Origin: Xanthomonas bonasiae
Lineage (GTDB): Bacteria > Pseudomonadota > Gammaproteobacteria > Xanthomonadales > Xanthomonadaceae
DNA length: 64,000 bases
Assembly (NCBI RefSeq): GCF_017163705.1
Contig: NZ_JAFIWB010000009.1
Span: 1-64,000, forward strand
Direction of reading: 5' to 3'
Shown in pieces: positions 1-64,000 of the stretch; the first letter of the stretch is position 1, and every line of letters starts with the position of its first letter. The notes beneath the pieces were generated by a model. It was not told where the DNA came from. It saw nothing but the letters and a program-made list of their open reading frames with translations, and searched no databases. A program made the translations under genes and the position numbers.

Positions 1-465
1 ACGCCTGCCGCTCCGTCGGCGACACCCGCCCCCGCAGCTGCGCCCAACACGGCTCCGGCCGCCCCGGTCGCTGCGCCGGCCGCCGCCGCCGCGACCCCGC
101 CGCCGGCCGCGGTCACCCCGATCCCGAAAGGCCCGCCGGTGAAGGTGACGCCGGAGCTCGCCGCCGAGGGCAAGAAGATCTTCCTGTCCGCCGGCTGCAG
201 CGCCTGCCACGGCGGCACCGGCGGTGGCGGCATGTGCCCGCCGCTGACCAATGACATCTGGGTCTACGGCCACGACGACGACACGCTGCGCACGCTGATC
301 AGCGAAGGAACCGCCGGCATGACCGCGCACGGCAAGGTCCGCGTCGGCCACGAGAAGGTGGTCGGGCAGATGCCGCCGTTCGCGCCGGTGCTCAAGGACG
401 GCGACACCGAGAAGCTGCTGGCCTTCATCCACTCGATCAACAAGACCGCGGGCGCGGCGCCATGA
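1..465 (+). CDS. c-type cytochrome, C-terminal part (5' end outside window)
   Basis: The frame is open from the first base, so the gene starts upstream of the window. About 45 residues of Pro/Ala-rich linker lead into a single cytochrome c domain. The haem-binding CSACH motif is at about 196-210, and a downstream Met in GQMPPF is the likely sixth ligand. A monohaem domain on a Pro/Ala linker is usual for periplasmic electron carriers. The stop overlaps the start of the next gene (ATGA), so the two are translationally coupled. With the beta-propeller and the alcohol dehydrogenase it probably passes electrons from a periplasmic PQQ-type alcohol dehydrogenase that would lie upstream. That partner is inferred, not seen. 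Confidence 0.85.
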   Translation, partial: TPAAPSATPAPAAAPNTAPAAPVAAPAAAAATPPPAAVTPIPKGPPVKVTPELAAEGKKIFLSAGCSACHGGTGGGGMCPPLTNDIWVYGHDDDTLRTLISEGTAGMTAHGKVRVGHEKVVGQMPPFAPVLKDGDTEKLLAFIHSINKTAGAAP

Positions 466-1487
466 TCCCAGGCGCGCGCCGCACGCTGGGCACCGCTGCG
501 CTGGCGCTGCTGTTGGCCGGCGCCGCCTGCCAGCGCGCGGCCGCGCCTGCCGCGGAGGCGAACGCCGACGCCACGCCGTCCGCCACGCCGGCGGCGGCGC
601 TGGCGTACGTGCCCAACCAGCGCGCCGGCACCATCTCGGTGATCGACACCGGCACCGACGCGGTGCTGCGCACGCTGTCCGCGCAGGGCCAGCTCGGCAA
701 GCGCCTGCAGCAGATCCTGCCCGGACCCTCGGGGCACCTGTACGTGATCGACGCGCAAGGGCACCGGCTGCTGGAGCTGGATACGGTGCAGGACCGGGTG
801 CTGCGCAGCGTGGACATCGGCGAGAACGCCGAGGGCATCGCCGCGTCGCCGGACGGCCGCCAGTTCGCGGTCTGCGTGGAAGGGCAGAACCAGGTGATGC
901 TGATCGATCCGGCCAGTTTCGCGATCGGCGCGCGCATCGCCACCCAGGGCCAGGCGCCGGAGCACTGCGTGTACAGTCCCGACGGCGCGCTGCTGCTGAC
1001 CAGCAACGAAGGCTCCAACGACCTGGACGTGATCGACCTGAAGGCGGGCAAGTCCACCGGCATCATCGCCACCAGCGGCCATCCGCGCGGCATGGCGTTC
1101 GCCCCCGACGGCAATACCGTGTACGTGGCGCAGGAAGCGGCCAGCGTGGTCGATGTGATCGATCTGGTCGCACGCCGGCGCGTGGCCAGCATCCCGGCCG
1201 GGCAGCGCACCGCCGGCATCGCCATTTCGCGCGATGGCAGCCGCGTCTACGCCTCCAACGGCGGCGCCGGCACGGTCAGCGTGATCGACCCGTCCGCGCG
1301 CGCCAGCCTGGCCGAGATCCCGGTCGGGCAGCGCCCGTGGAATCCGGCGCTCAGCGCCGACGGCAAGAAGCTGTACGTGGCCAACGGCCGCTCCAACAGC
1401 GTGAGCGTCATCGACACGACCACCATGAAGGAGATCAAGCAGATCGCAGTGGGCGACATGCCCTGGGGTGTGGTCATCGCGCAATGA
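462..1487 (+). CDS. YVTN-family beta-propeller lipoprotein (PQQ-catabolism associated type)
   Basis: 341 aa. The N-terminal signal ends in a lipobox (LAGAAC, Cys about 23), followed by an Ala/Pro linker and then about seven repeats of the YVTN/SVID type (for example [34 protein letters not shown]). This predicts a membrane-anchored periplasmic beta-propeller. Propellers of this kind commonly sit beside PQQ-dependent alcohol dehydrogenases and cytochromes c. The start ATG overlaps the upstream cytochrome stop by four bases. The gene runs toward the zinc alcohol dehydrogenase with 46 bp between them. It has no catalytic motif of its own, so a scaffold or assembly role in the alcohol-oxidation system is inferred. 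Confidence 0.85.
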
Positions 1488-1533
1488 GGCGAGGAGCGCA
1501 TGCGGCACAGCGAGAGGATGCGGGGAGAGGGGA

Positions 1534-2643
1534 ATGAAGACGCGAGCCGCTGTCGCCTGGGCGGCGAACCAACCGCTGGCCATCGAGGAGGTGGACCTGC
1601 AACCGCCCAAGGCCGGCGAGGTGCTGGTGCGCCTGGTCGCCAGCGGCGTGTGCCACAGCGACGCCAGCACCCTGTCCGGCGCCGATCCGGATGCCGCGTT
1701 CCCGGTGATCCTGGGCCAGGAAGGCGCCGGCGTGGTCGAGGAGGTCGGCATCGGCGTCACCAGCGTGCGCCCCGGCGACCATGTGATCCCGCTGTACATG
1801 CCCGAATGCGGGGTGTGCAAGTTCTGCCGTTCCGGGCGCACCAATCTGTGCCAGGCGATCCGCGCCAGCCAGGACCGCGGGCTGATGCCCGACGGCAGCA
1901 GCCGCTTCTCGCTGCGCGGGCGGCCGATCCTGCACTACATGGGCACCAGCACCTTCGCCGAGTACACCGTGCTGCCGGAGATCGCGGTGGCCAAGATCCA
2001 TCCCTCCGCGCCGCTGGACAAGGTGTGCCTGCTCGGCTGCACGATCACCACCGGCATCGGCGCGGTGCTCAACACCGCGCGGGTGCGGCCCGGCGACAGC
2101 GTGGCGGTGTTCGGACTCGGCGGCATCGGCCTGTCGGTGGTGCAGGGCGCGGTGATGGCGCGCGCCGGGCGCATCATCGTGGTCGACATCAACCGCGACA
2201 AGTTCGAGCTGGCGCGCGCACTGGGCGCCACCGACTGCCTGGATCCGAAGGACTTCGGCGCGCCGGTGCAGCAGGTGATCGTCGATCTCACCGACGGCGG
2301 CGCCGACCACAGCTTCGAGTGCGTCGGCGACGTGCGCGCGATGCGCGCGGCGCTGGAGTGCTGCCACAAGGGCTGGGGCGAAAGCATCATCCTGGGAGTG
2401 GCGCCGAGCGCGCAGGAGATCAGCACGCGGCCGCTGCAACTGGTCACCGGCCGCGCCTGGCGCGGCAGCGCGTTCGGCGGGGTCAAGGGCCGCAGCGAAC
2501 TGCCGGCCTACGCCGAGCGCTACCTGGCCGGCGAGATCCGCATCGACGAACTCATCAGCGAGACGCTGCCGCTGCAGGACATCAACCGCGCCTTCGATGC
2601 GATCCGCGCGGGCAGGGGCATCAAATCGGTCGTACTGTACTGA
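1534..2643 (+). CDS. zinc-dependent alcohol dehydrogenase, class III (S-hydroxymethylglutathione dehydrogenase) family
   Basis: 369 aa, close to the usual class III length. The start at 1534 is preferred because a strong Shine-Dalgarno run (GGGGAGAGGGG) precedes it and the MKTRAA beginning is typical of the family. Structural zinc ligands C92, C95, C98 and C106 are intact. Of the catalytic zinc set, C40 (GVCHSD) and C169 (GCTITTG) are present, but the expected His of GHEGAG is Gln62 (GQEGAG). The NAD-binding glycine motif is [10 protein letters not shown]. Family members oxidise the glutathione adduct of formaldehyde or long-chain primary alcohols. Here it would clear aldehydes made by alcohol oxidation. 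The Gln62 change makes normal activity uncertain. It lies 15 bp before the TonB receptor. Confidence 0.88.
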
Positions 2644-2658
2644 CACGTAGGAGCAAAC

Positions 2659-5055
2659 ATGGCTTGCAACAAGGAACGTGGTACTTCGCTGGCAAGCGCG
2701 CATGCGCTGGCCGTCGCCATCGCCATCGCCTTGGCCGCCGCGCCGGCCGGCGCGCAGACCACGGTCAATGCCGGCGATGCGCAGATCACCGCGCTGGACC
2801 GGGTCGAGGTCACCGCCACGCCGATCCCCGGCACCCTGATCGATGCCGACCACCTGCCGTACACGGTGCAGACCGCCAACGCCGACGACATCGCGCGCAG
2901 CCAGGCTGGCAACCTCACCGATTTCATGCTGCGGCAGATGAACGGCGTGGACACCAACGAGGTGCAGGGCAGCCCGTTCCAGACCGATCTCACCTTCCGC
3001 GGCTTCCGCGCCTCGGCGTTGCCGGGCGCCTCGCAGGGCGTGTCGGTCTACCTGGACGGGGTACGCATGAACGAACCGTTTGCCGACATCGTCAGCTGGG
3101 ACATGATGCCGGAGGCGGCGATCCGCAGCGTGGCGCTGATGCCCGGCTCCAACCCGTTGTTCGGCCCCAACACGCTGGGCGGCGCGCTGGCGTTCACCAC
3201 CCAGTCGGGCCTGACCGCGCCGGGCCTGCGCGCGGATCTGTCGTTCGGCAGCGGCGCGCGCAAGCGCCTGGACGCGTCCTACGGCTATGCCGGCCGCGAT
3301 GGCCTGCACGCCTTCGTCGCGGTCACCGGTTTCGACGAGGACGGTTGGCGCGACGCGTCCGAAGGCCGCCTCGGCACCGTATTCGGCAAGCTCGGGCGGC
3401 AGGGCGAAAACACCGACTGGGACGTGTCGCTGCTGCACGGGCGCAGCCGCCTGATCGGCAACGGCCTGCTGCCCGGCAGCCGCTACACCGACGACGGCAT
3501 CGAGCCCGGCCTGTACGAGGCCGATCGCGACGCGGTCTATACCTCGCCGGACCTGACCCGCAACCGCAACACCCTGCTGACCGCGCAACTGGACCACCGC
3601 TTCGACGCGGACACGTCGCTACATCTGTTGGCCTATTACCGCGACGGCCGCCGCGACACGGTCAATGGCGACATCAACGAGGACTACGAGGAATTCGTCG
3701 AGGACTGCGCCGATGGCTACGCCGCCGACGGCACGCCGCTGGACGACGACTGCACGGTGTCGCGCGCCGAGGCCGACGCCCTGCACAGCGGCGTGCTCAA
3801 CACCACGCAGATGCGCCAGCACGCCGAGGGCGTGGCGCTGAACTTCAGCCGTCAGGCCGGCGCGCATGCGCTCAGCCTCGGCGCCACCTACGATCGCAAC
3901 CGGGTGCGCTACCGGCAATACGCACAGGAAGGCTTCGTGGAGGACGACCGCGCCGTCGTCGCCGATCCCGACGAGGAGCGCGAATTCTTTTCCGGGGTCA
4001 GCGGCCGCAGCAGCACGCTGGGCGTATTCGCCGCCGACACCTGGGAAGTGAGCGAGGCCACCCACGTGACCGGCGCGTTGCGCTGGAACCGGGTCGAGGT
4101 CAGCAACGTGCTGTCCACCGCCGAGGACGGCGCGCTGCCGCGCGAGCGCTTCGTGTTCGCCAAGGCCAATCCGTCGCTGGGCATCACCCAGCGCCTGGGC
4201 GGCGGCTTCACCGCTTTCGCCTCGGCCTCGCAGAACAGCCGCGCGCCGACCGCGATCGAACTGGGCTGCGCCGATCCGGAACAGCCGTGCCGGCTGCCGA
4301 CCGGGCTGCAGGCCGACCCGCGCCTGGAGCAGATCGTCTCGCGCACCTACGAAGTCGGCGTGCGCTGGAACCCATCGCCGGAGCAGGCCTTCAACGCCTC
4401 GCTGTATCGTGCCGACAATCGCAACGACATCCTGTTCCTGCGCGCGCCGAATACCCAGCTGGGCTACTTCGACAACGTCGATCGCACCCGCTACCAGGGC
4501 GCGGACCTGAGCTGGCGCGCCAGCAGCGGCCCGCTGCGCTGGTTCGCCGCCTACAGCTACCTGGACGCGACCTACCGCAGCGACGGCGAACTGCTGTCCG
4601 GCGAGCGCACCATCGAGCTGCATCCGGGCATGCGCATCGCCGGCCTGCCGCGCAACACGCTGAAGCTGGGCGTGGAGTGGCAGGCGCTGGCGCCATTGGC
4701 ATTGGGCGCGGACCTGCGCGCGATCTCGCGGCGCGTGGCCAGCGGCAACGAGGACGGCCTGGTCGAGGATCCCGAGGATGGCGAAGACGCAGTGCGCCAC
4801 GACCTGTCCACCGGCGGCTACGCGTTGGTCGACGTGCACGGCACCTGGCAGATCGCCGACGGCCTGTCGCTGTACCTGCGCATCAACAACCTGTTCGATC
4901 GCCGCTACGAGACCTATGCGGCGGTCGCCGAGGACCTGTTCCCGGACGGCGCGCTGGCGCGCCCGCAGGACGCCGCGGTCGAGGACGGCCCCTCGCGCTT
5001 CGTCGCCCCTGGCGCGCCACGGCAGTACCAGGTCGGTTTGCGCTGGCGGTTCTAG
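2659..5055 (+). CDS. TonB-dependent outer-membrane receptor, linked to the alcohol-oxidation operon
   Basis: 798 aa with a cleavable signal (AAPAGAQ). The plug domain begins with DRVEVTATPI and contains QGVSVYLDGVRMNEPF and MPGSNPLFGPNTLGG. The beta-barrel ends in a C-terminal aromatic (WRF). The plug wording resembles receptors found beside PQQ/lanthanide alcohol dehydrogenase genes in other proteobacteria. The gene follows the alcohol dehydrogenase by 15 bp and is the last gene of the operon. It may import a cofactor of that system, for example PQQ or a chelated lanthanide, but the substrate is inferred from context only. A repeat array follows its stop. Confidence 0.9.
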   Translation: MACNKERGTSLASAHALAVAIAIALAAAPAGAQTTVNAGDAQITALDRVEVTATPIPGTLIDADHLPYTVQTANADDIARSQAGNLTDFMLRQMNGVDTNEVQGSPFQTDLTFRGFRASALPGASQGVSVYLDGVRMNEPFADIVSWDMMPEAAIRSVALMPGSNPLFGPNTLGGALAFTTQSGLTAPGLRADLSFGSGARKRLDASYGYAGRDGLHAFVAVTGFDEDGWRDASEGRLGTVFGKLGRQGENTDWDVSLLHGRSRLIGNGLLPGSRYTDDGIEPGLYEADRDAVYTSPDLTRNRNTLLTAQLDHRFDADTSLHLLAYYRDGRRDTVNGDINEDYEEFVEDCADGYAADGTPLDDDCTVSRAEADALHSGVLNTTQMRQHAEGVALNFSRQAGAHALSLGATYDRNRVRYRQYAQEGFVEDDRAVVADPDEEREFFSGVSGRSSTLGVFAADTWEVSEATHVTGALRWNRVEVSNVLSTAEDGALPRERFVFAKANPSLGITQRLGGGFTAFASASQNSRAPTAIELGCADPEQPCRLPTGLQADPRLEQIVSRTYEVGVRWNPSPEQAFNASLYRADNRNDILFLRAPNTQLGYFDNVDRTRYQGADLSWRASSGPLRWFAAYSYLDATYRSDGELLSGERTIELHPGMRIAGLPRNTLKLGVEWQALAPLALGADLRAISRRVASGNEDGLVEDPEDGEDAVRHDLSTGGYALVDVHGTWQIADGLSLYLRINNLFDRRYETYAAVAEDLFPDGALARPQDAAVEDGPSRFVAPGAPRQYQVGLRWRF

Positions 5056-5495
5056 AGTGGCCGGTGATCTGTGCAGCGCAGCGCATGGCGCCGCGCCGCC
5101 TGCTCCGGGCGAATGCTTTTTGTAGGAGCGGCTTCAATCGCGGCATCGAAGCCGGAAAGTTTCAGGCTTCGACAGCAGTCGGGACTGAAGTCCCTCCTGC
5201 AACGGCACGGATGTGCATCGCCGCACCAGGCCACGGTTGTTTGTAGGAGCGGCTTCAGCCGCGACATCGAAGCCGGAAATTTTCAGGCTTCGGAGGCAGT
5301 CGGAACTGAAGTCCCTCCCACAACAACGGCATGGATGCGCATCGCCGCACCAGGCGAGAGCTCCTTTGTAGGAGCGACTTCAGCCGCGACATCGAAGCCG
5401 CTGGGTATCCGGCTTCGATGTCGCGGCTGAAGCCGCTCCTGCAGAGAGCGTTGGCGTACGCGGGATGGCGTGATCGAGCAGCTTCGCACCCGCAC
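5056..5495 (+). repeat. family A palindromic repeat array between convergent genes
   Basis: This 440-bp gap has no credible gene. Units beginning TGTAGGAGCG start at 5121, 5242 and 5367, giving a tandem spacing of about 121-125 bp. The first two units each contain TTTCAGGCTTCG and a shorter closing arm (CTGAAGTCCCTCC) and share flanking GCATCGCCGCACCAGG. The third unit is a long hairpin with arms 5367-5400 and 5410-5443, about 34 bp each with only two mismatches and a 9-base loop. The hairpin probably helps end transcription from both sides. Sequences starting with GTAG and folding on themselves are typical of REP elements. No transposase is present. Confidence 0.85.
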
Positions 5496-7490
5496 TCAGG
5501 CCGTCGCCAATCCATGCTTGCGCAGTTTGCGGTACAGGGTGTTGCGGCTGATGCCGAGTGCGTCGGCGGTGCGGCTGACGTTCCAGCGGTGGCGTTCGAG
5601 CTGCTGCTGCAGCACGCTGCGCTCGGCGCTGTCCAGGGCCACGCGGCCGGGCATGTCGTCGGCGGCGACCGCATCGCCGTTGACCAGGCACGGGCCGCTG
5701 TCGGCATCGACGATTTCCTGCGGCAGGTTGGAGATGCGGATCATGCCGTCGGCGCACAGCACCGCGGCGGTGCGCAGCACGTTGCGCAGTTGCCGCAGGT
5801 TGCCCGGCCAGGCGTAGCTGAGCAGCTTGTGCAGCGCATCTTCGTTGATGCGCACGTGATGCTCGCCGCTCTCCTCGCGCAGCAGGGTGCGGATCAGTTC
5901 GGCCTTGTCGCTGCGCTCGCGCAGCGGCGGCAGGTGCAGCACCACGCCGTTGAGGCGGTAGTACAGGTCCTCGCGGAATTCGCCGGCCGCCACCATCTGC
6001 ATCAGGTCGCGGTGGCTGGCGCTGATCACGTGCAGTTCCAGCGGCATCGCCCGGTCGCTGCCCAGCGGGGTCACGCTCTGTTCTTCCAGCACGCGCAGCA
6101 GCCGCGTCTGCAGCGGCAGCGGCATGTCGCCGATCTCGTCCAGGAACAGGGTGCCGCCGCTGGCCTGCAGCAGCTTGCCGTGGCGGCCTTCGCGCGCGGC
6201 ATCGGTGAACGCGCCGCGCGCATAGCCGAACAGTTCGCTCTCGATCAGCGCCTCCGGGATCGCCGCGCAGTTCACCGCCACGAACGGCCGCGCCGCCCAC
6301 GGCGAGCCGCGGTGCACCGCCTTGGCGAATTCCTCCTTGCCGGTGCCGGTGGCGCCGCACAGCAGGATCGACACCCGATGCGCGGCCAGCTTCAGCGCGT
6401 TGTCCAGATTGTGGCGCATGCGCGGATCGGAGCCGACGTGTTCGCGCGAATAGGCCGCCTCGCCGCTGTCGGCACTGGCGGCGCGCGCGTGGCCGGCGAC
6501 AGCGTCGCGGCGCGGCGGCTGCGCCAGGGCGAAGAAGCGGCGCCCGTGGCAGGCGCAGCGGATCGACCACAGCGTGCTGGCGTCGTTGCGCGCGCGCTGT
6601 TCCACGGTGTCGAAGTCCAGCTGCATCACCTGCGAGATGTCGCGCCCGACCAGCAGGCCGCGATCGCCCTTGCCGAGCTGTTCCAGCGCGGCATCGTTGA
6701 CGGCCAGCACGCAGCCGTCGTCGCCGATCGCCATCAGCGCCTCGTGCAGCAGGCCGGCGAACTCCGGGCGGCTGTGGAAGCGCAGGATCCACGCATGCCG
6801 GTACTGCTCCAGGAAATACGAACGCGCGATCTGCGCCGCCGACATGCGCACCAGCGCGCTGGTGTGGCGCTGCACCAGCTTGGTGTCGCGCGCGTCCGGG
6901 GTGGAAGCATCCAGGACCGCCAGCAATTGTCCGTGCGGGTCGAGGATCGGCGCGCCGCTGCACGACAGCGGCAGATGCCGGACCAGATAATGCTCCCCGC
7001 GGTGCACGCCGAGCGCGCTGCGCTCCACCGCGCAGGTGCCGATGCCGTTGGTGCCCTGGTAGCGCTCGGCCCAGCTGGCGCCGCAGAACAGCCCGGTCTC
7101 GCGGAATTCGCGCAGCAGCGCCGGGTCCTGCACGCTGTGCAGCAAGGTCGCCTCGGCGTCGGCGAACACCACCGCGTAGCCGCCGCCGGCGATCTGCTCG
7201 TAGAGGTTCTCCATCTCCACCTTGGCGATGCGCAGCACCTCTTCGAGCCGCTGCTGGCGCTCGCGCAGCCCGCTGCCGTCGTGGACCATCGGCGAAGGGG
7301 GGGCGTCCGGACTCAGTCCGTACTCGTCCAGGCAGCGCTGCCAGGAGCGCGCCAGCGCCGGCGGCAGCGGTTCGATCTGGCGGAAGCGGCGCATCCGCGC
7401 CAGCAACGCGGATTCCGCCTCGGCAGCGGACGGCGGTCCAGCCGTGGCCTGCAGGAGGTTGGCGACAGTCAGTTCCGACACGTGGCGCAT
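5496..7490 (-). CDS. sigma-54-dependent transcriptional activator, AcoR-like
   Basis: 664 aa from the ATG at 7490. A GTG 39 bases further upstream is possible but less likely. An N-terminal GAF-like sensory region spans about 60-215, followed by a PAS-like segment about 235-320. The AAA+ domain has Walker A GATGTGKE (379-386), Walker B GGTLFLDEIGD (445-455) and the arginine-finger region REDLYYRLN (506-514). A Fis-type helix-turn-helix is at about 637-659 (NVSRTADALGISRNTLYRKL). Relatives control acetoin or alcohol catabolism with RpoN. The sigma-54 contact loop reads GAFTDA (426-431), not GAFTGA. It faces the alcohol operon across the repeat array and is a good candidate for its regulator, though no enhancer site was identified. 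Confidence 0.9.
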   Translation of the reverse strand: MRHVSELTVANLLQATAGPPSAAEAESALLARMRRFRQIEPLPPALARSWQRCLDEYGLSPDAPPSPMVHDGSGLRERQQRLEEVLRIAKVEMENLYEQIAGGGYAVVFADAEATLLHSVQDPALLREFRETGLFCGASWAERYQGTNGIGTCAVERSALGVHRGEHYLVRHLPLSCSGAPILDPHGQLLAVLDASTPDARDTKLVQRHTSALVRMSAAQIARSYFLEQYRHAWILRFHSRPEFAGLLHEALMAIGDDGCVLAVNDAALEQLGKGDRGLLVGRDISQVMQLDFDTVEQRARNDASTLWSIRCACHGRRFFALAQPPRRDAVAGHARAASADSGEAAYSREHVGSDPRMRHNLDNALKLAAHRVSILLCGATGTGKEEFAKAVHRGSPWAARPFVAVNCAAIPEALIESELFGYARGAFTDAAREGRHGKLLQASGGTLFLDEIGDMPLPLQTRLLRVLEEQSVTPLGSDRAMPLELHVISASHRDLMQMVAAGEFREDLYYRLNGVVLHLPPLRERSDKAELIRTLLREESGEHHVRINEDALHKLLSYAWPGNLRQLRNVLRTAAVLCADGMIRISNLPQEIVDADSGPCLVNGDAVAADDMPGRVALDSAERSVLQQQLERHRWNVSRTADALGISRNTLYRKLRKHGLATA

Positions 7491-7564
7491 CCTCGGTCCC
7501 CACCCGGGACCAGAGTGGCAGTGACGCACAAACCGGGCCTTGGCTCAAACCGCAGTGCAGCAAA

Positions 7565-7737
7565 AGCCGGGAGTGGGGAGTCGGGATTGGGGATTGGCAA
7601 GAGCGGCTTGCCTGGGTCGGATCCCTTGCCGCCCTGGGCCAAAACGAAAAACCGCGCGATCGCGCGGCTTGTCGTGGCATCAAGGCGCCAGAACCCTGCT
7701 TTTACGAATCCCCAATCCCGACTCCCCAATCCCGGCT
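7565..7737. repeat. family B inverted-repeat element 1
   Basis: A G-rich arm at 7565-7597 (GGGAGTGGGGAGTCGGG then heptads) is matched by its inverted copy at 7704-7737, with about 106 bp between. The element fills most of the gap between the AcoR-like gene and the 3' end of the kinase. The right arm overlaps the kinase stop codon by two bases. The centre holds a GC hairpin (CCGCGCGATCGCGCGG, about 7652) next to an A-rich stretch, so the element may also act as a terminator for the kinase. Confidence 0.8.
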
Positions 7738-8668
7738 ACAAGGCATACCCGAACTGCTGCTTGAACTGGTCGTTGAACTCGTCGAAGTCGAAGCGCTGGT
7801 TCTGGGTGCCCGGGTGTTCCACCTTCAGCGCGCCCATCAGATTGCCCATGCGCCCGATCGTCAGCCAGTCGCAGCCGCGCTCGATGCCGAAGATCAGGCC
7901 GGCGCGGAACGCGTCGCCGCAGCCGGTCGGGTCGACCACGCGGCGCTCGTGCGCCGGCGGGACGTCGTAGGTCTTGTCGGGGGTGTACACCAGTGCGCCC
8001 TTCGGGCCCTGGGTGGTGATGTAGGCCTGCACCCGCGAGACGATGTCCTGCTCGTTCCAGCCGGTGCGCTCCTGCAGCAGGTTGGACTCGTAGTCGTTGA
8101 CCACCACGTAGTCGGCCTGTTCGATGAAGGTGCGCAGCTCCGGGCCGTTGAACAGCGGCATCGCCTGGCCGGGATCGAAGATGAAGGGGATGCCGCCGGC
8201 GGCGAATTCCTCGGCGTTCTGGATCATGCCCTCGCGCCCGTCCGGGCCGACTAGGCCCAGGGTCACGCCCGGCACGTCGCGCACGTGGTTCTCGTAGCTG
8301 CGCATCATCGCGCCGGGATGGAACGCGGTGATCTGGTTGTTGTCGTGGTCGGTGGTGATGAACGCCTGCGGGGTGAACAGCTCGTCGATCACCTTGACCC
8401 GCGACAGGTCGATGCCCAGCGTCTCGAAATGCTCGCGGTACGGGCCGAAATCCTGGCCCACGGTGCCCATCGGGATAGGATCGCCGCCCAGCAGGTGCAG
8501 GTTGTAGGCGATGTTGCCGGCGCAGCCGCCGAACTCGCGGCGCATCCGCGGCACCAGGAACGACACGTTCAGGATGTGCACCTTGTCCGGCAGGATGTGG
8601 TTCTTGAACTGGTCCGGGAACACCATGATGGTGTCGAAAGCGAGGGAACCACAGATCAGTGCGGACAT
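7736..8668 (-). CDS. PfkB-family kinase, adenosine/ribokinase-like
   Basis: 310 aa from the ATG at 8668, where MSALICGSLAFDT matches the usual first beta-strand of the fold. The upstream Met 33 bases earlier adds residues with no family likeness. The glycine-rich FGGCAGNIAYNL motif is near residue 50. The second PfkB signature is DPTGCGDAFRAGL near residue 255, and its second Asp is the expected catalytic base; the usual Ala of GAGD is Cys. Closest in style to adenosine kinase or ribokinase-like enzymes, which phosphorylate a nucleoside or sugar with ATP in the cytoplasm. The substrate cannot be fixed from sequence. It is divergent from mreB across 262 bp, where no other gene was seen. Confidence 0.85.
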   Translation of the reverse strand: MSALICGSLAFDTIMVFPDQFKNHILPDKVHILNVSFLVPRMRREFGGCAGNIAYNLHLLGGDPIPMGTVGQDFGPYREHFETLGIDLSRVKVIDELFTPQAFITTDHDNNQITAFHPGAMMRSYENHVRDVPGVTLGLVGPDGREGMIQNAEEFAAGGIPFIFDPGQAMPLFNGPELRTFIEQADYVVVNDYESNLLQERTGWNEQDIVSRVQAYITTQGPKGALVYTPDKTYDVPPAHERRVVDPTGCGDAFRAGLIFGIERGCDWLTIGRMGNLMGALKVEHPGTQNQRFDFDEFNDQFKQQFGYAL

Positions 8669-8816
8669 CGGGCAGGCCTTGGCGGAGGGATGAGCCCGCA
8701 TTCAGGCGGGCAGCGTGCGGGGTCGCCGCGGCGCAAAGGGTAACGGCTGCGGCCGGGCAGGGCCACAAGCACGATGCACGGCGCCCCCTGCGAGTGCATG
8801 CAAGGCGCGGTTTTAG

Positions 8817-9977
<1,161 letters not shown>

Positions 9978-9983
9978 TCGTGA

Positions 9984-10142
9984 AGCCGGGAATGGGGAGT
10001 GGGGAATGGGGAATCGAACGGCCCCTCCGCACCGACATTGCCGGCTCCGCAGCCGCTCCCTTGCCTGCGCCCCGGCCTGATCAAGCCGGGGATGCGCTGT
10101 TGCTTTCCGATTCCCCATTCCCGATTCCCCAATCCCGGCTTT
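9984..10142. repeat. family B inverted-repeat element 2, filling the mreB-mreC spacer
   Basis: The left arm 9984-10017 (GGGAATGGGGAGTGGGG and onward) starts six bases after the mreB stop. The inverted right arm 10108-10142 ends four bases before the mreC GTG. About 90 bp with no conserved content lie between. As a result mreC has no recognisable Shine-Dalgarno sequence. The hairpin could reduce mreC relative to mreB or be a processing site. Confidence 0.82.
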
Positions 10143-10146
10143 AACT

Positions 10147-11310
10147 GTGCCTCCCTACGCCGGTCCTCCCGTCACTGCCCGCCCGGGCGAAGCCGCCAGC
10201 ACGCCGCGCCTGCTGGCGTACCTGGCCCTGGCGGTGGTGCTGATCGTGCTCGATGCGCAGGCCGGCTGGCTGGCCCAGCTGCGCAGCCAGACCAACCTGC
10301 TGGTGCAGCCGCTGTGGGCGCTGGCCGGGCTGCCGGGCCGGCTCGGCTCGCAGGTGCAGGAGAACGCCGCCAGCCATGCGCAGCTGGTCAGGGAGAACCG
10401 CGCGCTGCGCAACGAACTGCTGATCGCCAAGGCGCGGCTGACCCGGCTGCAGACCGCGGCGCTGGACAACGCGCAGCTGCGCGAGCTGCTGGGCGTGGCC
10501 GAGCGCCGCGGCCTGGACGTGCAGCTGGCGCCGATCCTGGACATCGACCTGGACCCGACCCGGCAGCGCCTGGTGCTCGACGCCGGCGGCCGCGACGGCG
10601 TCCACGTCGGCCAGGCGGTCATCGACGCCGGCGGGCTGATGGGCCAGGTGATCGAGGTGACCCCGCTGCACTCCACCGTGCTGCTGCTGACCGACCCGGA
10701 CCACGCGGTGCCGGTGACGGTGGCGCGCAACGGCGTGCGCCTGATCGTCTACGGCCGCGGCGACACCCTCGAACTGCGCGACGTGCCGCTCAGCGCCGGG
10801 GTCGAAGTCGGCGACGAGATCGTCACCTCCGGCCTGGGCGGCCGCTTCCCGGCCGGCTTCCCGGTCGGCACGGTGGCGACGCTGCGCCCGGACGACACCC
10901 ACGCCTTCCTGGTCGGCAACCTGAAGCCGGCGGCGAAGCTGGATCGGGGGCGGGATGTGTTGTTGCTGCGGCCTTCGGCCTCCGCAACGGGATTGGGGAG
11001 TGGGGATGGCCAGCCTGCGGCTGTCGAAGAGCGCGCGGGATTGGATAAAAGCGGCGCCAGCGGTGGCGGCAATGGTCGTGTGCCATCCGCGGCTTCCACC
11101 GCGCCAACTCAGCCGGCGTCCTCCCCACTTCCGGACTCCCAGCAGGCCACGCCTTCGCGATCGGCCGCCACCCCGCCGCCGGCACGTACCGCGACGGCTC
11201 CCGCTCCCGCGGCCTCCGCCGCGCCCGCTGCCCGCAAACAGCCGCTATCCCCTCGAATCCCGAATCCCGAATCCCCAATCCCGGCGTCTCCACAGGAGAC
11301 GCAGCAATGA
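10147..11310 (+). CDS. mreC: rod shape-determining protein MreC with repeat-derived C-terminal tail
   Basis: 387 aa from a GTG start, the only suitable start near the family beginning. One membrane helix (about 22-40, LLAYLALAVVLIVLDA) is followed by a coiled coil rich in Leu and charged residues (about 75-120). The periplasmic double beta-barrel (about 120-275) includes DAGGRDGVHVGQAVID and VTSGLGGRFPAGFPVG. The conserved domain ends near residue 278 (LLLRPS). The remaining ~107 residues are a Pro/Ala/Ser tail whose first and last parts are translations of family B arms (for example PRIPNPESPIP at the end). MreC links PBP2 to MreB/MreD in cell elongation. The stop overlaps the mreD start (ATGA). 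Confidence 0.95.
   Translation: MPPYAGPPVTARPGEAASTPRLLAYLALAVVLIVLDAQAGWLAQLRSQTNLLVQPLWALAGLPGRLGSQVQENAASHAQLVRENRALRNELLIAKARLTRLQTAALDNAQLRELLGVAERRGLDVQLAPILDIDLDPTRQRLVLDAGGRDGVHVGQAVIDAGGLMGQVIEVTPLHSTVLLLTDPDHAVPVTVARNGVRLIVYGRGDTLELRDVPLSAGVEVGDEIVTSGLGGRFPAGFPVGTVATLRPDDTHAFLVGNLKPAAKLDRGRDVLLLRPSASATGLGSGDGQPAAVEERAGLDKSGASGGGNGRVPSAASTAPTQPASSPLPDSQQATPSRSAATPPPARTATAPAPAASAAPAARKQPLSPRIPNPESPIPASPQETQQ
10987..11285. repeat. family B arms inside the 3' end of mreC
   Basis: A G-rich arm at 10988-11008 (GGGATTGGGGAGTGGGG) and an inverted C-rich arm of heptads at 11252-11285 enclose about 240 bp of in-frame mreC sequence. A partial copy (GGGATTGGATAAAAG) occurs near 11037 and a degenerate C-rich piece near 11120. 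The reading frame passes through both arms without a stop. Confidence 0.8.
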
Positions 11311-11792
11311 GCCGCCCCCGCAGCAAAGGCTGGGTGCTGCCGGTCAGCGTGATCCTGGCGCTGGTGCTGGGCTTGCTGCCGTTGCCGCTGTTGCTGCAGC
11401 CGCTGCGCCCGTACTGGCTGGCGCTGGTGGTGGCGTACTGGGTGATCGAGACCCCGGACAAGGTCGGGCTGGGGTTCGCCTTCGCCATCGGCGTGGTCGC
11501 CGACCTGCTGTACGGCGGGGTGCTCGGCGAGCAGGCGCTGCGGCTGGTGATCCTGAGCTTCATCCTGCAGCGCTTCCGCGCGCGGATCCGCTTCTTCCCG
11601 ATGTCGCAGCAGGCGCTGGCGATCGGCGGCCTGCTGGTCAACGACCGCATCGTCGCCGCGGCGGTGCACCTGGCGGTGGGCGAGCCGACGCTGCCGTGGA
11701 ACTACTGGTGGGCGCCGCTGCTGGGCATGGCGCTGTGGCCGCCGCTGTTCGTGCTGCTGGACGCGCTGCGGCTGGGCCGGCGGAGCAAGTAG
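11307..11792 (+). CDS. mreD: rod shape-determining protein MreD
   Basis: 161 aa, normal for MreD. It is a highly hydrophobic protein with about five predicted membrane helices (for example PVSVILALVLGLLPLPLLL and YWLALVVAYWVI). The start overlaps the mreC stop by four bases, and an AGGAG at about 11294-11298 gives good spacing, so the start is well supported. MreD is the inner-membrane member of the elongasome and works with MreC to activate PBP2-RodA. It lies between mreC and mrdA with one base to the next start codon. Confidence 0.95.
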   Translation: MSRPRSKGWVLPVSVILALVLGLLPLPLLLQPLRPYWLALVVAYWVIETPDKVGLGFAFAIGVVADLLYGGVLGEQALRLVILSFILQRFRARIRFFPMSQQALAIGGLLVNDRIVAAAVHLAVGEPTLPWNYWWAPLLGMALWPPLFVLLDALRLGRRSK

Positions 11793-11793
11793 C

Positions 11794-13851
11794 GTGGCCT
11801 TCACCCGCCGCACGCAGAAGAACCCGCACGCCGAGGCCGAGCAGTTCCGGCGCCGCGCGGCGCTGGGCTTCTTCGGCGTGCTGGTGGCGCTGGTCGGCCT
11901 GGGCGCCTGGTATTTCAAGCTGCAGGTGCTGGACCACGACATCTACGCCACGCGCTCGGACGCGAACCGGATCAAGCCGCGGCCGGTGGTGCCGGGGCGC
12001 GGCATGATCTACGACCGCAACGGCCGCCTGCTGGCCGAGAACGTGCCCGCGTTCCGGCTCGACGTGACCCCGGACAAGGTCGAGGACATGGACGCGCTGC
12101 TGGCCGAGCTGGGCAAGGTCATCGCGCTGTCGGCGGAGGACATCGAGCGCTTCCAGGCCGCGCGCAAGGCCAGCCGCAGTTTCCGCCCGGTCACCCTCAA
12201 GCTGCGGGTCAGCGAGGAGGAGCGCGCGCGTTTCGCGGTGGACCGCTGGCGCTTCCCCGGCGTGGAACTGGAGCCGTACCTGACCCGCCACTACCCCTAC
12301 GGCGACCTGTTCGCGCACATCATCGGCTACGTCGGCCGCATCGACGAGAAGGACCTGGAGATGCTCGGCGAGGGCAATGCCGCGCTGACCCACATCGGCA
12401 AGTCCGGGCTGGAGCGCTATTACGAAGAGGAACTGCGCGGCAAGGTCGGCTACGAGCAGGTCGAGACCAACGTGCAGGGCCGCGCGATCCGCACCGTCGG
12501 CCGGGTCCCGGCGCAGTCCGGCGCCGATCTGCGCCTGTCCATCGACGCCGACCTGCAGCGCGCGATGGTCGCCGCGTTCGGCGACTACCAGGGCGCGGCC
12601 ATCGCGATCGATCCGCGCACCGGCGAGATCCTGGCGATGGTCAGCCTGCCGTCCTACGATCCCAACCTGTTCGTCAACGGCATCTCGCACGCCGACTTCC
12701 AGGCGCTCAACAGCGATCCGTCGCGGCCGCAGTTCAACCGCCTGGTGCTCGGCGGGGTGGCGCCCGGTTCGACGATCAAGCCGTTCATGGGCCTGGCCGG
12801 TCTGGACAGCGGCACGCGCCGGCCGGAGGACAAGATCCTGTCCACCGGCATGTTCTACCTGCCCGGGGTCAGTCGCGGCTGGGGCGACTCGCACCGCGGC
12901 GGGCACGGCTGGACCGACCTGCGCAAGTCGATCGCGCAGTCGGTCAACACGTACTACTACAAGCTGGCCGTCGACATGGGCATCACCAAGGTCGACCAGT
13001 ACATGAACCGCTACGGCTTCGGCGCGCCGACCGGCATCGACCTGATGGGCGAGATCGGCGGCATCGTGCCGTCGCCGGCCTACAAGGCCAAAAGCCGCAA
13101 GGAAGCGTGGTATCCCGGCGACACGGTCAACATCGCCATCGGCCAGGGCGACTGGAAGGTGACCCCGCTGCAGCTGGTGCGCGCGGTGGCCGGCATCGCC
13201 GATGGCCAACTGCGCACCCCGCACCTGGTGATGGCCCAGCGCGGCGCGTTCGACCAGCCGTGGGCGCCGGTGGCGCTCGGCCCGGGCAAGCCGATCAGCG
13301 ACAATCCCGGCAACCTGCAGGCGGTGCGCGAGGGCATGATGGACACCATGCGTCCCGGCGGCAGCGGGCATGCGATCGCGGTCAGCGCGCCGTACCAGAT
13401 GGCCGGCAAGACCGGTACCGCGCAGGTGGTCAGCCGCAAGGGCCTGGCCGCGGTGGATCCGCGCAGCCTGCCGATGCACCTGCGCCATCGCTCGCTGTTC
13501 GAGGGTTTCGCCCCGGCCGAGCAGCCGACCATCGCGCTGGCGGTGGCGGTGGAAGGCGGCGGCTACGGCGCCAGCACCGCCGCGCCGATCGCGCGCAAGA
13601 TCTTCGATGCCTGGCTGCTCGGGCGCCTGCCCGCCGGCATCGAGCCGCTGGACAGCCTGCGCGGCGCCACCGCGTTCGGCAGCCAGCTGTACTACGCCGA
13701 GGATCCGGGCTCGCGCGGCGCCGCCGACGCGGTGGCGCTGGCCGCCGGCGAGCGCCCGGTGCTGATCGGCCCGGTCGAAGTGGAGGCCGCCGAGGTGCCG
13801 CTGCCGGCGGCGCCGCCACCGATCCCCGACGAGATCCCGGACGAACGATGA
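11794..13851 (+). CDS. mrdA: penicillin-binding protein 2 (peptidoglycan transpeptidase of elongation)
   Basis: 685 aa from GTG, one base after the mreD stop. It has one N-terminal membrane helix (about 28-48), the PBP dimerisation region (about 65-240, with VVPGRGMIYDRNGRLLAEN), and the transpeptidase domain. Active-site motifs are S326-xx-K329 (GSTIKPF), S383-V-N385 and K539-T-G541. It cross-links the glycan strands polymerised by RodA during sidewall growth and is the target of mecillinam-type beta-lactams. The C-terminal 50 residues are Ala/Pro-rich, slightly longer than in E. coli. The stop overlaps the rodA start (ATGA). Confidence 0.96.
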   Translation: MAFTRRTQKNPHAEAEQFRRRAALGFFGVLVALVGLGAWYFKLQVLDHDIYATRSDANRIKPRPVVPGRGMIYDRNGRLLAENVPAFRLDVTPDKVEDMDALLAELGKVIALSAEDIERFQAARKASRSFRPVTLKLRVSEEERARFAVDRWRFPGVELEPYLTRHYPYGDLFAHIIGYVGRIDEKDLEMLGEGNAALTHIGKSGLERYYEEELRGKVGYEQVETNVQGRAIRTVGRVPAQSGADLRLSIDADLQRAMVAAFGDYQGAAIAIDPRTGEILAMVSLPSYDPNLFVNGISHADFQALNSDPSRPQFNRLVLGGVAPGSTIKPFMGLAGLDSGTRRPEDKILSTGMFYLPGVSRGWGDSHRGGHGWTDLRKSIAQSVNTYYYKLAVDMGITKVDQYMNRYGFGAPTGIDLMGEIGGIVPSPAYKAKSRKEAWYPGDTVNIAIGQGDWKVTPLQLVRAVAGIADGQLRTPHLVMAQRGAFDQPWAPVALGPGKPISDNPGNLQAVREGMMDTMRPGGSGHAIAVSAPYQMAGKTGTAQVVSRKGLAAVDPRSLPMHLRHRSLFEGFAPAEQPTIALAVAVEGGGYGASTAAPIARKIFDAWLLGRLPAGIEPLDSLRGATAFGSQLYYAEDPGSRGAADAVALAAGERPVLIGPVEVEAAEVPLPAAPPPIPDEIPDER

Positions 13852-14966
13852 AGGATTTCCTGCGCTGGCTGACCGATCTCGGCGGCCGTTTCGCCCGCAC
13901 CCTGGACTGGCCGATGTGCCTGGCCCTGGGCGCGCTGATGGTGATCGGCCTGGCGGTGCTCAAGAGCGCCGGCGGCCAGGCCGGCGGCAACCACCTGATG
14001 CTGGCCCAGGCCATCCGCTTCGCGATCGGCGCGGCGGCGATGTGGGGCCTGTCGCGGGTCTCGGCGCTGCGCCTGCGCGCGTGGACGCCGCTGATCTATG
14101 CGCTGTCGATGCTGCCGCTGCTGGCGGTGTTCGCGCTGGGCACCGGCAAGTACGGCCGGCAGTGGCTGGACCTGAAGGTGTTCTACCTGCAGCCGGCCGA
14201 ACTGCTGAAGATCAGCATGCCGATGATGGTGGCCTGGTACCTGCACCGCGTGCCGCTGCCGCCGCGCGTGCCCACGGTGCTGGTCAGCGCGGTGATCATC
14301 GGCATTCCCACCGCGCTGATCATGCTGCAGCCGGACTTCGGCACCGGCGTGCTGATCGCCGCCAGCGGCGGTTTCGTGCTGCTGCTGGCCGGGCTGCCGT
14401 GGTGGTGGGTGGGCATCGCGGTGGGCGGCGTCGCCGCGGCCGCGCCGGTGGCCTGGCTATGGCTGCTGCGGCCGTACCAGAAGGACCGGATCATGATGTT
14501 CCTCAATCCGGAGAACGATGCGCTCGGCGCGGGCTGGAACATCATCCAGTCCAAGATCGCGATCGGCTCCGGCGGCCTGCACGGCAAGGGCTGGGGCCTG
14601 GGCTCGCAGTCGCACCTGAACTTCATTCCCGAACAGACCACCGACTTCGCGTTCTCGGTGCTCAGCGAGGAGTTCGGCTGGATCGGCGTGGCCACGGTGC
14701 TGACCCTGTACCTGGTGGTGATCGCGCGCTGCCTGTGGATCGCCGCGCAGGCGCGCGACACGTTCTCGCGCCTGCTCGCCGGCGCCACCGGCCTGGCGTT
14801 CTTCGTCTACGTGCTGGTCAACGGCGGCATGATCTCCGGGCTGCTGCCGGTGGTCGGCGTGCCGATGCCGCTGATGAGCTATGGCGGCACCTCCGCGGTG
14901 TCGCTGCTGGCCGGGCTGGGCCTGGTGATGGCGGTCAAGGCGCACCGCCCGGTGCACGGCTACTGA
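13848..14966 (+). CDS. rodA: RodA SEDS-family peptidoglycan glycosyltransferase
   Basis: 372 aa, matching E. coli RodA (370). The ATG at 13848 overlaps the mrdA stop. About ten membrane helices are predicted. SEDS hallmark stretches are present: KYGRQWLDL, QPDFGTGVL, the conserved loop GLGSQSHLNFIPEQTTDFAFSVLSEEFGW, and GVPMPLMSYGGTS near the C-terminus. RodA polymerises lipid II into glycan and pairs with the PBP2 encoded just upstream. It is the last gene of the mre operon. No clear terminator was seen after it. Confidence 0.96.
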   Translation: MKDFLRWLTDLGGRFARTLDWPMCLALGALMVIGLAVLKSAGGQAGGNHLMLAQAIRFAIGAAAMWGLSRVSALRLRAWTPLIYALSMLPLLAVFALGTGKYGRQWLDLKVFYLQPAELLKISMPMMVAWYLHRVPLPPRVPTVLVSAVIIGIPTALIMLQPDFGTGVLIAASGGFVLLLAGLPWWWVGIAVGGVAAAAPVAWLWLLRPYQKDRIMMFLNPENDALGAGWNIIQSKIAIGSGGLHGKGWGLGSQSHLNFIPEQTTDFAFSVLSEEFGWIGVATVLTLYLVVIARCLWIAAQARDTFSRLLAGATGLAFFVYVLVNGGMISGLLPVVGVPMPLMSYGGTSAVSLLAGLGLVMAVKAHRPVHGY

Positions 14967-15306
14967 GCCGCACGCACCGCCGGCGCGCGCTGGCTTAACC
15001 GCAAGTATGCGGTGATGTGGCAGACGATTGCGGCATGTGTCGGCGCTGCGCACAATTCGCGTCGATGCCACGTCGCGGCGCCGGATTTTCCGGTCCGCTG
15101 CGAGCGCAGGATCCGTTCCGGGTGAGCCACGCGCGGCCTCGATGCCGCCCAGCCGACCCGCGTCCACCGAGGGGAGCCAACGCAGCGCAGCGTCGATCCG
15201 GGCCAGGCCCGTGTCGTGTCCTTGCGTCCGTCCGCCTGCACCAGTTCCTCTCTCGTCTTCCCCGTGGTTCCTGTCCGCTCGGCTGTGCCGACATGGATGT
15301 GTGTCG
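14967..15306. other. gene-free stretch between rodA and the virJ-like gene
   Basis: 340 bp with no start-anchored frame resembling a protein, no repeat of either family and no T-run terminator. It probably contains the promoter of the following gene, but no convincing -35/-10 pair was found. Confidence 0.5.
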
Positions 15307-16641
15307 ATGAAATTCCTGAAATTCCTGCTGCTGCTGAGCGTTGCGCTCGGCCTGAGCGGCTATGCGTTGATCCGCTACTACTTTCCTGTCGGCGCGATGC
15401 ACAGCCACGGCTACGGCCGGGTCGCGCTGACCCAGCCGCCCGGCCCGCCGCAGGGCATGGTGATCCTGTTCGCCAGCGGCAACCGCGCGCAGCGCCAGGC
15501 CGCGGCGGCGCGCATCGCCGCGACCGGCGCGGTGGTCGCGACGGTCGACGGCGATCGCTACCTGACGCGCCTGCAGCGCGCCGGCACCGGCTGCGGCCAT
15601 GCCTGGCACGATGCCGAGCAGTTGAGCCGGCACCTGCAGCGCGATCTGCACGGCGACCGCTACTTCCTGCCGATGCTGGCCGGCACCGGCACCGGTGCGA
15701 CCCTGGCCGAGCGCATCGTCGGCGCCGCGCCAGCGGCGACCCTGGGGGGCGCGATCGGCATCGCGCCGGCGCCGACCGAGGTCTGCGCCGGCACTGCGCA
15801 CGCCAACAGCGCGCAGGGCTTCGTCGACATCGCGGCGGCACCGGTGGGCGCTGCGCCGGAGACGATGCTGGCCGCGCGCGTGGCCGCGCACCTGCACATG
15901 CCGGGCAGCGGCGGTGCGCTCGACGACCTGCCGTTGACCGAATTGCCGGTGCGCGTGCCCGGCGCGCCGCTGGCGATCGTGCTGTCCGGCGACGGCGGCT
16001 GGCGCGACATCGACAAGGGCATGGCCGAGGCCTTGCAACGGCGCGGCATCGCGGTGGTCGGCTGGGACAGCCTGCGCTACTTCTGGCGCGACAAGCCGCC
16101 GGCGCAGGCCAGCGCCGACCTGGCGCGGGTCATCGACCACTACCAGCAGCGCTGGCACCCGCAGCGCATCCTGCTGGTGGGCTATTCCTTCGGTGCCACC
16201 GCGATGCCGTTCATGTACAACCGCCTGCCGCCGGCGCAGCGCGCGCAGGTCGGCCTGCTCGCCCTGTTCGGCGTGGACCACAAGGCCGATTTCCAGATCC
16301 GCGTGCGCAACTGGTTCGACCTGGGCGATGCCGACGACGCCAAGCCGGTGCTGCCGGAAATCGCGCGCATCGCGCCGTCGCAGCTGCTGTGCGTGTATGG
16401 CGACCAGGAGAAGGACACGGTGTGCCCGCAGCTGCGCGACAGCGGTGCGAAGATCGTCGCGCTGCACGGCGGCCACCATTTCGACCAGCATCCGGCCGGA
16501 TTGGCGACGATCGTCGACGCGCGTTGGCAGCAGCTCGCAGAAGACGCGCGCCATCCTGTCGCGGCGCTCGATGCCGGGCATCCTCGCGCCGGCGCGGCGC
16601 AACCCGCGCCGCTGCGCACTCCGCCCGGCGCGCTGCAATAG
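15307..16641 (+). CDS. VirJ/AcvB-family serine hydrolase, periplasmic
   Basis: 444 aa from the ATG at 15307. The open frame upstream lacks a signal peptide, whereas MKFLKFLLLLSVALGLSGYALI is a good export signal or anchor. The fold has two alpha/beta-hydrolase-like halves. The second carries the nucleophile motif GYSFGA (Ser294), a preceding VLSGDGGWRDIDKG segment and a late HGGHHFD histidine. Known AcvB/AtvA proteins hydrolyse lysyl-phosphatidylglycerol in the periplasm and support virulence or acid tolerance. Those are usually partnered with an MprF/LpiA synthase gene, which is not in this window. The last ~45 residues are low-complexity Ala/Pro-rich. Confidence 0.85.
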   Translation: MKFLKFLLLLSVALGLSGYALIRYYFPVGAMHSHGYGRVALTQPPGPPQGMVILFASGNRAQRQAAAARIAATGAVVATVDGDRYLTRLQRAGTGCGHAWHDAEQLSRHLQRDLHGDRYFLPMLAGTGTGATLAERIVGAAPAATLGGAIGIAPAPTEVCAGTAHANSAQGFVDIAAAPVGAAPETMLAARVAAHLHMPGSGGALDDLPLTELPVRVPGAPLAIVLSGDGGWRDIDKGMAEALQRRGIAVVGWDSLRYFWRDKPPAQASADLARVIDHYQQRWHPQRILLVGYSFGATAMPFMYNRLPPAQRAQVGLLALFGVDHKADFQIRVRNWFDLGDADDAKPVLPEIARIAPSQLLCVYGDQEKDTVCPQLRDSGAKIVALHGGHHFDQHPAGLATIVDARWQQLAEDARHPVAALDAGHPRAGAAQPAPLRTPPGALQ

Positions 16642-17074
16642 CGATGTCCGGTGCCTCGGCCTCGGCGCTGCCGCTGCCGGGGCGGATGACGATCCAGGCC
16701 TCCGTCGCGCCCGGCCATGCGCGCATGGCCGTCGCGTCCGCCTCCAACGCGTCATCTGCGTCGCTGCGCTGAAGGCAGGCAGCGCGCGTATCCGCGTGCA
16801 CGGCTGCGACCCGCAACGCTCCACCGGCAGCGTTGCCGGCGCCTGGGCGACCACGTGTCCGGTGCGCTGCCCGCGCGCAGCTGGATGCCGGTCGTTCCCG
16901 CGTCGTAGTCGGCGCGGCGAGGCGCCAGCCCGACAGCGCTGACAGGCGCTATCGCTACCTTAATCGTCCCGCGCCTGTACCGCAGGCCACTGCGCCGGCC
17001 GCAATTGATCGCAATCAATGTTCGCGGCGGGCCGCGCGCGCATCGTGCCTGCAGTTCCCCACAGGCACCGACCC
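16642..17074. other. gene-free stretch upstream of pntAA
   Basis: 433 bp. Only short GC-driven open frames with no family resemblance occur. No repeats or hairpin terminators were recognised. It should hold the pnt promoter, which I could not place. Confidence 0.5.
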
Positions 17075-18217
17075 ATGGCGTTCACCGTAGCGGTAGTGAA
17101 GGAAGAGCAGGCCGGCGAGCGCCGCGTGGCGATGGTGCCCGCGGTGCTGCCGAAGCTGGCGAAACTCGGCGCACAATTGCGCCTGCAGGCGGGGGCCGGT
17201 ACGGCCTCGCGCTTCGACGATGCCGCCTATGCCGGCGCCACCGTGCTCGACGATGCGCAGGAAGTCGTCGCCGGCGCCGACCTGGTGCTGGCGGTGCAGG
17301 CGCCGTCGCTGCAGACGCTGGCGGCGATGCGTCCGGGCAGCGTGCTGGTGGCGATGCTGTATCCGGCCAAGGCGCCGGGCTTGCTGGAGGTGCTGTGCGA
17401 ACGCCGCATCACCGCGTTCGCGATGGAAACCGTGCCGCGGATCAGCCGCGCGCAGGCGCTGGACGTGCTGTCCAGCCAGGCCGCGCTGGCCGGCTACTAC
17501 GCGCCGCTGCTGGGCGCGGTGCACCTGCCGCGGATCCTGCCGATGATGACCACCGCGGTCGGCTCGCTGCGCGCCGCGCGCGTGCTGGTGATGGGCCTGG
17601 GCGTGGCCGGCCTGCAGGCGCTGGCCACCGCTCACCGGCTCGGCGCGATCACCGAAGGCTACGACGTGCGTCCGGAGACGCGCGAGCAGGCGCAGTCGGT
17701 CGGCGCCAAGTTCGTCGACACCGGCATCGATGCGCGCGGCGAGGGCGGCTATGCGCGCGAACTCACCGCAGAGGAGCGGGCCAAGGCCGCCGCGGTGCTG
17801 ACCCAGCACATCCAGCAGGCCGACATGATCGTCACCACCGCCAACGTGCCCGGACGCACCGCGCCGATCCTGATCGACCGCGCGCAGATCGCCGGCATGA
17901 AACCCGGTGCGGTGATCGTGGACCTGGCCGCCGACAGCGGCGGCAACTGCGAGGGCAGCGTGCCCGGGCAGACCGTGGAAGTGGGGCCGGTGACCATCGT
18001 CGCGCCGTTCAACGTGCCCTCGGCATTGGCCCAGCACGCCAGCGAGCTGTACGCGAAGAACCTGCTGAACCTGCTCGAGCTGCTGGTCCGCGACGGCGCG
18101 CTGGCGCCGGACTTCGACGACGAGGTCGTGGCCGGCACCCTGCTCACCCGCGACGGCCAAGTCTGCCATCCCACGCCACGCGCGGCGCCGCCTGCGCCCG
18201 CCACCAAGGAGTCCTGA
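17075..18217 (+). CDS. pntAA: NAD(P) transhydrogenase subunit alpha part 1 (domain I)
   Basis: 380 aa. The start at 17075 (MAFTVAVVKEEQAGERRVAMVP) matches the alanine dehydrogenase/PntA N-terminal motif. The NAD(H)-binding Rossmann domain has VLVMGLGVAGLQALA with Asp-like recognition later (YDVRPETREQAQSVGAKFVD). The mobile loop region and the ending LEFL-type NLLELLV are also seen. This soluble domain I transfers hydride between NAD(H) and NADP(H) bound to PntB, driven by proton flow through the membrane parts. PntA is split into two genes here, the three-subunit layout also found in Rhodospirillum. It is followed by pntAB after 3 bp. Confidence 0.95.
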   Translation: MAFTVAVVKEEQAGERRVAMVPAVLPKLAKLGAQLRLQAGAGTASRFDDAAYAGATVLDDAQEVVAGADLVLAVQAPSLQTLAAMRPGSVLVAMLYPAKAPGLLEVLCERRITAFAMETVPRISRAQALDVLSSQAALAGYYAPLLGAVHLPRILPMMTTAVGSLRAARVLVMGLGVAGLQALATAHRLGAITEGYDVRPETREQAQSVGAKFVDTGIDARGEGGYARELTAEERAKAAAVLTQHIQQADMIVTTANVPGRTAPILIDRAQIAGMKPGAVIVDLAADSGGNCEGSVPGQTVEVGPVTIVAPFNVPSALAQHASELYAKNLLNLLELLVRDGALAPDFDDEVVAGTLLTRDGQVCHPTPRAAPPAPATKES

Positions 18218-18220
18218 GCG

Positions 18221-18547
18221 ATGAATCTCGATCTGTCGATGAGCTGGATGATCGCGTTGTACGTGTTCATGCTCGCTGCGTTCACCGGCTACGAAGTGAT
18301 CGGCAAGGTGCCGTCGATCCTGCACACGCCGCTGATGTCCGGTTCCAACTTCATCCACGGCATCGTCGTGGTCGGCGCGATGCACGCGCTGTTCAACGCC
18401 GACACCGTCGCCGGCCAGGCGATCGGCTTCGTCGGCGTGCTGCTCGGCGCCGGCAACGCCGCCGGCGGTTACGTGGTCACCGACCGCATGCTGGCGATGT
18501 TCAAGCCCAGCGCCAAATCCGTCTCCGCCTCCGCCCCGAAGGAATAG
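18221..18547 (+). CDS. pntAB: NAD(P) transhydrogenase subunit alpha part 2 (membrane)
   Basis: 108 aa with three predicted membrane helices. It contains the conserved GYEVIGKVPSILHTPLMSGSN stretch, which continues domain II of the transhydrogenase alpha subunit. A Shine-Dalgarno AAGGAG (18206-18211) precedes the start. It forms the proton-translocating membrane domain together with the N-terminal part of PntB. It is separated from pntB by 4 bp, so the three genes are one transcription unit. Confidence 0.95.
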   Translation: MNLDLSMSWMIALYVFMLAAFTGYEVIGKVPSILHTPLMSGSNFIHGIVVVGAMHALFNADTVAGQAIGFVGVLLGAGNAAGGYVVTDRMLAMFKPSAKSVSASAPKE

Positions 18548-18551
18548 CGCC

Positions 18552-19958
18552 ATGTTGCAGCTACTGGTGGAAGTCAGCGGGTTCGCCGCCGCCCTGTTGT
18601 TCATTCTCGGCCTCAAGCACATGTCCTCGCCGGTGACCGCGCTGCGCGGCATCGTGCTGGCCGGCATCGGCATGCTGGTCGCGGTCGCCGCCGCGTTCGG
18701 CTATCTGGCCGATCTGCAGCCCAGCGCGCAGCCGCACGCGCTGACCAATCTCGCCCTGGCGCTGCTGGCGCTGGCGCTCGGCGGCGCCTGGGCCTGGCGC
18801 AGCGGACGCAGCGTGGCGGTGACCGCGATGCCGCAGATGGTGGCGCTGTACAACGGCATGGGCGGCGGTGCCGCGGCCGCGGTGGCCGCGGTCGCGCTGA
18901 CCTCGCGGCAGCCGCAGCACGGCGGCCTGCACCTGGCGGTGACCGTGCTCGGCGCGTTGATCGGGGCGATCTCGCTGTCCGGTTCGGTGATCGCCTGGGC
19001 CAAGCTCGACGGCCGCATCAACAGCGCCTGGCGCTTCAAGGGCCAGAGCGTGTTCAACGCGGGCGTGTTCGTCGCGGCGCTGGCGCTCGGCACGCTGGTC
19101 GTTGCGCAGATCGGCGGCGGCTGGGCGGCACTGGCGTTCTTCGTCGCCGCGCTGGGCTTCGGCATCCTGATGACGCTGCCGATCGGCGGCGCCGACATGC
19201 CGGTGGTGATCTCGCTGTACAACGCCTTCACCGGCCTGGCGGTGGGCCTTGAAGGCTTCGCGCTGCAGAACCCGGCGCTGATGATCGCCGGCATGGTGGT
19301 CGGCTCGGCCGGCACGCTGCTGACCGTGCTGATGGCCAAGGCGATGAACCGCTCGCTGGCCAACGTGCTGTTCAGCAATTTCGGCGACGGCGCCGCGGTG
19401 GCGCAGGGCGACGTGCAGGGCCGCATGACCGCGGTGGAAGCCGGCGATGCGGCGGTGGCGATGCGCTATGCCTCCAGCGTGATCATCGTGCCCGGCTACG
19501 GCCTGGCGGTGGCGCAGGCGCAGGCGCGGCTGTACGAACTGGTCAAGCTGCTGCAGGCCGCCGACGTCGACGTGAAGTTCGCGATCCATCCGGTCGCCGG
19601 GCGCATGCCCGGGCACATGAACGTGCTGCTCGCCGAGGCCGGCGTGCCCTACGACCTGATCTTCGACATGGAAGACATCAACGACAGCTTCGCCAGCACC
19701 GACGTGGCGCTGGTGATCGGCGCCAACGACGTGGTCAACCCGGCCGCGCGCACCGACAAGGCCTCGCCGATCTACGGCATGCCGATCCTCAACGCCGACC
19801 AGGCGCACCAGGTCTACGTGATCAAGCGCGGCCAGGGCAAGGGCTACGCCGGCGTGGAGAACCTGCTGTTCTACGGCGACAACTGCGACATGGTCTACGG
19901 CGATGCCGCCGCGGTGCTCAACCGCATGGTGCAGGCGGTCAAGGAACTTGCCGGCTGA
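18552..19958 (+). CDS. pntB: NAD(P) transhydrogenase subunit beta
   Basis: 468 aa. The N-terminal two-thirds forms about nine membrane helices of domain II. The C-terminal ~180 residues are the NADP(H)-binding domain III, with IIVPGYGLAVAQAQ, HPVAGRMPGHMNVLLAEAGVPYD and VVNPAARTDKASPIYGMPIL. It completes the proton-translocating transhydrogenase, which makes NADPH from NADH. Length and motif order are normal. It is last in the pnt operon. The next gene starts 67 bp on and may be co-transcribed. Confidence 0.96.
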   Translation: MLQLLVEVSGFAAALLFILGLKHMSSPVTALRGIVLAGIGMLVAVAAAFGYLADLQPSAQPHALTNLALALLALALGGAWAWRSGRSVAVTAMPQMVALYNGMGGGAAAAVAAVALTSRQPQHGGLHLAVTVLGALIGAISLSGSVIAWAKLDGRINSAWRFKGQSVFNAGVFVAALALGTLVVAQIGGGWAALAFFVAALGFGILMTLPIGGADMPVVISLYNAFTGLAVGLEGFALQNPALMIAGMVVGSAGTLLTVLMAKAMNRSLANVLFSNFGDGAAVAQGDVQGRMTAVEAGDAAVAMRYASSVIIVPGYGLAVAQAQARLYELVKLLQAADVDVKFAIHPVAGRMPGHMNVLLAEAGVPYDLIFDMEDINDSFASTDVALVIGANDVVNPAARTDKASPIYGMPILNADQAHQVYVIKRGQGKGYAGVENLLFYGDNCDMVYGDAAAVLNRMVQAVKELAG

Positions 19959-20025
19959 CCGAACCGATTCCCGTGCCGGCGCAGCCACGCGCCGGCGCTT
20001 TCCCACCTTACACGAGGACACGACC

Positions 20026-21417
20026 ATGGCTTATGCGACCCGCAATCCCTACACCGGCGAACTGCTCGCCAGTTTCCCCGAGGCCACCGATGCGCAGGTG
20101 CTCGCCGCGATCGGCGCAGCCGATACCGCCTTCCAGCACTGGAAGAACGCCTCCTTCGCCGAGCGCGCCAAGGTCATGCACGCGGCGGCGCAGCTGTTGC
20201 GCGCCGATGTGCGCGGCTACGCCAAGTTGCTGACCCTGGAAATGGGCAAGCTGATCGGCGAGGCCGAAGCCGAGGTGACCCTGTCGGCCGACATCTTCGA
20301 GTACTACGCGGTCAATGCCGAGCGCCTGCTGGCGCCGGAAACATTGCCGGTGGCCGATCCGGCCGAGGGCGAGGCGATGGTGGTGCACGAACCGCTGGGC
20401 GTGCTGCTGGCGATCGAGCCGTGGAACTTCCCGTACTACCAGATCGCGCGGATCATCGCCCCGCAGCTGTCGGCCGGCAACACGGTATTGCTCAAGCACG
20501 CCTCCAACGTGCCGCAGTGCGCGGCCAGGTTCGAAGCGCTGATGGCCGAAGCCGGGCTGCCGGCCGGTGCGTTCGCCAACCTCTACGCCACTCGCACCCA
20601 GGTGGAGACCATCCTCAACGATCCGCGCGTACACGGCGTGGCGCTGACCGGCTCGGAAGGCGCCGGCGCCATCGTCGCCGCGCAGGCGGCCAGGGCGCTG
20701 AAGAAATCGACGATGGAACTGGGCGGCGCCGACGCCTTCGTGGTGCTGGCCGATGCCGAGCTGGACAAGACGGTGAAGTGGGCAGTGTTCGGCCGCCACT
20801 GGAACGGCGGCCAGGTGTGCGTGTCGTCCAAGCGCATGATCATCGTGCGGGAGGTGTACGAGCAGTTCCTGCACCGCTACACGCAGGGCGTGGCCGCACT
20901 CAAGGCCGGCGATCCGATGGACGCGGCGACCACGCTGGCGCCGCTGTCCTCGCAGGGCGCGGCCGACGAGCTCAAGCTGCAGATCGCCGCGGCGGTCGAC
21001 CATGGCGCCACCGCCACCGAGGTCGGTCCCAAGGTGCCGACGCAGGGCGCGTTCGTGCAGCCGACCATCCTGACCAACGTGACCAAGGACAACCCGGCCT
21101 ACTACCAGGAGTTCTTCGGTCCGGTGTCGATGCTGTTCGAGGCCGCCGACGAGGACGAGGCGGTGCGCATCGCCAACGACTCGCCGTTCGGCCTGGGCGG
21201 CTCGGTGTTCACCGCCGACACCGCGCGCGGCGTCGACGTGGCCAGGCGCATCTCCACCGGCATGGTGTTCGTCAACCATCCGACCATGGTCAAGGCCGAC
21301 CTGCCGTTCGGCGGCGTGCGCCGCTCCGGCTACGGCCGCGAGCTGATCGGGCTGGGCATCAAGGAGTTCGTCAACCACAAGCTGATCGACGTGGTGGACA
21401 TCGACGCGCCGTTCTGA
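20026..21417 (+). CDS. succinate-semialdehyde dehydrogenase-type aldehyde dehydrogenase
   Basis: 463 aa, starting at 20026 (MAYATRNPYTGELLASFPEA). The catalytic residues of the aldehyde dehydrogenase fold are Glu231 (MELGGADAFVVL) and Cys265 (GQVCVSSKR); the NPW-type motif is EPWNFPYY. Length and ending (IKEFVNHKLIDV) are like the shorter Sad/YneI type succinate-semialdehyde dehydrogenases. The reaction would be oxidation of succinate semialdehyde or a similar aldehyde to the acid with NAD(P). It stands downstream of the transhydrogenase genes, which could balance the nicotinamide pool. Exact substrate is inferred from the family. Confidence 0.88.
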   Translation: MAYATRNPYTGELLASFPEATDAQVLAAIGAADTAFQHWKNASFAERAKVMHAAAQLLRADVRGYAKLLTLEMGKLIGEAEAEVTLSADIFEYYAVNAERLLAPETLPVADPAEGEAMVVHEPLGVLLAIEPWNFPYYQIARIIAPQLSAGNTVLLKHASNVPQCAARFEALMAEAGLPAGAFANLYATRTQVETILNDPRVHGVALTGSEGAGAIVAAQAARALKKSTMELGGADAFVVLADAELDKTVKWAVFGRHWNGGQVCVSSKRMIIVREVYEQFLHRYTQGVAALKAGDPMDAATTLAPLSSQGAADELKLQIAAAVDHGATATEVGPKVPTQGAFVQPTILTNVTKDNPAYYQEFFGPVSMLFEAADEDEAVRIANDSPFGLGGSVFTADTARGVDVARRISTGMVFVNHPTMVKADLPFGGVRRSGYGRELIGLGIKEFVNHKLIDVVDIDAPF

Positions 21418-21441
21418 GCATCGGCGCCGCGCAGCACTCCG

Positions 21442-21472
21442 GGCCGTCGGTGGGCAACCACCGGCGGCCTTT
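21442..21472 (+). terminator. hairpin after the aldehyde dehydrogenase gene
   Basis: A strong stem (GGCCGTCGGTGG pairing with CCACCGGCGGCC) closes a GCAA tetraloop and is followed by TTTGCGTTT. The T-run is weak, so termination may be partial. Confidence 0.6.
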
Positions 21473-21642
21473 GCGTTTGCGCTGCGCAGCCGGCGATGGC
21501 GCCGATGCCGGCGCCGCGCCCCAGCGGGGCATCGCCGCGCTGTTCAGCATGAATACGCCAGGCGCACTTGACTCGCAGCAAAGTTCTTTTGTTTCATGGC
21601 GTTATTGGTGGAAATTCATCTGGACTCTGTTAACCTGCCGGC

Positions 21643-22779
21643 ATGATTCGACGCTCGCTGATTTGCCTGATCACGCTTGGCCTGGTCGCATGCGCGACCC
21701 AGCCCAAGGCTCCGCCGCCGCCGCCGCAGGCCAATGCGCTGCCGCAGCCCGCGCCGCGCCCGGCGTTGCCGGTGGAGGCGGCGCCCGAGGCGGTGCCCGC
21801 GCCGCCGGTCGACCTGACCCCGGTGCCGTTCGAGATCGCGCGCGCCAACTTCGTCCGCGACACCGCCGCCAGGTACGGCCTGGACCCGGCACAGATCGAG
21901 GCGACGCTGGCGCAGGCGCAGTTCAAGGACGCGATCGTGGCGGCGATGTCGCGCCCGGCCGAGCGGGTCAAGCCGTGGAACGAATACCGGCCGATGTTCA
22001 TCAGCCAGGCGCGCATCGACGGCGGTCGCGCGTTCCTGGCCACGCATCGCGAAGAACTGATGCGGGTGCAGGCGCGCACCGGCGTGCCGCCGGAGATCAT
22101 CGTGGCGATCATCGGCGTGGAGACCAGTTACGGCAAGAACGCCGGCAGCTACCGCGTGCTCGACGCGCTGTACACGCTGGCGTTCCGCTATCCGCGCAGC
22201 GGCGATCCGGCCAAGCTCGAGCGCGAAGTGCGCCGCGAGCTGTTCTTCCGCGACGAACTCGGCCAGCTGTTCGCGCTCGGCCGCGAAGAGAACCTGGACA
22301 TCGCCACGCTGATCGGCAGCTACGCCGGCGCGATGGGCCTGGGCCAGTTCATGCCGTCCAGCTACCGCCAGTTCGCGGTGGACGGCGATGGCGACGGCAA
22401 GCGCAACCTGTTCACCGACTACGACGACATGTTCTCCTCGATCGCCAACTACTTCGTCAAGAAGGGCGGCTGGGTCCGCGACGGCGCGGTCGCGGTGCCG
22501 GCCACGCTGCGTCCCGGCGCCGAGGAATTCAATCCGACCGACTGGACCCCGAGCTACACGCTGGCCGACCTGGCCGCGCGCGGCTACCAGCCGGCCGCAC
22601 CGGTCCCGGCCGGCGCCACCGCCACCCCGATCACGCTCGACGGCAGCGCCGGCAAGCAGTACTGGCTCGGCTTCCAGAACTACTACGCGATCACCCGTTA
22701 CAACATTTCCAAGATGTACGCGATGGCCGTGTACCAGCTGTCCCAGGCCATCGCCGGCAAGGAGTTACCCCCGGCATGA
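21643..22779 (+). CDS. mltB: membrane-bound lytic murein transglycosylase B
   Basis: 378 aa. The lipoprotein signal ends in LGLVAC (Cys17), then a Pro-rich linker. The transglycosylase domain carries the catalytic Glu160 in GVETSYGKN, then GSYAGAMGLGQFMPSSY, typical of MltB. It cleaves glycan strands to leave 1,6-anhydro-MurNAc ends, anchored in the outer membrane. The stop overlaps the rlpA start (ATGA), so the two lytic enzymes are coupled. A sequence TTGACT at 21568-21573 might be a -35 box but lacks a good -10 partner. Confidence 0.95.
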   Translation: MIRRSLICLITLGLVACATQPKAPPPPPQANALPQPAPRPALPVEAAPEAVPAPPVDLTPVPFEIARANFVRDTAARYGLDPAQIEATLAQAQFKDAIVAAMSRPAERVKPWNEYRPMFISQARIDGGRAFLATHREELMRVQARTGVPPEIIVAIIGVETSYGKNAGSYRVLDALYTLAFRYPRSGDPAKLEREVRRELFFRDELGQLFALGREENLDIATLIGSYAGAMGLGQFMPSSYRQFAVDGDGDGKRNLFTDYDDMFSSIANYFVKKGGWVRDGAVAVPATLRPGAEEFNPTDWTPSYTLADLAARGYQPAAPVPAGATATPITLDGSAGKQYWLGFQNYYAITRYNISKMYAMAVYQLSQAIAGKELPPA

Positions 22780-24233
22780 ACCCGAACGCGCTGCTCCGGA
22801 TCGTTCCCGTCGTCGCCCTGCTGGCGCTGGCCGCCTGCAGCAGCGCCCCGAAGAAGACCGCCGGCGGCGGCGCCGCCGCGCCCGGGGTCAGGGTGGAAGG
22901 CCGCGGCCCGGCGCATGTCGCCACCGGCTGCCCGTCCACCTCGCCGTACGCGCCGGCCAAGGAAGACCCGTCCACGCGCGGTAACTACACCGCCGGCGGC
23001 CTGTACGCGCCGGGGGTCAGCGACAGCACGCCGGACTACGTGCCCAACGTGGCCTGCATCCCCGAGCCGCTGGTCACCAACGAGCCGCGCTCGGCGGTCG
23101 GCAACCGCTCGCCGTACATGGTGCTCGGCCGCGAATACAAGATCATCGACGACCCGCACAGCTACGTCGAACGCGGCACCGCCTCTTACTACGGCAGCAA
23201 GTTCCATGGCCGCCTGACCTCCAACCGCGAGGTCTACGACATGTACGCGTTCACCGCCGCGCACAAGACCCTGCCGCTGCCCAGCTTCGCCCTGGTCACC
23301 AACCTGGACAACGGCGAATCGGTGGTGGTGCGGGTCAACGACCGCGGACCGTTCCATGACGACCGGGTCATCGACCTGAGCTACGCGGCGGCGGTCAAGC
23401 TCGGCATCACCGGCAAGGGCACCGGCCGGGTCGAAGTGCGCGGGCTGACCCCGGCCGACAACGGCAACCTGCTCGCGTCGCGGCGGACCGGCAAGCAGGT
23501 CGCGACGGGCACCACGCTGGCCAGCGCGGCCGGAACGGGCAGTGCCGTGCAGACCGCGGCGGCGCGGCGCGCCACCGACATGGACAACCTGGTCAAGGCC
23601 TTGCCGGCCAAGCCGGCCACCGTCGTCGCCGCGTCCAGCGTGTCGGCGCGCAGCGCTGCCGCGTCCAGCGCCGCTGCGCCCAGCGCCGCCAGTGCGACCG
23701 CGGCGGCAGCCGCTTTGCCGGAAGGCGAGCGCTGGCGCTATCGCGTGCAGGCCGATGCCGACACCGCGGCCAATGCCGACCATTTCGACGACTGGATGAA
23801 ATCGCGCGGCGTGCGCGTGGCGACCGGCAAGCCGGCCAAGGTCGATGCGAGCGTCGCCACCACGCAGGTGCCGCCGCGACGCGCCACCGCTGCCGCGGCG
23901 CCGGCCTCCACCGCGACCCCCGTCGCGGCTGCGGCACCGGCACCGGCGCCGGCCGTGTCGGCGACCCGCGCGGCCGCCGACAACGCGGCCGCGCGCGGCC
24001 CGCTCGGCATCCTGTTGCAGGTGGCCAGTTTCGCCAGCCGCGAGAACGCCAACCGCGCGCTGTCGCAGCTGGCCTCGGCCGGCATCGTCGGCGCCAGCGT
24101 CAGCGACATCGTGTCCGGCGGACGCACGCTGTGGCGGCTGCGGGTCGCGGCCGAGGACCATGGCCGCGCCACCGAGTTGGCCAGCCGCATCGCCGGCCTC
24201 GGCTTCGGGCGTCCGCAGATCGTCAAGGACTGA
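22776..24233 (+). CDS. rlpA: RlpA septal-ring lytic transglycosylase with SPOR domain
   Basis: 485 aa. The start at 22776 overlaps the mltB stop and gives a lipoprotein signal with LALAAC (Cys about 21). The double-psi beta-barrel domain (about 125-225) has GTASYYGSKFHGRLTSNRE, TAAHKTLPLPS and VVRVNDRGPF. A long Ala/Ser-rich linker leads to a C-terminal SPOR domain (about 405-480, LLQVASFASRENANRAL) that binds denuded septal glycan. RlpA trims glycan strands lacking stem peptides at the division site. With mltB upstream and dacC downstream it makes a peptidoglycan-remodelling cluster. Confidence 0.94.
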   Translation: MNPNALLRIVPVVALLALAACSSAPKKTAGGGAAAPGVRVEGRGPAHVATGCPSTSPYAPAKEDPSTRGNYTAGGLYAPGVSDSTPDYVPNVACIPEPLVTNEPRSAVGNRSPYMVLGREYKIIDDPHSYVERGTASYYGSKFHGRLTSNREVYDMYAFTAAHKTLPLPSFALVTNLDNGESVVVRVNDRGPFHDDRVIDLSYAAAVKLGITGKGTGRVEVRGLTPADNGNLLASRRTGKQVATGTTLASAAGTGSAVQTAAARRATDMDNLVKALPAKPATVVAASSVSARSAAASSAAAPSAASATAAAAALPEGERWRYRVQADADTAANADHFDDWMKSRGVRVATGKPAKVDASVATTQVPPRRATAAAAPASTATPVAAAAPAPAPAVSATRAAADNAAARGPLGILLQVASFASRENANRALSQLASAGIVGASVSDIVSGGRTLWRLRVAAEDHGRATELASRIAGLGFGRPQIVKD

Positions 24234-24426
24234 AGCGCGCGGCGAACCCGTACGCCTGTCGCTCGCGCCGCCGCGTGCCGGCCGTCGCCAGGTTCGCGTG
24301 TCGCTCCCGCGCCGATGGCTTAACGCCGACTCCCGCCTGCGCCGCTGCGGCGCCTGGGCGGGCGCCGGCTGGCCCTACAATGCCTCGTTTACCATCGGCC
24401 TTCGGGCCTGCCAGGAGTCGTTTTAG

Positions 24427-25638
24427 ATGAAATTCCGCTTCGCCGTCGCCGCCGTGGCCACCTTCGCCGTCGGCCTGGTTTCCGCGCAGACCCCCGGCCC
24501 GGTGCCGGCATCGCCTGCCGCCGCCGCCGCCGCGCCCGCCGCCGTGGCGATCCCGCCGGCGCCCAAGCCGGCCGTGTCCAAGTCCTGGGTGTTGATGGAC
24601 TACGCCACCGGCCAGGTGTTGGCCGGCGAGAACGAACATGTGCGGGTGGCCCCGGCCAGCATCACCAAGGTGATGACCTCCTACGTGATCGCCGCCGAAC
24701 TGAAGCTGGGCAAGATCAAGCGCGACGACCAGGTCATGCTCAGCGAGCGCGCCTGGCGCGAAGGCGGCGCCGGCACCGACGGCAGCTACAGCGGCTTCCC
24801 GGTCAACCAGACCGCGCGCCTGGAGGACATGGAAAAGGGCATGGCGATCCAGTCCGGCAACGACGCGGCGATCGCGCTGGCCGAACACGCCGCCGGCAGC
24901 GAGGAAGCCTTCGCCTCGTTGATGAACAACTACGCGGAAAAGCTCGGCATGACCGGCTCGCACTTCGTCAACGCCCACGGCCTGTCCGCCGAAGGCCACT
25001 ACACCACCGCCTACGATCTGGCGCTGCTGGGCCGGGCGATGGTGCGCGACTATCCGGAAACCTACGCCTACAACAAGATCAAGGAATTCAAGGTCGGCGA
25101 CATCACCCAGCAGAACCGCAACCTGCTGCTGTGGCGCGACCCCAGCGTGGACGGCATCAAGACCGGGCACACCTCCGAGGCCGGCTACTGCCTGCTCAGC
25201 TCGGCGCAGCGCGGCGACCAGCGCCTGATCGCGGTGGTGATGGGCGACAGCTCCGAGAAGCAGCGCGCCGAGGACAGCCTGGCGCTGTTGAACTGGGGCT
25301 TCCGTTTCTACGAAACCCACCGCCTCTATGAGCCGGGCAAGCAGGTCGCGCAGCAGCGCGTGTGGAAGGGCACCGAGAAGGAAGTGCTGCTGGGCGTGGC
25401 GCAGCCGCTGCTGGTCGGCGTGCCGCGCGGCCGCTACAACGAACTGAAGCCGTCGATCGACGTGCCCAAGACCCTGGAAGCGCCGATCAAGCAGGGCCAG
25501 GCGATCGGCACGGTGAAGGTCTCGCTGGACGGCAAGGTGATCGCGCAGGCGCCGCTGGTGGCACTGAAGGCGGTCGACGAGGCCGGCTTCTTCAAGCGGT
25601 TGTGGGACAGCTTCTGGATGTGGTGGGAAGCCGAATGA
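24427..25638 (+). CDS. dacC: D-alanyl-D-alanine carboxypeptidase (PBP5/6 type)
   Basis: 403 aa. Signal peptide (cleavage near SAQ), then the penicillin-binding fold with S78-xx-K81 (SITK), S143-G-N145 and K245-T-G247. The C-terminal domain ends in an amphipathic membrane anchor (AGFFKRLWDSFWMWWE). It removes the terminal D-Ala of pentapeptide stems in the periplasm. The dacA/dacC distinction cannot be made from sequence, so the symbol is the family name. A TACAAT at 24376-24381 could be the -10 of its own promoter. A bidirectional terminator follows. Confidence 0.94.
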   Translation: MKFRFAVAAVATFAVGLVSAQTPGPVPASPAAAAAAPAAVAIPPAPKPAVSKSWVLMDYATGQVLAGENEHVRVAPASITKVMTSYVIAAELKLGKIKRDDQVMLSERAWREGGAGTDGSYSGFPVNQTARLEDMEKGMAIQSGNDAAIALAEHAAGSEEAFASLMNNYAEKLGMTGSHFVNAHGLSAEGHYTTAYDLALLGRAMVRDYPETYAYNKIKEFKVGDITQQNRNLLLWRDPSVDGIKTGHTSEAGYCLLSSAQRGDQRLIAVVMGDSSEKQRAEDSLALLNWGFRFYETHRLYEPGKQVAQQRVWKGTEKEVLLGVAQPLLVGVPRGRYNELKPSIDVPKTLEAPIKQGQAIGTVKVSLDGKVIAQAPLVALKAVDEAGFFKRLWDSFWMWWEAE

Positions 25639-25642
25639 GTTG

Positions 25643-25673
25643 AAAAAAAGCCGGCTTGCGCCGGCTTTTTTTT
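25643..25673. terminator. bidirectional rho-independent terminator after dacC
   Basis: An A-run, stem AAGCCGGC/GCCGGCTT with TTGC loop, then eight T. It works on both strands between dacC and the convergent lpxR-like gene. Confidence 0.92.
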
Positions 25674-25754
25674 GGGATTGGGGATTCGGGATTTGGGATT
25701 CGCCGAAGCCGGGAGCGCTTTTCCAATCCCGAATCCCGAATCCCCAATCCCGGC
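25673..25754. repeat. family B inverted-repeat element 3, short form
   Basis: The left arm 25673-25702 holds four G-tracts in heptads (GGGATTGGGGATTCGGG and onward). The inverted right arm is at 25721-25754, with only about 18 bp between. It sits directly after the terminator and ends a few bases from the stop of the lpxR-like gene. Confidence 0.85.
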
Positions 25755-25757
25755 CTT

Positions 25758-26819
25758 TCACAGCCGCCGACTGATCGTAAAGCTGCCAAACACCGGCGTC
25801 TGCTTCTGCAGGTCGAATTCGCGGGTGCTCCAGTAGCGCGCCAGTGCGAACTTCCACTTGCCGCGCATCACCGCCAGGCCGAAACCGGCCTCGCCGACGA
25901 AGGGGCGCTTCTTCACGCTGTGGCTGTCGCGGAAGGTGTTGCCGTCCAGGGTGATGTCGCGCACGACCCAGCGTGCGTCGCTGGTCAGGAACAGATGCGC
26001 CGACCAGCCGCGGCCCAGGCCGTAGCGGGGCGGGGCGGTGTTCTCGCCGGCCGGGCGCAGCGGCGAGCTGCCGAAGTCGTCCGGCAATTTCCAGCCGAAG
26101 CGCACTTCGGCGCCGGCGTTGGCATGGGTCTCCAGGGTGCCGAGTGCGCCGCCCCAGTGGCTGATCGCGTCCCAGCCCCAGCCGTCGGCGTTGACCGTCG
26201 CGTCGCCGGGCCAGCGGCGCATGCGTTCGTGCAGCAGGCGGAACACCGGTTCGTCGTGCAGCTGGTTGTCCCAGCCGAGGAACTTCTCGTCGCCGAGCGC
26301 GTCGTGCACCGCATCCTGCACCTGCTTGCCCTGCGCCGACGGGCCGACCATGCCCAGCAGCAGCTGGGTGGTGCGCAGGCGGTCCTGGTTGCGCGCGTTG
26401 TAGCCGAAGTTCACCGCCAGTATCGCGGCATAGGGGCGGTCGTCCTTGATCAGGTCGCGGCGGGTCTTGTCGGTCGGGGTGTAGATGGCCTGGCCGAAAC
26501 TGAAGACCATGTTCTGCTGCTCGAACTCGCCCGGGTGCAGGCGCTCCAGGTAGCGGTTGACCGCCCGCGCCAGCCGCGGCAGGCAGGGGTCGTCGGTGAA
26601 GTCGACCAGGTTCGGCGACACCAGGGTCATGCCGAAGCCGTTGGTATAGCCCTGGTCCTGGCCGGCGCCGCCGAACAGGTCGTTGTCGACGCGGAAGTTC
26701 ACCGTCGGCGGGGTGTCTTCCAGTGCGCTGCCGGCGCACCGGTCGGTGGCGGCAGCAGCGGGCAGCGAAGCGAGGGCGAGCACGACGGCGAAGGCGAGAG
26801 GCAGGCGCGATGACGGCAT
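25758..26819 (-). CDS. LpxR-family outer-membrane lipid A deacylase (DUF2219)
   Basis: 353 aa with a signal peptide (LPAAAAT). The family motif NFRVDNDLFGG followed by GYTNGFGMTLVSP is near the N-terminus, and DDRPYAAILAVNFGY and a late His-containing segment are present. The C-terminal strand ends in Leu after FTISRR. LpxR of Salmonella is an outer-membrane barrel that removes the 3'-acyloxyacyl chain of lipid A with calcium; the Asn-Asp pair and the Tyr-Thr-Asn stretch fit that active site. Lipid A trimming can weaken immune recognition. It is convergent with dacC and divergent from ybeD. Confidence 0.85.
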   Translation of the reverse strand: MPSSRLPLAFAVVLALASLPAAAATDRCAGSALEDTPPTVNFRVDNDLFGGAGQDQGYTNGFGMTLVSPNLVDFTDDPCLPRLARAVNRYLERLHPGEFEQQNMVFSFGQAIYTPTDKTRRDLIKDDRPYAAILAVNFGYNARNQDRLRTTQLLLGMVGPSAQGKQVQDAVHDALGDEKFLGWDNQLHDEPVFRLLHERMRRWPGDATVNADGWGWDAISHWGGALGTLETHANAGAEVRFGWKLPDDFGSSPLRPAGENTAPPRYGLGRGWSAHLFLTSDARWVVRDITLDGNTFRDSHSVKKRPFVGEAGFGLAVMRGKWKFALARYWSTREFDLQKQTPVFGSFTISRRL

Positions 26820-27100
26820 GGGCGACGTCCCTGGAGGGAAGGAGGAATGGGTGCACCGACGCTAGCGGGACGGATGCGCGCGTCCCGTGAAGCCTGCATT
26901 CATAAAATGCCGGGGCGAGCATAGGCCGCGGCGGCGTTGGCGCGAAAGCCGTGTAGCCGTATCGCTTCGTCCTATTGGCATCGCTTGCCAACCGTGCCCA
27001 CATGCTGACGCGGCGCGCCGCGGCGGCGGCCGCCCCCGCACGCGGCCTGCCGGCGCGCCCCGGCCTTGGGTTTGCCCGGCGCCGGCCCGATAATGCAGCC

Positions 27101-27379
27101 ATGGATATCACCTCGGACAACCCCGATCACGGCTTCCAGTTCCCCGGCGTCTTCGAGCTCAGCGCGATGGGCACCGCCAACACCGGACTGGAGACCGAAC
27201 TGCCGCGCCTGCTCGCCCAGGCCGGCGTGGACGTGCTGGAAGAGCGCATCAGCTGGAAGCATTCGTCCAACGGCAAGTACGTGTCGGTGCGGATCGCCTT
27301 CCGCGCCGCCGACCGCGCCCAGTACGACGCCGCGCACCTGGCGCTGCGCGAGCATCCGGAAGTGAAGTGGACGCTGTAG
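27101..27379 (+). CDS. ybeD: YbeD/DUF493 family small protein
   Basis: 92 aa. The start at 27101 ([24 protein letters not shown]) fits the family beginning; the longer open frame upstream is low-complexity. It is an ACT-like small cytoplasmic fold of uncertain function. In many bacteria it lies immediately before lipB, and here it overlaps lipB by 13 bases, so it is probably co-expressed with the lipoate genes. Confidence 0.9.
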
Positions 27380-28080
27380 CCGGCGCCGCGGTACCGCCGC
27401 CGGAACCGGCGCAGGCGCCGCCGCCGTGCCGGGTCCGCGATCTCGGCCGCCAGCCCTACGCGCCGGTGTGGCGGGCGATGCAGCGCTTCACCGATGCGCG
27501 CGAGGAAACCAGCGCCGACGAACTGTGGGTGGTCGAGCACGAACCGGTGTTCACCCTCGGTCAGGCCGGCAAGCCCGAGCACGTGCTGGCGCCCGGCGAG
27601 ATCCCGGTGCTGCACGTGGACCGCGGCGGCCAGGTCACCTACCACGGCCCCGGCCAGCTGGTGGTGTATCCGCTGCTGGACCTGCGCCGGCTCAAGATCG
27701 GCGTGCGCGACTACGTGTGCCGGATCGAGCAGGCCATCATCGACACGCTGGACGAATGGAACATCCTCGGCCAGCGCCGCGACGGCGCGCCCGGGGTCTA
27801 CGTCGGCGCGGCCAAGGTCGCCGCGCTCGGCATCCGCGTGCGCCGCGGCTGCACCTTCCATGGCCTGTCGTTCAACGTGGCGATGGACCTGGAGCCGTTC
27901 CACCGCATCAACCCCTGCGGCTACCAGGGCCTGCAGGTGACCTCGGTGCTAGACTTGGGCGGTCCCTCCGGCATGCAGGCCGTCAAACCGGTGCTGCTGG
28001 CCCAACTGGCGCGCCAGTTCGGGCTGACCCTGCAGCCGCTCGACGCCTTGCCCGACCTCACGCTCACGCACGCGGCCTGA
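27367..28080 (+). CDS. lipB: octanoyltransferase LipB
   Basis: 237 aa from GTG at 27367, overlapping ybeD. The conserved [17 protein letters not shown] motif, Lys150 ([11 protein letters not shown]) and catalytic Cys184 ([10 protein letters not shown]) are all present. LipB moves the octanoyl group from octanoyl-ACP to lipoyl domains, the first step of lipoate synthesis. LipA follows after 22 bp and inserts sulfur. The ~20 N-terminal residues are Pro/Ala-rich and not conserved, so the true start might be slightly downstream. Confidence 0.95.
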
Positions 28081-28102
28081 CCGCCTGCCCGCCGACGACG
28101 CC

Positions 28103-29119
28103 ATGACCCAGCCCAGCGCACGCACCATCCCCCTGCAGGTCCTTTCCGGCGACAGCGCGCCCGCGTCCGCGCCGCTGCAGGCCGGCGTCAAGCAACTGGG
28201 CGGGGACAAGATCAACCGCTCGCCGGTGCAGTTCGCCGATGCGCCGGTGCTGCGCAAGCCGTCGTGGATCCGGGTGCGGATCCCGTCCGGCAACGCCGTG
28301 CAGACCCTCAAGGCCAAGCTGCGCGAGAACCGCCTGGTCACGGTCTGCGAGGAAGCCAGCTGCCCGAACATCCACGAGTGCTTCAGCCACGGCACCGCCA
28401 CCTTCATGATCCTGGGCGAGGTCTGCACCCGCCGCTGCTCGTTCTGCGACGTCGCCCATGGCCGGCCCAAGCCGCCGGACGCCGGCGAGCCGGCCAGCCT
28501 GGCGCAGACCGTGGCCGACATGGGCCTGCGCTACGTGGTGGTGACCAGCGTCGACCGCGACGACCTGCGCGACGGCGGCGCCCAGCACTTCGCCGACTGC
28601 ATCGGCGCGATCCGCGCCGCCGCGCCGGCCACCCGCATCGAGATCCTGACCCCGGACTTCCGCGGCAAGGGCCGCATGGACCGCGCGCTGGAGATCCTGG
28701 CGACCAATCCGCCGGACGTGTTCAACCACAACATCGAGACCGTGCCGGACCTGTACCCGAACGTGCGTCCCGGCGCCGACTACCAGTGGTCGCTGACCCT
28801 GCTGCAGAAGTTCAAGGCGCAGCACCCGTCCATCGCCACCAAGTCCGGGATCATGCTCGGCCTGGGCGAGACCATGGAGCAGGTGCAGGCCACGCTGCGC
28901 GACCTGCGCGCGCACGCCGTGGACATGGTCACCATCGGCCAGTACCTGCAGCCGACCGCGCACCACCACCCGGTGATGCGCTACTGGACGCCGGAGGAAT
29001 ACAAGGCGCTGGAGGAGTACGGCAACGCGCTGGGCTTCAGCCACGTCGCCTCCGGGCCGATGGTGCGCTCGTCCTATCACGCCGATCGGCAGGCGGCCGG
29101 CGCCGGCGTCGCCGCCTGA
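28103..29119 (+). CDS. lipA: lipoyl synthase LipA
   Basis: 338 aa radical SAM enzyme. The auxiliary iron-sulfur cluster ligands are C82, C87 and C93 ([12 protein letters not shown]). The radical SAM cluster ligands are C108, C112 and C115 (CTRRCSFC). The C-terminal RSSYHAD motif, which donates a serine ligand, is also present. It inserts two sulfur atoms into octanoyl-lipoyl domains to give lipoate for pyruvate and 2-oxoglutarate dehydrogenases. It is the third gene of ybeD-lipB-lipA. Confidence 0.97.
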
Positions 29120-29357
29120 GTTCGCCCTGCGGCCCCGTTCCGGCGCCGCCGCCGCGTCCTGGCGATCGCCCGGGACGCCCGCCGTGCCGGCCGCGACGCC
29201 CGCCCGCGGCGCCTGCACCGGCACCATTCACACTTCGCTACCGGGCCCCGGCTAGTCTGGTTCAGGAACAGGTGACACGGCCTGCAACTTGCGGCACTGT
29301 CGTGTTGTCTCACGCGATCTGCAGCCCCCCTGACGGCCTCGTGCCGAGAGTACGTAG

Positions 29358-31535
29358 ATGAAATTCAAAGCTTCCGTCTTCCTGCTGGCGTTCGCGCTGA
29401 CCACGCCGCTGGCGCTGTTCGCCCGCACCGACGCGCCCGCGCTGCCGGCGGCCTCGACCGCCGACCAGTCCACCACCGCCAAGCTGGTGTACGGGCTGCT
29501 CTCCGACAGCCGCTACGCCTACCGGCCGCGCGCGCTCGACGAGGCGACCTCGAAGGAAGTCTTCAAGAAGTACCTGGAGACGCTGGACGGCAGCAAGCAG
29601 TTCTTCACCCAGGCCGACGTGGACAAGTTCGCCGCGTTCCAGGCCAACCTCGGCAGCAATATCGCCGCCGGCCAGCTGGAGCCGGCGTTCCAGGTGTTCG
29701 CCGTGTACCGGCAGCGGGTGGACGAGCGCATCGGCTACGCGCGCAAGCTGCTCAAGCAGGACTTCGATTTCAACGGCAGCGAGAAGTTCGAGTACGACCG
29801 CAAGGACGTGCCGTGGCCCAAGGACAACCAGGAGCTGGACGACCTGTGGCGCAAGTCGGTGATGAACGACTGGCTGCGGCTCAAGCTCGCCGGCAAGAAG
29901 CCCGAGGACATCCGCAAGACCCTGGACAAGCGCTACGCCAACCTCGCCGATTCGGTGAAGGAACTGAAGAGCGAGGACGTGTTCCAGTTCTTCATGAACG
30001 CCTACACCAACACCGTCGATCCGCACACCGACTACTTCACCCCGCGCACCGCCGAGAACTTCAACCAGCAGATGTCGCTGTCGCTGGAAGGCATCGGCGC
30101 GCAGCTGCAGAAGCAGGACGACATGGTGGTGATCCGCGAGGTCATCCCGGGCGGTCCGGCCGCGGTGGACGGCACGCTGAAGCCGGGCGACCGCATCGTC
30201 GGCGTCGGCCAGGGCAAGTCCGGCCAGGTCGAGGACGTGATCGGCTGGCGCATCGACGACGTGGTGGCCAAGATCCGCGGCGACAAGGACACCCAGGTGC
30301 GCCTGGAGTACATCCCGGCCGAGGCCGGCGTGGACGGCAAGCACCGCCAGCTGCTGCTGACCCGGCAGAAGGTGCGCCTGGCCGAACAGGCCGCCAAGGG
30401 CGAGACCATCACCCTCCCGGCGAAGGACGGCGAACCGGCGCGGCGCGTCGGCGTGATCAAGCTGCCGGCGTTCTACCAGGACTTCGAAGGCCGTCGCCGC
30501 AACGCCAGCGACTACGCCTCGGCGACCCGCGACGTGGCCAAGCTGCTGGCCGGCTTCAAGACCGACAAGGTCGACGGCGTGGTGCTGGACCTGCGCAACA
30601 ACGGCGGCGGCTCGCTGGACGAGGCGATCGAACTGACCGGCCTGTTTATCGAGCAGGGCCCGGTGGTGCAGGTGCGCGAATCCGGCGGCCGCGTCACCGT
30701 CAACAGCGACGACAACCCGGCCGTGGCCTGGGACGGCCCGTTGGCGGTGCTGATCAACCGCGGTTCGGCCTCGGCCTCGGAGATCTTCGCCGGTGCCATC
30801 CAGGACTACGGTCGCGGCCTGATCATCGGCGAGACCAGCTTCGGCAAGGGCACGGTGCAGAATATCGTCGACCTGGACCGCTGGCCGGCCAACGAGACCG
30901 ACCGCTTCGGCCAGGTCAAGCTGACCATCGCCCAGTTCTTCCGGGTCAGCGGCAGCAGCACCCAGCACAAGGGCGTGGTGCCGGACATCGCGTTCCCGGC
31001 CAGCGTCGATGCCACCGAGTTCGGCGAGAGCACCTATCCCAACGCCTTGCCGTGGACCCGCATCGCCGCGGTGCCGCACACCCAGTACGGCAACTTCGCG
31101 CCGCTGCTGCCGAAGCTGGAGACGCTGCATGCCAGCCGCATCGCCAGCGACAAGGAATTCCAGTGGTGGGAAGAGGACGTGCAGCAGTTCCGCACCGAGG
31201 CGGCGAAGAAGTACGTGGTGCTCAACGAAGCCGAGCGCCGCGCCGAGCGCGAGAAGCAGGACGTGCAGCGCAAGCAGCGCCAGGAGACGCGCAAGCAGCT
31301 CGGCCTGCCGCTGGATCCGCTCGCCGACGACAGCAGCGACGACGGCCTGACCGGCAACGAGCGCGACATCGTCAAGGACGCCGCGCGCGAGAAGCTGGTC
31401 GACAAGCGCCCGGATCCGCTGCTGCGCGAGTCGGCCTCGATCCTGGCCGATGCGCTGAACCTGCTGGAAAAGGACCGTCCGCTGTCGGTGCAGGTGCTGC
31501 CGCAGTCCACCGGCCCGGGGCGCTGGGCCGACTGA
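29358..31535 (+). CDS. prc: carboxy-terminal processing protease Prc (Tsp)
   Basis: 725 aa, slightly longer than E. coli Prc. Signal peptide, N-terminal helical region, PDZ domain (about 235-330, EGIGAQLQKQDDMVVIREVIPGGPA), then the S41 protease core. By alignment to E. coli the catalytic pair is S472 (SASASEIFA) and K497 (FGKGTVQ), with D483 also conserved. A C-terminal DUF3340 region rich in charged helices follows. Prc degrades periplasmic proteins, including peptidoglycan hydrolases and lipoprotein targets delivered by adaptor lipoproteins. It stands alone, with a terminator after it. Confidence 0.95.
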   Translation: MKFKASVFLLAFALTTPLALFARTDAPALPAASTADQSTTAKLVYGLLSDSRYAYRPRALDEATSKEVFKKYLETLDGSKQFFTQADVDKFAAFQANLGSNIAAGQLEPAFQVFAVYRQRVDERIGYARKLLKQDFDFNGSEKFEYDRKDVPWPKDNQELDDLWRKSVMNDWLRLKLAGKKPEDIRKTLDKRYANLADSVKELKSEDVFQFFMNAYTNTVDPHTDYFTPRTAENFNQQMSLSLEGIGAQLQKQDDMVVIREVIPGGPAAVDGTLKPGDRIVGVGQGKSGQVEDVIGWRIDDVVAKIRGDKDTQVRLEYIPAEAGVDGKHRQLLLTRQKVRLAEQAAKGETITLPAKDGEPARRVGVIKLPAFYQDFEGRRRNASDYASATRDVAKLLAGFKTDKVDGVVLDLRNNGGGSLDEAIELTGLFIEQGPVVQVRESGGRVTVNSDDNPAVAWDGPLAVLINRGSASASEIFAGAIQDYGRGLIIGETSFGKGTVQNIVDLDRWPANETDRFGQVKLTIAQFFRVSGSSTQHKGVVPDIAFPASVDATEFGESTYPNALPWTRIAAVPHTQYGNFAPLLPKLETLHASRIASDKEFQWWEEDVQQFRTEAAKKYVVLNEAERRAEREKQDVQRKQRQETRKQLGLPLDPLADDSSDDGLTGNERDIVKDAAREKLVDKRPDPLLRESASILADALNLLEKDRPLSVQVLPQSTGPGRWAD

Positions 31536-31947
31536 GCCCGCGCTTCATCGCCGCGCGAACACGCACGCGCCATCGCCCAGCGGTGGCGCGTTTTTCGTTG
31601 GACGTTCGCTTGGCCGCACGCAGTCGCCTGCATTCCACCGTAGGAGGGGTTTCAGCGCCGGCAGGTCATCGCCAGCGTATCGACAGGCTCTTTGTGGGAG
31701 CGAGTTCAGTCGCGACGGGCCTTACCGATAAAGCCGTCGCGACTGATGGCCCGATGCCGCCCGAAACCGCTCCTGCAAGGGTTTGCGATGGGCCGGCTGG
31801 GCGCACGGTAGGAGGGGCTTCAGCCCCGACAGGTGGCCTGACACGCTCTTTGTAGGAGCGGCTTCAGCCGCGACCGGGCGTTACCGGTAAGACCTGGTCG
31901 CGGCTGAAGCCGCTCCTAACAAGTGCGCATCAGCATCGAAAGTTGCG
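31536..31947. repeat. terminator and family A repeats between prc and tauE
   Basis: A rho-independent terminator at 31566-31595 (stem CGCGCCA/TGGCGCG, then TTTTT) comes first. Then four palindromic units follow: a degenerate single at about 31639-31665 (GTAGGAGGGGTTTCAGCG), a paired unit 31692-31780, a variant single 31807-31832 (GGAGGGGCTTCAGCCCC), and a near-perfect hairpin 31851-31920 (arms GGAGCGGCTTCAGCCGCGAC and its inverse). The central positions of the arm differ between units but remain self-complementary, so pairing has been preserved. No gene was seen here. Confidence 0.85.
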
Positions 31948-32691
31948 CTAACCCAGCGCCTGCCACAGCTGATGCACGCCCAGCGCCAGCAAGGTCAGGA
32001 AGAACACCCGGCGGAACGCCTCGGCGGAAATGCGCCGGCGCAGGTGCGCGCCCAGCCACATGCCGATCGCGGTCGGCAGCAGCGCCAGCAACGACGGCCC
32101 GAGCGCGCCGCGCGCGAACGCGCCATGCCAGGCCAGGGCAGTGGCGAGCGCCAGCGTGGCGGTGAAGAAGCAGTAGCCCAGCGCGCGCATCAGCGTCTCC
32201 CGCGGCAGGCCCAGCGCGACCAGATAGGGCAGCGACGGCAGCACGAACACGCCGGTGGCGCCGGTGAGCAGGCCGGTCGCCAACCCGGCCGCCGGGCCCG
32301 CCCAGGGCTCGTGCCGCGACGGCAGCCGGCCCTGCCAGCGGCTTAGGCCGAGCAGCGCGTACAGCGCCAGCAAGGCGCCGAGACCGCCGCGCGCCAGCGC
32401 CGGATCGGCGCCGACCAGGATGCCGGCGCTGAGCCAGGTGCCGAGCGCGATCGTCGCCAGCAGTGGCCACAGCCGCCGCAACAGCGGCGCCGCGCCTTCG
32501 CCCCAGGCCTGCTGCAGATTGGTCAACAGCGACGGCAGCACCAGCAGCGCGGCCGCTTCGGGCGGGGCCAGCCACAGCCCCAGCAAGCCCATGGCGACGG
32601 TCGGCAGGCCGGTCCCGGCCACGCCCTTGACGAAGCCGGCCAGGCAGAACACCGCGGCGATCGGCAGTAGATGCGGGATGAGCGAGTGCAT
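31948..32691 (-). CDS. TauE/SafE-family membrane exporter
   Basis: 247 aa with about eight membrane helices. The start at 32691 gives MHSLIPHLLPIAAVFCLAGFVKGVAGTGLPTVAMGLL, where FVKGVAGTGLP is typical of the first TauE/SafE repeat. The second repeat begins around GLATGLLTGATGVFVLPSLPYL. The family exports sulfite, sulfoacetate or related organic anions. The substrate is unknown here. It is divergent from a LysR regulator 85 bp away, which probably controls it. Confidence 0.88.
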   Translation of the reverse strand: MHSLIPHLLPIAAVFCLAGFVKGVAGTGLPTVAMGLLGLWLAPPEAAALLVLPSLLTNLQQAWGEGAAPLLRRLWPLLATIALGTWLSAGILVGADPALARGGLGALLALYALLGLSRWQGRLPSRHEPWAGPAAGLATGLLTGATGVFVLPSLPYLVALGLPRETLMRALGYCFFTATLALATALAWHGAFARGALGPSLLALLPTAIGMWLGAHLRRRISAEAFRRVFFLTLLALGVHQLWQALG

Positions 32692-32776
32692 GCCTCCAGC
32701 ATCGGCCGTGCCGCGGCGCCGGACAATGCGCGATCGCTTCAGGCAGACTTCGGCAACGACGAAGGCTGGAGCGGCG

Positions 32777-33691
32777 ATGCACCTGGATTTCATCGACTTG
32801 CGGCTGTTCGTGGCGGTGGCCGAGGCCGGCAGCATCACCGCCGGCGCCGACCGCGCCGCGTTGTCGCTGGCCGCGGCCAGCGCGCGCATCCGCGCGCTGG
32901 AGCAGCAGGCCGGTGCGGCGCTGTTCGCGCGCGGCCGCCGCGGGGTGAGCCTGACCGCGGCCGGCGCCGCGCTGTTGCGGCATGCGCGGCAGTTGCTGCG
33001 CCAGGCCGAGGCGATGCGCGCCGAACTGGGCGAGCACGCCGGTGCCAACCAGGCCACGGTGCGGCTGCTGGCCAATACCGCGGCGCTGTACGAGTGGCTG
33101 CCCGAACTGCTGGCGGAGTTCCTGGTCGCGCATCCGCGCATCGACCTGGCCTTGCGCGAACAGGGCAGCAGCGCGGCGGCCGACGCGGTGCGCGAGGAGC
33201 GGGCCGACCTGGCGGTGATCGCCGACCATGCCGACCTGGCCGGCCTGCACGCGCAGGCGTTCCGCCGGGACCGGCTGGTGCTGGTGGCGGCCGCCACGCA
33301 TCCGCTGGCGCGCGCGCCGCAGCTGCGCCTGGCGCAGCTATGGCAGGCGGAGTTTCTCGGCCTGGCCGACGACAGCGCGCTGCAGCGGCATCTGCGCACG
33401 CAGGCCGCGCGCGCCGGCGGCCAGCTGCGCATCCGCGCCCACGTGCACGGCATCGAACCGCTGTGCCGGATGCTGGCGCGCGGCGCCGGCGTGGCGATCC
33501 TGCCGCAGGCCGCGCTGGCCCGGGTCAGCGTGCGCGAACACCTGGTCGCGGTGCCGTTGCAGGAGCCGTGGGCGGCGCGGCAGTTGTCGATCGTGTGGCG
33601 GCCCGCACCGGCGCCGGCGCCGGCGGTGCGTCAGGTGCTGGACTGGCTGTGTGCGCACGCCGGCGGCGCAGCGGCCACCGGCGCGGGATGA
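32777..33691 (+). CDS. LysR-family transcriptional regulator
   Basis: 304 aa. The start at 32777 gives MHLDFIDLRLFVAVAEAGSITAGADRAALS, the standard LysR winged helix-turn-helix (about 1-60) with SLAAASARIRALE as recognition helix. The effector-binding domain covers about 88-290. Only 85 bp separate it from the divergent TauE/SafE gene. LysR regulators usually control such a neighbour, so exporter regulation is the natural inference. Its inducer is unknown. Confidence 0.92.
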   Translation: MHLDFIDLRLFVAVAEAGSITAGADRAALSLAAASARIRALEQQAGAALFARGRRGVSLTAAGAALLRHARQLLRQAEAMRAELGEHAGANQATVRLLANTAALYEWLPELLAEFLVAHPRIDLALREQGSSAAADAVREERADLAVIADHADLAGLHAQAFRRDRLVLVAAATHPLARAPQLRLAQLWQAEFLGLADDSALQRHLRTQAARAGGQLRIRAHVHGIEPLCRMLARGAGVAILPQAALARVSVREHLVAVPLQEPWAARQLSIVWRPAPAPAPAVRQVLDWLCAHAGGAAATGAG

Positions 33692-33715
33692 CGTCCCGCG
33701 CGCACGCGATGGACC

Positions 33716-34594
33716 TCACTGCGGCCAGGCGAACTCGGCTTCCACCGGGAAATGGTCCGACGGCCAATGTCCCTGTGGCCGCGCGTCGAGCGTGGCGAAG
33801 TGGGTGGCGCGCAATCCGCGCGACAGGATCCAGTCGATGCGCCGATCGGGATGGCCGGTGAAATCGTGGAAGGTCGCTTCCGGTCCCAGCGCGTGCGGTG
33901 CCTGCTTGCGCGCGTCGGCCAGCGCCGGAACCAGCGTGCGATAGGTGGGCGAATCCGGCGCCGTGTTGAAGTCGCCGGTGATCACCACCGGCACGTCGGC
34001 CGGCAACGCCTGCACGCGCGCGAGGAGCAGCGCGGCGCCCTTGGCGCGCGCGGCCTCGTCTTCGTCGCGGTACGGCAGGTGGGTGTCGAACAGGTAGAAA
34101 CGGCGTCCGTCGGCGATGCGTTCGAACAGCCCCCAGTTCACCATCCGCGGCAGCGGGTGACCCCAGCTGATGCTGCCGACCACGTCTGGCGTGTCCGACA
34201 GCCAGAAGTCGCCCGATTCCACCAGCTTCAGGCGGCGGCTGTCGTAGAACACGCCCATGCGCTCGCCGTCCTCGCTGCCGTCGCGGCTGCGCCCGAACCA
34301 GCGGTAGTCGGGCAGTTGCGCGGCCAGGTAATCGGCCTGCAGCTTGACCAGCTCCTGGGTGCCGAATACGTCGGGATGCTGCGCGCGGATCAGCGCGGCC
34401 ATCGCGCTGCGGCGGATCTCCCAGCGCTTGTCGCCGTCGGTATCGACCGGCACGCGCACGTTGAAGCTCATCACCTTGAGCGTGGCTGGCGCCTCGTGCG
34501 CCGGTGCGCGCGCCTGCGCCGGGGCGAACACTGCGCCCAGTGCGAGCAACAGCAGCAACCCAAGCGAACGCGGTGACAACGGGAATGTGGACAT
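33716..34594 (-). CDS. exported endonuclease/exonuclease/phosphatase (EEP) family protein
   Basis: 292 aa with a signal peptide (AQARAPA). EEP motifs are VMSFNVRV (Asn metal ligand), GTQELVKLQ (Glu), DTHLPYRDE, ITGDFNTAPDS and PSDHFPVEAEF at the end, giving the complete metal-binding and catalytic set. The family hydrolyses phosphodiester or phosphomonoester bonds in nucleic acids, lipids or inositol phosphates. The export signal suggests a periplasmic or secreted phosphatase or nuclease. It lies 164 bp downstream of the galactanase gene and is convergent with the LysR gene at 24 bp. Confidence 0.87.
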   Translation of the reverse strand: MSTFPLSPRSLGLLLLLALGAVFAPAQARAPAHEAPATLKVMSFNVRVPVDTDGDKRWEIRRSAMAALIRAQHPDVFGTQELVKLQADYLAAQLPDYRWFGRSRDGSEDGERMGVFYDSRRLKLVESGDFWLSDTPDVVGSISWGHPLPRMVNWGLFERIADGRRFYLFDTHLPYRDEDEAARAKGAALLLARVQALPADVPVVITGDFNTAPDSPTYRTLVPALADARKQAPHALGPEATFHDFTGHPDRRIDWILSRGLRATHFATLDARPQGHWPSDHFPVEAEFAWPQ

Positions 34595-34758
34595 GGCGAC
34601 AGGTCTGGCGGTGGGGATCGCGCCAATGGTGGCATGCCGATGTGACCGTCAGCCAGTCGCGGATTGCGCCGCGCTCGCGACGCCACACTGCTTGCCTCGG
34701 CGCACGCCGCACGCGGCGCGCCCCGCCCGCCGCGCATCCGCGCGAGGCGCCGCACGCG

Positions 34759-35754
34759 TTACTGGAACGCTGCAAGCGCCTGGGTAAGCTGCCCGTTGTT
34801 GTTCACCGCGCCCTTGGTATAGCCCTGCCAGCCCGGATACGCATCGGGTTCCCAATAGAACACGCCCAGTCCATGCGCGCCGACCGCGCGGGTCTTGGCG
34901 ACCAGGTCGGCCAGCATCGCGCGGGTCGCCGCGTCCTGCTGCCAGTCCATGCCCACTTCGCTGACGATCACGTCCGCGCCGTAGCGCGCCACCATGTCGC
35001 GCATGTTGCTGGCGATCTGCGTGTTCGCGCTTTGCCAGCCGCTGCTCGAGGGGTAGTGCGACATCCCGACCACGTCCCACTTGCCGCCGGCGGACTTGAG
35101 GCCGTCGAAGAACCAGCGGAAGGTGGCGTTGTCGTAGCCGTTGGCCAGATGCACGACCACCTTGGCGTTGGGATAGACCGACTTGCTGGCGTTGTAGCCG
35201 CTGTTGATCAACTGCGCGAGATTGCCGAAGTTGGGGGTCTTGCCGTCCGGCCACAGCATGCCGCTGTTGATCTCGTTGCCGACCTGCACCCAGCTGACGT
35301 CGATGCCGTTGGATTTGAGATACGACAGGATGCCGCTGGTGTGCGCGTAGACGTCGGTGACCAGCTTGGAGAATGCATCGCCGCTCCACGCCGCGGGCTT
35401 GGTCTGCTGTCCGGGATCGGCCCAGCTGTCGCTGTAGTGGAAGTCGATCATGATCTGCATGCCCTGCGCCTTGGCCCGCTTGGCCATGTTCAGCACGTCG
35501 GCGCCGTCGCACCAGCCGTCCTTGGGATTGACCCAGACGCGCAGCCGGATTGCGTTGACGCCGGTGCCTTTCAGCAACGCGAAGAAGTCGGCGTTCGCGC
35601 CCGCGGCATTGCGGAACACGCGGCCGCTGCTCTCCTGCTGATCGATCCAGCTCACGTCCGCGCCCTTGGCGAAACTCTGCGCCGCCGCCGGTGCGCACAG
35701 ACAAGTCAGCAGCAGCGCCAGCCATGCGCACAAGCCCTTGCTCGATCCGTTCAT
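34759..35754 (-). CDS. arabinogalactan endo-beta-1,4-galactanase, GH53
   Basis: 331 aa. The start at 35754 has a good GAGGAA Shine-Dalgarno and yields a signal peptide (LCAPAAAQ). GH53 hallmarks are FAKGADVSWIDQQE, NAIRLRVWVNP, DFHYSDSWADPGQQ, the acid/base Glu in VQVGNEINSGMLWP and the nucleophile Glu in VSEVGMDW. It cuts beta-1,4-galactan side chains of pectin outside the cell. This fits a plant-associated life. No sugar transporter or other glycosidase is adjacent. Confidence 0.94.
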   Translation of the reverse strand: MNGSSKGLCAWLALLLTCLCAPAAAQSFAKGADVSWIDQQESSGRVFRNAAGANADFFALLKGTGVNAIRLRVWVNPKDGWCDGADVLNMAKRAKAQGMQIMIDFHYSDSWADPGQQTKPAAWSGDAFSKLVTDVYAHTSGILSYLKSNGIDVSWVQVGNEINSGMLWPDGKTPNFGNLAQLINSGYNASKSVYPNAKVVVHLANGYDNATFRWFFDGLKSAGGKWDVVGMSHYPSSSGWQSANTQIASNMRDMVARYGADVIVSEVGMDWQQDAATRAMLADLVAKTRAVGAHGLGVFYWEPDAYPGWQGYTKGAVNNNGQLTQALAAFQ

Positions 35755-35901
35755 AGGTTCCTCGCGATGATGGAGTGCCGGAAAAAACGCTGCCTGCGGC
35801 GCGGGCCGGGGCGTGCGCGAGGCTAGCGCGATCGCGCGCGCCACGCGCGTTGCAGCGCAGGGTGTCTACGCATGGCGACAGCGGCGCCTCGCGCGCGGCA
35901 C

Positions 35902-35929
35902 TTGACGCCTTCGCCCATTGGCGTAGCAT
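35902..35929 (+). promoter_or_regulatory. candidate sigma-70 promoter for the nadM operon
   Basis: TTGACG (35902-35907) and TAGCAT (35924-35929) with 16 bp spacing. This is among the best consensus matches seen in the window, and it predicts a leader of about 50 bases before nadM. Confidence 0.55.
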
Positions 35930-35985
35930 TTGCCGCACGCCAAGGGACAGACCCGTGGCGACTCCAATCACCGTGAGGGATGCTC

Positions 35986-37035
35986 ATGGAATACGACTAT
36001 CTTGTTTTCATCGGGCGCTTCGAGCCCTTCCACAACGGCCACGCCGCCGTTGCCCGCCACGCCCTGGCGCGTGCGCAGAAACTCATCTTCCTGATCGGCT
36101 CGGCCGAAACCCCGCGCACCATCCGCAATCCGTGGACGGTGGCCGAACGCAGCGTCATGATCCAGGCCGCGCTCGAGGGCGCCGCCGAGCGCCTGATCCT
36201 GCGCCCGCTGCGCGACCACCTGTACAACGAGAGCCAATGGATCGCCGCGGTGCAGTCGGCGGTGGCCGAGGCGGTGCGTGCCGATGGCGGCGGCAGCGAG
36301 GCGCGCATCGGCCTGGTCGGCATGGACAAGGACGCCAGCAGCTATTACCTGCGCGAATTCCCGCAGTGGCCGCTGGTCGACGTGCAGCACACCGAGACGC
36401 TGTCGGCGACCGAGCTGCGCCGCTACCTGTTCGAGGCCGGCAGCATCGATTTCCACGGCGCGCTGTTGATGCTGCGCGGCAACGTGCCGGCGCCGGTGTT
36501 CGACATGCTCGAGGCGTTCCGCAAGAACTCGCCGTCGTATGCGGAACTGCTCGCCGAATACCAGTTCATCGAGCAGTACCGCGCGGCCTGGAAGGAGGCG
36601 CCGTATCCGCCGACCTTCGTCACCGCCGATGCGGTGGTGGTGCATTCGGGCCACGTGCTGCTGGTGCGGCGCCGCGCGGCGCCGGGCAAGGGCCTGTGGG
36701 CGCTGCCGGGCGGCTTCGTCGGCCAGCACGAGAGCATCTTCGATGCCTGCCTGCGCGAACTGCGCGAGGAAACCCGGCTGAAGATCCCGGTGCCGGTACT
36801 GAAGGGCTCGCTGAAGAACCGCCATGTGTTCGACCATCCCGAGCGCAGCCTGCGCGGGCGCACCATCACCCATGCCTTCCACTTCGAATTCACCTTCGGC
36901 GAACTGCCCGAGGTGCGCGGCGGCGACGACGCCGACAAGGCGCGCTGGATTCCGGTCAGCGAAGTGCTGGGCATGGGCCCGAAACTGTTCGAAGACCACC
37001 TGCACCTGCTCGAATTCTTCCTGGGCCGCGGTTGA
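35986..37035 (+). CDS. nadM: bifunctional NMN adenylyltransferase / Nudix hydrolase
   Basis: 349 aa. The ATG at 35986 is preferred over the ATG at 35980 because the GTGAGG ribosome site is seven bases upstream of it. The N-terminal nucleotidyltransferase domain (about 1-180) carries GRFEPFHNGH, with SATELRRYL as the ISSTxxR-like motif. The C-terminal Nudix domain (about 200-340) has a complete box from GGFVGQHE to RELREETRL. NadM joins NMN and ATP to NAD; the Nudix half of known homologues cleaves ADP-ribose. It is the first gene of a four-gene operon with nadV, which supplies NMN. Confidence 0.95.
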   Translation: MEYDYLVFIGRFEPFHNGHAAVARHALARAQKLIFLIGSAETPRTIRNPWTVAERSVMIQAALEGAAERLILRPLRDHLYNESQWIAAVQSAVAEAVRADGGGSEARIGLVGMDKDASSYYLREFPQWPLVDVQHTETLSATELRRYLFEAGSIDFHGALLMLRGNVPAPVFDMLEAFRKNSPSYAELLAEYQFIEQYRAAWKEAPYPPTFVTADAVVVHSGHVLLVRRRAAPGKGLWALPGGFVGQHESIFDACLRELREETRLKIPVPVLKGSLKNRHVFDHPERSLRGRTITHAFHFEFTFGELPEVRGGDDADKARWIPVSEVLGMGPKLFEDHLHLLEFFLGRG

Positions 37036-37099
37036 CCGCGGCTTTCCCGGCCGGCGGACAGACCGCTGGCCTTCCCCCGACGCGAAGGAGCTTCCCGTC

Positions 37100-38524
37100 A
37101 TGCAATGCCTGAACAACCTGCTGCTCAACACCGACAGCTACAAGGCCAGCCACTGGCTGCAATATCCGGCCGGCACCGATGCCACGTTCTTCTATGTGGA
37201 ATCGCGCGGCGGCGTCTACGACCGCACCGTGTTCTTCGGTCTGCAGTCGATCCTCAAGGAGGCGCTGGGTCGCGCCATCACCCATGCCGACGTCGACGAG
37301 GCGCGCGACCTGTTCGCCGCGCACGGCGAGCCGTTCAACGAGGCCGGCTGGCGCGACATCGTCGATCGCCTCGGCGGGCAGTTGCCGATCCGCATCCGCG
37401 CCGTGCCCGAGGGCAGCGTGGTGCCGACCCACAACGCGCTGATGACCATCGAGTCCACCGACGCGCAGGCCTATTGGGTGCCGTCGTACCTGGAAACGCT
37501 GCTGCTGCGCATCTGGTATCCGGTCACCGTGGCCACGGTCAGCTGGCACGCCAAGCAGACCCTCCGCCAGTTCCTGGAACGCACCAGCGACGATCCGGAA
37601 GGGCAGTTGCCGTTCAAGCTGCACGACTTCGGCGCGCGCGGCGTGTCCAGCCTGGAGTCGGCGGCGATCGGCGGCGCCGCGCACCTGGTCAACTTCCTCG
37701 GCACCGATACCGTGTCCGGGCTGTTGCTGGCGCGCGCGCACTACCACGAGCCGATGGCCGGCTATTCGATCCCGGCCGCCGAGCACAGCACCATCACCAG
37801 TTGGGGCCGCGAGCGCGAAGTGGACGCGTACCGCAACATGCTCCGGCAGTTCGGCAAGCCCGGCGGCATCGTCGCGGTGGTGTCGGACAGCTACGACATC
37901 TTCCACGCGATCCGCGAACACTGGGGGACCACGCTGCGCGAAGAGGTGATCGCCTCCGGCGCCACCGTGGTGATCCGCCCCGATTCCGGCGACCCGGTCG
38001 CGGTGGTGCACCAGTGCCTGGAACTGCTCGACGAGGCCTTCGGCCACAGCGTCAACCGCAAGGGCTACAAGGTGCTCAACCACGTGCGCGTGATCCAGGG
38101 CGACGGGGTCAACCCGACCAGCATCCGCGCGATCCTGGAACGCGTCACCAGCGCCGGCTACGCCACCGACAACGTCGCCTTCGGCATGGGCGGCGCGCTG
38201 CTGCAGCGGCTGGATCGCGATACGCAGAAGTTCGCGCTGAAGTGCTCGGCCGCGCGCGTGGACGGTAAGTGGATCGACGTCTACAAGGACCCGATCACCG
38301 ACAAGGGCAAGCTCAGCAAGCGCGGCCGCATGAGCCTGCTGCGCCATCGCGAATACGGCGGCTACCGCACCGAACCGGTGCCGGCCACGGCCGCGTCGCT
38401 GGACGAACTGGCCCGGCCTGCCGGCTACGACGACGCGATGGTCACGGTGTGGGAAAACGGCCGCCTGCTGCACGACTGGAGCCTGGCGGAAGTGCGCGAG
38501 CGCGCGAACGCCGCGCGTCTGTAG
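37100..38524 (+). CDS. nadV: nicotinamide phosphoribosyltransferase
   Basis: 474 aa. The start at 37100 has GAAGGAG 11 bases before. NAMPT signatures are LLNTDSYKASHW, FKLHDFGARGVSS, AEHSTITSWG, VSDSYDIFHAI and VVIRPDSGDPV. It converts nicotinamide and PRPP to NMN, the rate-limiting salvage step, and NadM upstream makes NAD from it. Together they form a two-step route that avoids nicotinate and NAD synthetase. This route is patchy in bacteria and occurs in some phages, so transfer in the past is possible. The next gene starts 8 bp after the stop. Confidence 0.95.
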   Translation: MQCLNNLLLNTDSYKASHWLQYPAGTDATFFYVESRGGVYDRTVFFGLQSILKEALGRAITHADVDEARDLFAAHGEPFNEAGWRDIVDRLGGQLPIRIRAVPEGSVVPTHNALMTIESTDAQAYWVPSYLETLLLRIWYPVTVATVSWHAKQTLRQFLERTSDDPEGQLPFKLHDFGARGVSSLESAAIGGAAHLVNFLGTDTVSGLLLARAHYHEPMAGYSIPAAEHSTITSWGREREVDAYRNMLRQFGKPGGIVAVVSDSYDIFHAIREHWGTTLREEVIASGATVVIRPDSGDPVAVVHQCLELLDEAFGHSVNRKGYKVLNHVRVIQGDGVNPTSIRAILERVTSAGYATDNVAFGMGGALLQRLDRDTQKFALKCSAARVDGKWIDVYKDPITDKGKLSKRGRMSLLRHREYGGYRTEPVPATAASLDELARPAGYDDAMVTVWENGRLLHDWSLAEVRERANAARL

Positions 38525-38532
38525 GTGCCGGC

Positions 38533-39639
38533 ATGGACGCCAGCATGGAGTTCGCGCCGCCGCTGAGCGGCGCCTCGCCGCTGTTCGCCGCACTGCGCGC
38601 CGGCATGCCGCACCTGGAATGGCGGGTGCCGGCCGCCGCCGATGCCGCGCGCTGGCGGGTGCAGCGCATCGGCGGGCGCGACTACCGCGTTGCGCAGCCG
38701 GTCACCTTCACCCCGTACGCGTCGGTGCGGCCGTGTTCGGCACGTTGCCGCTTCTGTTCGGAAACGCTGCGCCCGCAGGTAGGCGGCACCGCCGCGGCCA
38801 GCCTGCGGCCGCCGCCGGACTATTTCGCGATGCTGCGGCAGGGAGTGGCGCAGCTGTCCGGGCTGCCGCTGTCGCACTCGCTGTCGGGGCTGGAGATGAC
38901 CGACGACGAAGCCTGGTTCCTGCAACTGCTGCAGACATTGGGCGAGGCCGAACGCGATGGGTTGCTGGTCGAGCAGCGCGTGCTGTACAGCAACGGCGCG
39001 GGTTTCGCTCGCAGCAAGGGCGATGCGTTGCTGGACGCGCTGCAACGCTTCGGGCTGTCGTGGGTGGAGCTGTCGCGGCACCATCCGCAGCAGGCCGGCA
39101 ACGACGCGATCATGCGCTTCCGCGACGGCGAGGCGATCGCCGATGCGCAGGTGTTCGTCGCCACCGCGCAACGCATCGCCGCCGCGCTGCCGCTGCGCCT
39201 GGTGTGCATCCTGCAGCACGGCGGCATCGCCGATGCCGACGGCGTTGCCGGCTACCTGCGCTGGGCACGCCAGTGCGGCGCGACCACGGTGATCTTCCGC
39301 GAGTTCTCGCGGCTCGGCGACGGCTACCGCACCGGCGGCACCCAGCGCTATCTGGCGCAGGCGCGGGTCGGCGTGGAGCAGGTCGTGGCCGCATGCATGG
39401 CCACGCCGTGGTGGCGCACGCTGCGGCCGCTGCAGATCACCGAGGGCTATTACTTCTGGAACCTGCGCATGGCCACCGCCGAGGGCATGGAGGTGGTGTT
39501 CGAGACCTCCGACTATGCCGCCATGCAGGCGCGCCACGACAGCGGCGACATCTACAAGCTGGTGTTCTTCGCCGACGGCCGGCTGTGCGCGGGCTGGCAG
39601 CCGGATCGCGATCTGCTGTGGCGGGCCGGCCATGGATAG
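38533..39639 (+). CDS. radical SAM enzyme of unassigned function
   Basis: 368 aa. The CxxxCxxC cluster motif is C68-SAR-C72-RF-C75, about 65 residues in, after an N-terminal region that reads AQPVTFTPYASVRP. Further features are SLSGLEMTDDEAWF, VLYSNGAGFA, the strand LVCILQHGGI and TTVIFREFSRLG, consistent with a partial TIM barrel. No auxiliary Cys cluster is visible; the remaining Cys residues are scattered. I do not recognise the subfamily. It is 8 bp after nadV and its last 8 bases overlap the next gene, so it is translationally tied to both. A role in modifying a nucleotide, nucleic acid or tRNA is possible but inferred. Confidence 0.75.
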   Translation: MDASMEFAPPLSGASPLFAALRAGMPHLEWRVPAAADAARWRVQRIGGRDYRVAQPVTFTPYASVRPCSARCRFCSETLRPQVGGTAAASLRPPPDYFAMLRQGVAQLSGLPLSHSLSGLEMTDDEAWFLQLLQTLGEAERDGLLVEQRVLYSNGAGFARSKGDALLDALQRFGLSWVELSRHHPQQAGNDAIMRFRDGEAIADAQVFVATAQRIAAALPLRLVCILQHGGIADADGVAGYLRWARQCGATTVIFREFSRLGDGYRTGGTQRYLAQARVGVEQVVAACMATPWWRTLRPLQITEGYYFWNLRMATAEGMEVVFETSDYAAMQARHDSGDIYKLVFFADGRLCAGWQPDRDLLWRAGHG

Positions 39640-40696
39640 CCGTAGCTGGTGGACGCCGCCGCCGGATCCGCCCGAACACCGGCTGCCCGAGGACCTGCGC
39701 CGGCGCGATCCGCTGGGCGCGCGCGACTGCGGCTGGGTCAGCCAGATGCGTCCGTTCGTGCGCCAGTTCAGCGCGCCAGACGCCTGCGTGCTGGATCCGT
39801 TCTGCGGCTTCGGCAGCACCTTGCTCGCCGCCGAACTGGAGGGCCGGCGCGGACTGGGGCTGGAGATCGACGCGGGGCGCGCGGCGCTGGCCCGTGAACG
39901 CCTGCAGCGGCTCGGGCTGCGCGCCGAGGTCCGGGCTGGCGCGCTGCCGCAGCTCACGCTGGAGGAGCCGATCGACCTGTGCCTGACCAACGTGCCGTAT
40001 TTCGGTTGCGACTGGCCGGGCGCGACGGCACCGGGCCAGCTGTATGCCAGCCCCGACTACGCGGCTTACCTGGGCGGGCTGCGCGCGGTGTTCCATGCGG
40101 TGCGCCGCGCCTTGCGCGACGACGGCTTCTGCATCGCAATGGTCGAGAACGTGGAGGTCGGCGGCGTGTGCGTGCCGCAGGCCTGGGACCTGGCGCGGGT
40201 GCTGGGCAGCCTGTTCGTGCCCTGTGCCGAACGGGTGCTGTGCTATCCGCGCGAGAGCGTGCAGCCGCTGGCGCCCGGCGATACGCGCAGCGACCGCAGC
40301 CATGAGTACGCATTGGTCTTCCAGAAGCGGCGCGAACCGATCGACCTGCCGGGCAGCGCCCAGCTGCTGGCCGCGTTGCGCGCGGACGGGTTCGATTACG
40401 CCGTGCACGGCAGCTATCCGCTCTGGCTCGCCGATCCGGGCACGGCCGTGCGCCCGCCCGGCGATGTGGACCTGTTGCTGCCGCGCGACCTCGGCCAGCT
40501 GCAACGGCTGCTGGACTGGCTGCGCGCGCGCGGCTTCGCGCTCAGCCTGTGGGGCGAGCCGCTGGCGGCGCCGCCGACGCTGGCGTTGCTCGACGCCTAC
40601 CACTACCTGCGCGCCGAACGCCGCGACCGCGGCGGCGGCCTGTTGCGGGTGGACCTGTCGCTGCAGCCGGTGCCTGGCTCGCTAACCGCGGGATGA
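39632..40696 (+). CDS. amino-methyltransferase-like protein fused to a nucleotidyltransferase-like domain
   Basis: 354 aa, two parts. Residues 1-235 look like a class I SAM-dependent N-methyltransferase: DPFCGFGST (55-63) as the SAM motif, LGLEID (75-80), a catalytic-type motif N120-V-P-Y-F in place of the usual N/D/S-PP-Y/F, and HEYALVFQK (224-232) as in many DNA N4/N6 methylases. Residues 236-354 resemble a minimal nucleotidyltransferase: H259-G-S261 and D278-V-D280 (PPGDVDLLLP), followed by LRARGFAL and DAYHYLRAE. I do not know this fusion. It could act on DNA, RNA or a small molecule. It is the last gene of the nadM-nadV-radical SAM operon. Confidence 0.7.
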   Translation: MDSRSWWTPPPDPPEHRLPEDLRRRDPLGARDCGWVSQMRPFVRQFSAPDACVLDPFCGFGSTLLAAELEGRRGLGLEIDAGRAALARERLQRLGLRAEVRAGALPQLTLEEPIDLCLTNVPYFGCDWPGATAPGQLYASPDYAAYLGGLRAVFHAVRRALRDDGFCIAMVENVEVGGVCVPQAWDLARVLGSLFVPCAERVLCYPRESVQPLAPGDTRSDRSHEYALVFQKRREPIDLPGSAQLLAALRADGFDYAVHGSYPLWLADPGTAVRPPGDVDLLLPRDLGQLQRLLDWLRARGFALSLWGEPLAAPPTLALLDAYHYLRAERRDRGGGLLRVDLSLQPVPGSLTAG

Positions 40697-40774
40697 GCGC
40701 TGGCGGCGGCATCAAGGCCGCCTCGACACGCTTGCGGCTATCCTTGGCCGGTTCCTTCCTTTCGGTCCACGGCC

Positions 40775-41500
40775 ATGTCCGCTTCGTCCAACGTCCTCGC
40801 CTTTCCTGCGCTCGTGCTGGTCGCGATCGGCCTGAGCGGCTGCTTCGCCCGCAAGCAGGACAACTTGGTGAAGGAGACCTTCAACTCCGACAACACCTAT
40901 TCGCGCAGCTATCCGGTACAGCCGGGCCAGGCCTGCGAATCGGCGCGGCGCGCGCTGCTGAGCCAGGGCTACGTGGTCGCCAAGGCCACCGCCGATGCGG
41001 TCGAAGGCACCAAGAACTTCCAGCCCAACCAGGAGTCGCACGAGCAACTGGAGCTGCGCGTGTCGTGCGTGGCGCACGGCGCGGACGAGTCCTGGGTGTT
41101 CGTCAGCGCGCTGCAGGACCGCTATGCGCTGAAGAAGAGCGCGACCTCGGCCAGCGTCGGCGTCGGCGTGCTCGGCTCGGTGTCGCTGCCGGTCGGCAGC
41201 AGCGACGACTCGCTGGTGCGCGTGGCCAGCAGTACGGTGCAGGACAGCGATTTCTACAAGCGCTTCTTCGAACTCATGGCGCAGTACCTGCCGAAGGCCA
41301 AGCCGGCCGCGCCGCCGGAGCCGCCGCCGGCGGCAGCGCCCAAGCCCGAGCCGGCCGCTGCGGTACCGGCGCCGACGCCGGCAGCAGTGTCGCCGGCACC
41401 TGCACCTGCACCTGCAGCAGTGCCAGCGACGCCGGTGGCGGAAGCTACGCCCGCGCCCGCTGCCGCGCCCGCGGTCAGCGACGGCACCACGCCGCGCTGA
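40775..41500 (+). CDS. DUF2242-family lipoprotein
   Basis: 241 aa. Lipobox LSGC (Cys about 23) follows a hydrophobic signal. The DUF2242 region (about 35-170) includes ACESARRALLSQGYVV, FQPNQESHEQLELRVSC and RYALKKSATSASVGVGVLGS. The final 70 residues are a Pro/Ala-rich tail, likely disordered in the periplasm or at the peptidoglycan. Function unknown. It starts 78 bp after the preceding operon and probably has its own promoter. Confidence 0.82.
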   Translation: MSASSNVLAFPALVLVAIGLSGCFARKQDNLVKETFNSDNTYSRSYPVQPGQACESARRALLSQGYVVAKATADAVEGTKNFQPNQESHEQLELRVSCVAHGADESWVFVSALQDRYALKKSATSASVGVGVLGSVSLPVGSSDDSLVRVASSTVQDSDFYKRFFELMAQYLPKAKPAAPPEPPPAAAPKPEPAAAVPAPTPAAVSPAPAPAPAAVPATPVAEATPAPAAAPAVSDGTTPR

Positions 41501-41643
41501 GGCATGCGTTCATCCGCGGCTGCGGAAGCTGAATAGAGGGCATTTCGCTTCACGATCCATTCGCAATCGCGGTGCAAAGGTGGCCCCGTCGGGAGTGCGA
41601 TGCCTGCAACAGGCATCGGCTCCGCCACCCAGGAGCAACCAGC

Positions 41644-42012
41644 ATGAACACTTTCAAATCCGCCGTGTGTCTGAGCATCCTCGCGATCGCCACTGCTGCC
41701 GCGCCGTTGGCGCAGGCGCAGCGCCATTACGGGCCGGAAGACGCCGGACGCCGCTTCAACGACGGCACCCGCGTGCACTGCAAGAAGGTCGCGGTGCAGA
41801 AGAACAACACCGATCCGAACCGCATCGGCGGCACCGTGGCCGGCGCGGCGATCGGCGGCCTGCTCGGCAACCAGATCGGCAAGGGCGACGGCAAGAAGTT
41901 GGCCACGGTCGGTGGCGCGGTCGCCGGCGGCGCCACCGGTCGCTACATCCAGGGCCAGCGCCAGCAGGCCAACGGCAACCGCCGTGTCGAGACCGTCTGC
42001 AAGCGCTACTGA
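41644..42012 (+). CDS. glycine-zipper 2TM domain envelope protein
   Basis: 122 aa. The start at 41644 follows AGGAGCAACC. Signal peptide (APLAQAQ) and a glycine zipper (about 62-102, GGTVAGAAIGGLLGNQIGKGDGKK and GGAVAGGATGRYIQG). Proteins with this Rick_17kDa/YcfJ-like domain sit in the outer membrane and may insert or stabilise there. The stop is followed by a rho-independent terminator, so it is monocistronic. Function not known in detail. Confidence 0.88.
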   Translation: MNTFKSAVCLSILAIATAAAPLAQAQRHYGPEDAGRRFNDGTRVHCKKVAVQKNNTDPNRIGGTVAGAAIGGLLGNQIGKGDGKKLATVGGAVAGGATGRYIQGQRQQANGNRRVETVCKRY

Positions 42013-42056
42013 GTCCACGCCGCGATCGGCCATCGCGGCGCACTCGGCAAACAAGC

Positions 42057-42098
42057 AAAAACGCCTCGGCGGACAGCATCCGCCGGGGCGTTTTTTAT
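42057..42098 (+). terminator. rho-independent terminator
   Basis: Stem AACGCCTCGGCGGA pairing with TCCGCCGGGGCGTT around a CAGCA loop, followed by TTTTTTA. It ends the glycine-zipper gene. Confidence 0.92.
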
Positions 42099-42170
42099 TG
42101 TCGAGGCGTGCGGTTGTGTGCAGTTCGCTGGGATGCCACCGCGCCGCTCGCCTGCGCTCGCCAGGCCTTG

Positions 42171-42241
42171 TGTAGGAGCGGCTTCAGCCGCGACAGGGCG
42201 TTGCCGGGAATGCCCCGGTCGCGGCTGAAGCCACTCCTGCA
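42171..42241. repeat. family A palindromic element
   Basis: Inverted pair: GGAGCGGCTTCAGCCGCGAC (from 42175) and its inverse ending at 42241 (CGGCTGAAGCCACTCCTGCA), with about 25 bp between. It lies between the glycine-zipper gene and the convergent epimerase gene. Confidence 0.85.
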
Positions 42242-42266
42242 GGGGCAGGTTGGCGCTTTACCGGCC

Positions 42267-43154
42267 CTATCCGATCACTTCGCGTAGTGCGCCCCCCAGC
42301 TCCGGATAGCGAAACACGTAGCCTTCCTGCTGCGCGCGCGTCGGCAACACCCGCTGGCTGCCCAGCAGCAGGTCGGCCATCTCGCCGAAGGCCAGGCGCA
42401 GCGCCGCGGCCGGCGCCGGCAGCAGCGCCGGCCGGTGCAGCGCCTGGCCGAGCTGCTGGGCGAAATCGGCATTGGTCACCGGGGTCGGGGCGGTGGCGTT
42501 GTAGGCGCCTTCGCCGCCGTGCTGCAGCAGCCACAGCAACAGGCCGACGTGATCGTCGCGATGGATCCAGCTCATCCATTGCCGGCCGTCGCCCATGCGC
42601 CCGCCCAGGCCGAGCCGGAACGGCGGCAGCATCCGCGACAACGCGCCGCCGTCGCGGCCGAGCACCACGCCGGTGCGGACCAGGCTGGTACGCACGCCCA
42701 GCGTCTGCGCGCGCAACGCCTCGGTTTCCCAGTCGCGGCACAGGTGCGCGGCAAAGTCCTCGCCGGCCGGGCTGCGTTCGTCGAGCAGGTCGTTGCCGCG
42801 GTCGCCGTAGTAGCCGATCGCCGAGCCGGAGAGCAGGCAGGCAGGACGTTGCGCCGGGTCCAGTTGCGCGATCCAGTCGAGCAGCGCGCGGGTGGTGCCG
42901 ATGCGCGAGGTGCGGAAGCGGCGCTTGCGGGTCTCGTTCCAGCGGCCGTCGCTGAGCGGTTCGCCGGCGAGATTGATCACCGCGTGCGCCGGCGCCGCGC
43001 CCTGCAGGTCTTGCAGCGCCTGCACGCCGGGCAGCGCACGCGTCGCGCGCGCCGCGTCGCGGCTGAGCACGCTGACCTGGTGTCCGGCCTGGAGCAGGGC
43101 AGGGCACAGTGCGCGGCCGATGAATCCGGTGCCGCCGGTGACGAGCACATGCAT
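42267..43154 (-). CDS. TIGR01777-type sugar epimerase-like oxidoreductase (YfcH family)
   Basis: 295 aa from the ATG at 43154. The extended short-chain dehydrogenase fold begins MHVLVTGGTGFIGRAL, with the NADP-binding TGGTGFIG, and continues with VINLAGEPLSDGRW, LLSGSAIGYYGDRG and RTGVVLGRDGGALSRML. The family is widespread but the substrate is unknown. The C-terminal DUF1731 part carries LLLGSQRVLPTRAQQEGYVFRYP. It stands alone, convergent with the previous gene across a family A repeat. Confidence 0.93.
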   Translation of the reverse strand: MHVLVTGGTGFIGRALCPALLQAGHQVSVLSRDAARATRALPGVQALQDLQGAAPAHAVINLAGEPLSDGRWNETRKRRFRTSRIGTTRALLDWIAQLDPAQRPACLLSGSAIGYYGDRGNDLLDERSPAGEDFAAHLCRDWETEALRAQTLGVRTSLVRTGVVLGRDGGALSRMLPPFRLGLGGRMGDGRQWMSWIHRDDHVGLLLWLLQHGGEGAYNATAPTPVTNADFAQQLGQALHRPALLPAPAAALRLAFGEMADLLLGSQRVLPTRAQQEGYVFRYPELGGALREVIG

Positions 43155-43370
43155 GAGGAGGGTTCCGCGAGCGGGGAGCGGCAGTGTAGGGCCGGCCGGC
43201 ATGGCAGCAGAGTGAATACGCCTGCCGATGACCGCCACGCGCGTCGCTGCGTCGCAGGGCTTCGCGGCGCGTGCACCGCGCGCGCGTCACGCTGCGCACC
43301 CGCGTGCGCGTGCCGCTGCGCGGCCATGCATCCCGCCACTGTCCTCTTTCGCATCTGCCATGCTCGCGCC

Positions 43371-44672
43371 ATGACCGTCCCGACTCCGAACCCGCCAGCG
43401 CCGCGCCGATGCCGTTTCGCCGCGCGCCTGCTGCTGGCGTTGGCACTGGCCAGCGGCGGTGCACTCGCCGCGCCGGCCGCGCCGGCCGACCAGGCCAGCG
43501 CCGACTGTCTCGCCGCACTGCTGCGCCAGCTCGGCTGGCGCATCGACAGCACGCCAGCCGCGCAGCCGCGGCTGCTGCCGGGCGCGCCGTGCGAACGCAG
43601 TTCGCTGGCCGACGCACAGGCGCACGGCGACCTGCAGGCGGCGTTGCCGGCGCAGTGGAACCCGGCGCAACGGCGCGACGCCCTGCGCGCGCTGCTGGAG
43701 ACGCCGGCCACGCAGTGCGGCTATTTCCTGCTGCTCGGCGCGGCCACCCAGCGCGCGGTGGCGCATCTGCAGGGCAATCCCGGCTACCGCTTCAGCGCGC
43801 TGCAACTGGGCTGGATCGGATTCGGTCCGGGCGGCGCGCGCCGGCAGGGCTGGCAGCGCTTCCGCAGCTTCGGCCGCGGCTACCGTCCGGCGCAGGGCAA
43901 TGCGCGCGCGATCGAGGCGTTCTACAGCGGCCATGTGCGCTCGGAGTGCGGCGTCGGCCGGCAGATCGCGCAGCTCGCCACGCAGCGCGAGCTGTACGGC
44001 GATGCCGGCTTCGATCGCGCGTTCAGTGCCGGGGAACTGTCGATCGGCACCTTCCTCACCCTGCACGACACCGACAGCATCCTGCTCGGCGCGCATGCCG
44101 GCGAGTTCTTCGCCGACGGCAAGGCGGTCAAGACCTCGCAGCTGGGCGGCGCCGCCTTCCTCGGCGCGCCCGGTTTCATCGCCCACGTGTTCGAGCGCCG
44201 CTACCTGGACGACATCAACAACCAGGCGGAGAACTTCGTGGTCGTGGCGGTCAGCGCCGACGCGGCAGCGGCGTTGCGCCGGCATGGCGGCTTCGCCCAT
44301 TACGACGCCAGCAACCGGCGCATCTGGGAACTGGCGCAGGCGCTGCGCGGACCCGGCCGCGAGCGCTTCGAGAAACTGCTGTTCGAACGCGACCCCACGC
44401 TGCGCGCGAGCTTGTCGCCAGCGCAACGCAGTGTCCTGACGCAGATCGATGCGCTGCTCGATGATCCCTTCTACCGGGGCTTCGACGTGTACGTGCATCC
44501 CAAGGGCACCAAGCCGATCGGCTACCACGTGGCGCGCCTTTTGGACCGCAATCCGCGCACCCCGTTCGCGATCGACCTGACCCTGCACAACCTGCATACC
44601 ACCCTGTACCGGCGCTGGCGCGACCACCAGTTGCAGGCCTGCGCGCAGGCCGCGCAGACGCAATCGCCTTAG
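43371..44672 (+). CDS. exported protein of unknown function
   Basis: 433 aa. The start at 43371 (MTVPTPNPPAPRRCRF) gives a signal peptide with cleavage near GALAAPA; an ATG at 43326 is an alternative. The mature part contains SADCLAALLRQLGWRID, GYFLLLGAATQRAVAHLQG, CGVGRQIAQLATQRELYGD, SIGTFLTLHDTDSILLGAHAGEFF and DVYVHPKGTKPIGYH. I do not recognise the family. Four Cys in the mature part could form disulfides in the periplasm. The coding style (third-position GC) matches the neighbours. It is monocistronic between the epimerase gene and gnd. Confidence 0.75.
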   Translation: MTVPTPNPPAPRRCRFAARLLLALALASGGALAAPAAPADQASADCLAALLRQLGWRIDSTPAAQPRLLPGAPCERSSLADAQAHGDLQAALPAQWNPAQRRDALRALLETPATQCGYFLLLGAATQRAVAHLQGNPGYRFSALQLGWIGFGPGGARRQGWQRFRSFGRGYRPAQGNARAIEAFYSGHVRSECGVGRQIAQLATQRELYGDAGFDRAFSAGELSIGTFLTLHDTDSILLGAHAGEFFADGKAVKTSQLGGAAFLGAPGFIAHVFERRYLDDINNQAENFVVVAVSADAAAALRRHGGFAHYDASNRRIWELAQALRGPGRERFEKLLFERDPTLRASLSPAQRSVLTQIDALLDDPFYRGFDVYVHPKGTKPIGYHVARLLDRNPRTPFAIDLTLHNLHTTLYRRWRDHQLQACAQAAQTQSP

Positions 44673-44741
44673 CTGCGCGTCAGCCGCGGCGCGACGCTTC
44701 GTGCGACCCTAATGGGCCTCACTTCGAGCTAGGACAGACGC

Positions 44742-45683
44742 ATGGAACTGGGACTTGTAGGCTTGGGCCGGATGGGCGCGAACATGGCCGAGCGGCTGGT
44801 GCGTGGCGGCCACCGCGTGGTCGGTTTCGACCTGGGCGAGGCGGCGCGCAGCGCGGCGCAGCAGCGCGGCGTGGAGACGGCGGACTCGATGGCGGCGCTG
44901 GTCGCGGCACTGCCGGCGCCGCGTGCGGTGTGGCTGATGGTGCCGTCCGGCAAGATCGTCGACGACACCCTGGCCGCGCTGTTGCCGCTGCTGGCCGAGG
45001 GCGACGTGGTCGTGGACGGCGGCAATTCGTACTACAAGGATTCGATGCGCCGTGCCGCCGAGTTGGCCGCGCACGGCATCGCCTACGTCGATTGCGGCAC
45101 CAGCGGCGGCGTGTGGGGGCTGAAGGAAGGCTACAGCCTGATGATCGGCGGCGACGAAGCGGCGGTCAGCCGGCTCGACCCGCTGTTCGCCACCCTGGCG
45201 CCGGCCACCGATGCCGGCTGGGGCCGGGTCGGTCCCAGCGGTGCCGGCCACTTCACCAAGATGGTCCACAACGGCATCGAGTACGGAATGATGCAGGCCT
45301 ATGCCGAAGGCTTCGCGCTGATGGCGCGCAAGCAGGAGTTCGAACTGGACCTGCACCAGATCGCCGAGGTCTGGCGGCAGGGCAGCGTGGTGCGTTCGTG
45401 GCTGCTGGACCTGTGCTCGGATGCGCTGGGCGACAACCCCACCCTGGCCGGGATCGCGCCCTACGTCGAAGACTCCGGCGAAGGCCGCTGGACGGTGGCC
45501 GAGGCGATCGACCTCAACGTTCCCGCGCCGGTGATCACCTTGTCGCTGCTGGAACGGCTGCGCTCGCGCGACGACGATTCGTTCACCGACAAGCTGTTGT
45601 CGGCGATGCGCAACCAGTTCGGCGGGCATGCGATCAAGCACGAAACGCCGGCCGTGCCGCCGTCCGGGACCGCGGCCGGATAA
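44742..45683 (+). CDS. gnd: 6-phosphogluconate dehydrogenase, decarboxylating (short form)
   Basis: 313 aa, the short GndA/YqeC-like class, not the 470-aa form. Nucleotide-binding motif GLVGLGRMGANMAERL, substrate motif VVDGGNSYYKDS, then YVDCGTSGGVWGLKEGY and the catalytic segment GAGHFTKMVHNGIEYGMMQ (Lys and His-Asn). It oxidises 6-phosphogluconate to ribulose 5-phosphate and CO2. Short forms are often NAD-linked. It is convergent with the oxidoreductase gene, with a 13-bp gap and no repeat. Confidence 0.94.
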   Translation: MELGLVGLGRMGANMAERLVRGGHRVVGFDLGEAARSAAQQRGVETADSMAALVAALPAPRAVWLMVPSGKIVDDTLAALLPLLAEGDVVVDGGNSYYKDSMRRAAELAAHGIAYVDCGTSGGVWGLKEGYSLMIGGDEAAVSRLDPLFATLAPATDAGWGRVGPSGAGHFTKMVHNGIEYGMMQAYAEGFALMARKQEFELDLHQIAEVWRQGSVVRSWLLDLCSDALGDNPTLAGIAPYVEDSGEGRWTVAEAIDLNVPAPVITLSLLERLRSRDDDSFTDKLLSAMRNQFGGHAIKHETPAVPPSGTAAG

Positions 45684-45696
45684 GCCGCGCGGTGGT

Positions 45697-46740
45697 TCAA
45701 GCCAGCGCCAGCGTGCGGCCTTCGGCGGCGCTGCGCTGGCCCAGTTCGAGCAAGCGCATCACCGCCAGCGCCTGCGCCGCATCCACCGGCGCAGGCGCGC
45801 GTCCGGCCATCGCCTCGCGAAAGCCGGCGTAGCAGTGCCGATAGTCGCCGCGCTGCGTCTGCAGCGCGTGCGCGGTGGCGCTGCCGTCGTCGTCGACCAG
45901 GGTCAGCTGGCCGGCGAGCGGATCCTCGCCCCACTGCGGCGCGGCCGGGGTGAGTCCGGCGCGCAACTGCGCCTCCTGCGTATCCAGGCCATGCTTGAGA
46001 TAGCTTCCGCGCTCGCCATGCACGGCGAAGCGCAGCCCGTTCGCCGCGACCAGCGAGCCGGCATGCAGGACCGCACGCAGCCGCGGGTAGCGCAGCACGG
46101 CATGGAAATAATCGGTCGCCTGGGCGCCGTGGCGCTGCTGCGCCAGATCGACCTGGATCGCTTCCGGCAGGCCGAACAATTGCAGGGTCTGGTCGAGCAG
46201 GTGCGGCCCCAGGTCGAACCACAGTCCGGAGCCGGGCAGCGCATGCTCGCGCCAGCGGTTGCCGATCTGCGGGCGATGGCGGTCGAAGTGCGAATGGAAC
46301 TCGGCGACCTCGCCCAGCGTGCCCGCCTCCAGCAGCGCGCGCAGGGTGAGGAAGTCGCCGTCCCAGCGCCGGTTCTGGAACACGCTGACGATGCGCCCGG
46401 CGCGTTGCGCCTGGGCGACGACCTGCTGCGCCTCGTCCACGTCCAGGGTGAACGGCTTGTCCACCAGCACGTGCTTGCCCTGCGCCAGCGCCGCCAGCGC
46501 CAGCGGCGCATGGGTCTGGTTCGGCGTGGCCACCACCACCGCATCGATCTGCGGATCGGCGAAGGCCTGCTGCGCGTCGGCGACGATGCGCGCCTGCGGA
46601 TAGGCCGCGGCCGCCTCGTCGTGGCGGCTGGACACGATGGTATGCAGGCGCAGGCCCGGCGTGTGCGCGATCAACGGCGCATGGAACACGCGGCCGACGA
46701 AGCCATAGCCGAGCAAGGCGAGATTGAAGGTCTGATCCAT
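45697..46740 (-). CDS. Gfo/Idh/MocA-family oxidoreductase
   Basis: 347 aa. The Rossmann fold starts LALLGYGFVGRVFHAPLI. The substrate Lys is in GKHVLVDKPFTLDVDEA (EKP-type motif as DKP). The C-terminal half contains RHRPQIGNRWREHALPGSGLWFDLGPHLLDQTL, characteristic of YdgJ-like members with the GGG..DLGxHLxD pattern. It reduces or oxidises a sugar or cyclitol with NAD(P). The exact substrate is unknown. It lies alone, convergent with gnd. Confidence 0.92.
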   Translation of the reverse strand: MDQTFNLALLGYGFVGRVFHAPLIAHTPGLRLHTIVSSRHDEAAAAYPQARIVADAQQAFADPQIDAVVVATPNQTHAPLALAALAQGKHVLVDKPFTLDVDEAQQVVAQAQRAGRIVSVFQNRRWDGDFLTLRALLEAGTLGEVAEFHSHFDRHRPQIGNRWREHALPGSGLWFDLGPHLLDQTLQLFGLPEAIQVDLAQQRHGAQATDYFHAVLRYPRLRAVLHAGSLVAANGLRFAVHGERGSYLKHGLDTQEAQLRAGLTPAAPQWGEDPLAGQLTLVDDDGSATAHALQTQRGDYRHCYAGFREAMAGRAPAPVDAAQALAVMRLLELGQRSAAEGRTLALA

Positions 46741-46897
46741 GGCGTGCGGAGGGGCGGCAGTGCGGGAAAGGACAGTATCCCGGCAAAGGCCTTCACCCGG
46801 CGTGCACGCCTTTCACGCTGCCGCGATTTGCCGGTCACGTCGCTTGTACGCCGCCACGCAGACACTCCGCCCCACACCTTCAAGGGAGGAGGACATC

Positions 46898-47287
46898 ATG
46901 AAAAAGTTCACGTCGCCCACGCTGCTCAGCGCTGCACTCGCCTTCGGTCTTACCCTGGCCGCCGGCCAGGCGCTCGCCGTCGATCCGCCGACCACCGCCG
47001 ACAAGGACCATGCCGCCATGGCCCACAACGACGGCATGAAGCACGAGTCCAAGGAGCCGGTCACCGACACCTGGATCACCACCAAGGTGAAGGCCGATCT
47101 GCTCGCGACCAAGGACGTCTCGGGCACCGACATCAAGGTCGAAACGCTCAATGGCACGGTCAAGCTGTCCGGTGCGGTCGAAAGCAAGGCGCAGCGCGAC
47201 AAGGCCGTGTCGGTCGCCAAGATGATCGACGGGGTCAAGAAGGTCGATTCGACCGGCCTGAAAGTGACCGGCGCGGCCAAGCACTGA
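46898..47287 (+). CDS. BON-domain periplasmic protein
   Basis: 129 aa. The start at 46898 has a strong GGGAGGAGGA ribosome site. Signal peptide (AGQALAV), then one BON domain (about 55-125, DTWITTKVKADLLATKDVSGTDIKVETLNGTVKLSGAVES) as in OsmY. BON proteins bind envelope components and are commonly induced by osmotic or other stress. It is monocistronic with a strong terminator. Confidence 0.92.
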   Translation: MKKFTSPTLLSAALAFGLTLAAGQALAVDPPTTADKDHAAMAHNDGMKHESKEPVTDTWITTKVKADLLATKDVSGTDIKVETLNGTVKLSGAVESKAQRDKAVSVAKMIDGVKKVDSTGLKVTGAAKH

Positions 47288-47353
47288 GCTCCGCCACGCC
47301 ATCGGTGACGGCGGCGGGGCGCGAGACGAGGCGCGCCCCGCCGCTTCACTACG

Positions 47354-47380
47354 ACGCACTCTTCGGAGTGCGTTTTTTTT
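47354..47380 (+). terminator. rho-independent terminator with UUCG tetraloop
   Basis: Stem ACGCACTC/GAGTGCGT closing a TTCG tetraloop, followed by eight T. It ends the BON-domain gene. Confidence 0.95.
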
Positions 47381-47491
47381 GGGCGGCACACTCGCGTGCG
47401 GGGGGCATCACCCAGCGTATCGCCGCGCTTCGCATTGCATTGACGCACGTTCAGTCATCATCAAGCCACGTCAGCTACCAGGCGAATTGCC

Positions 47492-47857
47492 ATGTTGGAT
47501 GCTTACTCTCCAGCCGCGTCCAGCCACGCGGCCACGCACCCCGCGTCGCTCGATGCGGTGGATACGGCGCTCTCTTCGACAGGCGCGCCGCCGCGACCGT
47601 CTTCCTTGCTCCTGGCGATGCGCCAGCTCGAATCGAAGCTGGGCATGTTGCTGGTCACCTTCCACGACGATGCCGGGTTCTGGCGCGCCTTCGCCAGACT
47701 GATGCAGGACCTGGACAAGGACCTGACCACGGGCGAGCGCGCGCGCCTGCGCAGCCATGCCGATTTCCTGCTGGTTCGGGCAGGGATGTCGTCGTGGACG
47801 CTGATCGGCGCGACGGACGACGCCGCCGCCCGCGTGGTCCGAGCGGCAGCACGCTGA
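47492..47857 (+). CDS. small protein of unknown function
   Basis: 121 aa starting at 47492. The first 35 residues are Ala/Ser-rich; the rest is helical (LLAMRQLESKLGMLLVTFHDDAGFWRAFARLMQDLDKDLTTGERARLRSHADFLLVRAG). No known domain is recognised, and no signal or membrane helix is seen. The ribosome site is weak. A perfect hairpin with T-rich tail follows at 47886, which supports a real transcription unit. Confidence 0.55.
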   Translation: MLDAYSPAASSHAATHPASLDAVDTALSSTGAPPRPSSLLLAMRQLESKLGMLLVTFHDDAGFWRAFARLMQDLDKDLTTGERARLRSHADFLLVRAGMSSWTLIGATDDAAARVVRAAAR

Positions 47858-47885
47858 TCCGGATGCGGGCCAACGGTCTCGACCC

Positions 47886-47915
47886 ATGGGCGGCGCATAG
47901 CCGCCCATTTCTTTG
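47886..47915 (+). terminator. hairpin terminator after the small unknown gene
   Basis: Nine-base-pair perfect stem ATGGGCGGC/GCCGCCCAT with GCATA loop, then TTTCTTTG. It separates the small gene from the sensor-kinase operon. Confidence 0.7.
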
Positions 47916-48058
47916 TACCCAATCGTTAAGATAGAGTCGCATTCAGGTGTCGCGACGGGGAGCTTGCGCGAAGCCTGAATAATTCATCGCGCGCTCGCGC
48001 GGATCGGCGACAATGCCGCCCCGCTTTCGCTGCCGTCTTCAATCTTCCAAGAACAGGT

Positions 48059-49870
48059 ATGCAGATCACCGCCAAACATGACGCCTGGGACCGCTGGCGT
48101 TTGCCGCTGCTGGTGCTGGCGGTGGTCCTGATCGTGATCCTGCCCTCGTTGCTGTTGCGGCAGATGAGCGAAAGCACCTTGCGTGCGGCCGATTGGGTCA
48201 GCCACAGCCAGGAGGTCACGGCGGGGCTCAGCAGGTTGGAAGCGGACATGCGCGACATGGAGTCGGCGGCGATGGCGATGTCGCACGATGTCGACTCGCC
48301 GATCCTGCGCGCACGGTTCGGCGAGTCGCGCGCGGCGATCCCCCCGACCATCGCGCGCCTGGTCGAGCTGACCCGCGACAACCCCGACCAGCAGGTGCGC
48401 ATCGGCCGCCTGCAGAGCACCCTGGACCGCCGCAGCCTGCTGGCGGCGCGCATTGCCCAGAACCGCGACCCGGACCGGATCCGTGGCTTGATCCAGGAGA
48501 TGACCGCGGACAACCCGATCCGCGGCCTGGTCGCCGAACTGCAGAAGCGCGAGGATGCGCTGCTGGCCGAGCGCACCGCCGACGCCGACCAGCGGCGGAT
48601 GCTGGCCTCGGCGATCAGCTGGGTGTCGCTGGCGGTGCAGTTGCTGCTGCTGGGCCTGGTGATCTGGCTGCTGCAAGGGCAGATCGGCCGGCGCCTGGAC
48701 GCGGAGCGGCACATGCTGCGCGCCAATGCCCGCGCCGCCGCGGTGCTGCAGACGGTGCGCGAGCCGATCGTGCTGCTCGACAGCGAGCAACGCATGCTGA
48801 TGCACAACGCCGCCTTCGGCGAGCTGTACGGGCTGGACCCGGAGCGTCCGACCAAGATGCTGGCCGATGTCGGCGACGGCGTCTGGCAGGATCCCCTCGT
48901 GCGCCAGCGCCTGGCCGACGTGCTGCTGCGCGGGCGCGAGCTGTGGGACTTCGAGCACGAACAGCTCGGCGCCGACGGCGTCGGCCGCACCATGCTGCTG
49001 AACGCGCGGCGCATGCCGCTGCCGGACAGCGAGGACGAAGTGGTGCTGATGACGGTCAGCGACATCAGCCTGCAGAAGGCCTCGCAGCAGCGCATCCAGA
49101 TGCTCAACCGGCAGCTCGAGGGCAAGGTGGAGCAGGTCTCGGAGGTCAATCGCGAACTGGAGGCCTTCAGCTATTCGGTCTCGCACGACCTGCGCGCGCC
49201 GCTGCGCCATGTCGCCGGCTTCGCCGACAAGCTGGCCCGCCACCTCGGCGACGACGCCGACGAGAAGAGCCGCCATTATCTGGAAGTGATCGGCACCTCG
49301 GCGCGGCGCATGGCGTCGCTGATCGACGACCTGCTGGTCTACTCGCGCCTGGGCCGCAGCGCGCTGCGCCTGCAGGCGGTGGACATGCAGTCGCTGGTGG
49401 CGGAGACGCGCTCGGTGCTCGATGCCAACGCGCAGTCCGACCACGCCGGCAGCGGCCACCGCATCGAGTGGAACGTCGCGCCGCTGCCGATCCTGGTCGC
49501 CGACGAGAACATGATGCGTCAGCTGTGGCTGAACCTGCTCGGCAATGCGGTCAAGTACAGCGCCAAGCGCGAGGTCGCGGTGATCGAGGTCGGCTATCAG
49601 CTGCAAGCCGACGGCAGCCACCACTTCACCGTGCGCGACAATGGCGCCGGTTTCGACATGGCCTATGCGGCTAAGCTGTTCGGTGTGTTCCAGCGCCTGC
49701 ACAAGGCCAGCGAGTACACCGGGACCGGCATCGGCCTGGCCAGCGTGCGCCGCGTGCTGACCCGCCACGGCGGCCATATCTGGGCCGATGCCGCGCCGGA
49801 CCAGGGCGCGTCCTTCCATTTCGTCTTACCTCCCGCGCTCGAAGCGCCTACCAACGAGTTGACCGTATGA
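48059..49870 (+). CDS. sensor histidine kinase with CHASE3-like periplasmic region and PAS domain
   Basis: 603 aa. Membrane helix about 15-33, periplasmic helical bundle about 35-185 (CHASE3-like), second helix about 186-205, PAS-like domain about 225-335, HisKA with phospho-acceptor His376 (SYSVSHDLRAPLRH), and HATPase with N-box LNLLGNAVKYS, GAGF and TGTGIGLASVRRV. The HisKA/HATPase style is that of phytochrome-like kinases, which pair with small receivers such as the next gene. The stop overlaps the next start (ATGA). The signal sensed is unknown. Confidence 0.93.
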   Translation: MQITAKHDAWDRWRLPLLVLAVVLIVILPSLLLRQMSESTLRAADWVSHSQEVTAGLSRLEADMRDMESAAMAMSHDVDSPILRARFGESRAAIPPTIARLVELTRDNPDQQVRIGRLQSTLDRRSLLAARIAQNRDPDRIRGLIQEMTADNPIRGLVAELQKREDALLAERTADADQRRMLASAISWVSLAVQLLLLGLVIWLLQGQIGRRLDAERHMLRANARAAAVLQTVREPIVLLDSEQRMLMHNAAFGELYGLDPERPTKMLADVGDGVWQDPLVRQRLADVLLRGRELWDFEHEQLGADGVGRTMLLNARRMPLPDSEDEVVLMTVSDISLQKASQQRIQMLNRQLEGKVEQVSEVNRELEAFSYSVSHDLRAPLRHVAGFADKLARHLGDDADEKSRHYLEVIGTSARRMASLIDDLLVYSRLGRSALRLQAVDMQSLVAETRSVLDANAQSDHAGSGHRIEWNVAPLPILVADENMMRQLWLNLLGNAVKYSAKREVAVIEVGYQLQADGSHHFTVRDNGAGFDMAYAAKLFGVFQRLHKASEYTGTGIGLASVRRVLTRHGGHIWADAAPDQGASFHFVLPPALEAPTNELTV

Positions 49871-50307
49871 CCGCCATCCGCACCATCCTGCTCGCCGAAG
49901 ACAGTCCCGCCGATGCCGAAATGGCGGTCGATGCGCTGCGCGATGCGCGCCTGGCCAATCCCATCGTGCACGTCGAGGACGGCGTGGAGGCGATGGATTA
50001 CCTGCTGCGCCGCGGCGCCTACGCCGACCGCGAGGAAGGCCTGCCGGCGGTGCTGCTGCTGGACATCAAGATGCCGCGCATGGACGGGCTGGAAGTGCTG
50101 AAGCTGGTGCGCACCGACGAGTCGCTCAAGCGCCTGCCGGTGGTGATCCTGTCGTCCTCGCGCGAGGAAAGCGACCTGGCGCGCAGCTGGGATCTGGGCG
50201 TCAACGCCTACGTGGTCAAGCCGGTGGACGTGGACCAGTTCTTCACTGCGGTGAAGACCCTGGGCACGTTCTGGGCGGTGATCAACCAGGCGCCGGACAA
50301 AGAGTAA
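49867..50307 (+). CDS. stand-alone response regulator, Rcp1-like
   Basis: 146 aa, a single receiver domain with no output domain. The acidic pair is in LLAEDSPAD, the phospho-acceptor is D66 (LLLDIKMPRMDG), and the switch Lys is K118 (YVVKPVD). The loop GAYADREEGLPAV before the Asp strand is typical of Rcp1-type partners of phytochrome-like kinases. It overlaps the kinase gene by 4 bases and is followed 6 bp later by the hybrid kinase, so phosphate probably passes between the three. Confidence 0.94.
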   Translation: MTAIRTILLAEDSPADAEMAVDALRDARLANPIVHVEDGVEAMDYLLRRGAYADREEGLPAVLLLDIKMPRMDGLEVLKLVRTDESLKRLPVVILSSSREESDLARSWDLGVNAYVVKPVDVDQFFTAVKTLGTFWAVINQAPDKE

Positions 50308-50313
50308 GCGCCT

Positions 50314-51828
50314 ATGCCTACGACCGGCACCAAGCTCGGACCGATCCGGATCCTCATGGTCGAGGATTCTCCGGAAGACGCCGAGCTGCTGTCCGACCAG
50401 TTGCTGGACGCCGGCCTGGAGGCGACCTTCCGGCGGGTGGAAGGCGAGTCCGCGCTGCGTGTCGCGCTGCGCGAGTTCGCCCCGGACATCGTGCTGTCGG
50501 ACCTGAGCATGCCGGGCTTCTCGGGACACCAGGCGTTGCGCGTGCTGCGCGAGCACAGCACGTCGGTGCCCTTCATCTTCGTCTCCGGCACGATCGGCGA
50601 GGAGACCGCGGTGGAGGCGCTGCGCGATGGCGCCAACGACTACATCATCAAGCACAACCCGACCCGGTTGCCGTCGGCGGTGGCGCGCGCGATCCGCGAA
50701 GCGCGTACCGAGCGCGAGCGGCAGCGGGTCGAGGGCGAACTCATGCGCGCGCAGCGGCTGGAGAGCCTGGCGATGCTCGCCGCCGGCCTGAGCCACGACC
50801 TGCGCAACATCCTGCAGCCGCTGCTGATCGTGCCGGAGCTGATGATCGGGCGCAGCGACGACCCGCAGCTGCGGCACCTGGCCGAAGTCATCGCCGAGTG
50901 CGGCCGGCGCGGCCACGAGATGGCCGAATCGATGCTGTCGTTCGTGCGCGGCTCGCGCACGCCCAGCGAGCGGGTGTCCATCGCCGGCCTGTTCCAGGCG
51001 GTGCAGATGCTGCTCAAGAGCAGCCTGCCCGAGCGGGTCGGCCTGCAGGTGGACGTGGCCGACGCCGAGCTGTCGATCGAGGCCAACTACACCGAATTGC
51101 AGCAGTGCCTGCTCAACCTCGGCCTGAACGCGATCCAGGCGATGCCCGATGGCGGCACGCTGTCCATTTCGGCGGCGCCGGCGATCGGCGCCGACGGCAG
51201 CGAGCAGGTGCGGATCCTGGTCCGCGACACCGGCGTGGGCATGGATGCGGACACCCAGGCGCAGCTGTTCAGTCCGTTCTTCACCACCAAGGCCGACGGC
51301 ACCGGCCTGGGCCTGATCTCGTGCAAGCGCATCGTCGAAAGCTACGGTGGCAGCATCGGCGTGGACAGCACGCCGGGCGTGGGCACCTGCTTCGAGCTGC
51401 TGATCCCGCTGCGCGGCCACGCGCCCTCGGCCGAGCCGGAGCCGGCGATGCCGATGGGCAGGGGCCAGCGCGTGTTGCTGGTGGACGGCGAGGCCACGCG
51501 CCTGTCGCTGCTCGGCAACGCCTTGTCCAGCCAGGGCTACCAGCCGCAGCTGGCCTCCGACGGCGCCGCGGCGCTGCGCGAGGTGCGCGAACACGGCATG
51601 CCGGATCTGGTGATCGTCGACAGCGACATCATCCTGCTGTCGGCGGTGAGCCTGCTGCTGGCGCTGCAGGACCTGGACTACCACGGCCCGGCGATCGTGC
51701 TCGAGGATGCCGGCACCGCCCTGCAGCGCGATCACTTCCCGCGCGACATCGCCGTGCACGTCCTGCGCAAGCCGCTGGAGATGCAGCGTGTGTTCCGCGC
51801 GGTGGCGCATGCGTTGGAGAGTGGTTGA
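50314..51828 (+). CDS. REC-HisKA-HATPase-REC hybrid histidine kinase
   Basis: 504 aa and cytoplasmic. First receiver domain about 11-128 with D63 (VLSDLSMPG). HisKA with H161 (AAGLSHDLRNILQP). HATPase about 255-368 (LNLGLNAIQAMPDGG, DTGVGM, GTGLGLISCKRI). Second receiver about 384-504: D436 and K486 are present, while the acidic pocket reads VDGE (391-393), not VDDE. No membrane segment or output domain is seen. It is the third member of a three-gene phosphorelay. Confidence 0.93.
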   Translation: MPTTGTKLGPIRILMVEDSPEDAELLSDQLLDAGLEATFRRVEGESALRVALREFAPDIVLSDLSMPGFSGHQALRVLREHSTSVPFIFVSGTIGEETAVEALRDGANDYIIKHNPTRLPSAVARAIREARTERERQRVEGELMRAQRLESLAMLAAGLSHDLRNILQPLLIVPELMIGRSDDPQLRHLAEVIAECGRRGHEMAESMLSFVRGSRTPSERVSIAGLFQAVQMLLKSSLPERVGLQVDVADAELSIEANYTELQQCLLNLGLNAIQAMPDGGTLSISAAPAIGADGSEQVRILVRDTGVGMDADTQAQLFSPFFTTKADGTGLGLISCKRIVESYGGSIGVDSTPGVGTCFELLIPLRGHAPSAEPEPAMPMGRGQRVLLVDGEATRLSLLGNALSSQGYQPQLASDGAAALREVREHGMPDLVIVDSDIILLSAVSLLLALQDLDYHGPAIVLEDAGTALQRDHFPRDIAVHVLRKPLEMQRVFRAVAHALESG

Positions 51829-51830
51829 GG

Positions 51831-51990
51831 GGCCGGGATTCGGGATTGGGGATTCGGGATTCGTTTCAGGCAACAGCTGACGACAACGACACTACCGTTG
51901 CACGCAAGGTAAAGCGCTTCAGCTCAGGCGATCAGGCAGCTGGAATGCCGCTTTTGCGAATCCCCAATCCCGAATCCCCACTCCCAGCTT
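51831..51990. repeat. family B inverted-repeat element 4
   Basis: Left arm 51831-51863 (GGGATTCGGGATTGGGG and onward), inverted right arm 51956-51990, about 92 bp between. It fills the convergent gap between the hybrid kinase and the Anbu gene and touches the Anbu stop codon. Confidence 0.85.
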
Positions 51991-52829
51991 CACTGCTGCG
52001 ACGACTGATCTTCCGGGTCGCGCCTGGCCGGCACGCGGCGCGGCGGCAGTGGCGGCAGGGCGCCGCGGGTGTCGGTGTCGCTTTCGGTGGTCAGCGCCGG
52101 CTCCCAGGGGAAGCGCGGCAGGGTGCGCACCGCGTTCTCCAGCTTGCGCGACCAGGTGTCGTGGATTTCCGAATACAGCGGCGTGTCCGCTTCCAGGCGC
52201 AGGCGCTCGGTGACGCGCAGGTCGTTGCGACGGATCACCGCCAGGTCGATCGGCATGCCGACCGACAGGTTGGAGCGGATGGTGGAGTCCAGCGAGACCA
52301 GCGCGGTGCGCGCGGCGTCCTCCAGCTGCATCTCCGGGCGGATGATGCGGTCCAGGATCGGCTTGCCGTACTTGGACTCGCCGATCTGCAGGTACGGTGT
52401 CTCCGGCGAGGTGGCGATGGCGTTGCCCAGCGGGTAGATCATGTACAGCCCGGGCCGCTCGCCGGCGATCTGCCCGCCCAGGATCAGGGTGGACTGCACG
52501 CTGACGCCGCTGTGCTGGGACTGGTCGGAGAGCTTGACCTGGCTGGAGACCAGGACCTCGCCGACGTACTCGGCGACCTCGAACAGGTGCTTGAACGAGC
52601 GCAGGCTGCGCGGCGCGTCCGGATCGTCCGCATCGCGTTGCAGCTTGGAGATCGCCAGCTGGGTGGTGGCCAGGTTGCCGGCCGACATCAGCACGAACAC
52701 CGCCTGCCCCGGATACTCGAACACATGCAGCTTGCGATGCACGCGGACGTCGTCCAGCGAGGCGTTGGTGCGCGTGTCTGCGGCGAAGACCAGGCCTTCG
52801 TCCACTTCGATGCCTACGCAATAAGTCAT
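51990..52829 (-). CDS. Anbu-type proteasome-homologous peptidase
   Basis: 279 aa. The start at 52829 (MTYCVGIEV) is preferred over the ATG 18 bases upstream because removal of Met exposes Thr1 of the N-terminal nucleophile fold. Asp17 (AADTRT) and a Lys at about 32-33 complete the proteasome-type catalytic set. The C-terminal 35 residues are Pro/Arg-rich and probably disordered. Anbu particles form ring or helical assemblies. The usual partners (alpha-E protein, transglutaminase-like protein, circularly permuted ATP-grasp) are not adjacent here. It is divergent from folK. Confidence 0.9.
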   Translation of the reverse strand: MTYCVGIEVDEGLVFAADTRTNASLDDVRVHRKLHVFEYPGQAVFVLMSAGNLATTQLAISKLQRDADDPDAPRSLRSFKHLFEVAEYVGEVLVSSQVKLSDQSQHSGVSVQSTLILGGQIAGERPGLYMIYPLGNAIATSPETPYLQIGESKYGKPILDRIIRPEMQLEDAARTALVSLDSTIRSNLSVGMPIDLAVIRRNDLRVTERLRLEADTPLYSEIHDTWSRKLENAVRTLPRFPWEPALTTESDTDTRGALPPLPPRRVPARRDPEDQSSQQ

Positions 52830-52924
52830 GTCGCTGCCGGAGTTCAATGCGTTTCGATTCTATGCGGGGGGGACGGGCTTGGCTACCCGTTGACGGTCGC
52901 GGCCGCGGCATGCGCGAATATCCC

Positions 52925-53446
52925 ATGACCACCGTGCTCCTCAGCCTGGGCAGCAATCTGCGCCCGCACCAGCATCTGCCCGCCGCGATAGGTGCGCTGC
53001 GGCAGCGTTTCGGCCCGATCGCGGTGTCCCCGACCTACCGCACCCCGGCGGTCGGATTCGACGGCCCGCCGTTCCTGAACAATGCCGTGTCGTTGCAGAC
53101 CGAGTGGGAGCTGGAAACGCTGGATGCCTGGCTGCATGCGCTGGAAGACGCGCATGGGCGCGACCGCAGCGGCCCGCGTTTCAGCGACCGCACCCTGGAT
53201 ATCGACGTGGTGTTCTACGGCGACCGCATCGTCGAGGGCCCCGGCCATTTGCGCATTCCGCGCCCGGAACTGCGCCATGCCTTCGTGCTCAAGCCGCTGG
53301 CCGACATCGCCGCCGACTTCGTCGACCCGCTCAGCGGCCGCCGCCTGGGCGCGCTGTGGCAGGCGCATGCGCAGTTCCGGGAGGCGTTCGAAGTGGTCGA
53401 GTTGGATGAAGCCGGGAGTGGGGAATCGGGAATGGAGAATCGGTAG
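52925..53446 (+). CDS. folK: 2-amino-4-hydroxy-6-hydroxymethyldihydropteridine pyrophosphokinase
   Basis: 173 aa from the ATG at 52925 (MTTVLLSLGSNLRPHQHL). HPPK motifs are LLSLGSNL, FGPIAVSPTYRTPAVGF, GPPFLNNAV and RTLDIDVVFYGD with the two magnesium-binding Asp. It adds pyrophosphate to the pterin precursor of folate. The last ~11 residues (AGSGESGMENR) are encoded by a family B arm and are not part of the fold. It faces folM. Confidence 0.94.
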   Translation: MTTVLLSLGSNLRPHQHLPAAIGALRQRFGPIAVSPTYRTPAVGFDGPPFLNNAVSLQTEWELETLDAWLHALEDAHGRDRSGPRFSDRTLDIDVVFYGDRIVEGPGHLRIPRPELRHAFVLKPLADIAADFVDPLSGRRLGALWQAHAQFREAFEVVELDEAGSGESGMENR

Positions 53447-53562
53447 AGCCGGACGCCGGGTCGAGGCCTCGGGCTGTCATGGCGCGGCAATGAGTGGCTC
53501 TGGGCAACGACTGGCCTGGGCGCGCTCGCCTGTTCCCCATTCCCCATTCCCAAGTCCCAGCC
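53408..53562. repeat. family B inverted-repeat element 5, reaching into folK
   Basis: The left arm 53408-53443 (GGGAGTGGGGAATCGGG and onward) lies inside the folK coding sequence and reaches its stop. The inverted, slightly degenerate right arm 53531-53562 touches the folM stop. About 87 bp lie between. Confidence 0.8.
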
Positions 53563-53563
53563 G

Positions 53564-54298
53564 TCAGGAAAGTCCCCGCCCCCCATCCACCCGCAACGTC
53601 TGCCCGGTGACGAAGCCGGCGTCGTCGAGCAGCCAGCGCACCGCCTCGGCGATCTCCTCGACCTGGCCGATCCGCGCCAGCGGCGTGCGCGCCAGCAGCG
53701 CCTGCTGCGCAGCGCTGTCCTTGCCGGTCTCCGGCCACAGGATCGCGCCGGGGGCGATCGCGTTGACCCGCACCTGCGGCGCCAGCTCCAGCGCCAGCGA
53801 GCGGGTCAGCATCGCCAGCGCGGCCTTCGCCGCGCTGTACAGCGGGTGCGCGCGCAGCGGCTGCTCGGCGTGCAGGTCGGTGATGTTGACGATCGCGCCG
53901 CGGTGCTCGCGCAGTTGCGCGGCCGCGGCCTGGGCCAGGAACAGCGGCGCGCGCGCATTGACCGCGAACAGGTCGTCCCATTGCGCCGGCGTGGCTTCGG
54001 CCAGCGGCGTGGGATAGAAGTTGGAGGCGTTGTTGACCAGCGCATCGAGCCGGCCGAAACGCTGCACGCACTGCGCCACCAGCGCCGGCAGCTGGGCGGT
54101 GTCGCGCAGGTCGGCGTGCAGGGTCAGGGTGCTGCCGGCGCGCGCGGCTTCCAGTTCCTGCGCCAGCGCCTGCAGCTCGGCCTGCGAGGTATGCGCGTGC
54201 AGCGCCAGGCGATAGCCGGCCGCGTGCAGGCGCCGCGCGATGCCGGCGCCGATGCGCCGTGCGCTGCCGGTGATCAGGGCGACTTTGGTCTCGGTCAT
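53564..54298 (-). CDS. folM: FolM-type pteridine reductase (short-chain dehydrogenase)
   Basis: 244 aa from the ATG at 54298. TGSARRIGAGIA matches the TGxxxRxG motif that marks pteridine reductases among short-chain dehydrogenases. The N-A-S-N segment (VNNASNFYPTPL), the active-site Tyr-Lys (LYSAAKAAL) and the substrate loop with NAIAPGAI are also seen. It reduces dihydromonapterin or dihydrobiopterin-type pterins with NADPH. The neighbouring, convergent folK also handles pterins. Confidence 0.88.
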   Translation of the reverse strand: MTETKVALITGSARRIGAGIARRLHAAGYRLALHAHTSQAELQALAQELEAARAGSTLTLHADLRDTAQLPALVAQCVQRFGRLDALVNNASNFYPTPLAEATPAQWDDLFAVNARAPLFLAQAAAAQLREHRGAIVNITDLHAEQPLRAHPLYSAAKAALAMLTRSLALELAPQVRVNAIAPGAILWPETGKDSAAQQALLARTPLARIGQVEEIAEAVRWLLDDAGFVTGQTLRVDGGRGLS

Positions 54299-54352
54299 GT
54301 GTGCATTCCACGCTCGGCTATGCTGTGCATTGTCCACGCAATCCAGCGCCGC

Positions 54353-55537
54353 ATGCCTATCGACTTTCCCACCCCCGACGCCGACGCGCTCGCCCACAGC
54401 GATCGATTGGCCGCGCATCTGCGCGCCGAGATCGCCGCCGGCGGCGGCGCGATTCCGTTCTCGCGCTTCATGGAGCTGGCGCTGTACGCGCCGGGCCTCG
54501 GCTACTACAGCGCCGGCAGCAGCAAGTTCGGCGAGGACGGCGACTTCGTCACCGCGCCGGAGCTGGGGCCGTTGTTCGCCGCCACCGTCTCCAACGCGCT
54601 GGCCCCGGTGCTGCAGCAGCTCGGGCCGCAGGCGCGGATGCTGGAAGTGGGCGGCGGCAGCGGCGCGTTCGCCGAGGTGATGCTCAAGCGCCTGCTGGCG
54701 CTGGACGCGTTGCCCGAGCGCTACGCCATCCTCGAGCCCAGCGCCGACCTGCGCGAACGCCAGCGCGCGCGCCTGCAGCGCGCGCTGATCCCGCCGGTGT
54801 TCGACCTGGTGGAGTGGCTGGACCGGCCGTTCGAGGACGACTGGAACGGCGTGCTGTTCGCCAACGAGGTGATCGACGCGCTGCCGACGCCGCGCTTCAC
54901 CCTGCGCGACGGCGAGGTATTCGAGGAAACCGTGACCCTGGACGGCGAAGGCCGCTTCCGCCGCGGCGAGCAGCCGGCCGATCCGCTGCTGGCGGCGGCG
55001 GTGCGGCATGTCGAACGCTATCTGCAAACGCCGTTCGCCGATGGCTACCGCTCCGAGCTGCTGCCGCAGCTGCCGTACTGGATCCAGGCGGTGGCCGGCG
55101 GCCTGCGCAGCGGCGCGATGCTGTTCGTCGACTACGGCTATCCGCGCGGCGAGTTCTACCTGCCGCAGCGCGACGACGGCACCCTGCGCGCGTTCTACCG
55201 GCACCGCACCCATGCCGATCCCTATCTGTGGCCGGGCCTGCAGGACCTGACCGCGTCGGTGGACTTCACCGCGCTGGCCGAGGCCGGCACCGGCGCCGGT
55301 TTCGAACTGGGCGGCTACTGCACCCAGGCCAGCTTCCTGCTCGGCAACGGCCTGGATGCGCTGCTGGCCGAGGCCGAGGCGCGCAGCGACGAACGCGGCC
55401 GCCTGCGCCTGCGCGAGCAGGTGAAGCGCTTGACCCTGCCCAGCGAAATGGGCGAGCGCTTCCAGGTGATGGGCTTCGAACGCGATGTGTCGCTGGCGCC
55501 GGCGTTCCTGGTCGGCGACCTGACCTGGCGGCTGTGA
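54353..55537 (+). CDS. MidA/NDUFAF7-type SAM-dependent protein arginine methyltransferase
   Basis: 394 aa. DUF185 signatures are GGAIPFSRFMELALYAPGLGYYSAG, FVTAPELGPLFA and LEVGGGSGAFAEVML (SAM motif), then NEVIDALPTPRF and FVDYGYPRGEFY. The mitochondrial homologue methylates an arginine of complex I subunit NDUFS2; the bacterial role is likely similar but unproven. The stop overlaps the start of the VanZ-like gene, so they are translationally coupled. Confidence 0.92.
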   Translation: MPIDFPTPDADALAHSDRLAAHLRAEIAAGGGAIPFSRFMELALYAPGLGYYSAGSSKFGEDGDFVTAPELGPLFAATVSNALAPVLQQLGPQARMLEVGGGSGAFAEVMLKRLLALDALPERYAILEPSADLRERQRARLQRALIPPVFDLVEWLDRPFEDDWNGVLFANEVIDALPTPRFTLRDGEVFEETVTLDGEGRFRRGEQPADPLLAAAVRHVERYLQTPFADGYRSELLPQLPYWIQAVAGGLRSGAMLFVDYGYPRGEFYLPQRDDGTLRAFYRHRTHADPYLWPGLQDLTASVDFTALAEAGTGAGFELGGYCTQASFLLGNGLDALLAEAEARSDERGRLRLREQVKRLTLPSEMGERFQVMGFERDVSLAPAFLVGDLTWRL

Positions 55538-55944
55538 TGGCGGCGATCCGCGCATTCCGCCGGCCCTGGCTGTGGCTGGGGCTGTGGTGGCTGGGCGTGC
55601 TGGTGCTGATCTATGTATGCATGATGCCGCACCCGCCGCAGCTGTCCGACCTGCCGGACACCGACAAGGCCGAGCATTTCACCGCCTACCTGCTGCTCGC
55701 GGCAGGCGCGGTGCAGGTCTACGCCGGGCCGCGCGCCTGGCGTTGGGCGGCGCTGGGCCTGCTGTTGCTCGGCATCGGCATCGAGTTCGCGCAGGGCGCA
55801 TGGACCACCACGCGTTCGGCCGATCCGTTCGACGCGCTGGCCGACGCGCTGGGCGTGGCGGCGGGCATGGCCACCGCGCTGACCCCGCTGCGCGATCTGC
55901 TGTGGCGGTTGGAAACCGGGGCGGGGCGGCGCCGCCGCGGCTGA
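55537..55944 (+). CDS. VanZ-family small membrane protein
   Basis: 135 aa with about four membrane helices. It has the VanZ pattern: KAEHFTAYLLLA (DKxxHFxAY) in the first half and GIEFAQGAWTTTRSADPFDALADALGVAAG in the second. The start overlaps the midA-type stop by one base (TGATG). Family function is poorly known; some members affect glycopeptide susceptibility. The ending is Arg-rich. Confidence 0.88.
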   Translation: MAAIRAFRRPWLWLGLWWLGVLVLIYVCMMPHPPQLSDLPDTDKAEHFTAYLLLAAGAVQVYAGPRAWRWAALGLLLLGIGIEFAQGAWTTTRSADPFDALADALGVAAGMATALTPLRDLLWRLETGAGRRRRG

Positions 55945-56172
55945 TGCCCGGTTTCGCTTCGCGCGCGCCGTGCCGCCGGCCCGGCGCCGCGGTCTACGCC
56001 ATCGGCCAAGATGCGGTTTCCCCGGTGGCGGTGCCGGCGCGCGCGCAGCGCCTGGCCTAGAGTGCGTCGGCCCGCGCAGTGCCCGGGCCGCCGCGCGGCG
56101 CACCGCGCACCTTGCGCATGGCCGGCGGCCGCACGCCAGCGGCCGGCGCCGCCTTCGCCGAGGAGAATCCCC

Positions 56173-56883
56173 ATGCCGACACGTCGCGCCCGCGCCTTGT
56201 GCAGCACCACCCTGTTCGCCGGGCTGTGCCTGGCCGCCATCGCCACCCCTGCCGCTGCCGCCTGGGACGGGATCTGCAACGGCACTGCGACCTATACCGG
56301 TTCCGGCTACTCCGGCGGCGCGGTGCTGCTGGATCCGATCCCGGCCGATGCGATGATCACCGCGCTGAACCCGGCGCAGATGAACTACGGCGGCGTCTCC
56401 GCCGCGCTGGCCGGCGCCTATCTGCAGGTGCAGGGGCCGCGCGGCACCGCCACGGTCTACGTCACCGACCTGTATCCGGAGGGCGGCGATTGCGGCCTGG
56501 ACCTGTCGCCCAATGCCTTCGCCGCGATCGGCGACATGAGTGCCGGGCATCTCGCGATCAGCTGGAAGGTGGTCGCCGCGCCGATCGATGGCAACGTGGT
56601 GTACCGGATCAAGGAAGGCAGTTCGCAGTACTGGGCCGCGATCCAGGTGCGCAATCACCTGTACCCGGTGGTCAAGTTCGAATACAAGAAGGACGGCGCT
56701 TGGGTCAGCCTGCCGAAGATGCCGTACAACCATTTCGTCGGCGAGCAGGTGGGCGCGCAATTGCTGGAGATCCGCCTCACCGACATCCGCGGCCAGGTGG
56801 TGACCGACACGTTGTCGGCGTTGCCGAGCCAGGGCGACAAGGGCGTGTATTTCGTCGAGGGCCATGTGCAGTTCGCCAAGTGA
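56173..56883 (+). CDS. bacterial expansin (EXLX/YoaJ type)
   Basis: 236 aa. The start follows GAGGAGAATCCCC. Signal peptide (ATPAAAA). Domain 1 carries GTATYTGSGYSGGAVLLDPIP and the catalytic-type Asp in YVTDLYPEG. Domain 2 carries EGSSQYWAAIQVRNHLYPVVKFEYKKDGAW and ends GHVQFAK. Against Bacillus EXLX1 as I recall it, two of three aromatic cellulose-binding residues are kept and the first Trp is Tyr. Expansins loosen plant cell wall cellulose-xyloglucan contacts without hydrolysis. No cellulase or dockerin module is fused. Confidence 0.93.
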   Translation: MPTRRARALCSTTLFAGLCLAAIATPAAAAWDGICNGTATYTGSGYSGGAVLLDPIPADAMITALNPAQMNYGGVSAALAGAYLQVQGPRGTATVYVTDLYPEGGDCGLDLSPNAFAAIGDMSAGHLAISWKVVAAPIDGNVVYRIKEGSSQYWAAIQVRNHLYPVVKFEYKKDGAWVSLPKMPYNHFVGEQVGAQLLEIRLTDIRGQVVTDTLSALPSQGDKGVYFVEGHVQFAK

Positions 56884-56981
56884 GTGGCGGCGTGGCGCGG
56901 ACTGGCGCGTTGCGCCGTCGCCGGAGCGACGACGGGGAGCGGCGCCTGCGGGAGCGGCGCCGGATAGCCTGCTGAATTCAT

Positions 56982-57063
56982 TGTAGGAGCGGCTTCAGCC
57001 GCGACCGGCAGCATGGGGCAATTGCGGACGCCCCGCGCGGTCGCGGCTGAAGCCGCTCCTACA
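56982..57063. repeat. family A hairpin between expansin and TonB receptor genes
   Basis: GGAGCGGCTTCAGCCGCGAC at about 56987-57006 and its inverse at 57040-57063, with about 33 bp between that also hold a CATGGGGC/GCCCCGCG pairing. It sits in the convergent gap. Confidence 0.87.
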
Positions 57064-57103
57064 GAAAGCGTGGTTCCGGCTGCAGCCGAGCGCCGGATCG
57101 CGC

Positions 57104-59734
57104 TCAGAACTTGAAGTGCAGCGTGGCCATGTAGCGGCGGCCGTTCTTGTAGCGTCCGGCCGGGTGGTCCTTGTCGCCCAGGTACTGGAAGTAGTCCTCG
57201 TCCAGCAGGTTCTGCGCGTCCACCTGCAGCGACCACTGTTCGCTGATCGCATAGCCGATGCTCGCGCCCAGGTCGGTGTAGTCGTCGACGCTGGCCGGCG
57301 CGGCGCCGGCGACGTAGCCGCCGGCCAGATAGCTGTCGCGCCAGTTCAGGCTGATGCGCGCGTTCCACGGCCCCTTCTCGTAGTACGGGCTGAAGGCCAC
57401 GCTGTTGCGCGACTGGTAGGGCAGGCGGTCGCCGGTGTTGTTCTCGCCGTTGGCATAGGTGTAGTTGGCGGTCAGGCCGAAGCCGCTGCTGCCGAACGGT
57501 TGCTGGTAGGCGAGGGTGAAGCCCTTGACCTTGCCGTCGCCGGCGTTGCGCGGGCGCTGGATGCTGTAGTCGCAGTAGCCGTCGGCGGTGCAGCCGTTGC
57601 TGCCGAGCATCTGCGCCCAGGTCTGCGGCGAGGTGTCGCGGATCGAGTTGTACTGGCGTTCGATCGTTGCCGAGGTGTCGATGTAGTTGTCGATCTTCTT
57701 GTAGAACAGCGACCAGGCCACCACCGCCTGCTGCGCGAAGTAGTACTCGGCCGACAGGTTGAAGTTCCACGATTCGTACGGCGACAGCGCCGCGTTGCCG
57801 CCGCTGCCGGTGAGCGTGGTGTCGTTCAAGAAGGTGTTGTTGACCATCTGGTTGTACGGCGCCCAGGCGATCACCTTGCCCGCGGCGAAGCGGAACACCC
57901 AGTCGGTGTCGGTGTCGTAGGCCAGGTTCAACGACGGCAGCAGGAAGTTCTCCTTTCTGGTGCGGGTCTGCCACTTGCTGTCCAGGTCGTCCAGCGTCGG
58001 CGTGCCGCTGTAGACGAAGCCGCTGCCCTCGGTCTTGGAATCCACGTAGCGCACGCCGAGGTTGCCGCGCAGGCCGCCGTTGGAGAAGTTCAGCTGCACG
58101 TAGGCGGCGTTGTTGGTCTGCTGCAGCGCCCAGCTGTTGTTGAGGTAGCTGGCCGGGTCGGGATTGGCGTAGTCCACCGGGCTGTTGCGGATCCAGTCGA
58201 TGACGTTGCCGCGCCCCGCCTGCACGTGTTGGCCTTGATCGGGATAGAAGCCCTGGATGTCGGTCAGGCCGATCGTGCCCACGTCGGCCAGGGTGCCGGG
58301 CGTGACGCCGCCGTACACGTTCAAGGTGAAGTCTTCATCGTGCTTGCCCTGGCGCACGCCGAACAGCAACTGGTTGAACACGCTGTCGAACTGCAGGTTG
58401 AAATCCAGCTGGGCGTAGCGGTCCTTGCTGTGCGTGGCGAAGATGCCGTTGTTGCCGAACCAGCCGCCGGCCGAGCCCCAGTTGGCCGGATCGCGCGCGC
58501 CGGCCTGATCGTCGAAGCGGATGCCGCGTTGCAGATCCCAGCTGAAGCCGCCGTTGTAGAACGGTTCGATGAAGTATTGCGACAGGTCCTTGTTGTCCGA
58601 CTTGCTCTGCCCGACCTGGCCGCTCACGCCCCAGCCTTCGCCGCGGAACGCGCCGCGCAGGTCGATGCCCTTGGTGACGACTTCCGACTGGCGCACGTTG
58701 TTGTCGTAGATCACCGTGCCGCCGCCGGCATTGGCGTTGGCGCCGGAATGGCCGCTGCCGACCACGCCGTTGCGCACGCTGCCGAGCGCGTCCACCGCGT
58801 CGATGGTGCCCTGGTTCCAGGTCAGGAAGCTGTACATCGACTGGTTGTAGTTGTCGAAGTTCTCCTTGATGTACAGGCCGCTGAGGTTGAACTCCAACGC
58901 ATCGCTGGGCTTGAGCTGCAGGTTGAGCACGGCGCTGTCGCGCTTGCGGTCCTGTTGGAACCAGGCCGCGTTGACCGAGTTGGGCACGTCCGCATCGGCG
59001 GGCACGCCGCCGGCGTTGGCGAAGGTCGCGGCCTTGGCGTAGCCGAACACTTCCATGCCCTGGCGATCGACGCGCTCCTCGTAGTGCTGCGCGGACACCG
59101 CGATGCCGAAGGTCTCCTGCGGGTTCTTCCAGCTGTACAGCAGCGAGGCGTTCGGCTTGCCCTCGCTGGCCTGCTGGCTGTAGCTGTAGCCGACCGAGCC
59201 GGCGATCTCGTTGGCCTTCAGGTCCAGCGGTTGCCGGCTGTGCATCAGCACGGTGCCGCCGAGGCTGCCTTCGACCAGCCGCGCCTCGGAGGATTTGACG
59301 ATCTCCGCCCGCCCCAGGATCTGCGGCGACAGCAGGGTGTAGTCGAAACCGCGGTTGGGCTGCTCGCCGTACAGCCAGATCGCCTGCGCCACCGGGTGGC
59401 CGTCCAGGAACGACAGGTTGAGGCTGGGATCGGTGCCGTCGATGCTGACCCGCTCGCCCTGGCCGAAGCGGCGGTCGATGGTGACCCCGGGAATCTGCGC
59501 GAACGCTTCGGCGACGTTGGTGCTGGGGAACTTGCCGATGTCCTCGGCGGTGATCGCTTCGGACACGGTGACGTTGTTGCGTTTGGTGTCCAGCGATCTT
59601 TCCAGGCTGGCGCGGATGCCCACGACCTGGACGGCGTCCAGGTCGGTGGCATCGCCGCCGGCCTGCTGCGCCTGCGCGGCACAGGCCAGGGTGGCGAGGA
59701 TTGCTGCGGACAAGACGGAATGGCGGTATTGCAT
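57104..59734 (-). CDS. TonB-dependent receptor, TonB-Xanth-Caul type (A)
   Basis: 876 aa. The start at 59734 has a GAGGAGAG ribosome site; ATGs further upstream are before that site. Signal peptide (ACAAQAQQ), TonB-box-like DLDAVQVVGIRAS, plug with SEAITAEDIGKFPSTNVAEAFAQIPGVTID, and a beta-barrel ending in HFKF. Receptors of this class are often carbohydrate transporters in Xanthomonas and Caulobacter. The substrate is unknown. It is divergent from a second such receptor across a long regulatory region. Confidence 0.93.
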   Translation of the reverse strand: MQYRHSVLSAAILATLACAAQAQQAGGDATDLDAVQVVGIRASLERSLDTKRNNVTVSEAITAEDIGKFPSTNVAEAFAQIPGVTIDRRFGQGERVSIDGTDPSLNLSFLDGHPVAQAIWLYGEQPNRGFDYTLLSPQILGRAEIVKSSEARLVEGSLGGTVLMHSRQPLDLKANEIAGSVGYSYSQQASEGKPNASLLYSWKNPQETFGIAVSAQHYEERVDRQGMEVFGYAKAATFANAGGVPADADVPNSVNAAWFQQDRKRDSAVLNLQLKPSDALEFNLSGLYIKENFDNYNQSMYSFLTWNQGTIDAVDALGSVRNGVVGSGHSGANANAGGGTVIYDNNVRQSEVVTKGIDLRGAFRGEGWGVSGQVGQSKSDNKDLSQYFIEPFYNGGFSWDLQRGIRFDDQAGARDPANWGSAGGWFGNNGIFATHSKDRYAQLDFNLQFDSVFNQLLFGVRQGKHDEDFTLNVYGGVTPGTLADVGTIGLTDIQGFYPDQGQHVQAGRGNVIDWIRNSPVDYANPDPASYLNNSWALQQTNNAAYVQLNFSNGGLRGNLGVRYVDSKTEGSGFVYSGTPTLDDLDSKWQTRTRKENFLLPSLNLAYDTDTDWVFRFAAGKVIAWAPYNQMVNNTFLNDTTLTGSGGNAALSPYESWNFNLSAEYYFAQQAVVAWSLFYKKIDNYIDTSATIERQYNSIRDTSPQTWAQMLGSNGCTADGYCDYSIQRPRNAGDGKVKGFTLAYQQPFGSSGFGLTANYTYANGENNTGDRLPYQSRNSVAFSPYYEKGPWNARISLNWRDSYLAGGYVAGAAPASVDDYTDLGASIGYAISEQWSLQVDAQNLLDEDYFQYLGDKDHPAGRYKNGRRYMATLHFKF

Positions 59735-60574
59735 GATGTCTCTCCTCATCATTCAATGGGTCGACGCGGCGCGCGAGCGTTGCGCTGCGTGCCGGCTCTG
59801 CCTGTTGCCTTACTGCCTGCGGTGCTGATGCCTGCTGTGCTGCTGCGTGGGTGATGCGCGGTGTGGCTGGCTGGAGTCTTCCGGCGCTGGGGCCGCCGGT
59901 TTCGCTTGTGCGTGCAATGCCTGGTGCAACGTGCCGCCGTGGTGCGCGACGCGCTGCGTCAAGCTGTCGAGCTGAAACGATGCCGATGCGGCAGGGCGGC
60001 GCTGGCCACGGCGATGCCAGCCGCTGCGGCGGACAGCGGTATGCCGACCCCGGTGGCGAACAGGGCGTGCAACGGCGTGTGGTATTGCAATGGCGTGCCG
60101 AGTGCGGCACGCGACTCGCGCGTCAGGATCATTGCGATCACATGCCTCCCATGGCCCGCTTTTGCGCCGCGTATGCGCGGCCCCACCCCCGTGTGTGCCG
60201 ATTCTTACGAGGCTATGACAACGATGTCAAGTCTTGTCCGGAAAATTCGTCTGGTGCTGGTTTCGCCATGCGTAACGCCGGCCGGCGTCCCGCTGTCGCC
60301 ATCCGTGTTCGTCGAAACGCAGCTGCATCAACGGGTTATGCGGACCGCCGGGACGGCGGCGGCGGCGCGCAAATGAGAACGCGGCGCAGTCATGTCGCGG
60401 TGCACAAAATTGGTCTCATTCGTAGAATTGGTGCGACATAGGTATCGTGACAACGATGCGTGAAAGCGGACGCGCACAAAATATTTATGATCGACAAGTT
60501 TCTGATAATGAAAGATATTTTCTGGAGCGCGCAGCAAGTCCAGGCGCCATTTGCCGATTGTGGGTATTGCAGCG

Positions 60575-60603
60575 TTGACATAATCTTTCTAAGACCATAA
60601 GAA
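60575..60603 (+). promoter_or_regulatory. candidate promoter of the second TonB receptor gene
   Basis: Perfect -35 TTGACA at 60575-60580. A -10-like TAAGAA (or CATAAG shifted by two) lies about 15-17 bp downstream in an AT-rich patch. The predicted leader is about 255 bases. Confidence 0.5.
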
Positions 60604-60615
60604 TCGAAGCGCCTG

Positions 60616-60635
60616 GAATTGGTCTTTGCCAATTC
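60616..60635. promoter_or_regulatory. candidate operator palindrome
   Basis: Perfect 7-bp arms GAATTGG and CCAATTC with a 6-bp spacer (TCTTTG), just downstream of the predicted -10, a position where a bound repressor would block transcription. Confidence 0.5.
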
Positions 60636-60865
60636 GGGATCGATCAGTCCAGCAGCATGCAATCGCCCGCTCCGGGGTAGGGACGGGGACGCGCCTTGCG
60701 CACCACGAGGCGCCGCAACAGACAGCACGTTCCATCGACTCCGTGTCCGCACGGACGGCATCGCCCTGCGCGTCGCGTCGGGCGCAATGGAGGGTGCTGC
60801 CTGCCGATCGCTGCCGCTGGATGTCAGACGTGCCGTGCCGATCAGCCATCAACCAGGATAGCCCA

Positions 60866-63565
60866 ATGCCACATGCCGCCCGCTCCCGTCCGCACTGCTG
60901 TTCCCTGTCCGTCCTCGCCAGCGCCATCGCGTTCGGCCTGCTCAGTGCCGCAGCGCAGGCGCAGCAAGCGCCCGCATCCGATTCCATCTCCCAGCTCGAC
61001 ACGGTCACCGTCACCAGCTCCTACCAGAAGAGCCTGATCACCGCGCTGGACAACAAGCGCGAAGACGCGCGCATGACCGACGGCATCTCCTCCGAGGACA
61101 TCGGCAAGTTCCCGGCCGAGAACATCGCCGAGGCGATCCAGCGCATTCCCGGCGTGCAGATCTCCACCATCAACGGCCGCGGCTCGACCATCAGCATCCG
61201 CGGCCTGGGCCCGCAGTATTCGGCCACCACGATCAACGGCCAGACCATCAAGAGCGCCGATTTCACCGACGGTTTCCGCTACGACATCATCCAGCCGGAA
61301 GTGGCCGCGGCGATCGAGGTGATCAAGTCGCCGTCGGCGGACATGGATGCCGGCGGGCTGTCGGGCACGGTCAACATCGAGACGACCAAGCCGCTGGACT
61401 ACAAGGAGCGCAAGCTGATCCTGTCGGCGAAGGAGCAGTACTCCGAATTCGCCGGCGGCGCGCCGACGCCGAAGGCGGTGCTCACCTACATCGACCAGTT
61501 CCAGCTCGCCGATGGCGGCCAACTGGGCGTGTTCGTCAACGCCGGCTACCAGAAGCTCAAGGACCGCGCCGACTACCTGTGGATCGACCGCTGGTACACC
61601 CAGGACACCGACGACGGCACCCTGTACATCCCGCGCCGCCCGCGCTACCGCTCGATCGAGCGCGAGACCGATCGCAAGATGCTCACCGCCGGCCTGCAGT
61701 GGAAACCGAACGACCGGCTGGAGATGAACCTGACCGCGCTGTACTCGCAGGACAAGACCGACAACGACATGAATCAGTTGGTCTATTCCTTCGACCGCAA
61801 CTACCTCACCGTGCTGGAGACCAAGGACCTGACCGCGACCAAGGTGTCGGCGTCCAACTACTGGCTGGAGAACAACCGCCAGCTCGAGCGCCACGATCTC
61901 ACTTCGCAGCTGGTGACCTGGGACGCCAAGTGGAAGGGCGATGCGTGGACCTTCAGCGGCGTGGCCAACTACACCGAAGGCAAGACCGACGAGGACGAGC
62001 GCGCGGTGATCCTCGGTCGCCTGCCGTCGGCGACGCTGTTCGACATGTCCAATCCCGGCGCGATCTCGCTGACCACCGATGCCGACGCGAACGACGCCAG
62101 CGCCTGGGACCAGGCCAACCTGGTGCGCGACGAATACCCCAACGGCGCGATCACCAAGCTCAGCAACAAGGAATGGTCGCTGCAGTTCGATGCCGAACGC
62201 TACGTCGGCGCCGGCTTCCTGGACTCGGTGAAGTTCGGCACCAAGTTCCGCCGCGAGACCTTCGACCGCAACGTCTGGCGCCGCGATTTCCTGTACCTGA
62301 TCAACTCCGGCGCGGTCTCCGGCTACGCCATGTTCCCGGAACTGTCGGCGGCCAGCTCCAGCGTCAGCAACTTCCTCGACGGCAACCTGGCGTCGCAGAG
62401 CGGCTGGGTGGCGCCGGACGTGTACGCCTACGCCGACGCGCTGGCCGCCTCCGGCATCACCGTGCCGGTGCTGTTCGCGCCGCAGGCCAGCTACCACATC
62501 CGCAACGACATCTTTTCCGCCTACGCGCTGGCCAAGATCGATACCGAGGTCGGCAGCATGCGCCTGCGCGGCAACGTCGGCGTGCGCTACGAGAACACCA
62601 AGCGCACTACCGACACCTACCTGACCACCGCCTCGCAGTACAGCGAGGACGCCAACGAGGTGGTCGGCACCGAACGCGCGCCGTACGACTACCACAACTG
62701 GTTGCCGAGCCTGAACCTGGTGCTGGACATGCGCGAGGACCTGCTGCTGCGCTTCGCCGCCGGCAAGGTGTTGGTGCGGCCGATCCTGGACAGCAACACC
62801 GCCATCGCCACCACCATCTCCTCGGGCAGCAACACCGGCGGCACCACCACCTACGACGTGTCGCTGGGCCAGACCGACCTGAAGGCGCTGACCGCCGACC
62901 AGGCCGACCTCAGCCTGGAGTGGTACTACGGCCAGGGCGGCGGGCTGACCCTGGCCGGCTTCTGGAAGCAGGTCAAGAACGGTACCTTCAACAGCATCGT
63001 GTGCCCGACCACGTTCAACGGCGCGGCGCTGTCCAGCAACAGTTCCGGCGATTGCGTGGACGGCAGCGGCAACATCTACGAGATCACCGCCACCCGGAAC
63101 GATCCGAGCAAGGTCAAGATCAAGGGCTACGAGCTGGGCTGGACGCAATCGTTCGACGCGTGGCTGCCGATCCAGGGCTTCGGCCTGACCGCCAACTTCA
63201 CCCGGGTGCTCCCGCAGCGCGATACCGATTTCAAGATCCGCAACCTGTCGGAGAAGACCTGGAACGCCACCGGCTACTGGGAGAACGCAATGTTTTCCGC
63301 GCGGCTGTCGCTGAATCACCGCAGCGAGTACGAGCAGGACAGCAGCGACAGCTTCTTCGCCCGCGAAGGCCACACCATGAAGGCGCGCACCCAGCTCGAC
63401 GCGGTGCTCGGCTACCAGGCCACCGATACGCTCAGTTTCCAGCTCGGCGGGCTCAACCTGACCGACAAGAAGGAAGAGGCGTACAAGGACATCAGCAGCC
63501 GCTGGCAGATGACCGGCGTCACCGGCCGCAGCTTCTACGTGTCGATGCAGTGGGACATCCTGTGA
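60866..63565 (+). CDS. TonB-dependent receptor, TonB-Xanth-Caul type (B)
   Basis: 899 aa. The start at 60866 has AGGA ten bases upstream and yields a signal peptide (SAAAQAQQ). TonB-box-like QLDTVTVTSSYQKSL, plug with DGISSEDIGKFPAENIAEAIQRIPGVQIS and IRGLGPQYSATTINGQTI, and a large barrel ending in QWDIL. The two receptors share class but differ in sequence. A GH2-type exported enzyme begins 111 bp after the stop, which suggests uptake of a glycan fragment that this enzyme would process. Confidence 0.93.
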   Translation: MPHAARSRPHCCSLSVLASAIAFGLLSAAAQAQQAPASDSISQLDTVTVTSSYQKSLITALDNKREDARMTDGISSEDIGKFPAENIAEAIQRIPGVQISTINGRGSTISIRGLGPQYSATTINGQTIKSADFTDGFRYDIIQPEVAAAIEVIKSPSADMDAGGLSGTVNIETTKPLDYKERKLILSAKEQYSEFAGGAPTPKAVLTYIDQFQLADGGQLGVFVNAGYQKLKDRADYLWIDRWYTQDTDDGTLYIPRRPRYRSIERETDRKMLTAGLQWKPNDRLEMNLTALYSQDKTDNDMNQLVYSFDRNYLTVLETKDLTATKVSASNYWLENNRQLERHDLTSQLVTWDAKWKGDAWTFSGVANYTEGKTDEDERAVILGRLPSATLFDMSNPGAISLTTDADANDASAWDQANLVRDEYPNGAITKLSNKEWSLQFDAERYVGAGFLDSVKFGTKFRRETFDRNVWRRDFLYLINSGAVSGYAMFPELSAASSSVSNFLDGNLASQSGWVAPDVYAYADALAASGITVPVLFAPQASYHIRNDIFSAYALAKIDTEVGSMRLRGNVGVRYENTKRTTDTYLTTASQYSEDANEVVGTERAPYDYHNWLPSLNLVLDMREDLLLRFAAGKVLVRPILDSNTAIATTISSGSNTGGTTTYDVSLGQTDLKALTADQADLSLEWYYGQGGGLTLAGFWKQVKNGTFNSIVCPTTFNGAALSSNSSGDCVDGSGNIYEITATRNDPSKVKIKGYELGWTQSFDAWLPIQGFGLTANFTRVLPQRDTDFKIRNLSEKTWNATGYWENAMFSARLSLNHRSEYEQDSSDSFFAREGHTMKARTQLDAVLGYQATDTLSFQLGGLNLTDKKEEAYKDISSRWQMTGVTGRSFYVSMQWDIL

Positions 63566-63599
63566 GGGCGATGCGGTCGCTTGCAGGGTAGTCCGCAGC

Positions 63600-63628
63600 C
63601 TGCCCGGCGCCGCGGTGGCGCCGGGCAG
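63600..63628 (+). other. intercistronic hairpin
   Basis: Perfect 12-bp stem CTGCCCGGCGCC/GGCGCCGGGCAG with a 5-base loop. No T-run follows, so it may be an RNA-processing or stability element that sets the ratio of receptor to enzyme message. Confidence 0.7.
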
Positions 63629-63676
63629 GGCAACGTGGCCTATCCCGATCGCATTCACAGGTTCCAGGGCAAGCGC

Positions 63677-64000
63677 ATGCAACGACGAGAATTCCTGGCA
63701 GGCGGCGCGGGCGCCGGCCTGCTGCTGGCGGCGCCGCGGTTGAGCTGGGCGGGCAGCGCGGCGGATGCCGGCATGGCCGGCACCGCCTCCGCCACTGCCG
63801 CAGCGGCGGTGCCGGCGCCGACGCTGGCGGCCGATCCGGGCCTGTTCTGCCTGGACGAGGGGTGGCGCTTCCACGAAGGCGACATCCCGTTCCCGCCGAT
63901 CAGCGGGCAGGACGCCAGCTACGACAACGCCAAGGCGGGCAAGGCCTGGGGCGCGGCCGCGGGCGATTTCGACGACAGCCAATGGCGGCAGCTGCGGCTG
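63677..64000 (+). CDS. glycoside hydrolase family 2-like protein, N-terminal part (3' end outside window)
   Basis: The first 108 codons are seen. The Tat-type signal begins MQRREFLAGGAGAG (twin Arg, Phe-Leu), with cleavage near SWAGSA. After a linker the mature part reads LDEGWRFHEGDIPFPP and DDSQWRQLRL, as in the N-terminal sandwich domain of exported GH2 beta-galactosidase-like enzymes. The catalytic residues lie beyond the window, so the substrate is unresolved. Probably co-transcribed with the TonB receptor upstream. Confidence 0.8.
   Translation, partial: MQRREFLAGGAGAGLLLAAPRLSWAGSAADAGMAGTASATAAAAVPAPTLAADPGLFCLDEGWRFHEGDIPFPPISGQDASYDNAKAGKAWGAAAGDFDDSQWRQLRL

Follow-up and report, generated by a model that had tools for sequence, protein, structure and literature searches.

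Organization of the locus

The window, a 64,000-nucleotide stretch of Xanthomonas bonasiae DNA, contains four consecutive forward-strand genes: nadM-Nudix (gene A), nadV (gene B), a divergent radical SAM protein gene (C) and a two-part gene (D). A promoter-like site lies ahead of nadM, and both nadM and nadV are preceded by a leader RNA.

35902..35929, + strand: promoter (TTGACG, 16 nt, TAGCAT), from a consensus scan and hexamer conservation in the genus
35938..35989, + strand: leader RNA 1, 5' of nadM (alignment A4, pair counts, fold, model match E 6e-18); hairpin P1 at 35938-35960 with its loop at 35947-35951, hairpin P2 at 35971-35989 over the ribosome-binding site and start codon
35986..37035, + strand: nadM-Nudix, gene A (NCBIfam NF003788)
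37051..37099, + strand: leader RNA 2, 5' of nadV (model R1 match at 37039-37100, E 3e-5; own covariation); P1 at 37051-37069, P2 at about 37079-37099 over the ribosome-binding site
37100..38524, + strand: nadV, nicotinamide phosphoribosyltransferase, gene B (PF18127 and PF04095)
38533..39639, + strand: gene C, divergent radical SAM protein (CxxxCxxC motif, PqqE profile match)
39632..40696, + strand: gene D (PF01555, weak PF14907, conserved aspartates), with an amino-methyltransferase-like half at about 39632-40333 and a nucleotidyltransferase-like half at about 40334-40693

The earlier note on this DNA had placed the four genes on one strand behind one good promoter, with the last three 8 bp apart or overlapping, and this layout is borne out. 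All four reading frames are on the + strand, nadV and C are separated by 8 bp, C and D share an 8-bp overlap, and 64 bp lie between nadM and nadV. The open reading frame list begins nadM at 35980; the start is taken as 35986, which suits the position of the ribosome-binding site GAGGGA (35975-35980). The promoter is the sole candidate between 35000 and 42000 in the consensus scan (shuffles average 0.4), and both hexamers are unchanged in 14 of 14 aligned upstream regions from the genus, window included. Judged from sequence, the four-gene operon is real. Because the nadV-C gap varies from 11 to 262 nt across loci, as measured between match ends, transcription as one unit is plausible for this genus and unproved beyond it. 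The dN/dS values take the finding beyond chance: when the window was compared with other members of the genus, C gave 0.14-0.31 in 13 of 13 cases, the halves of D gave 0.14-0.32 (methyltransferase) and 0.19-0.40 (the other), and nadV gave 0.06-0.15.

Genes A and B are predicted NAD salvage genes

Gene A matches the bifunctional NMN adenylyltransferase/Nudix model NF003788 along residues 1-349 (E 5e-215, 713 bits, cut-off 354). Gene B exceeds the cut-offs of the NAMPT_N model PF18127 (E 1.4e-29, 102.7 bits), the NAPRTase domain PF04095 (213.9 bits) and NF006629 (E 9e-207), an NCBIfam model named nicotinate phosphoribosyltransferase. By family assignment, NadV would convert nicotinamide to NMN and NadM-Nudix would convert NMN to NAD, in line with the earlier reading of the first two genes. 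The pair are almost certainly ordinary nicotinamide-to-NAD salvage genes. The available text of PMC10907753 reports nicotinamide salvage, the pathway predicted for genes A and B, to be functional in X. campestris. Its main text never mentions operon, radical or Nudix, and C, D and the leaders are probably not covered there.

A two-hairpin leader RNA precedes nadM and nadV

The leaders are absent from the earlier note, which described no RNA structure. Each salvage gene is preceded by a copy of one two-hairpin RNA, in which the loop of hairpin 1 (P1) has the conserved sequence AYAGA, and hairpin 2 (P2) is predicted by folding to bury the ribosome-binding site. Hairpin 1 covaries, and covariation is seen in both leaders: scores reach 0.229 in the nadM-leader alignment A4 (control 0.090) and 0.172 in the nadV-leader alignment A5 (control 0.103), values attained by 0 of 500 shuffles in either case. 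One of five measures in A4 lies within the control: the number of pairs changed on both sides is 7 vs 5.4 and is reached by 46 of 500 shuffles, and two versions of the slid-alignment control give 8 such pairs. In RNAalifold, covariation contributes little (-0.79 of -16.94), and P2 has no compensatory changes in the leader alignments. The compensatory changes go beyond the controls, and the leader is a conserved structured RNA; that it is a real regulatory RNA is very probable. The nadV-leader alignment comprises 36 of 37 sequences, L158 having been excluded as a match without the hairpin.

At E <= 1e-3 in 60 genomes, 40 of 41 model matches lie before nadM or nadV, and the leader is present in three families. 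The model would miss differently shaped sites of a global regulator. Among 20 f12 loci, each covering as much as 2 kb ahead of nadV, the nadM leader is present in 9 of 9 with nadM and 0 of 11 without it. Genome G057 has an extra copy before a Band-7/NAD-kinase-like gene pair; its leader, like that of G046, is divergent. Locus L151 has the nadM leader and no nadV leader detectable by regular expression or model. No third leader was found before C. Weak matches in G050, G000:C33 and G007 were rejected for want of a sensible gene start behind them. The leader and nadM-nadV also occur in genomes without C-D.

In Rfam 15, whose families include the NAD+-I and NAD+-II riboswitches, the window's nadM leader gave eight matches (E 1.8-9.8), all below the gathering threshold and none over the leader on its strand, while 20 further nadM leaders gave no match at E <= 1.

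Gene C is a divergent radical SAM protein

The cysteines of the CxxxCxxC motif are identical in 12 of 12 aligned gene C proteins, an alignment from which L027 was excluded for an in-frame stop. Together with its profile similarity to PqqE (E 8e-4) and, through a phage relative, to MoaA, this identifies gene C, on sequence grounds, as a divergent radical SAM protein. The motif and profile similarity are common to C and MoaA/PqqE-like enzymes, but C reaches no family cut-off and has conserved motifs of its own, SRHH and GYYFWN. Single-sequence searches with the window protein gave no match in Pfam, NCBIfam, PADLOC, PHROGs or PDB, and neither it nor its Hymenobacter counterpart matches PF04055; the phage relative (24.5% identity) does match that family (E 6e-8). 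Two other readings were dropped: a RiPP enzyme, the 8-bp nadV-C gap being too short for a precursor at that place, and a viperin, C itself matching no viperin model.

Gene D combines methyltransferase-like and nucleotidyltransferase-like halves

Gene D exceeds the PF01555 cut-off (E 5e-13), but in two stretches, of which the best aligns profile positions 171-219 of 221 with residues 39-87. In the PF01555 family, motif IV stands ahead of motif I; in D, DPFCGFG at residue 55 comes before VPYF at 121. We do not count D as a PF01555 member, since the profile is not matched in one pass and the motif order differs. PADLOC returns generic and type II methyltransferase models for D, plus one mad2 model. 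Towards the C-terminus, G260, S261, D278, D280 and D341 (a GS, a DxD and a third D) are identical in 11 of 11 proteins. Of five D tail pieces scanned, three matched nothing, and the other two gave matches short of the cut-off, one to PF14907 (NTP_transf_5, E 0.019) and the other to PF10620 (E 0.005). These weak matches and motifs hint at a nucleotidyltransferase-like C-terminal half.

C and D track complete nadM-nadV salvage

Among 247 sampled Xanthomonadaceae genomes, nadV is present in 71, full-length nadM in 58 and near-full C in 34. Rather than occurring mostly without nadV and nadM, near-full C is found in genomes with both in 34 of 34 cases, and directly 3' of nadV in 33 of them. It is present in 0 of the 13 nadV genomes without full nadM. 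The association of C with full nadM within the 71 nadV genomes has a Fisher p of 8e-5, and at genus level C occurs in 6 of 18 nadV genera vs 0 of 36 others (p 7e-4), both tests ignoring phylogeny. Over 22 loci, distances correlate among the four genes at 0.91-0.96, and the A-B-C-D order is constant across six genera despite differing flanking genes. The four-gene linkage put forward in the earlier note is therefore supported more strongly than the window alone could show.

Salvage does not require C-D, near-full C being missing from 24 of the 58 nadM-nadV genomes. G016 and G017 have full nadM and no intact C. Because C-D has decayed in several genomes that retain nadV, the pair is accessory. 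Nor is the linkage obligatory, because C-D lies on a separate contig from nadM-nadV in G179 and is unlinked to them in G046, both genomes also carrying nadM and nadV, and because on a Hymenobacter (H. swuensis) plasmid C overlaps a stand-alone nucleotidyltransferase-like gene with no nadV and no methyltransferase annotated nearby. A nucleotidyltransferase-like partner is thus retained by C there too.

Class and phylum samples yielded further C relatives only in G046 and, weakly, G575. Other matches in the plasmid search were a Streptomyces methyltransferase and a remoter Embleya radical SAM protein whose gene has an aminotransferase-like neighbor, an arrangement also seen in G575; the Embleya and G575 proteins were set aside as a different subfamily. 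In 50,697 phage records, a C relative occurs in one and a D relative in none, and a search of IMG/VR confirmed no C relative.

Proposed function and alternatives

We read the locus as an operon for NAD salvage that is controlled by RNA of its own and carries C-D as an accessory pair of enzymes, a proposal for and against which the chances seem evenly poised. Hairpin 1, with the linker, would be the sensing part; binding of a protein or an NAD-type ligand to it would make hairpin 2 easier or harder to open, and translation of nadM and nadV would in this way track NAD status. Direct sensing of an NAD-type ligand falls a little short of an even chance. Binding of a protein instead, such as RsmA/CsrA or a self-regulating NAD enzyme that represses translation through both hairpins, is rather less likely than not. 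The RNA is small (~50 nt) with few conserved unpaired bases, and it has a GGA at hairpin 1 and another near the loop of the ribosome-binding-site hairpin, at a spacing that suits two CsrA-type sites. The CsrA/RsmA consensus presents GGA in a hairpin loop, whereas in hairpin 1 the GG pairs with CC (54/54 and 53/54 sequences) and the AGA after it is also conserved; moreover, a global regulator should have sites at many genes, and the leader matches are concentrated at two NAD genes.

For C-D, a small-molecule pathway has about equal prospects of being right or wrong. Gene C would initiate radical chemistry on a small metabolite of nucleotide type, the nucleotidyltransferase domain would move a nucleotide to or from it, and the methyltransferase domain would N-methylate it. 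The substrate would come from, or depend on, the NMN/NAD pool, although its derivation from NMN or NAD is somewhat unlikely. The earlier note raised nucleic-acid modification and a host-phage NAD conflict, neither of which gained support, and the scarcity of phage and PADLOC matches makes both less likely. That C-D modifies nucleic acid or serves defence, with the NAD genes as mere neighbors, would fit the PF01555 DNA-methylase and PADLOC type II methyltransferase matches of D, as well as the patchy presence and repeated decay that are usual for defence genes. Yet PF01555 is matched only in part and in a different motif order, PADLOC matches nothing in C, the lone Hymenobacter partner is nucleotidyltransferase-like, and C follows full nadM and nadV, all of which make this reading unlikely. 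A conflict system, in which salvage restores NAD while C-D hits the attacker or NAD derivatives, is very improbable: phages do carry nadV and nadM (available text of PMC9503650), and nadM-nadV with both leaders is found on one IMG/VR contig, but this may be a piece of host DNA, C and D have almost no relatives in phages, and the leader and nadM-nadV exist without C-D. Finally, C-D may be functionally unrelated to NAD, the product of one insertion behind nadV that was co-inherited and is now being lost. The unlinked cases, the common loss and the small number of independent events, deduced from the few sampled matches outside Xanthomonadaceae, agree with such an origin; it is nevertheless rather doubtful, given that the unlinked pairs in G179 and G046 still share a genome with nadM and nadV, that C is absent where nadV lacks full nadM, and that gene order is kept between differing flanks.

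Relation to known systems and significance

The available text of PMC7749635 names two NAD riboswitch classes, of which one is confined to Acidobacteria and the other linked to pnuC. The latter, NAD+-II (pnuC motif), resembles the window leaders in standing ahead of an NAD-related gene and in its action on the ribosome-binding site, as proposed for the window. It is described there as nearly only pnuC-linked, with a proposed pseudoknot involving that site, whereas the window leaders have two hairpins, precede nadM and nadV and have no credible Rfam match (nadM leaders scanned). NAD+-I (nadA motif), the Acidobacteria class, controls NAD metabolism through RNA, as proposed for the window leaders, and likewise has two similar domains; the available text of PMC7297122 describes it as tandem bulged stem-loops with a ACANCCCC bulge, and by eye the window leader has no ACANCCCC bulge. 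Altemicidin biosynthesis offers a precedent for building a metabolite from NAD and SAM (PMC11610977, in its available part), but that pathway uses a PLP-dependent enzyme, and none is seen in the four-gene block. In open-access PMC text, nothing was recognized as the C-D enzyme pair or as this leader.

The most far-reaching reading is improbable as a whole: that the leaders form a third NAD-type riboswitch class over a Xanthomonadales NAD regulon, and that C-D makes a new methylated, nucleotidylated metabolite derived from pyridine nucleotides. The regulon would then comprise nadM, nadV and, in one genome, the Band-7/NAD-kinase-like pair, with one leader copy per gene. The presence of C-D, which tracks complete nadM-nadV salvage, may point to a new metabolite or cofactor. 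NAD is a universal coenzyme, and a small covarying leader repeated at two successive salvage genes bears on its sensing by RNA; if the proposed reading of the leader is true, Xanthomonas relatives would sense an NAD-type compound by RNA.

The four-gene block and its assignments

An earlier note had placed four genes on one strand, and this arrangement is borne out, on the forward strand, with a gap of 8 bp between nadV and the radical SAM gene and an overlap of 8 bp between the latter and the fusion gene.

35938-35989, +, leader RNA before nadM (copy 1)
35986-37035, +, nadM-Nudix (A)
37051-37099, +, leader RNA before nadV (copy 2)
37100-38524, +, nadV (B)
38533-39639, +, divergent radical SAM gene (C)
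39632-40696, +, amino-methyltransferase-like half fused to a nucleotidyltransferase-like half (D)

Curated models assign nadM-Nudix and nadV with scores above the cut-off. C, searched as a single sequence in Pfam, NCBIfam, PADLOC, PHROGs and PDB, has no match; its CxxxCxxC motif is unchanged in all 12 relatives, and the profile of C touches PqqE (E 8e-4). D matches a DNA-methylase profile over part of that profile, with motif I preceding motif IV, an order that is not the one known for the methylase class concerned; behind this region lies a domain that bears GS, DxD and another D. Intact copies of C and D show purifying selection. Distances of A, B, C and D correlate at 0.91-0.96 across 22 loci, as joint inheritance of the block would predict.

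Distribution and decay of the accessory genes

Among 247 Xanthomonadaceae genomes searched for the three genes, nadV is present in 71, nadM is matched in 60 (58 without the fragments in G001 and G002), and C is matched in 36. Removal of a remnant (G010) and a gene in pieces (G211) leaves 34 near-full copies of C, a count that takes in G009, whose C has one in-frame stop. All 34 of these genomes carry full nadM and nadV, and near-full C is found in none of the 13 nadV genomes of the sample without full nadM. Judging by coordinates, 33 of the 34 have C downstream of nadV in the same orientation and no more than about 270 bp away; in the exception, G179, C sits on another contig.

In another family of the same order, C occurs in two of 147 genomes, both of one genus, and nadV in 36, including both C genomes. 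Since nadV is present in a quarter of that family and in all seven genomes listed for the genus, this agreement is weak evidence. C and nadV are unlinked in G046, inside different contigs, and lie on different contigs in G705, where C is at the very start of its contig, so that the contigs do not show whether the two are linked. The class and phylum samples yield C in 3 of 369 and 2 of 398 genomes, counts that include overlapping genomes.

The window comes from a genome of the Xanthomonas group. Within its genus, C extends over its length in 15 of 20 genomes (G009 with its stop). Both nadM and C-D are damaged in three of the other five: in G010 nadM and D are gone and scraps of C surround nadV, which is intact; in G001 nadM is truncated, D is in scraps and C is unmatched; and in G002 nadM is truncated, with neither C nor D matched. 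The remaining two speak against strict coupling, as G016 has a full nadM with C unmatched and G017 keeps nadM-nadV with C reduced to scraps. In X. populi, C and D are both in pieces.

Relatives of C and D are found with various partners. On the Hymenobacter swuensis plasmid pHsw1, a C relative (37.7% identical) overlaps the gene for a free-standing protein similar to the C-terminal domain of D from several Xanthomonadaceae (E down to 2e-10); neither a methyltransferase nor nadV is among the listed neighbours of C, as far as a possibly incomplete gene table shows. Dulem virus 40 (L022 7138-9291) has two adjacent radical SAM genes, one a distant C relative, and a GNAT gene. A Streptomyces plasmid (L024 4023-8660) encodes the methyltransferase alone, sharing about 40% identity with the first half of D, behind ORFs that resemble ATP-grasp and transporter genes; the region is perhaps a biosynthetic cluster. 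Embleya and G575 carry remoter radical SAM proteins with an SRHH motif, each followed by an aminotransferase-like gene; this pairing is seen at L090 6132-8361 and at L025 7230-9607.

A paired leader RNA before nadM and nadV

In aligned upstream regions, conservation before nadM extends past the promoter. One regular expression gave single matches in 75 loci; with identical and near-identical copies removed and the variant L155 added, the alignment (A4) holds 54 sequences. The first hairpin, P1, has changes on both sides in 7 of 9 pairs. Over the whole structure, 88 cells are doubly changed, where shuffles have 32.3 (sd 4.7). Covariation scores 0.229 versus 0.090, a level reached in 0 of 500 shuffles, with slid versions at or below 0.066. 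Pairs with double changes number 7 (5.4 in shuffles); 46 of 500 shuffles reach 7, and two slid versions have 8. The second hairpin, P2, spans GAGGGA and AUG and has zero double changes in A4. Part of the invariance of the loop, stem top and GAGGGA stems from how the sequences were picked, as the regular expression largely fixes them.

The nadM-leader RNA of the window has a folding energy of -23.4 kcal/mol (z -3.0), equalled or bettered by 2 of 200 shuffles. Across A4, minimum-energy folds contain P1 in 52 of 54 and pair half or more of the ribosome-binding site in all 54, with a mean z of -2.46 and z below -2 in 35 of 54. Rfam returned no credible match for the nadM leader of the window or for 20 others.

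The nadV leaders covary on their own (0.172 versus 0.103, 0 of 500 shuffles; 36 sequences), with 8 doubly changed cells versus 1.3. Their P2 differs from the nadM version, being GAAG-GAG-CTTC inside GACG...CGTC, and their folds contain P1 in 35 of 36 (mean z -1.95).

A model of A4, from which nadV copies were absent, gave 41 matches at E <= 1e-3 over 60 genomes. Their coordinates put 22 in front of nadM and 18 in front of nadV; the last, in G050, has no sensible gene start behind it. Many nadM matches are in genomes, or in close relatives of genomes, that supplied model sequences; G037 and G057 did not. These two belong to a third family, and both have the leader upstream of nadM. G057 has another copy (E 6e-4) between nadM and a Band-7 gene (L185 2703-4739); the protein encoded next weakly resembles NAD kinases (E 8.5e-5, short of the cut-off). 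The model also caught a leader that the regular expression missed (L137).

Of 20 loci from the other family of the same order, nine have nadM within about 2 kb upstream of nadV, and all nine have the nadM leader (eight used in the model, L148 not); the 11 without nadM in that interval have no leader. L151 has the nadM copy only, and two nadV-only family loci lack the leader, save a weak 0.08 match in L100. The pair nadM-nadV, each gene with its leader, also occurs on a putatively viral 50.8-kb contig from IMG/VR (L189 7792-10377).

Implications for NAD metabolism

C-D is an accessory enzyme pair whose distribution links it to NAD salvage. Any chemistry assigned to the pair is a proposal; the varied partners of C and D relatives point tentatively to small-molecule chemistry rather than a single nucleic-acid target.

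The two leader copies are central to the reading of this region. A covarying P1 whose loop is conserved, and behind it a hairpin that covers the ribosome-binding site, stand before each of two NAD genes, and in one genome the leader also precedes a third operon. Known NAD riboswitches (PMC7749635; PMC7297122; PMC10085692) differ from this leader in architecture and in range. The best reading of the leader is control of NAD metabolism at translation, in which the sensor would be either a metabolite or a protein.
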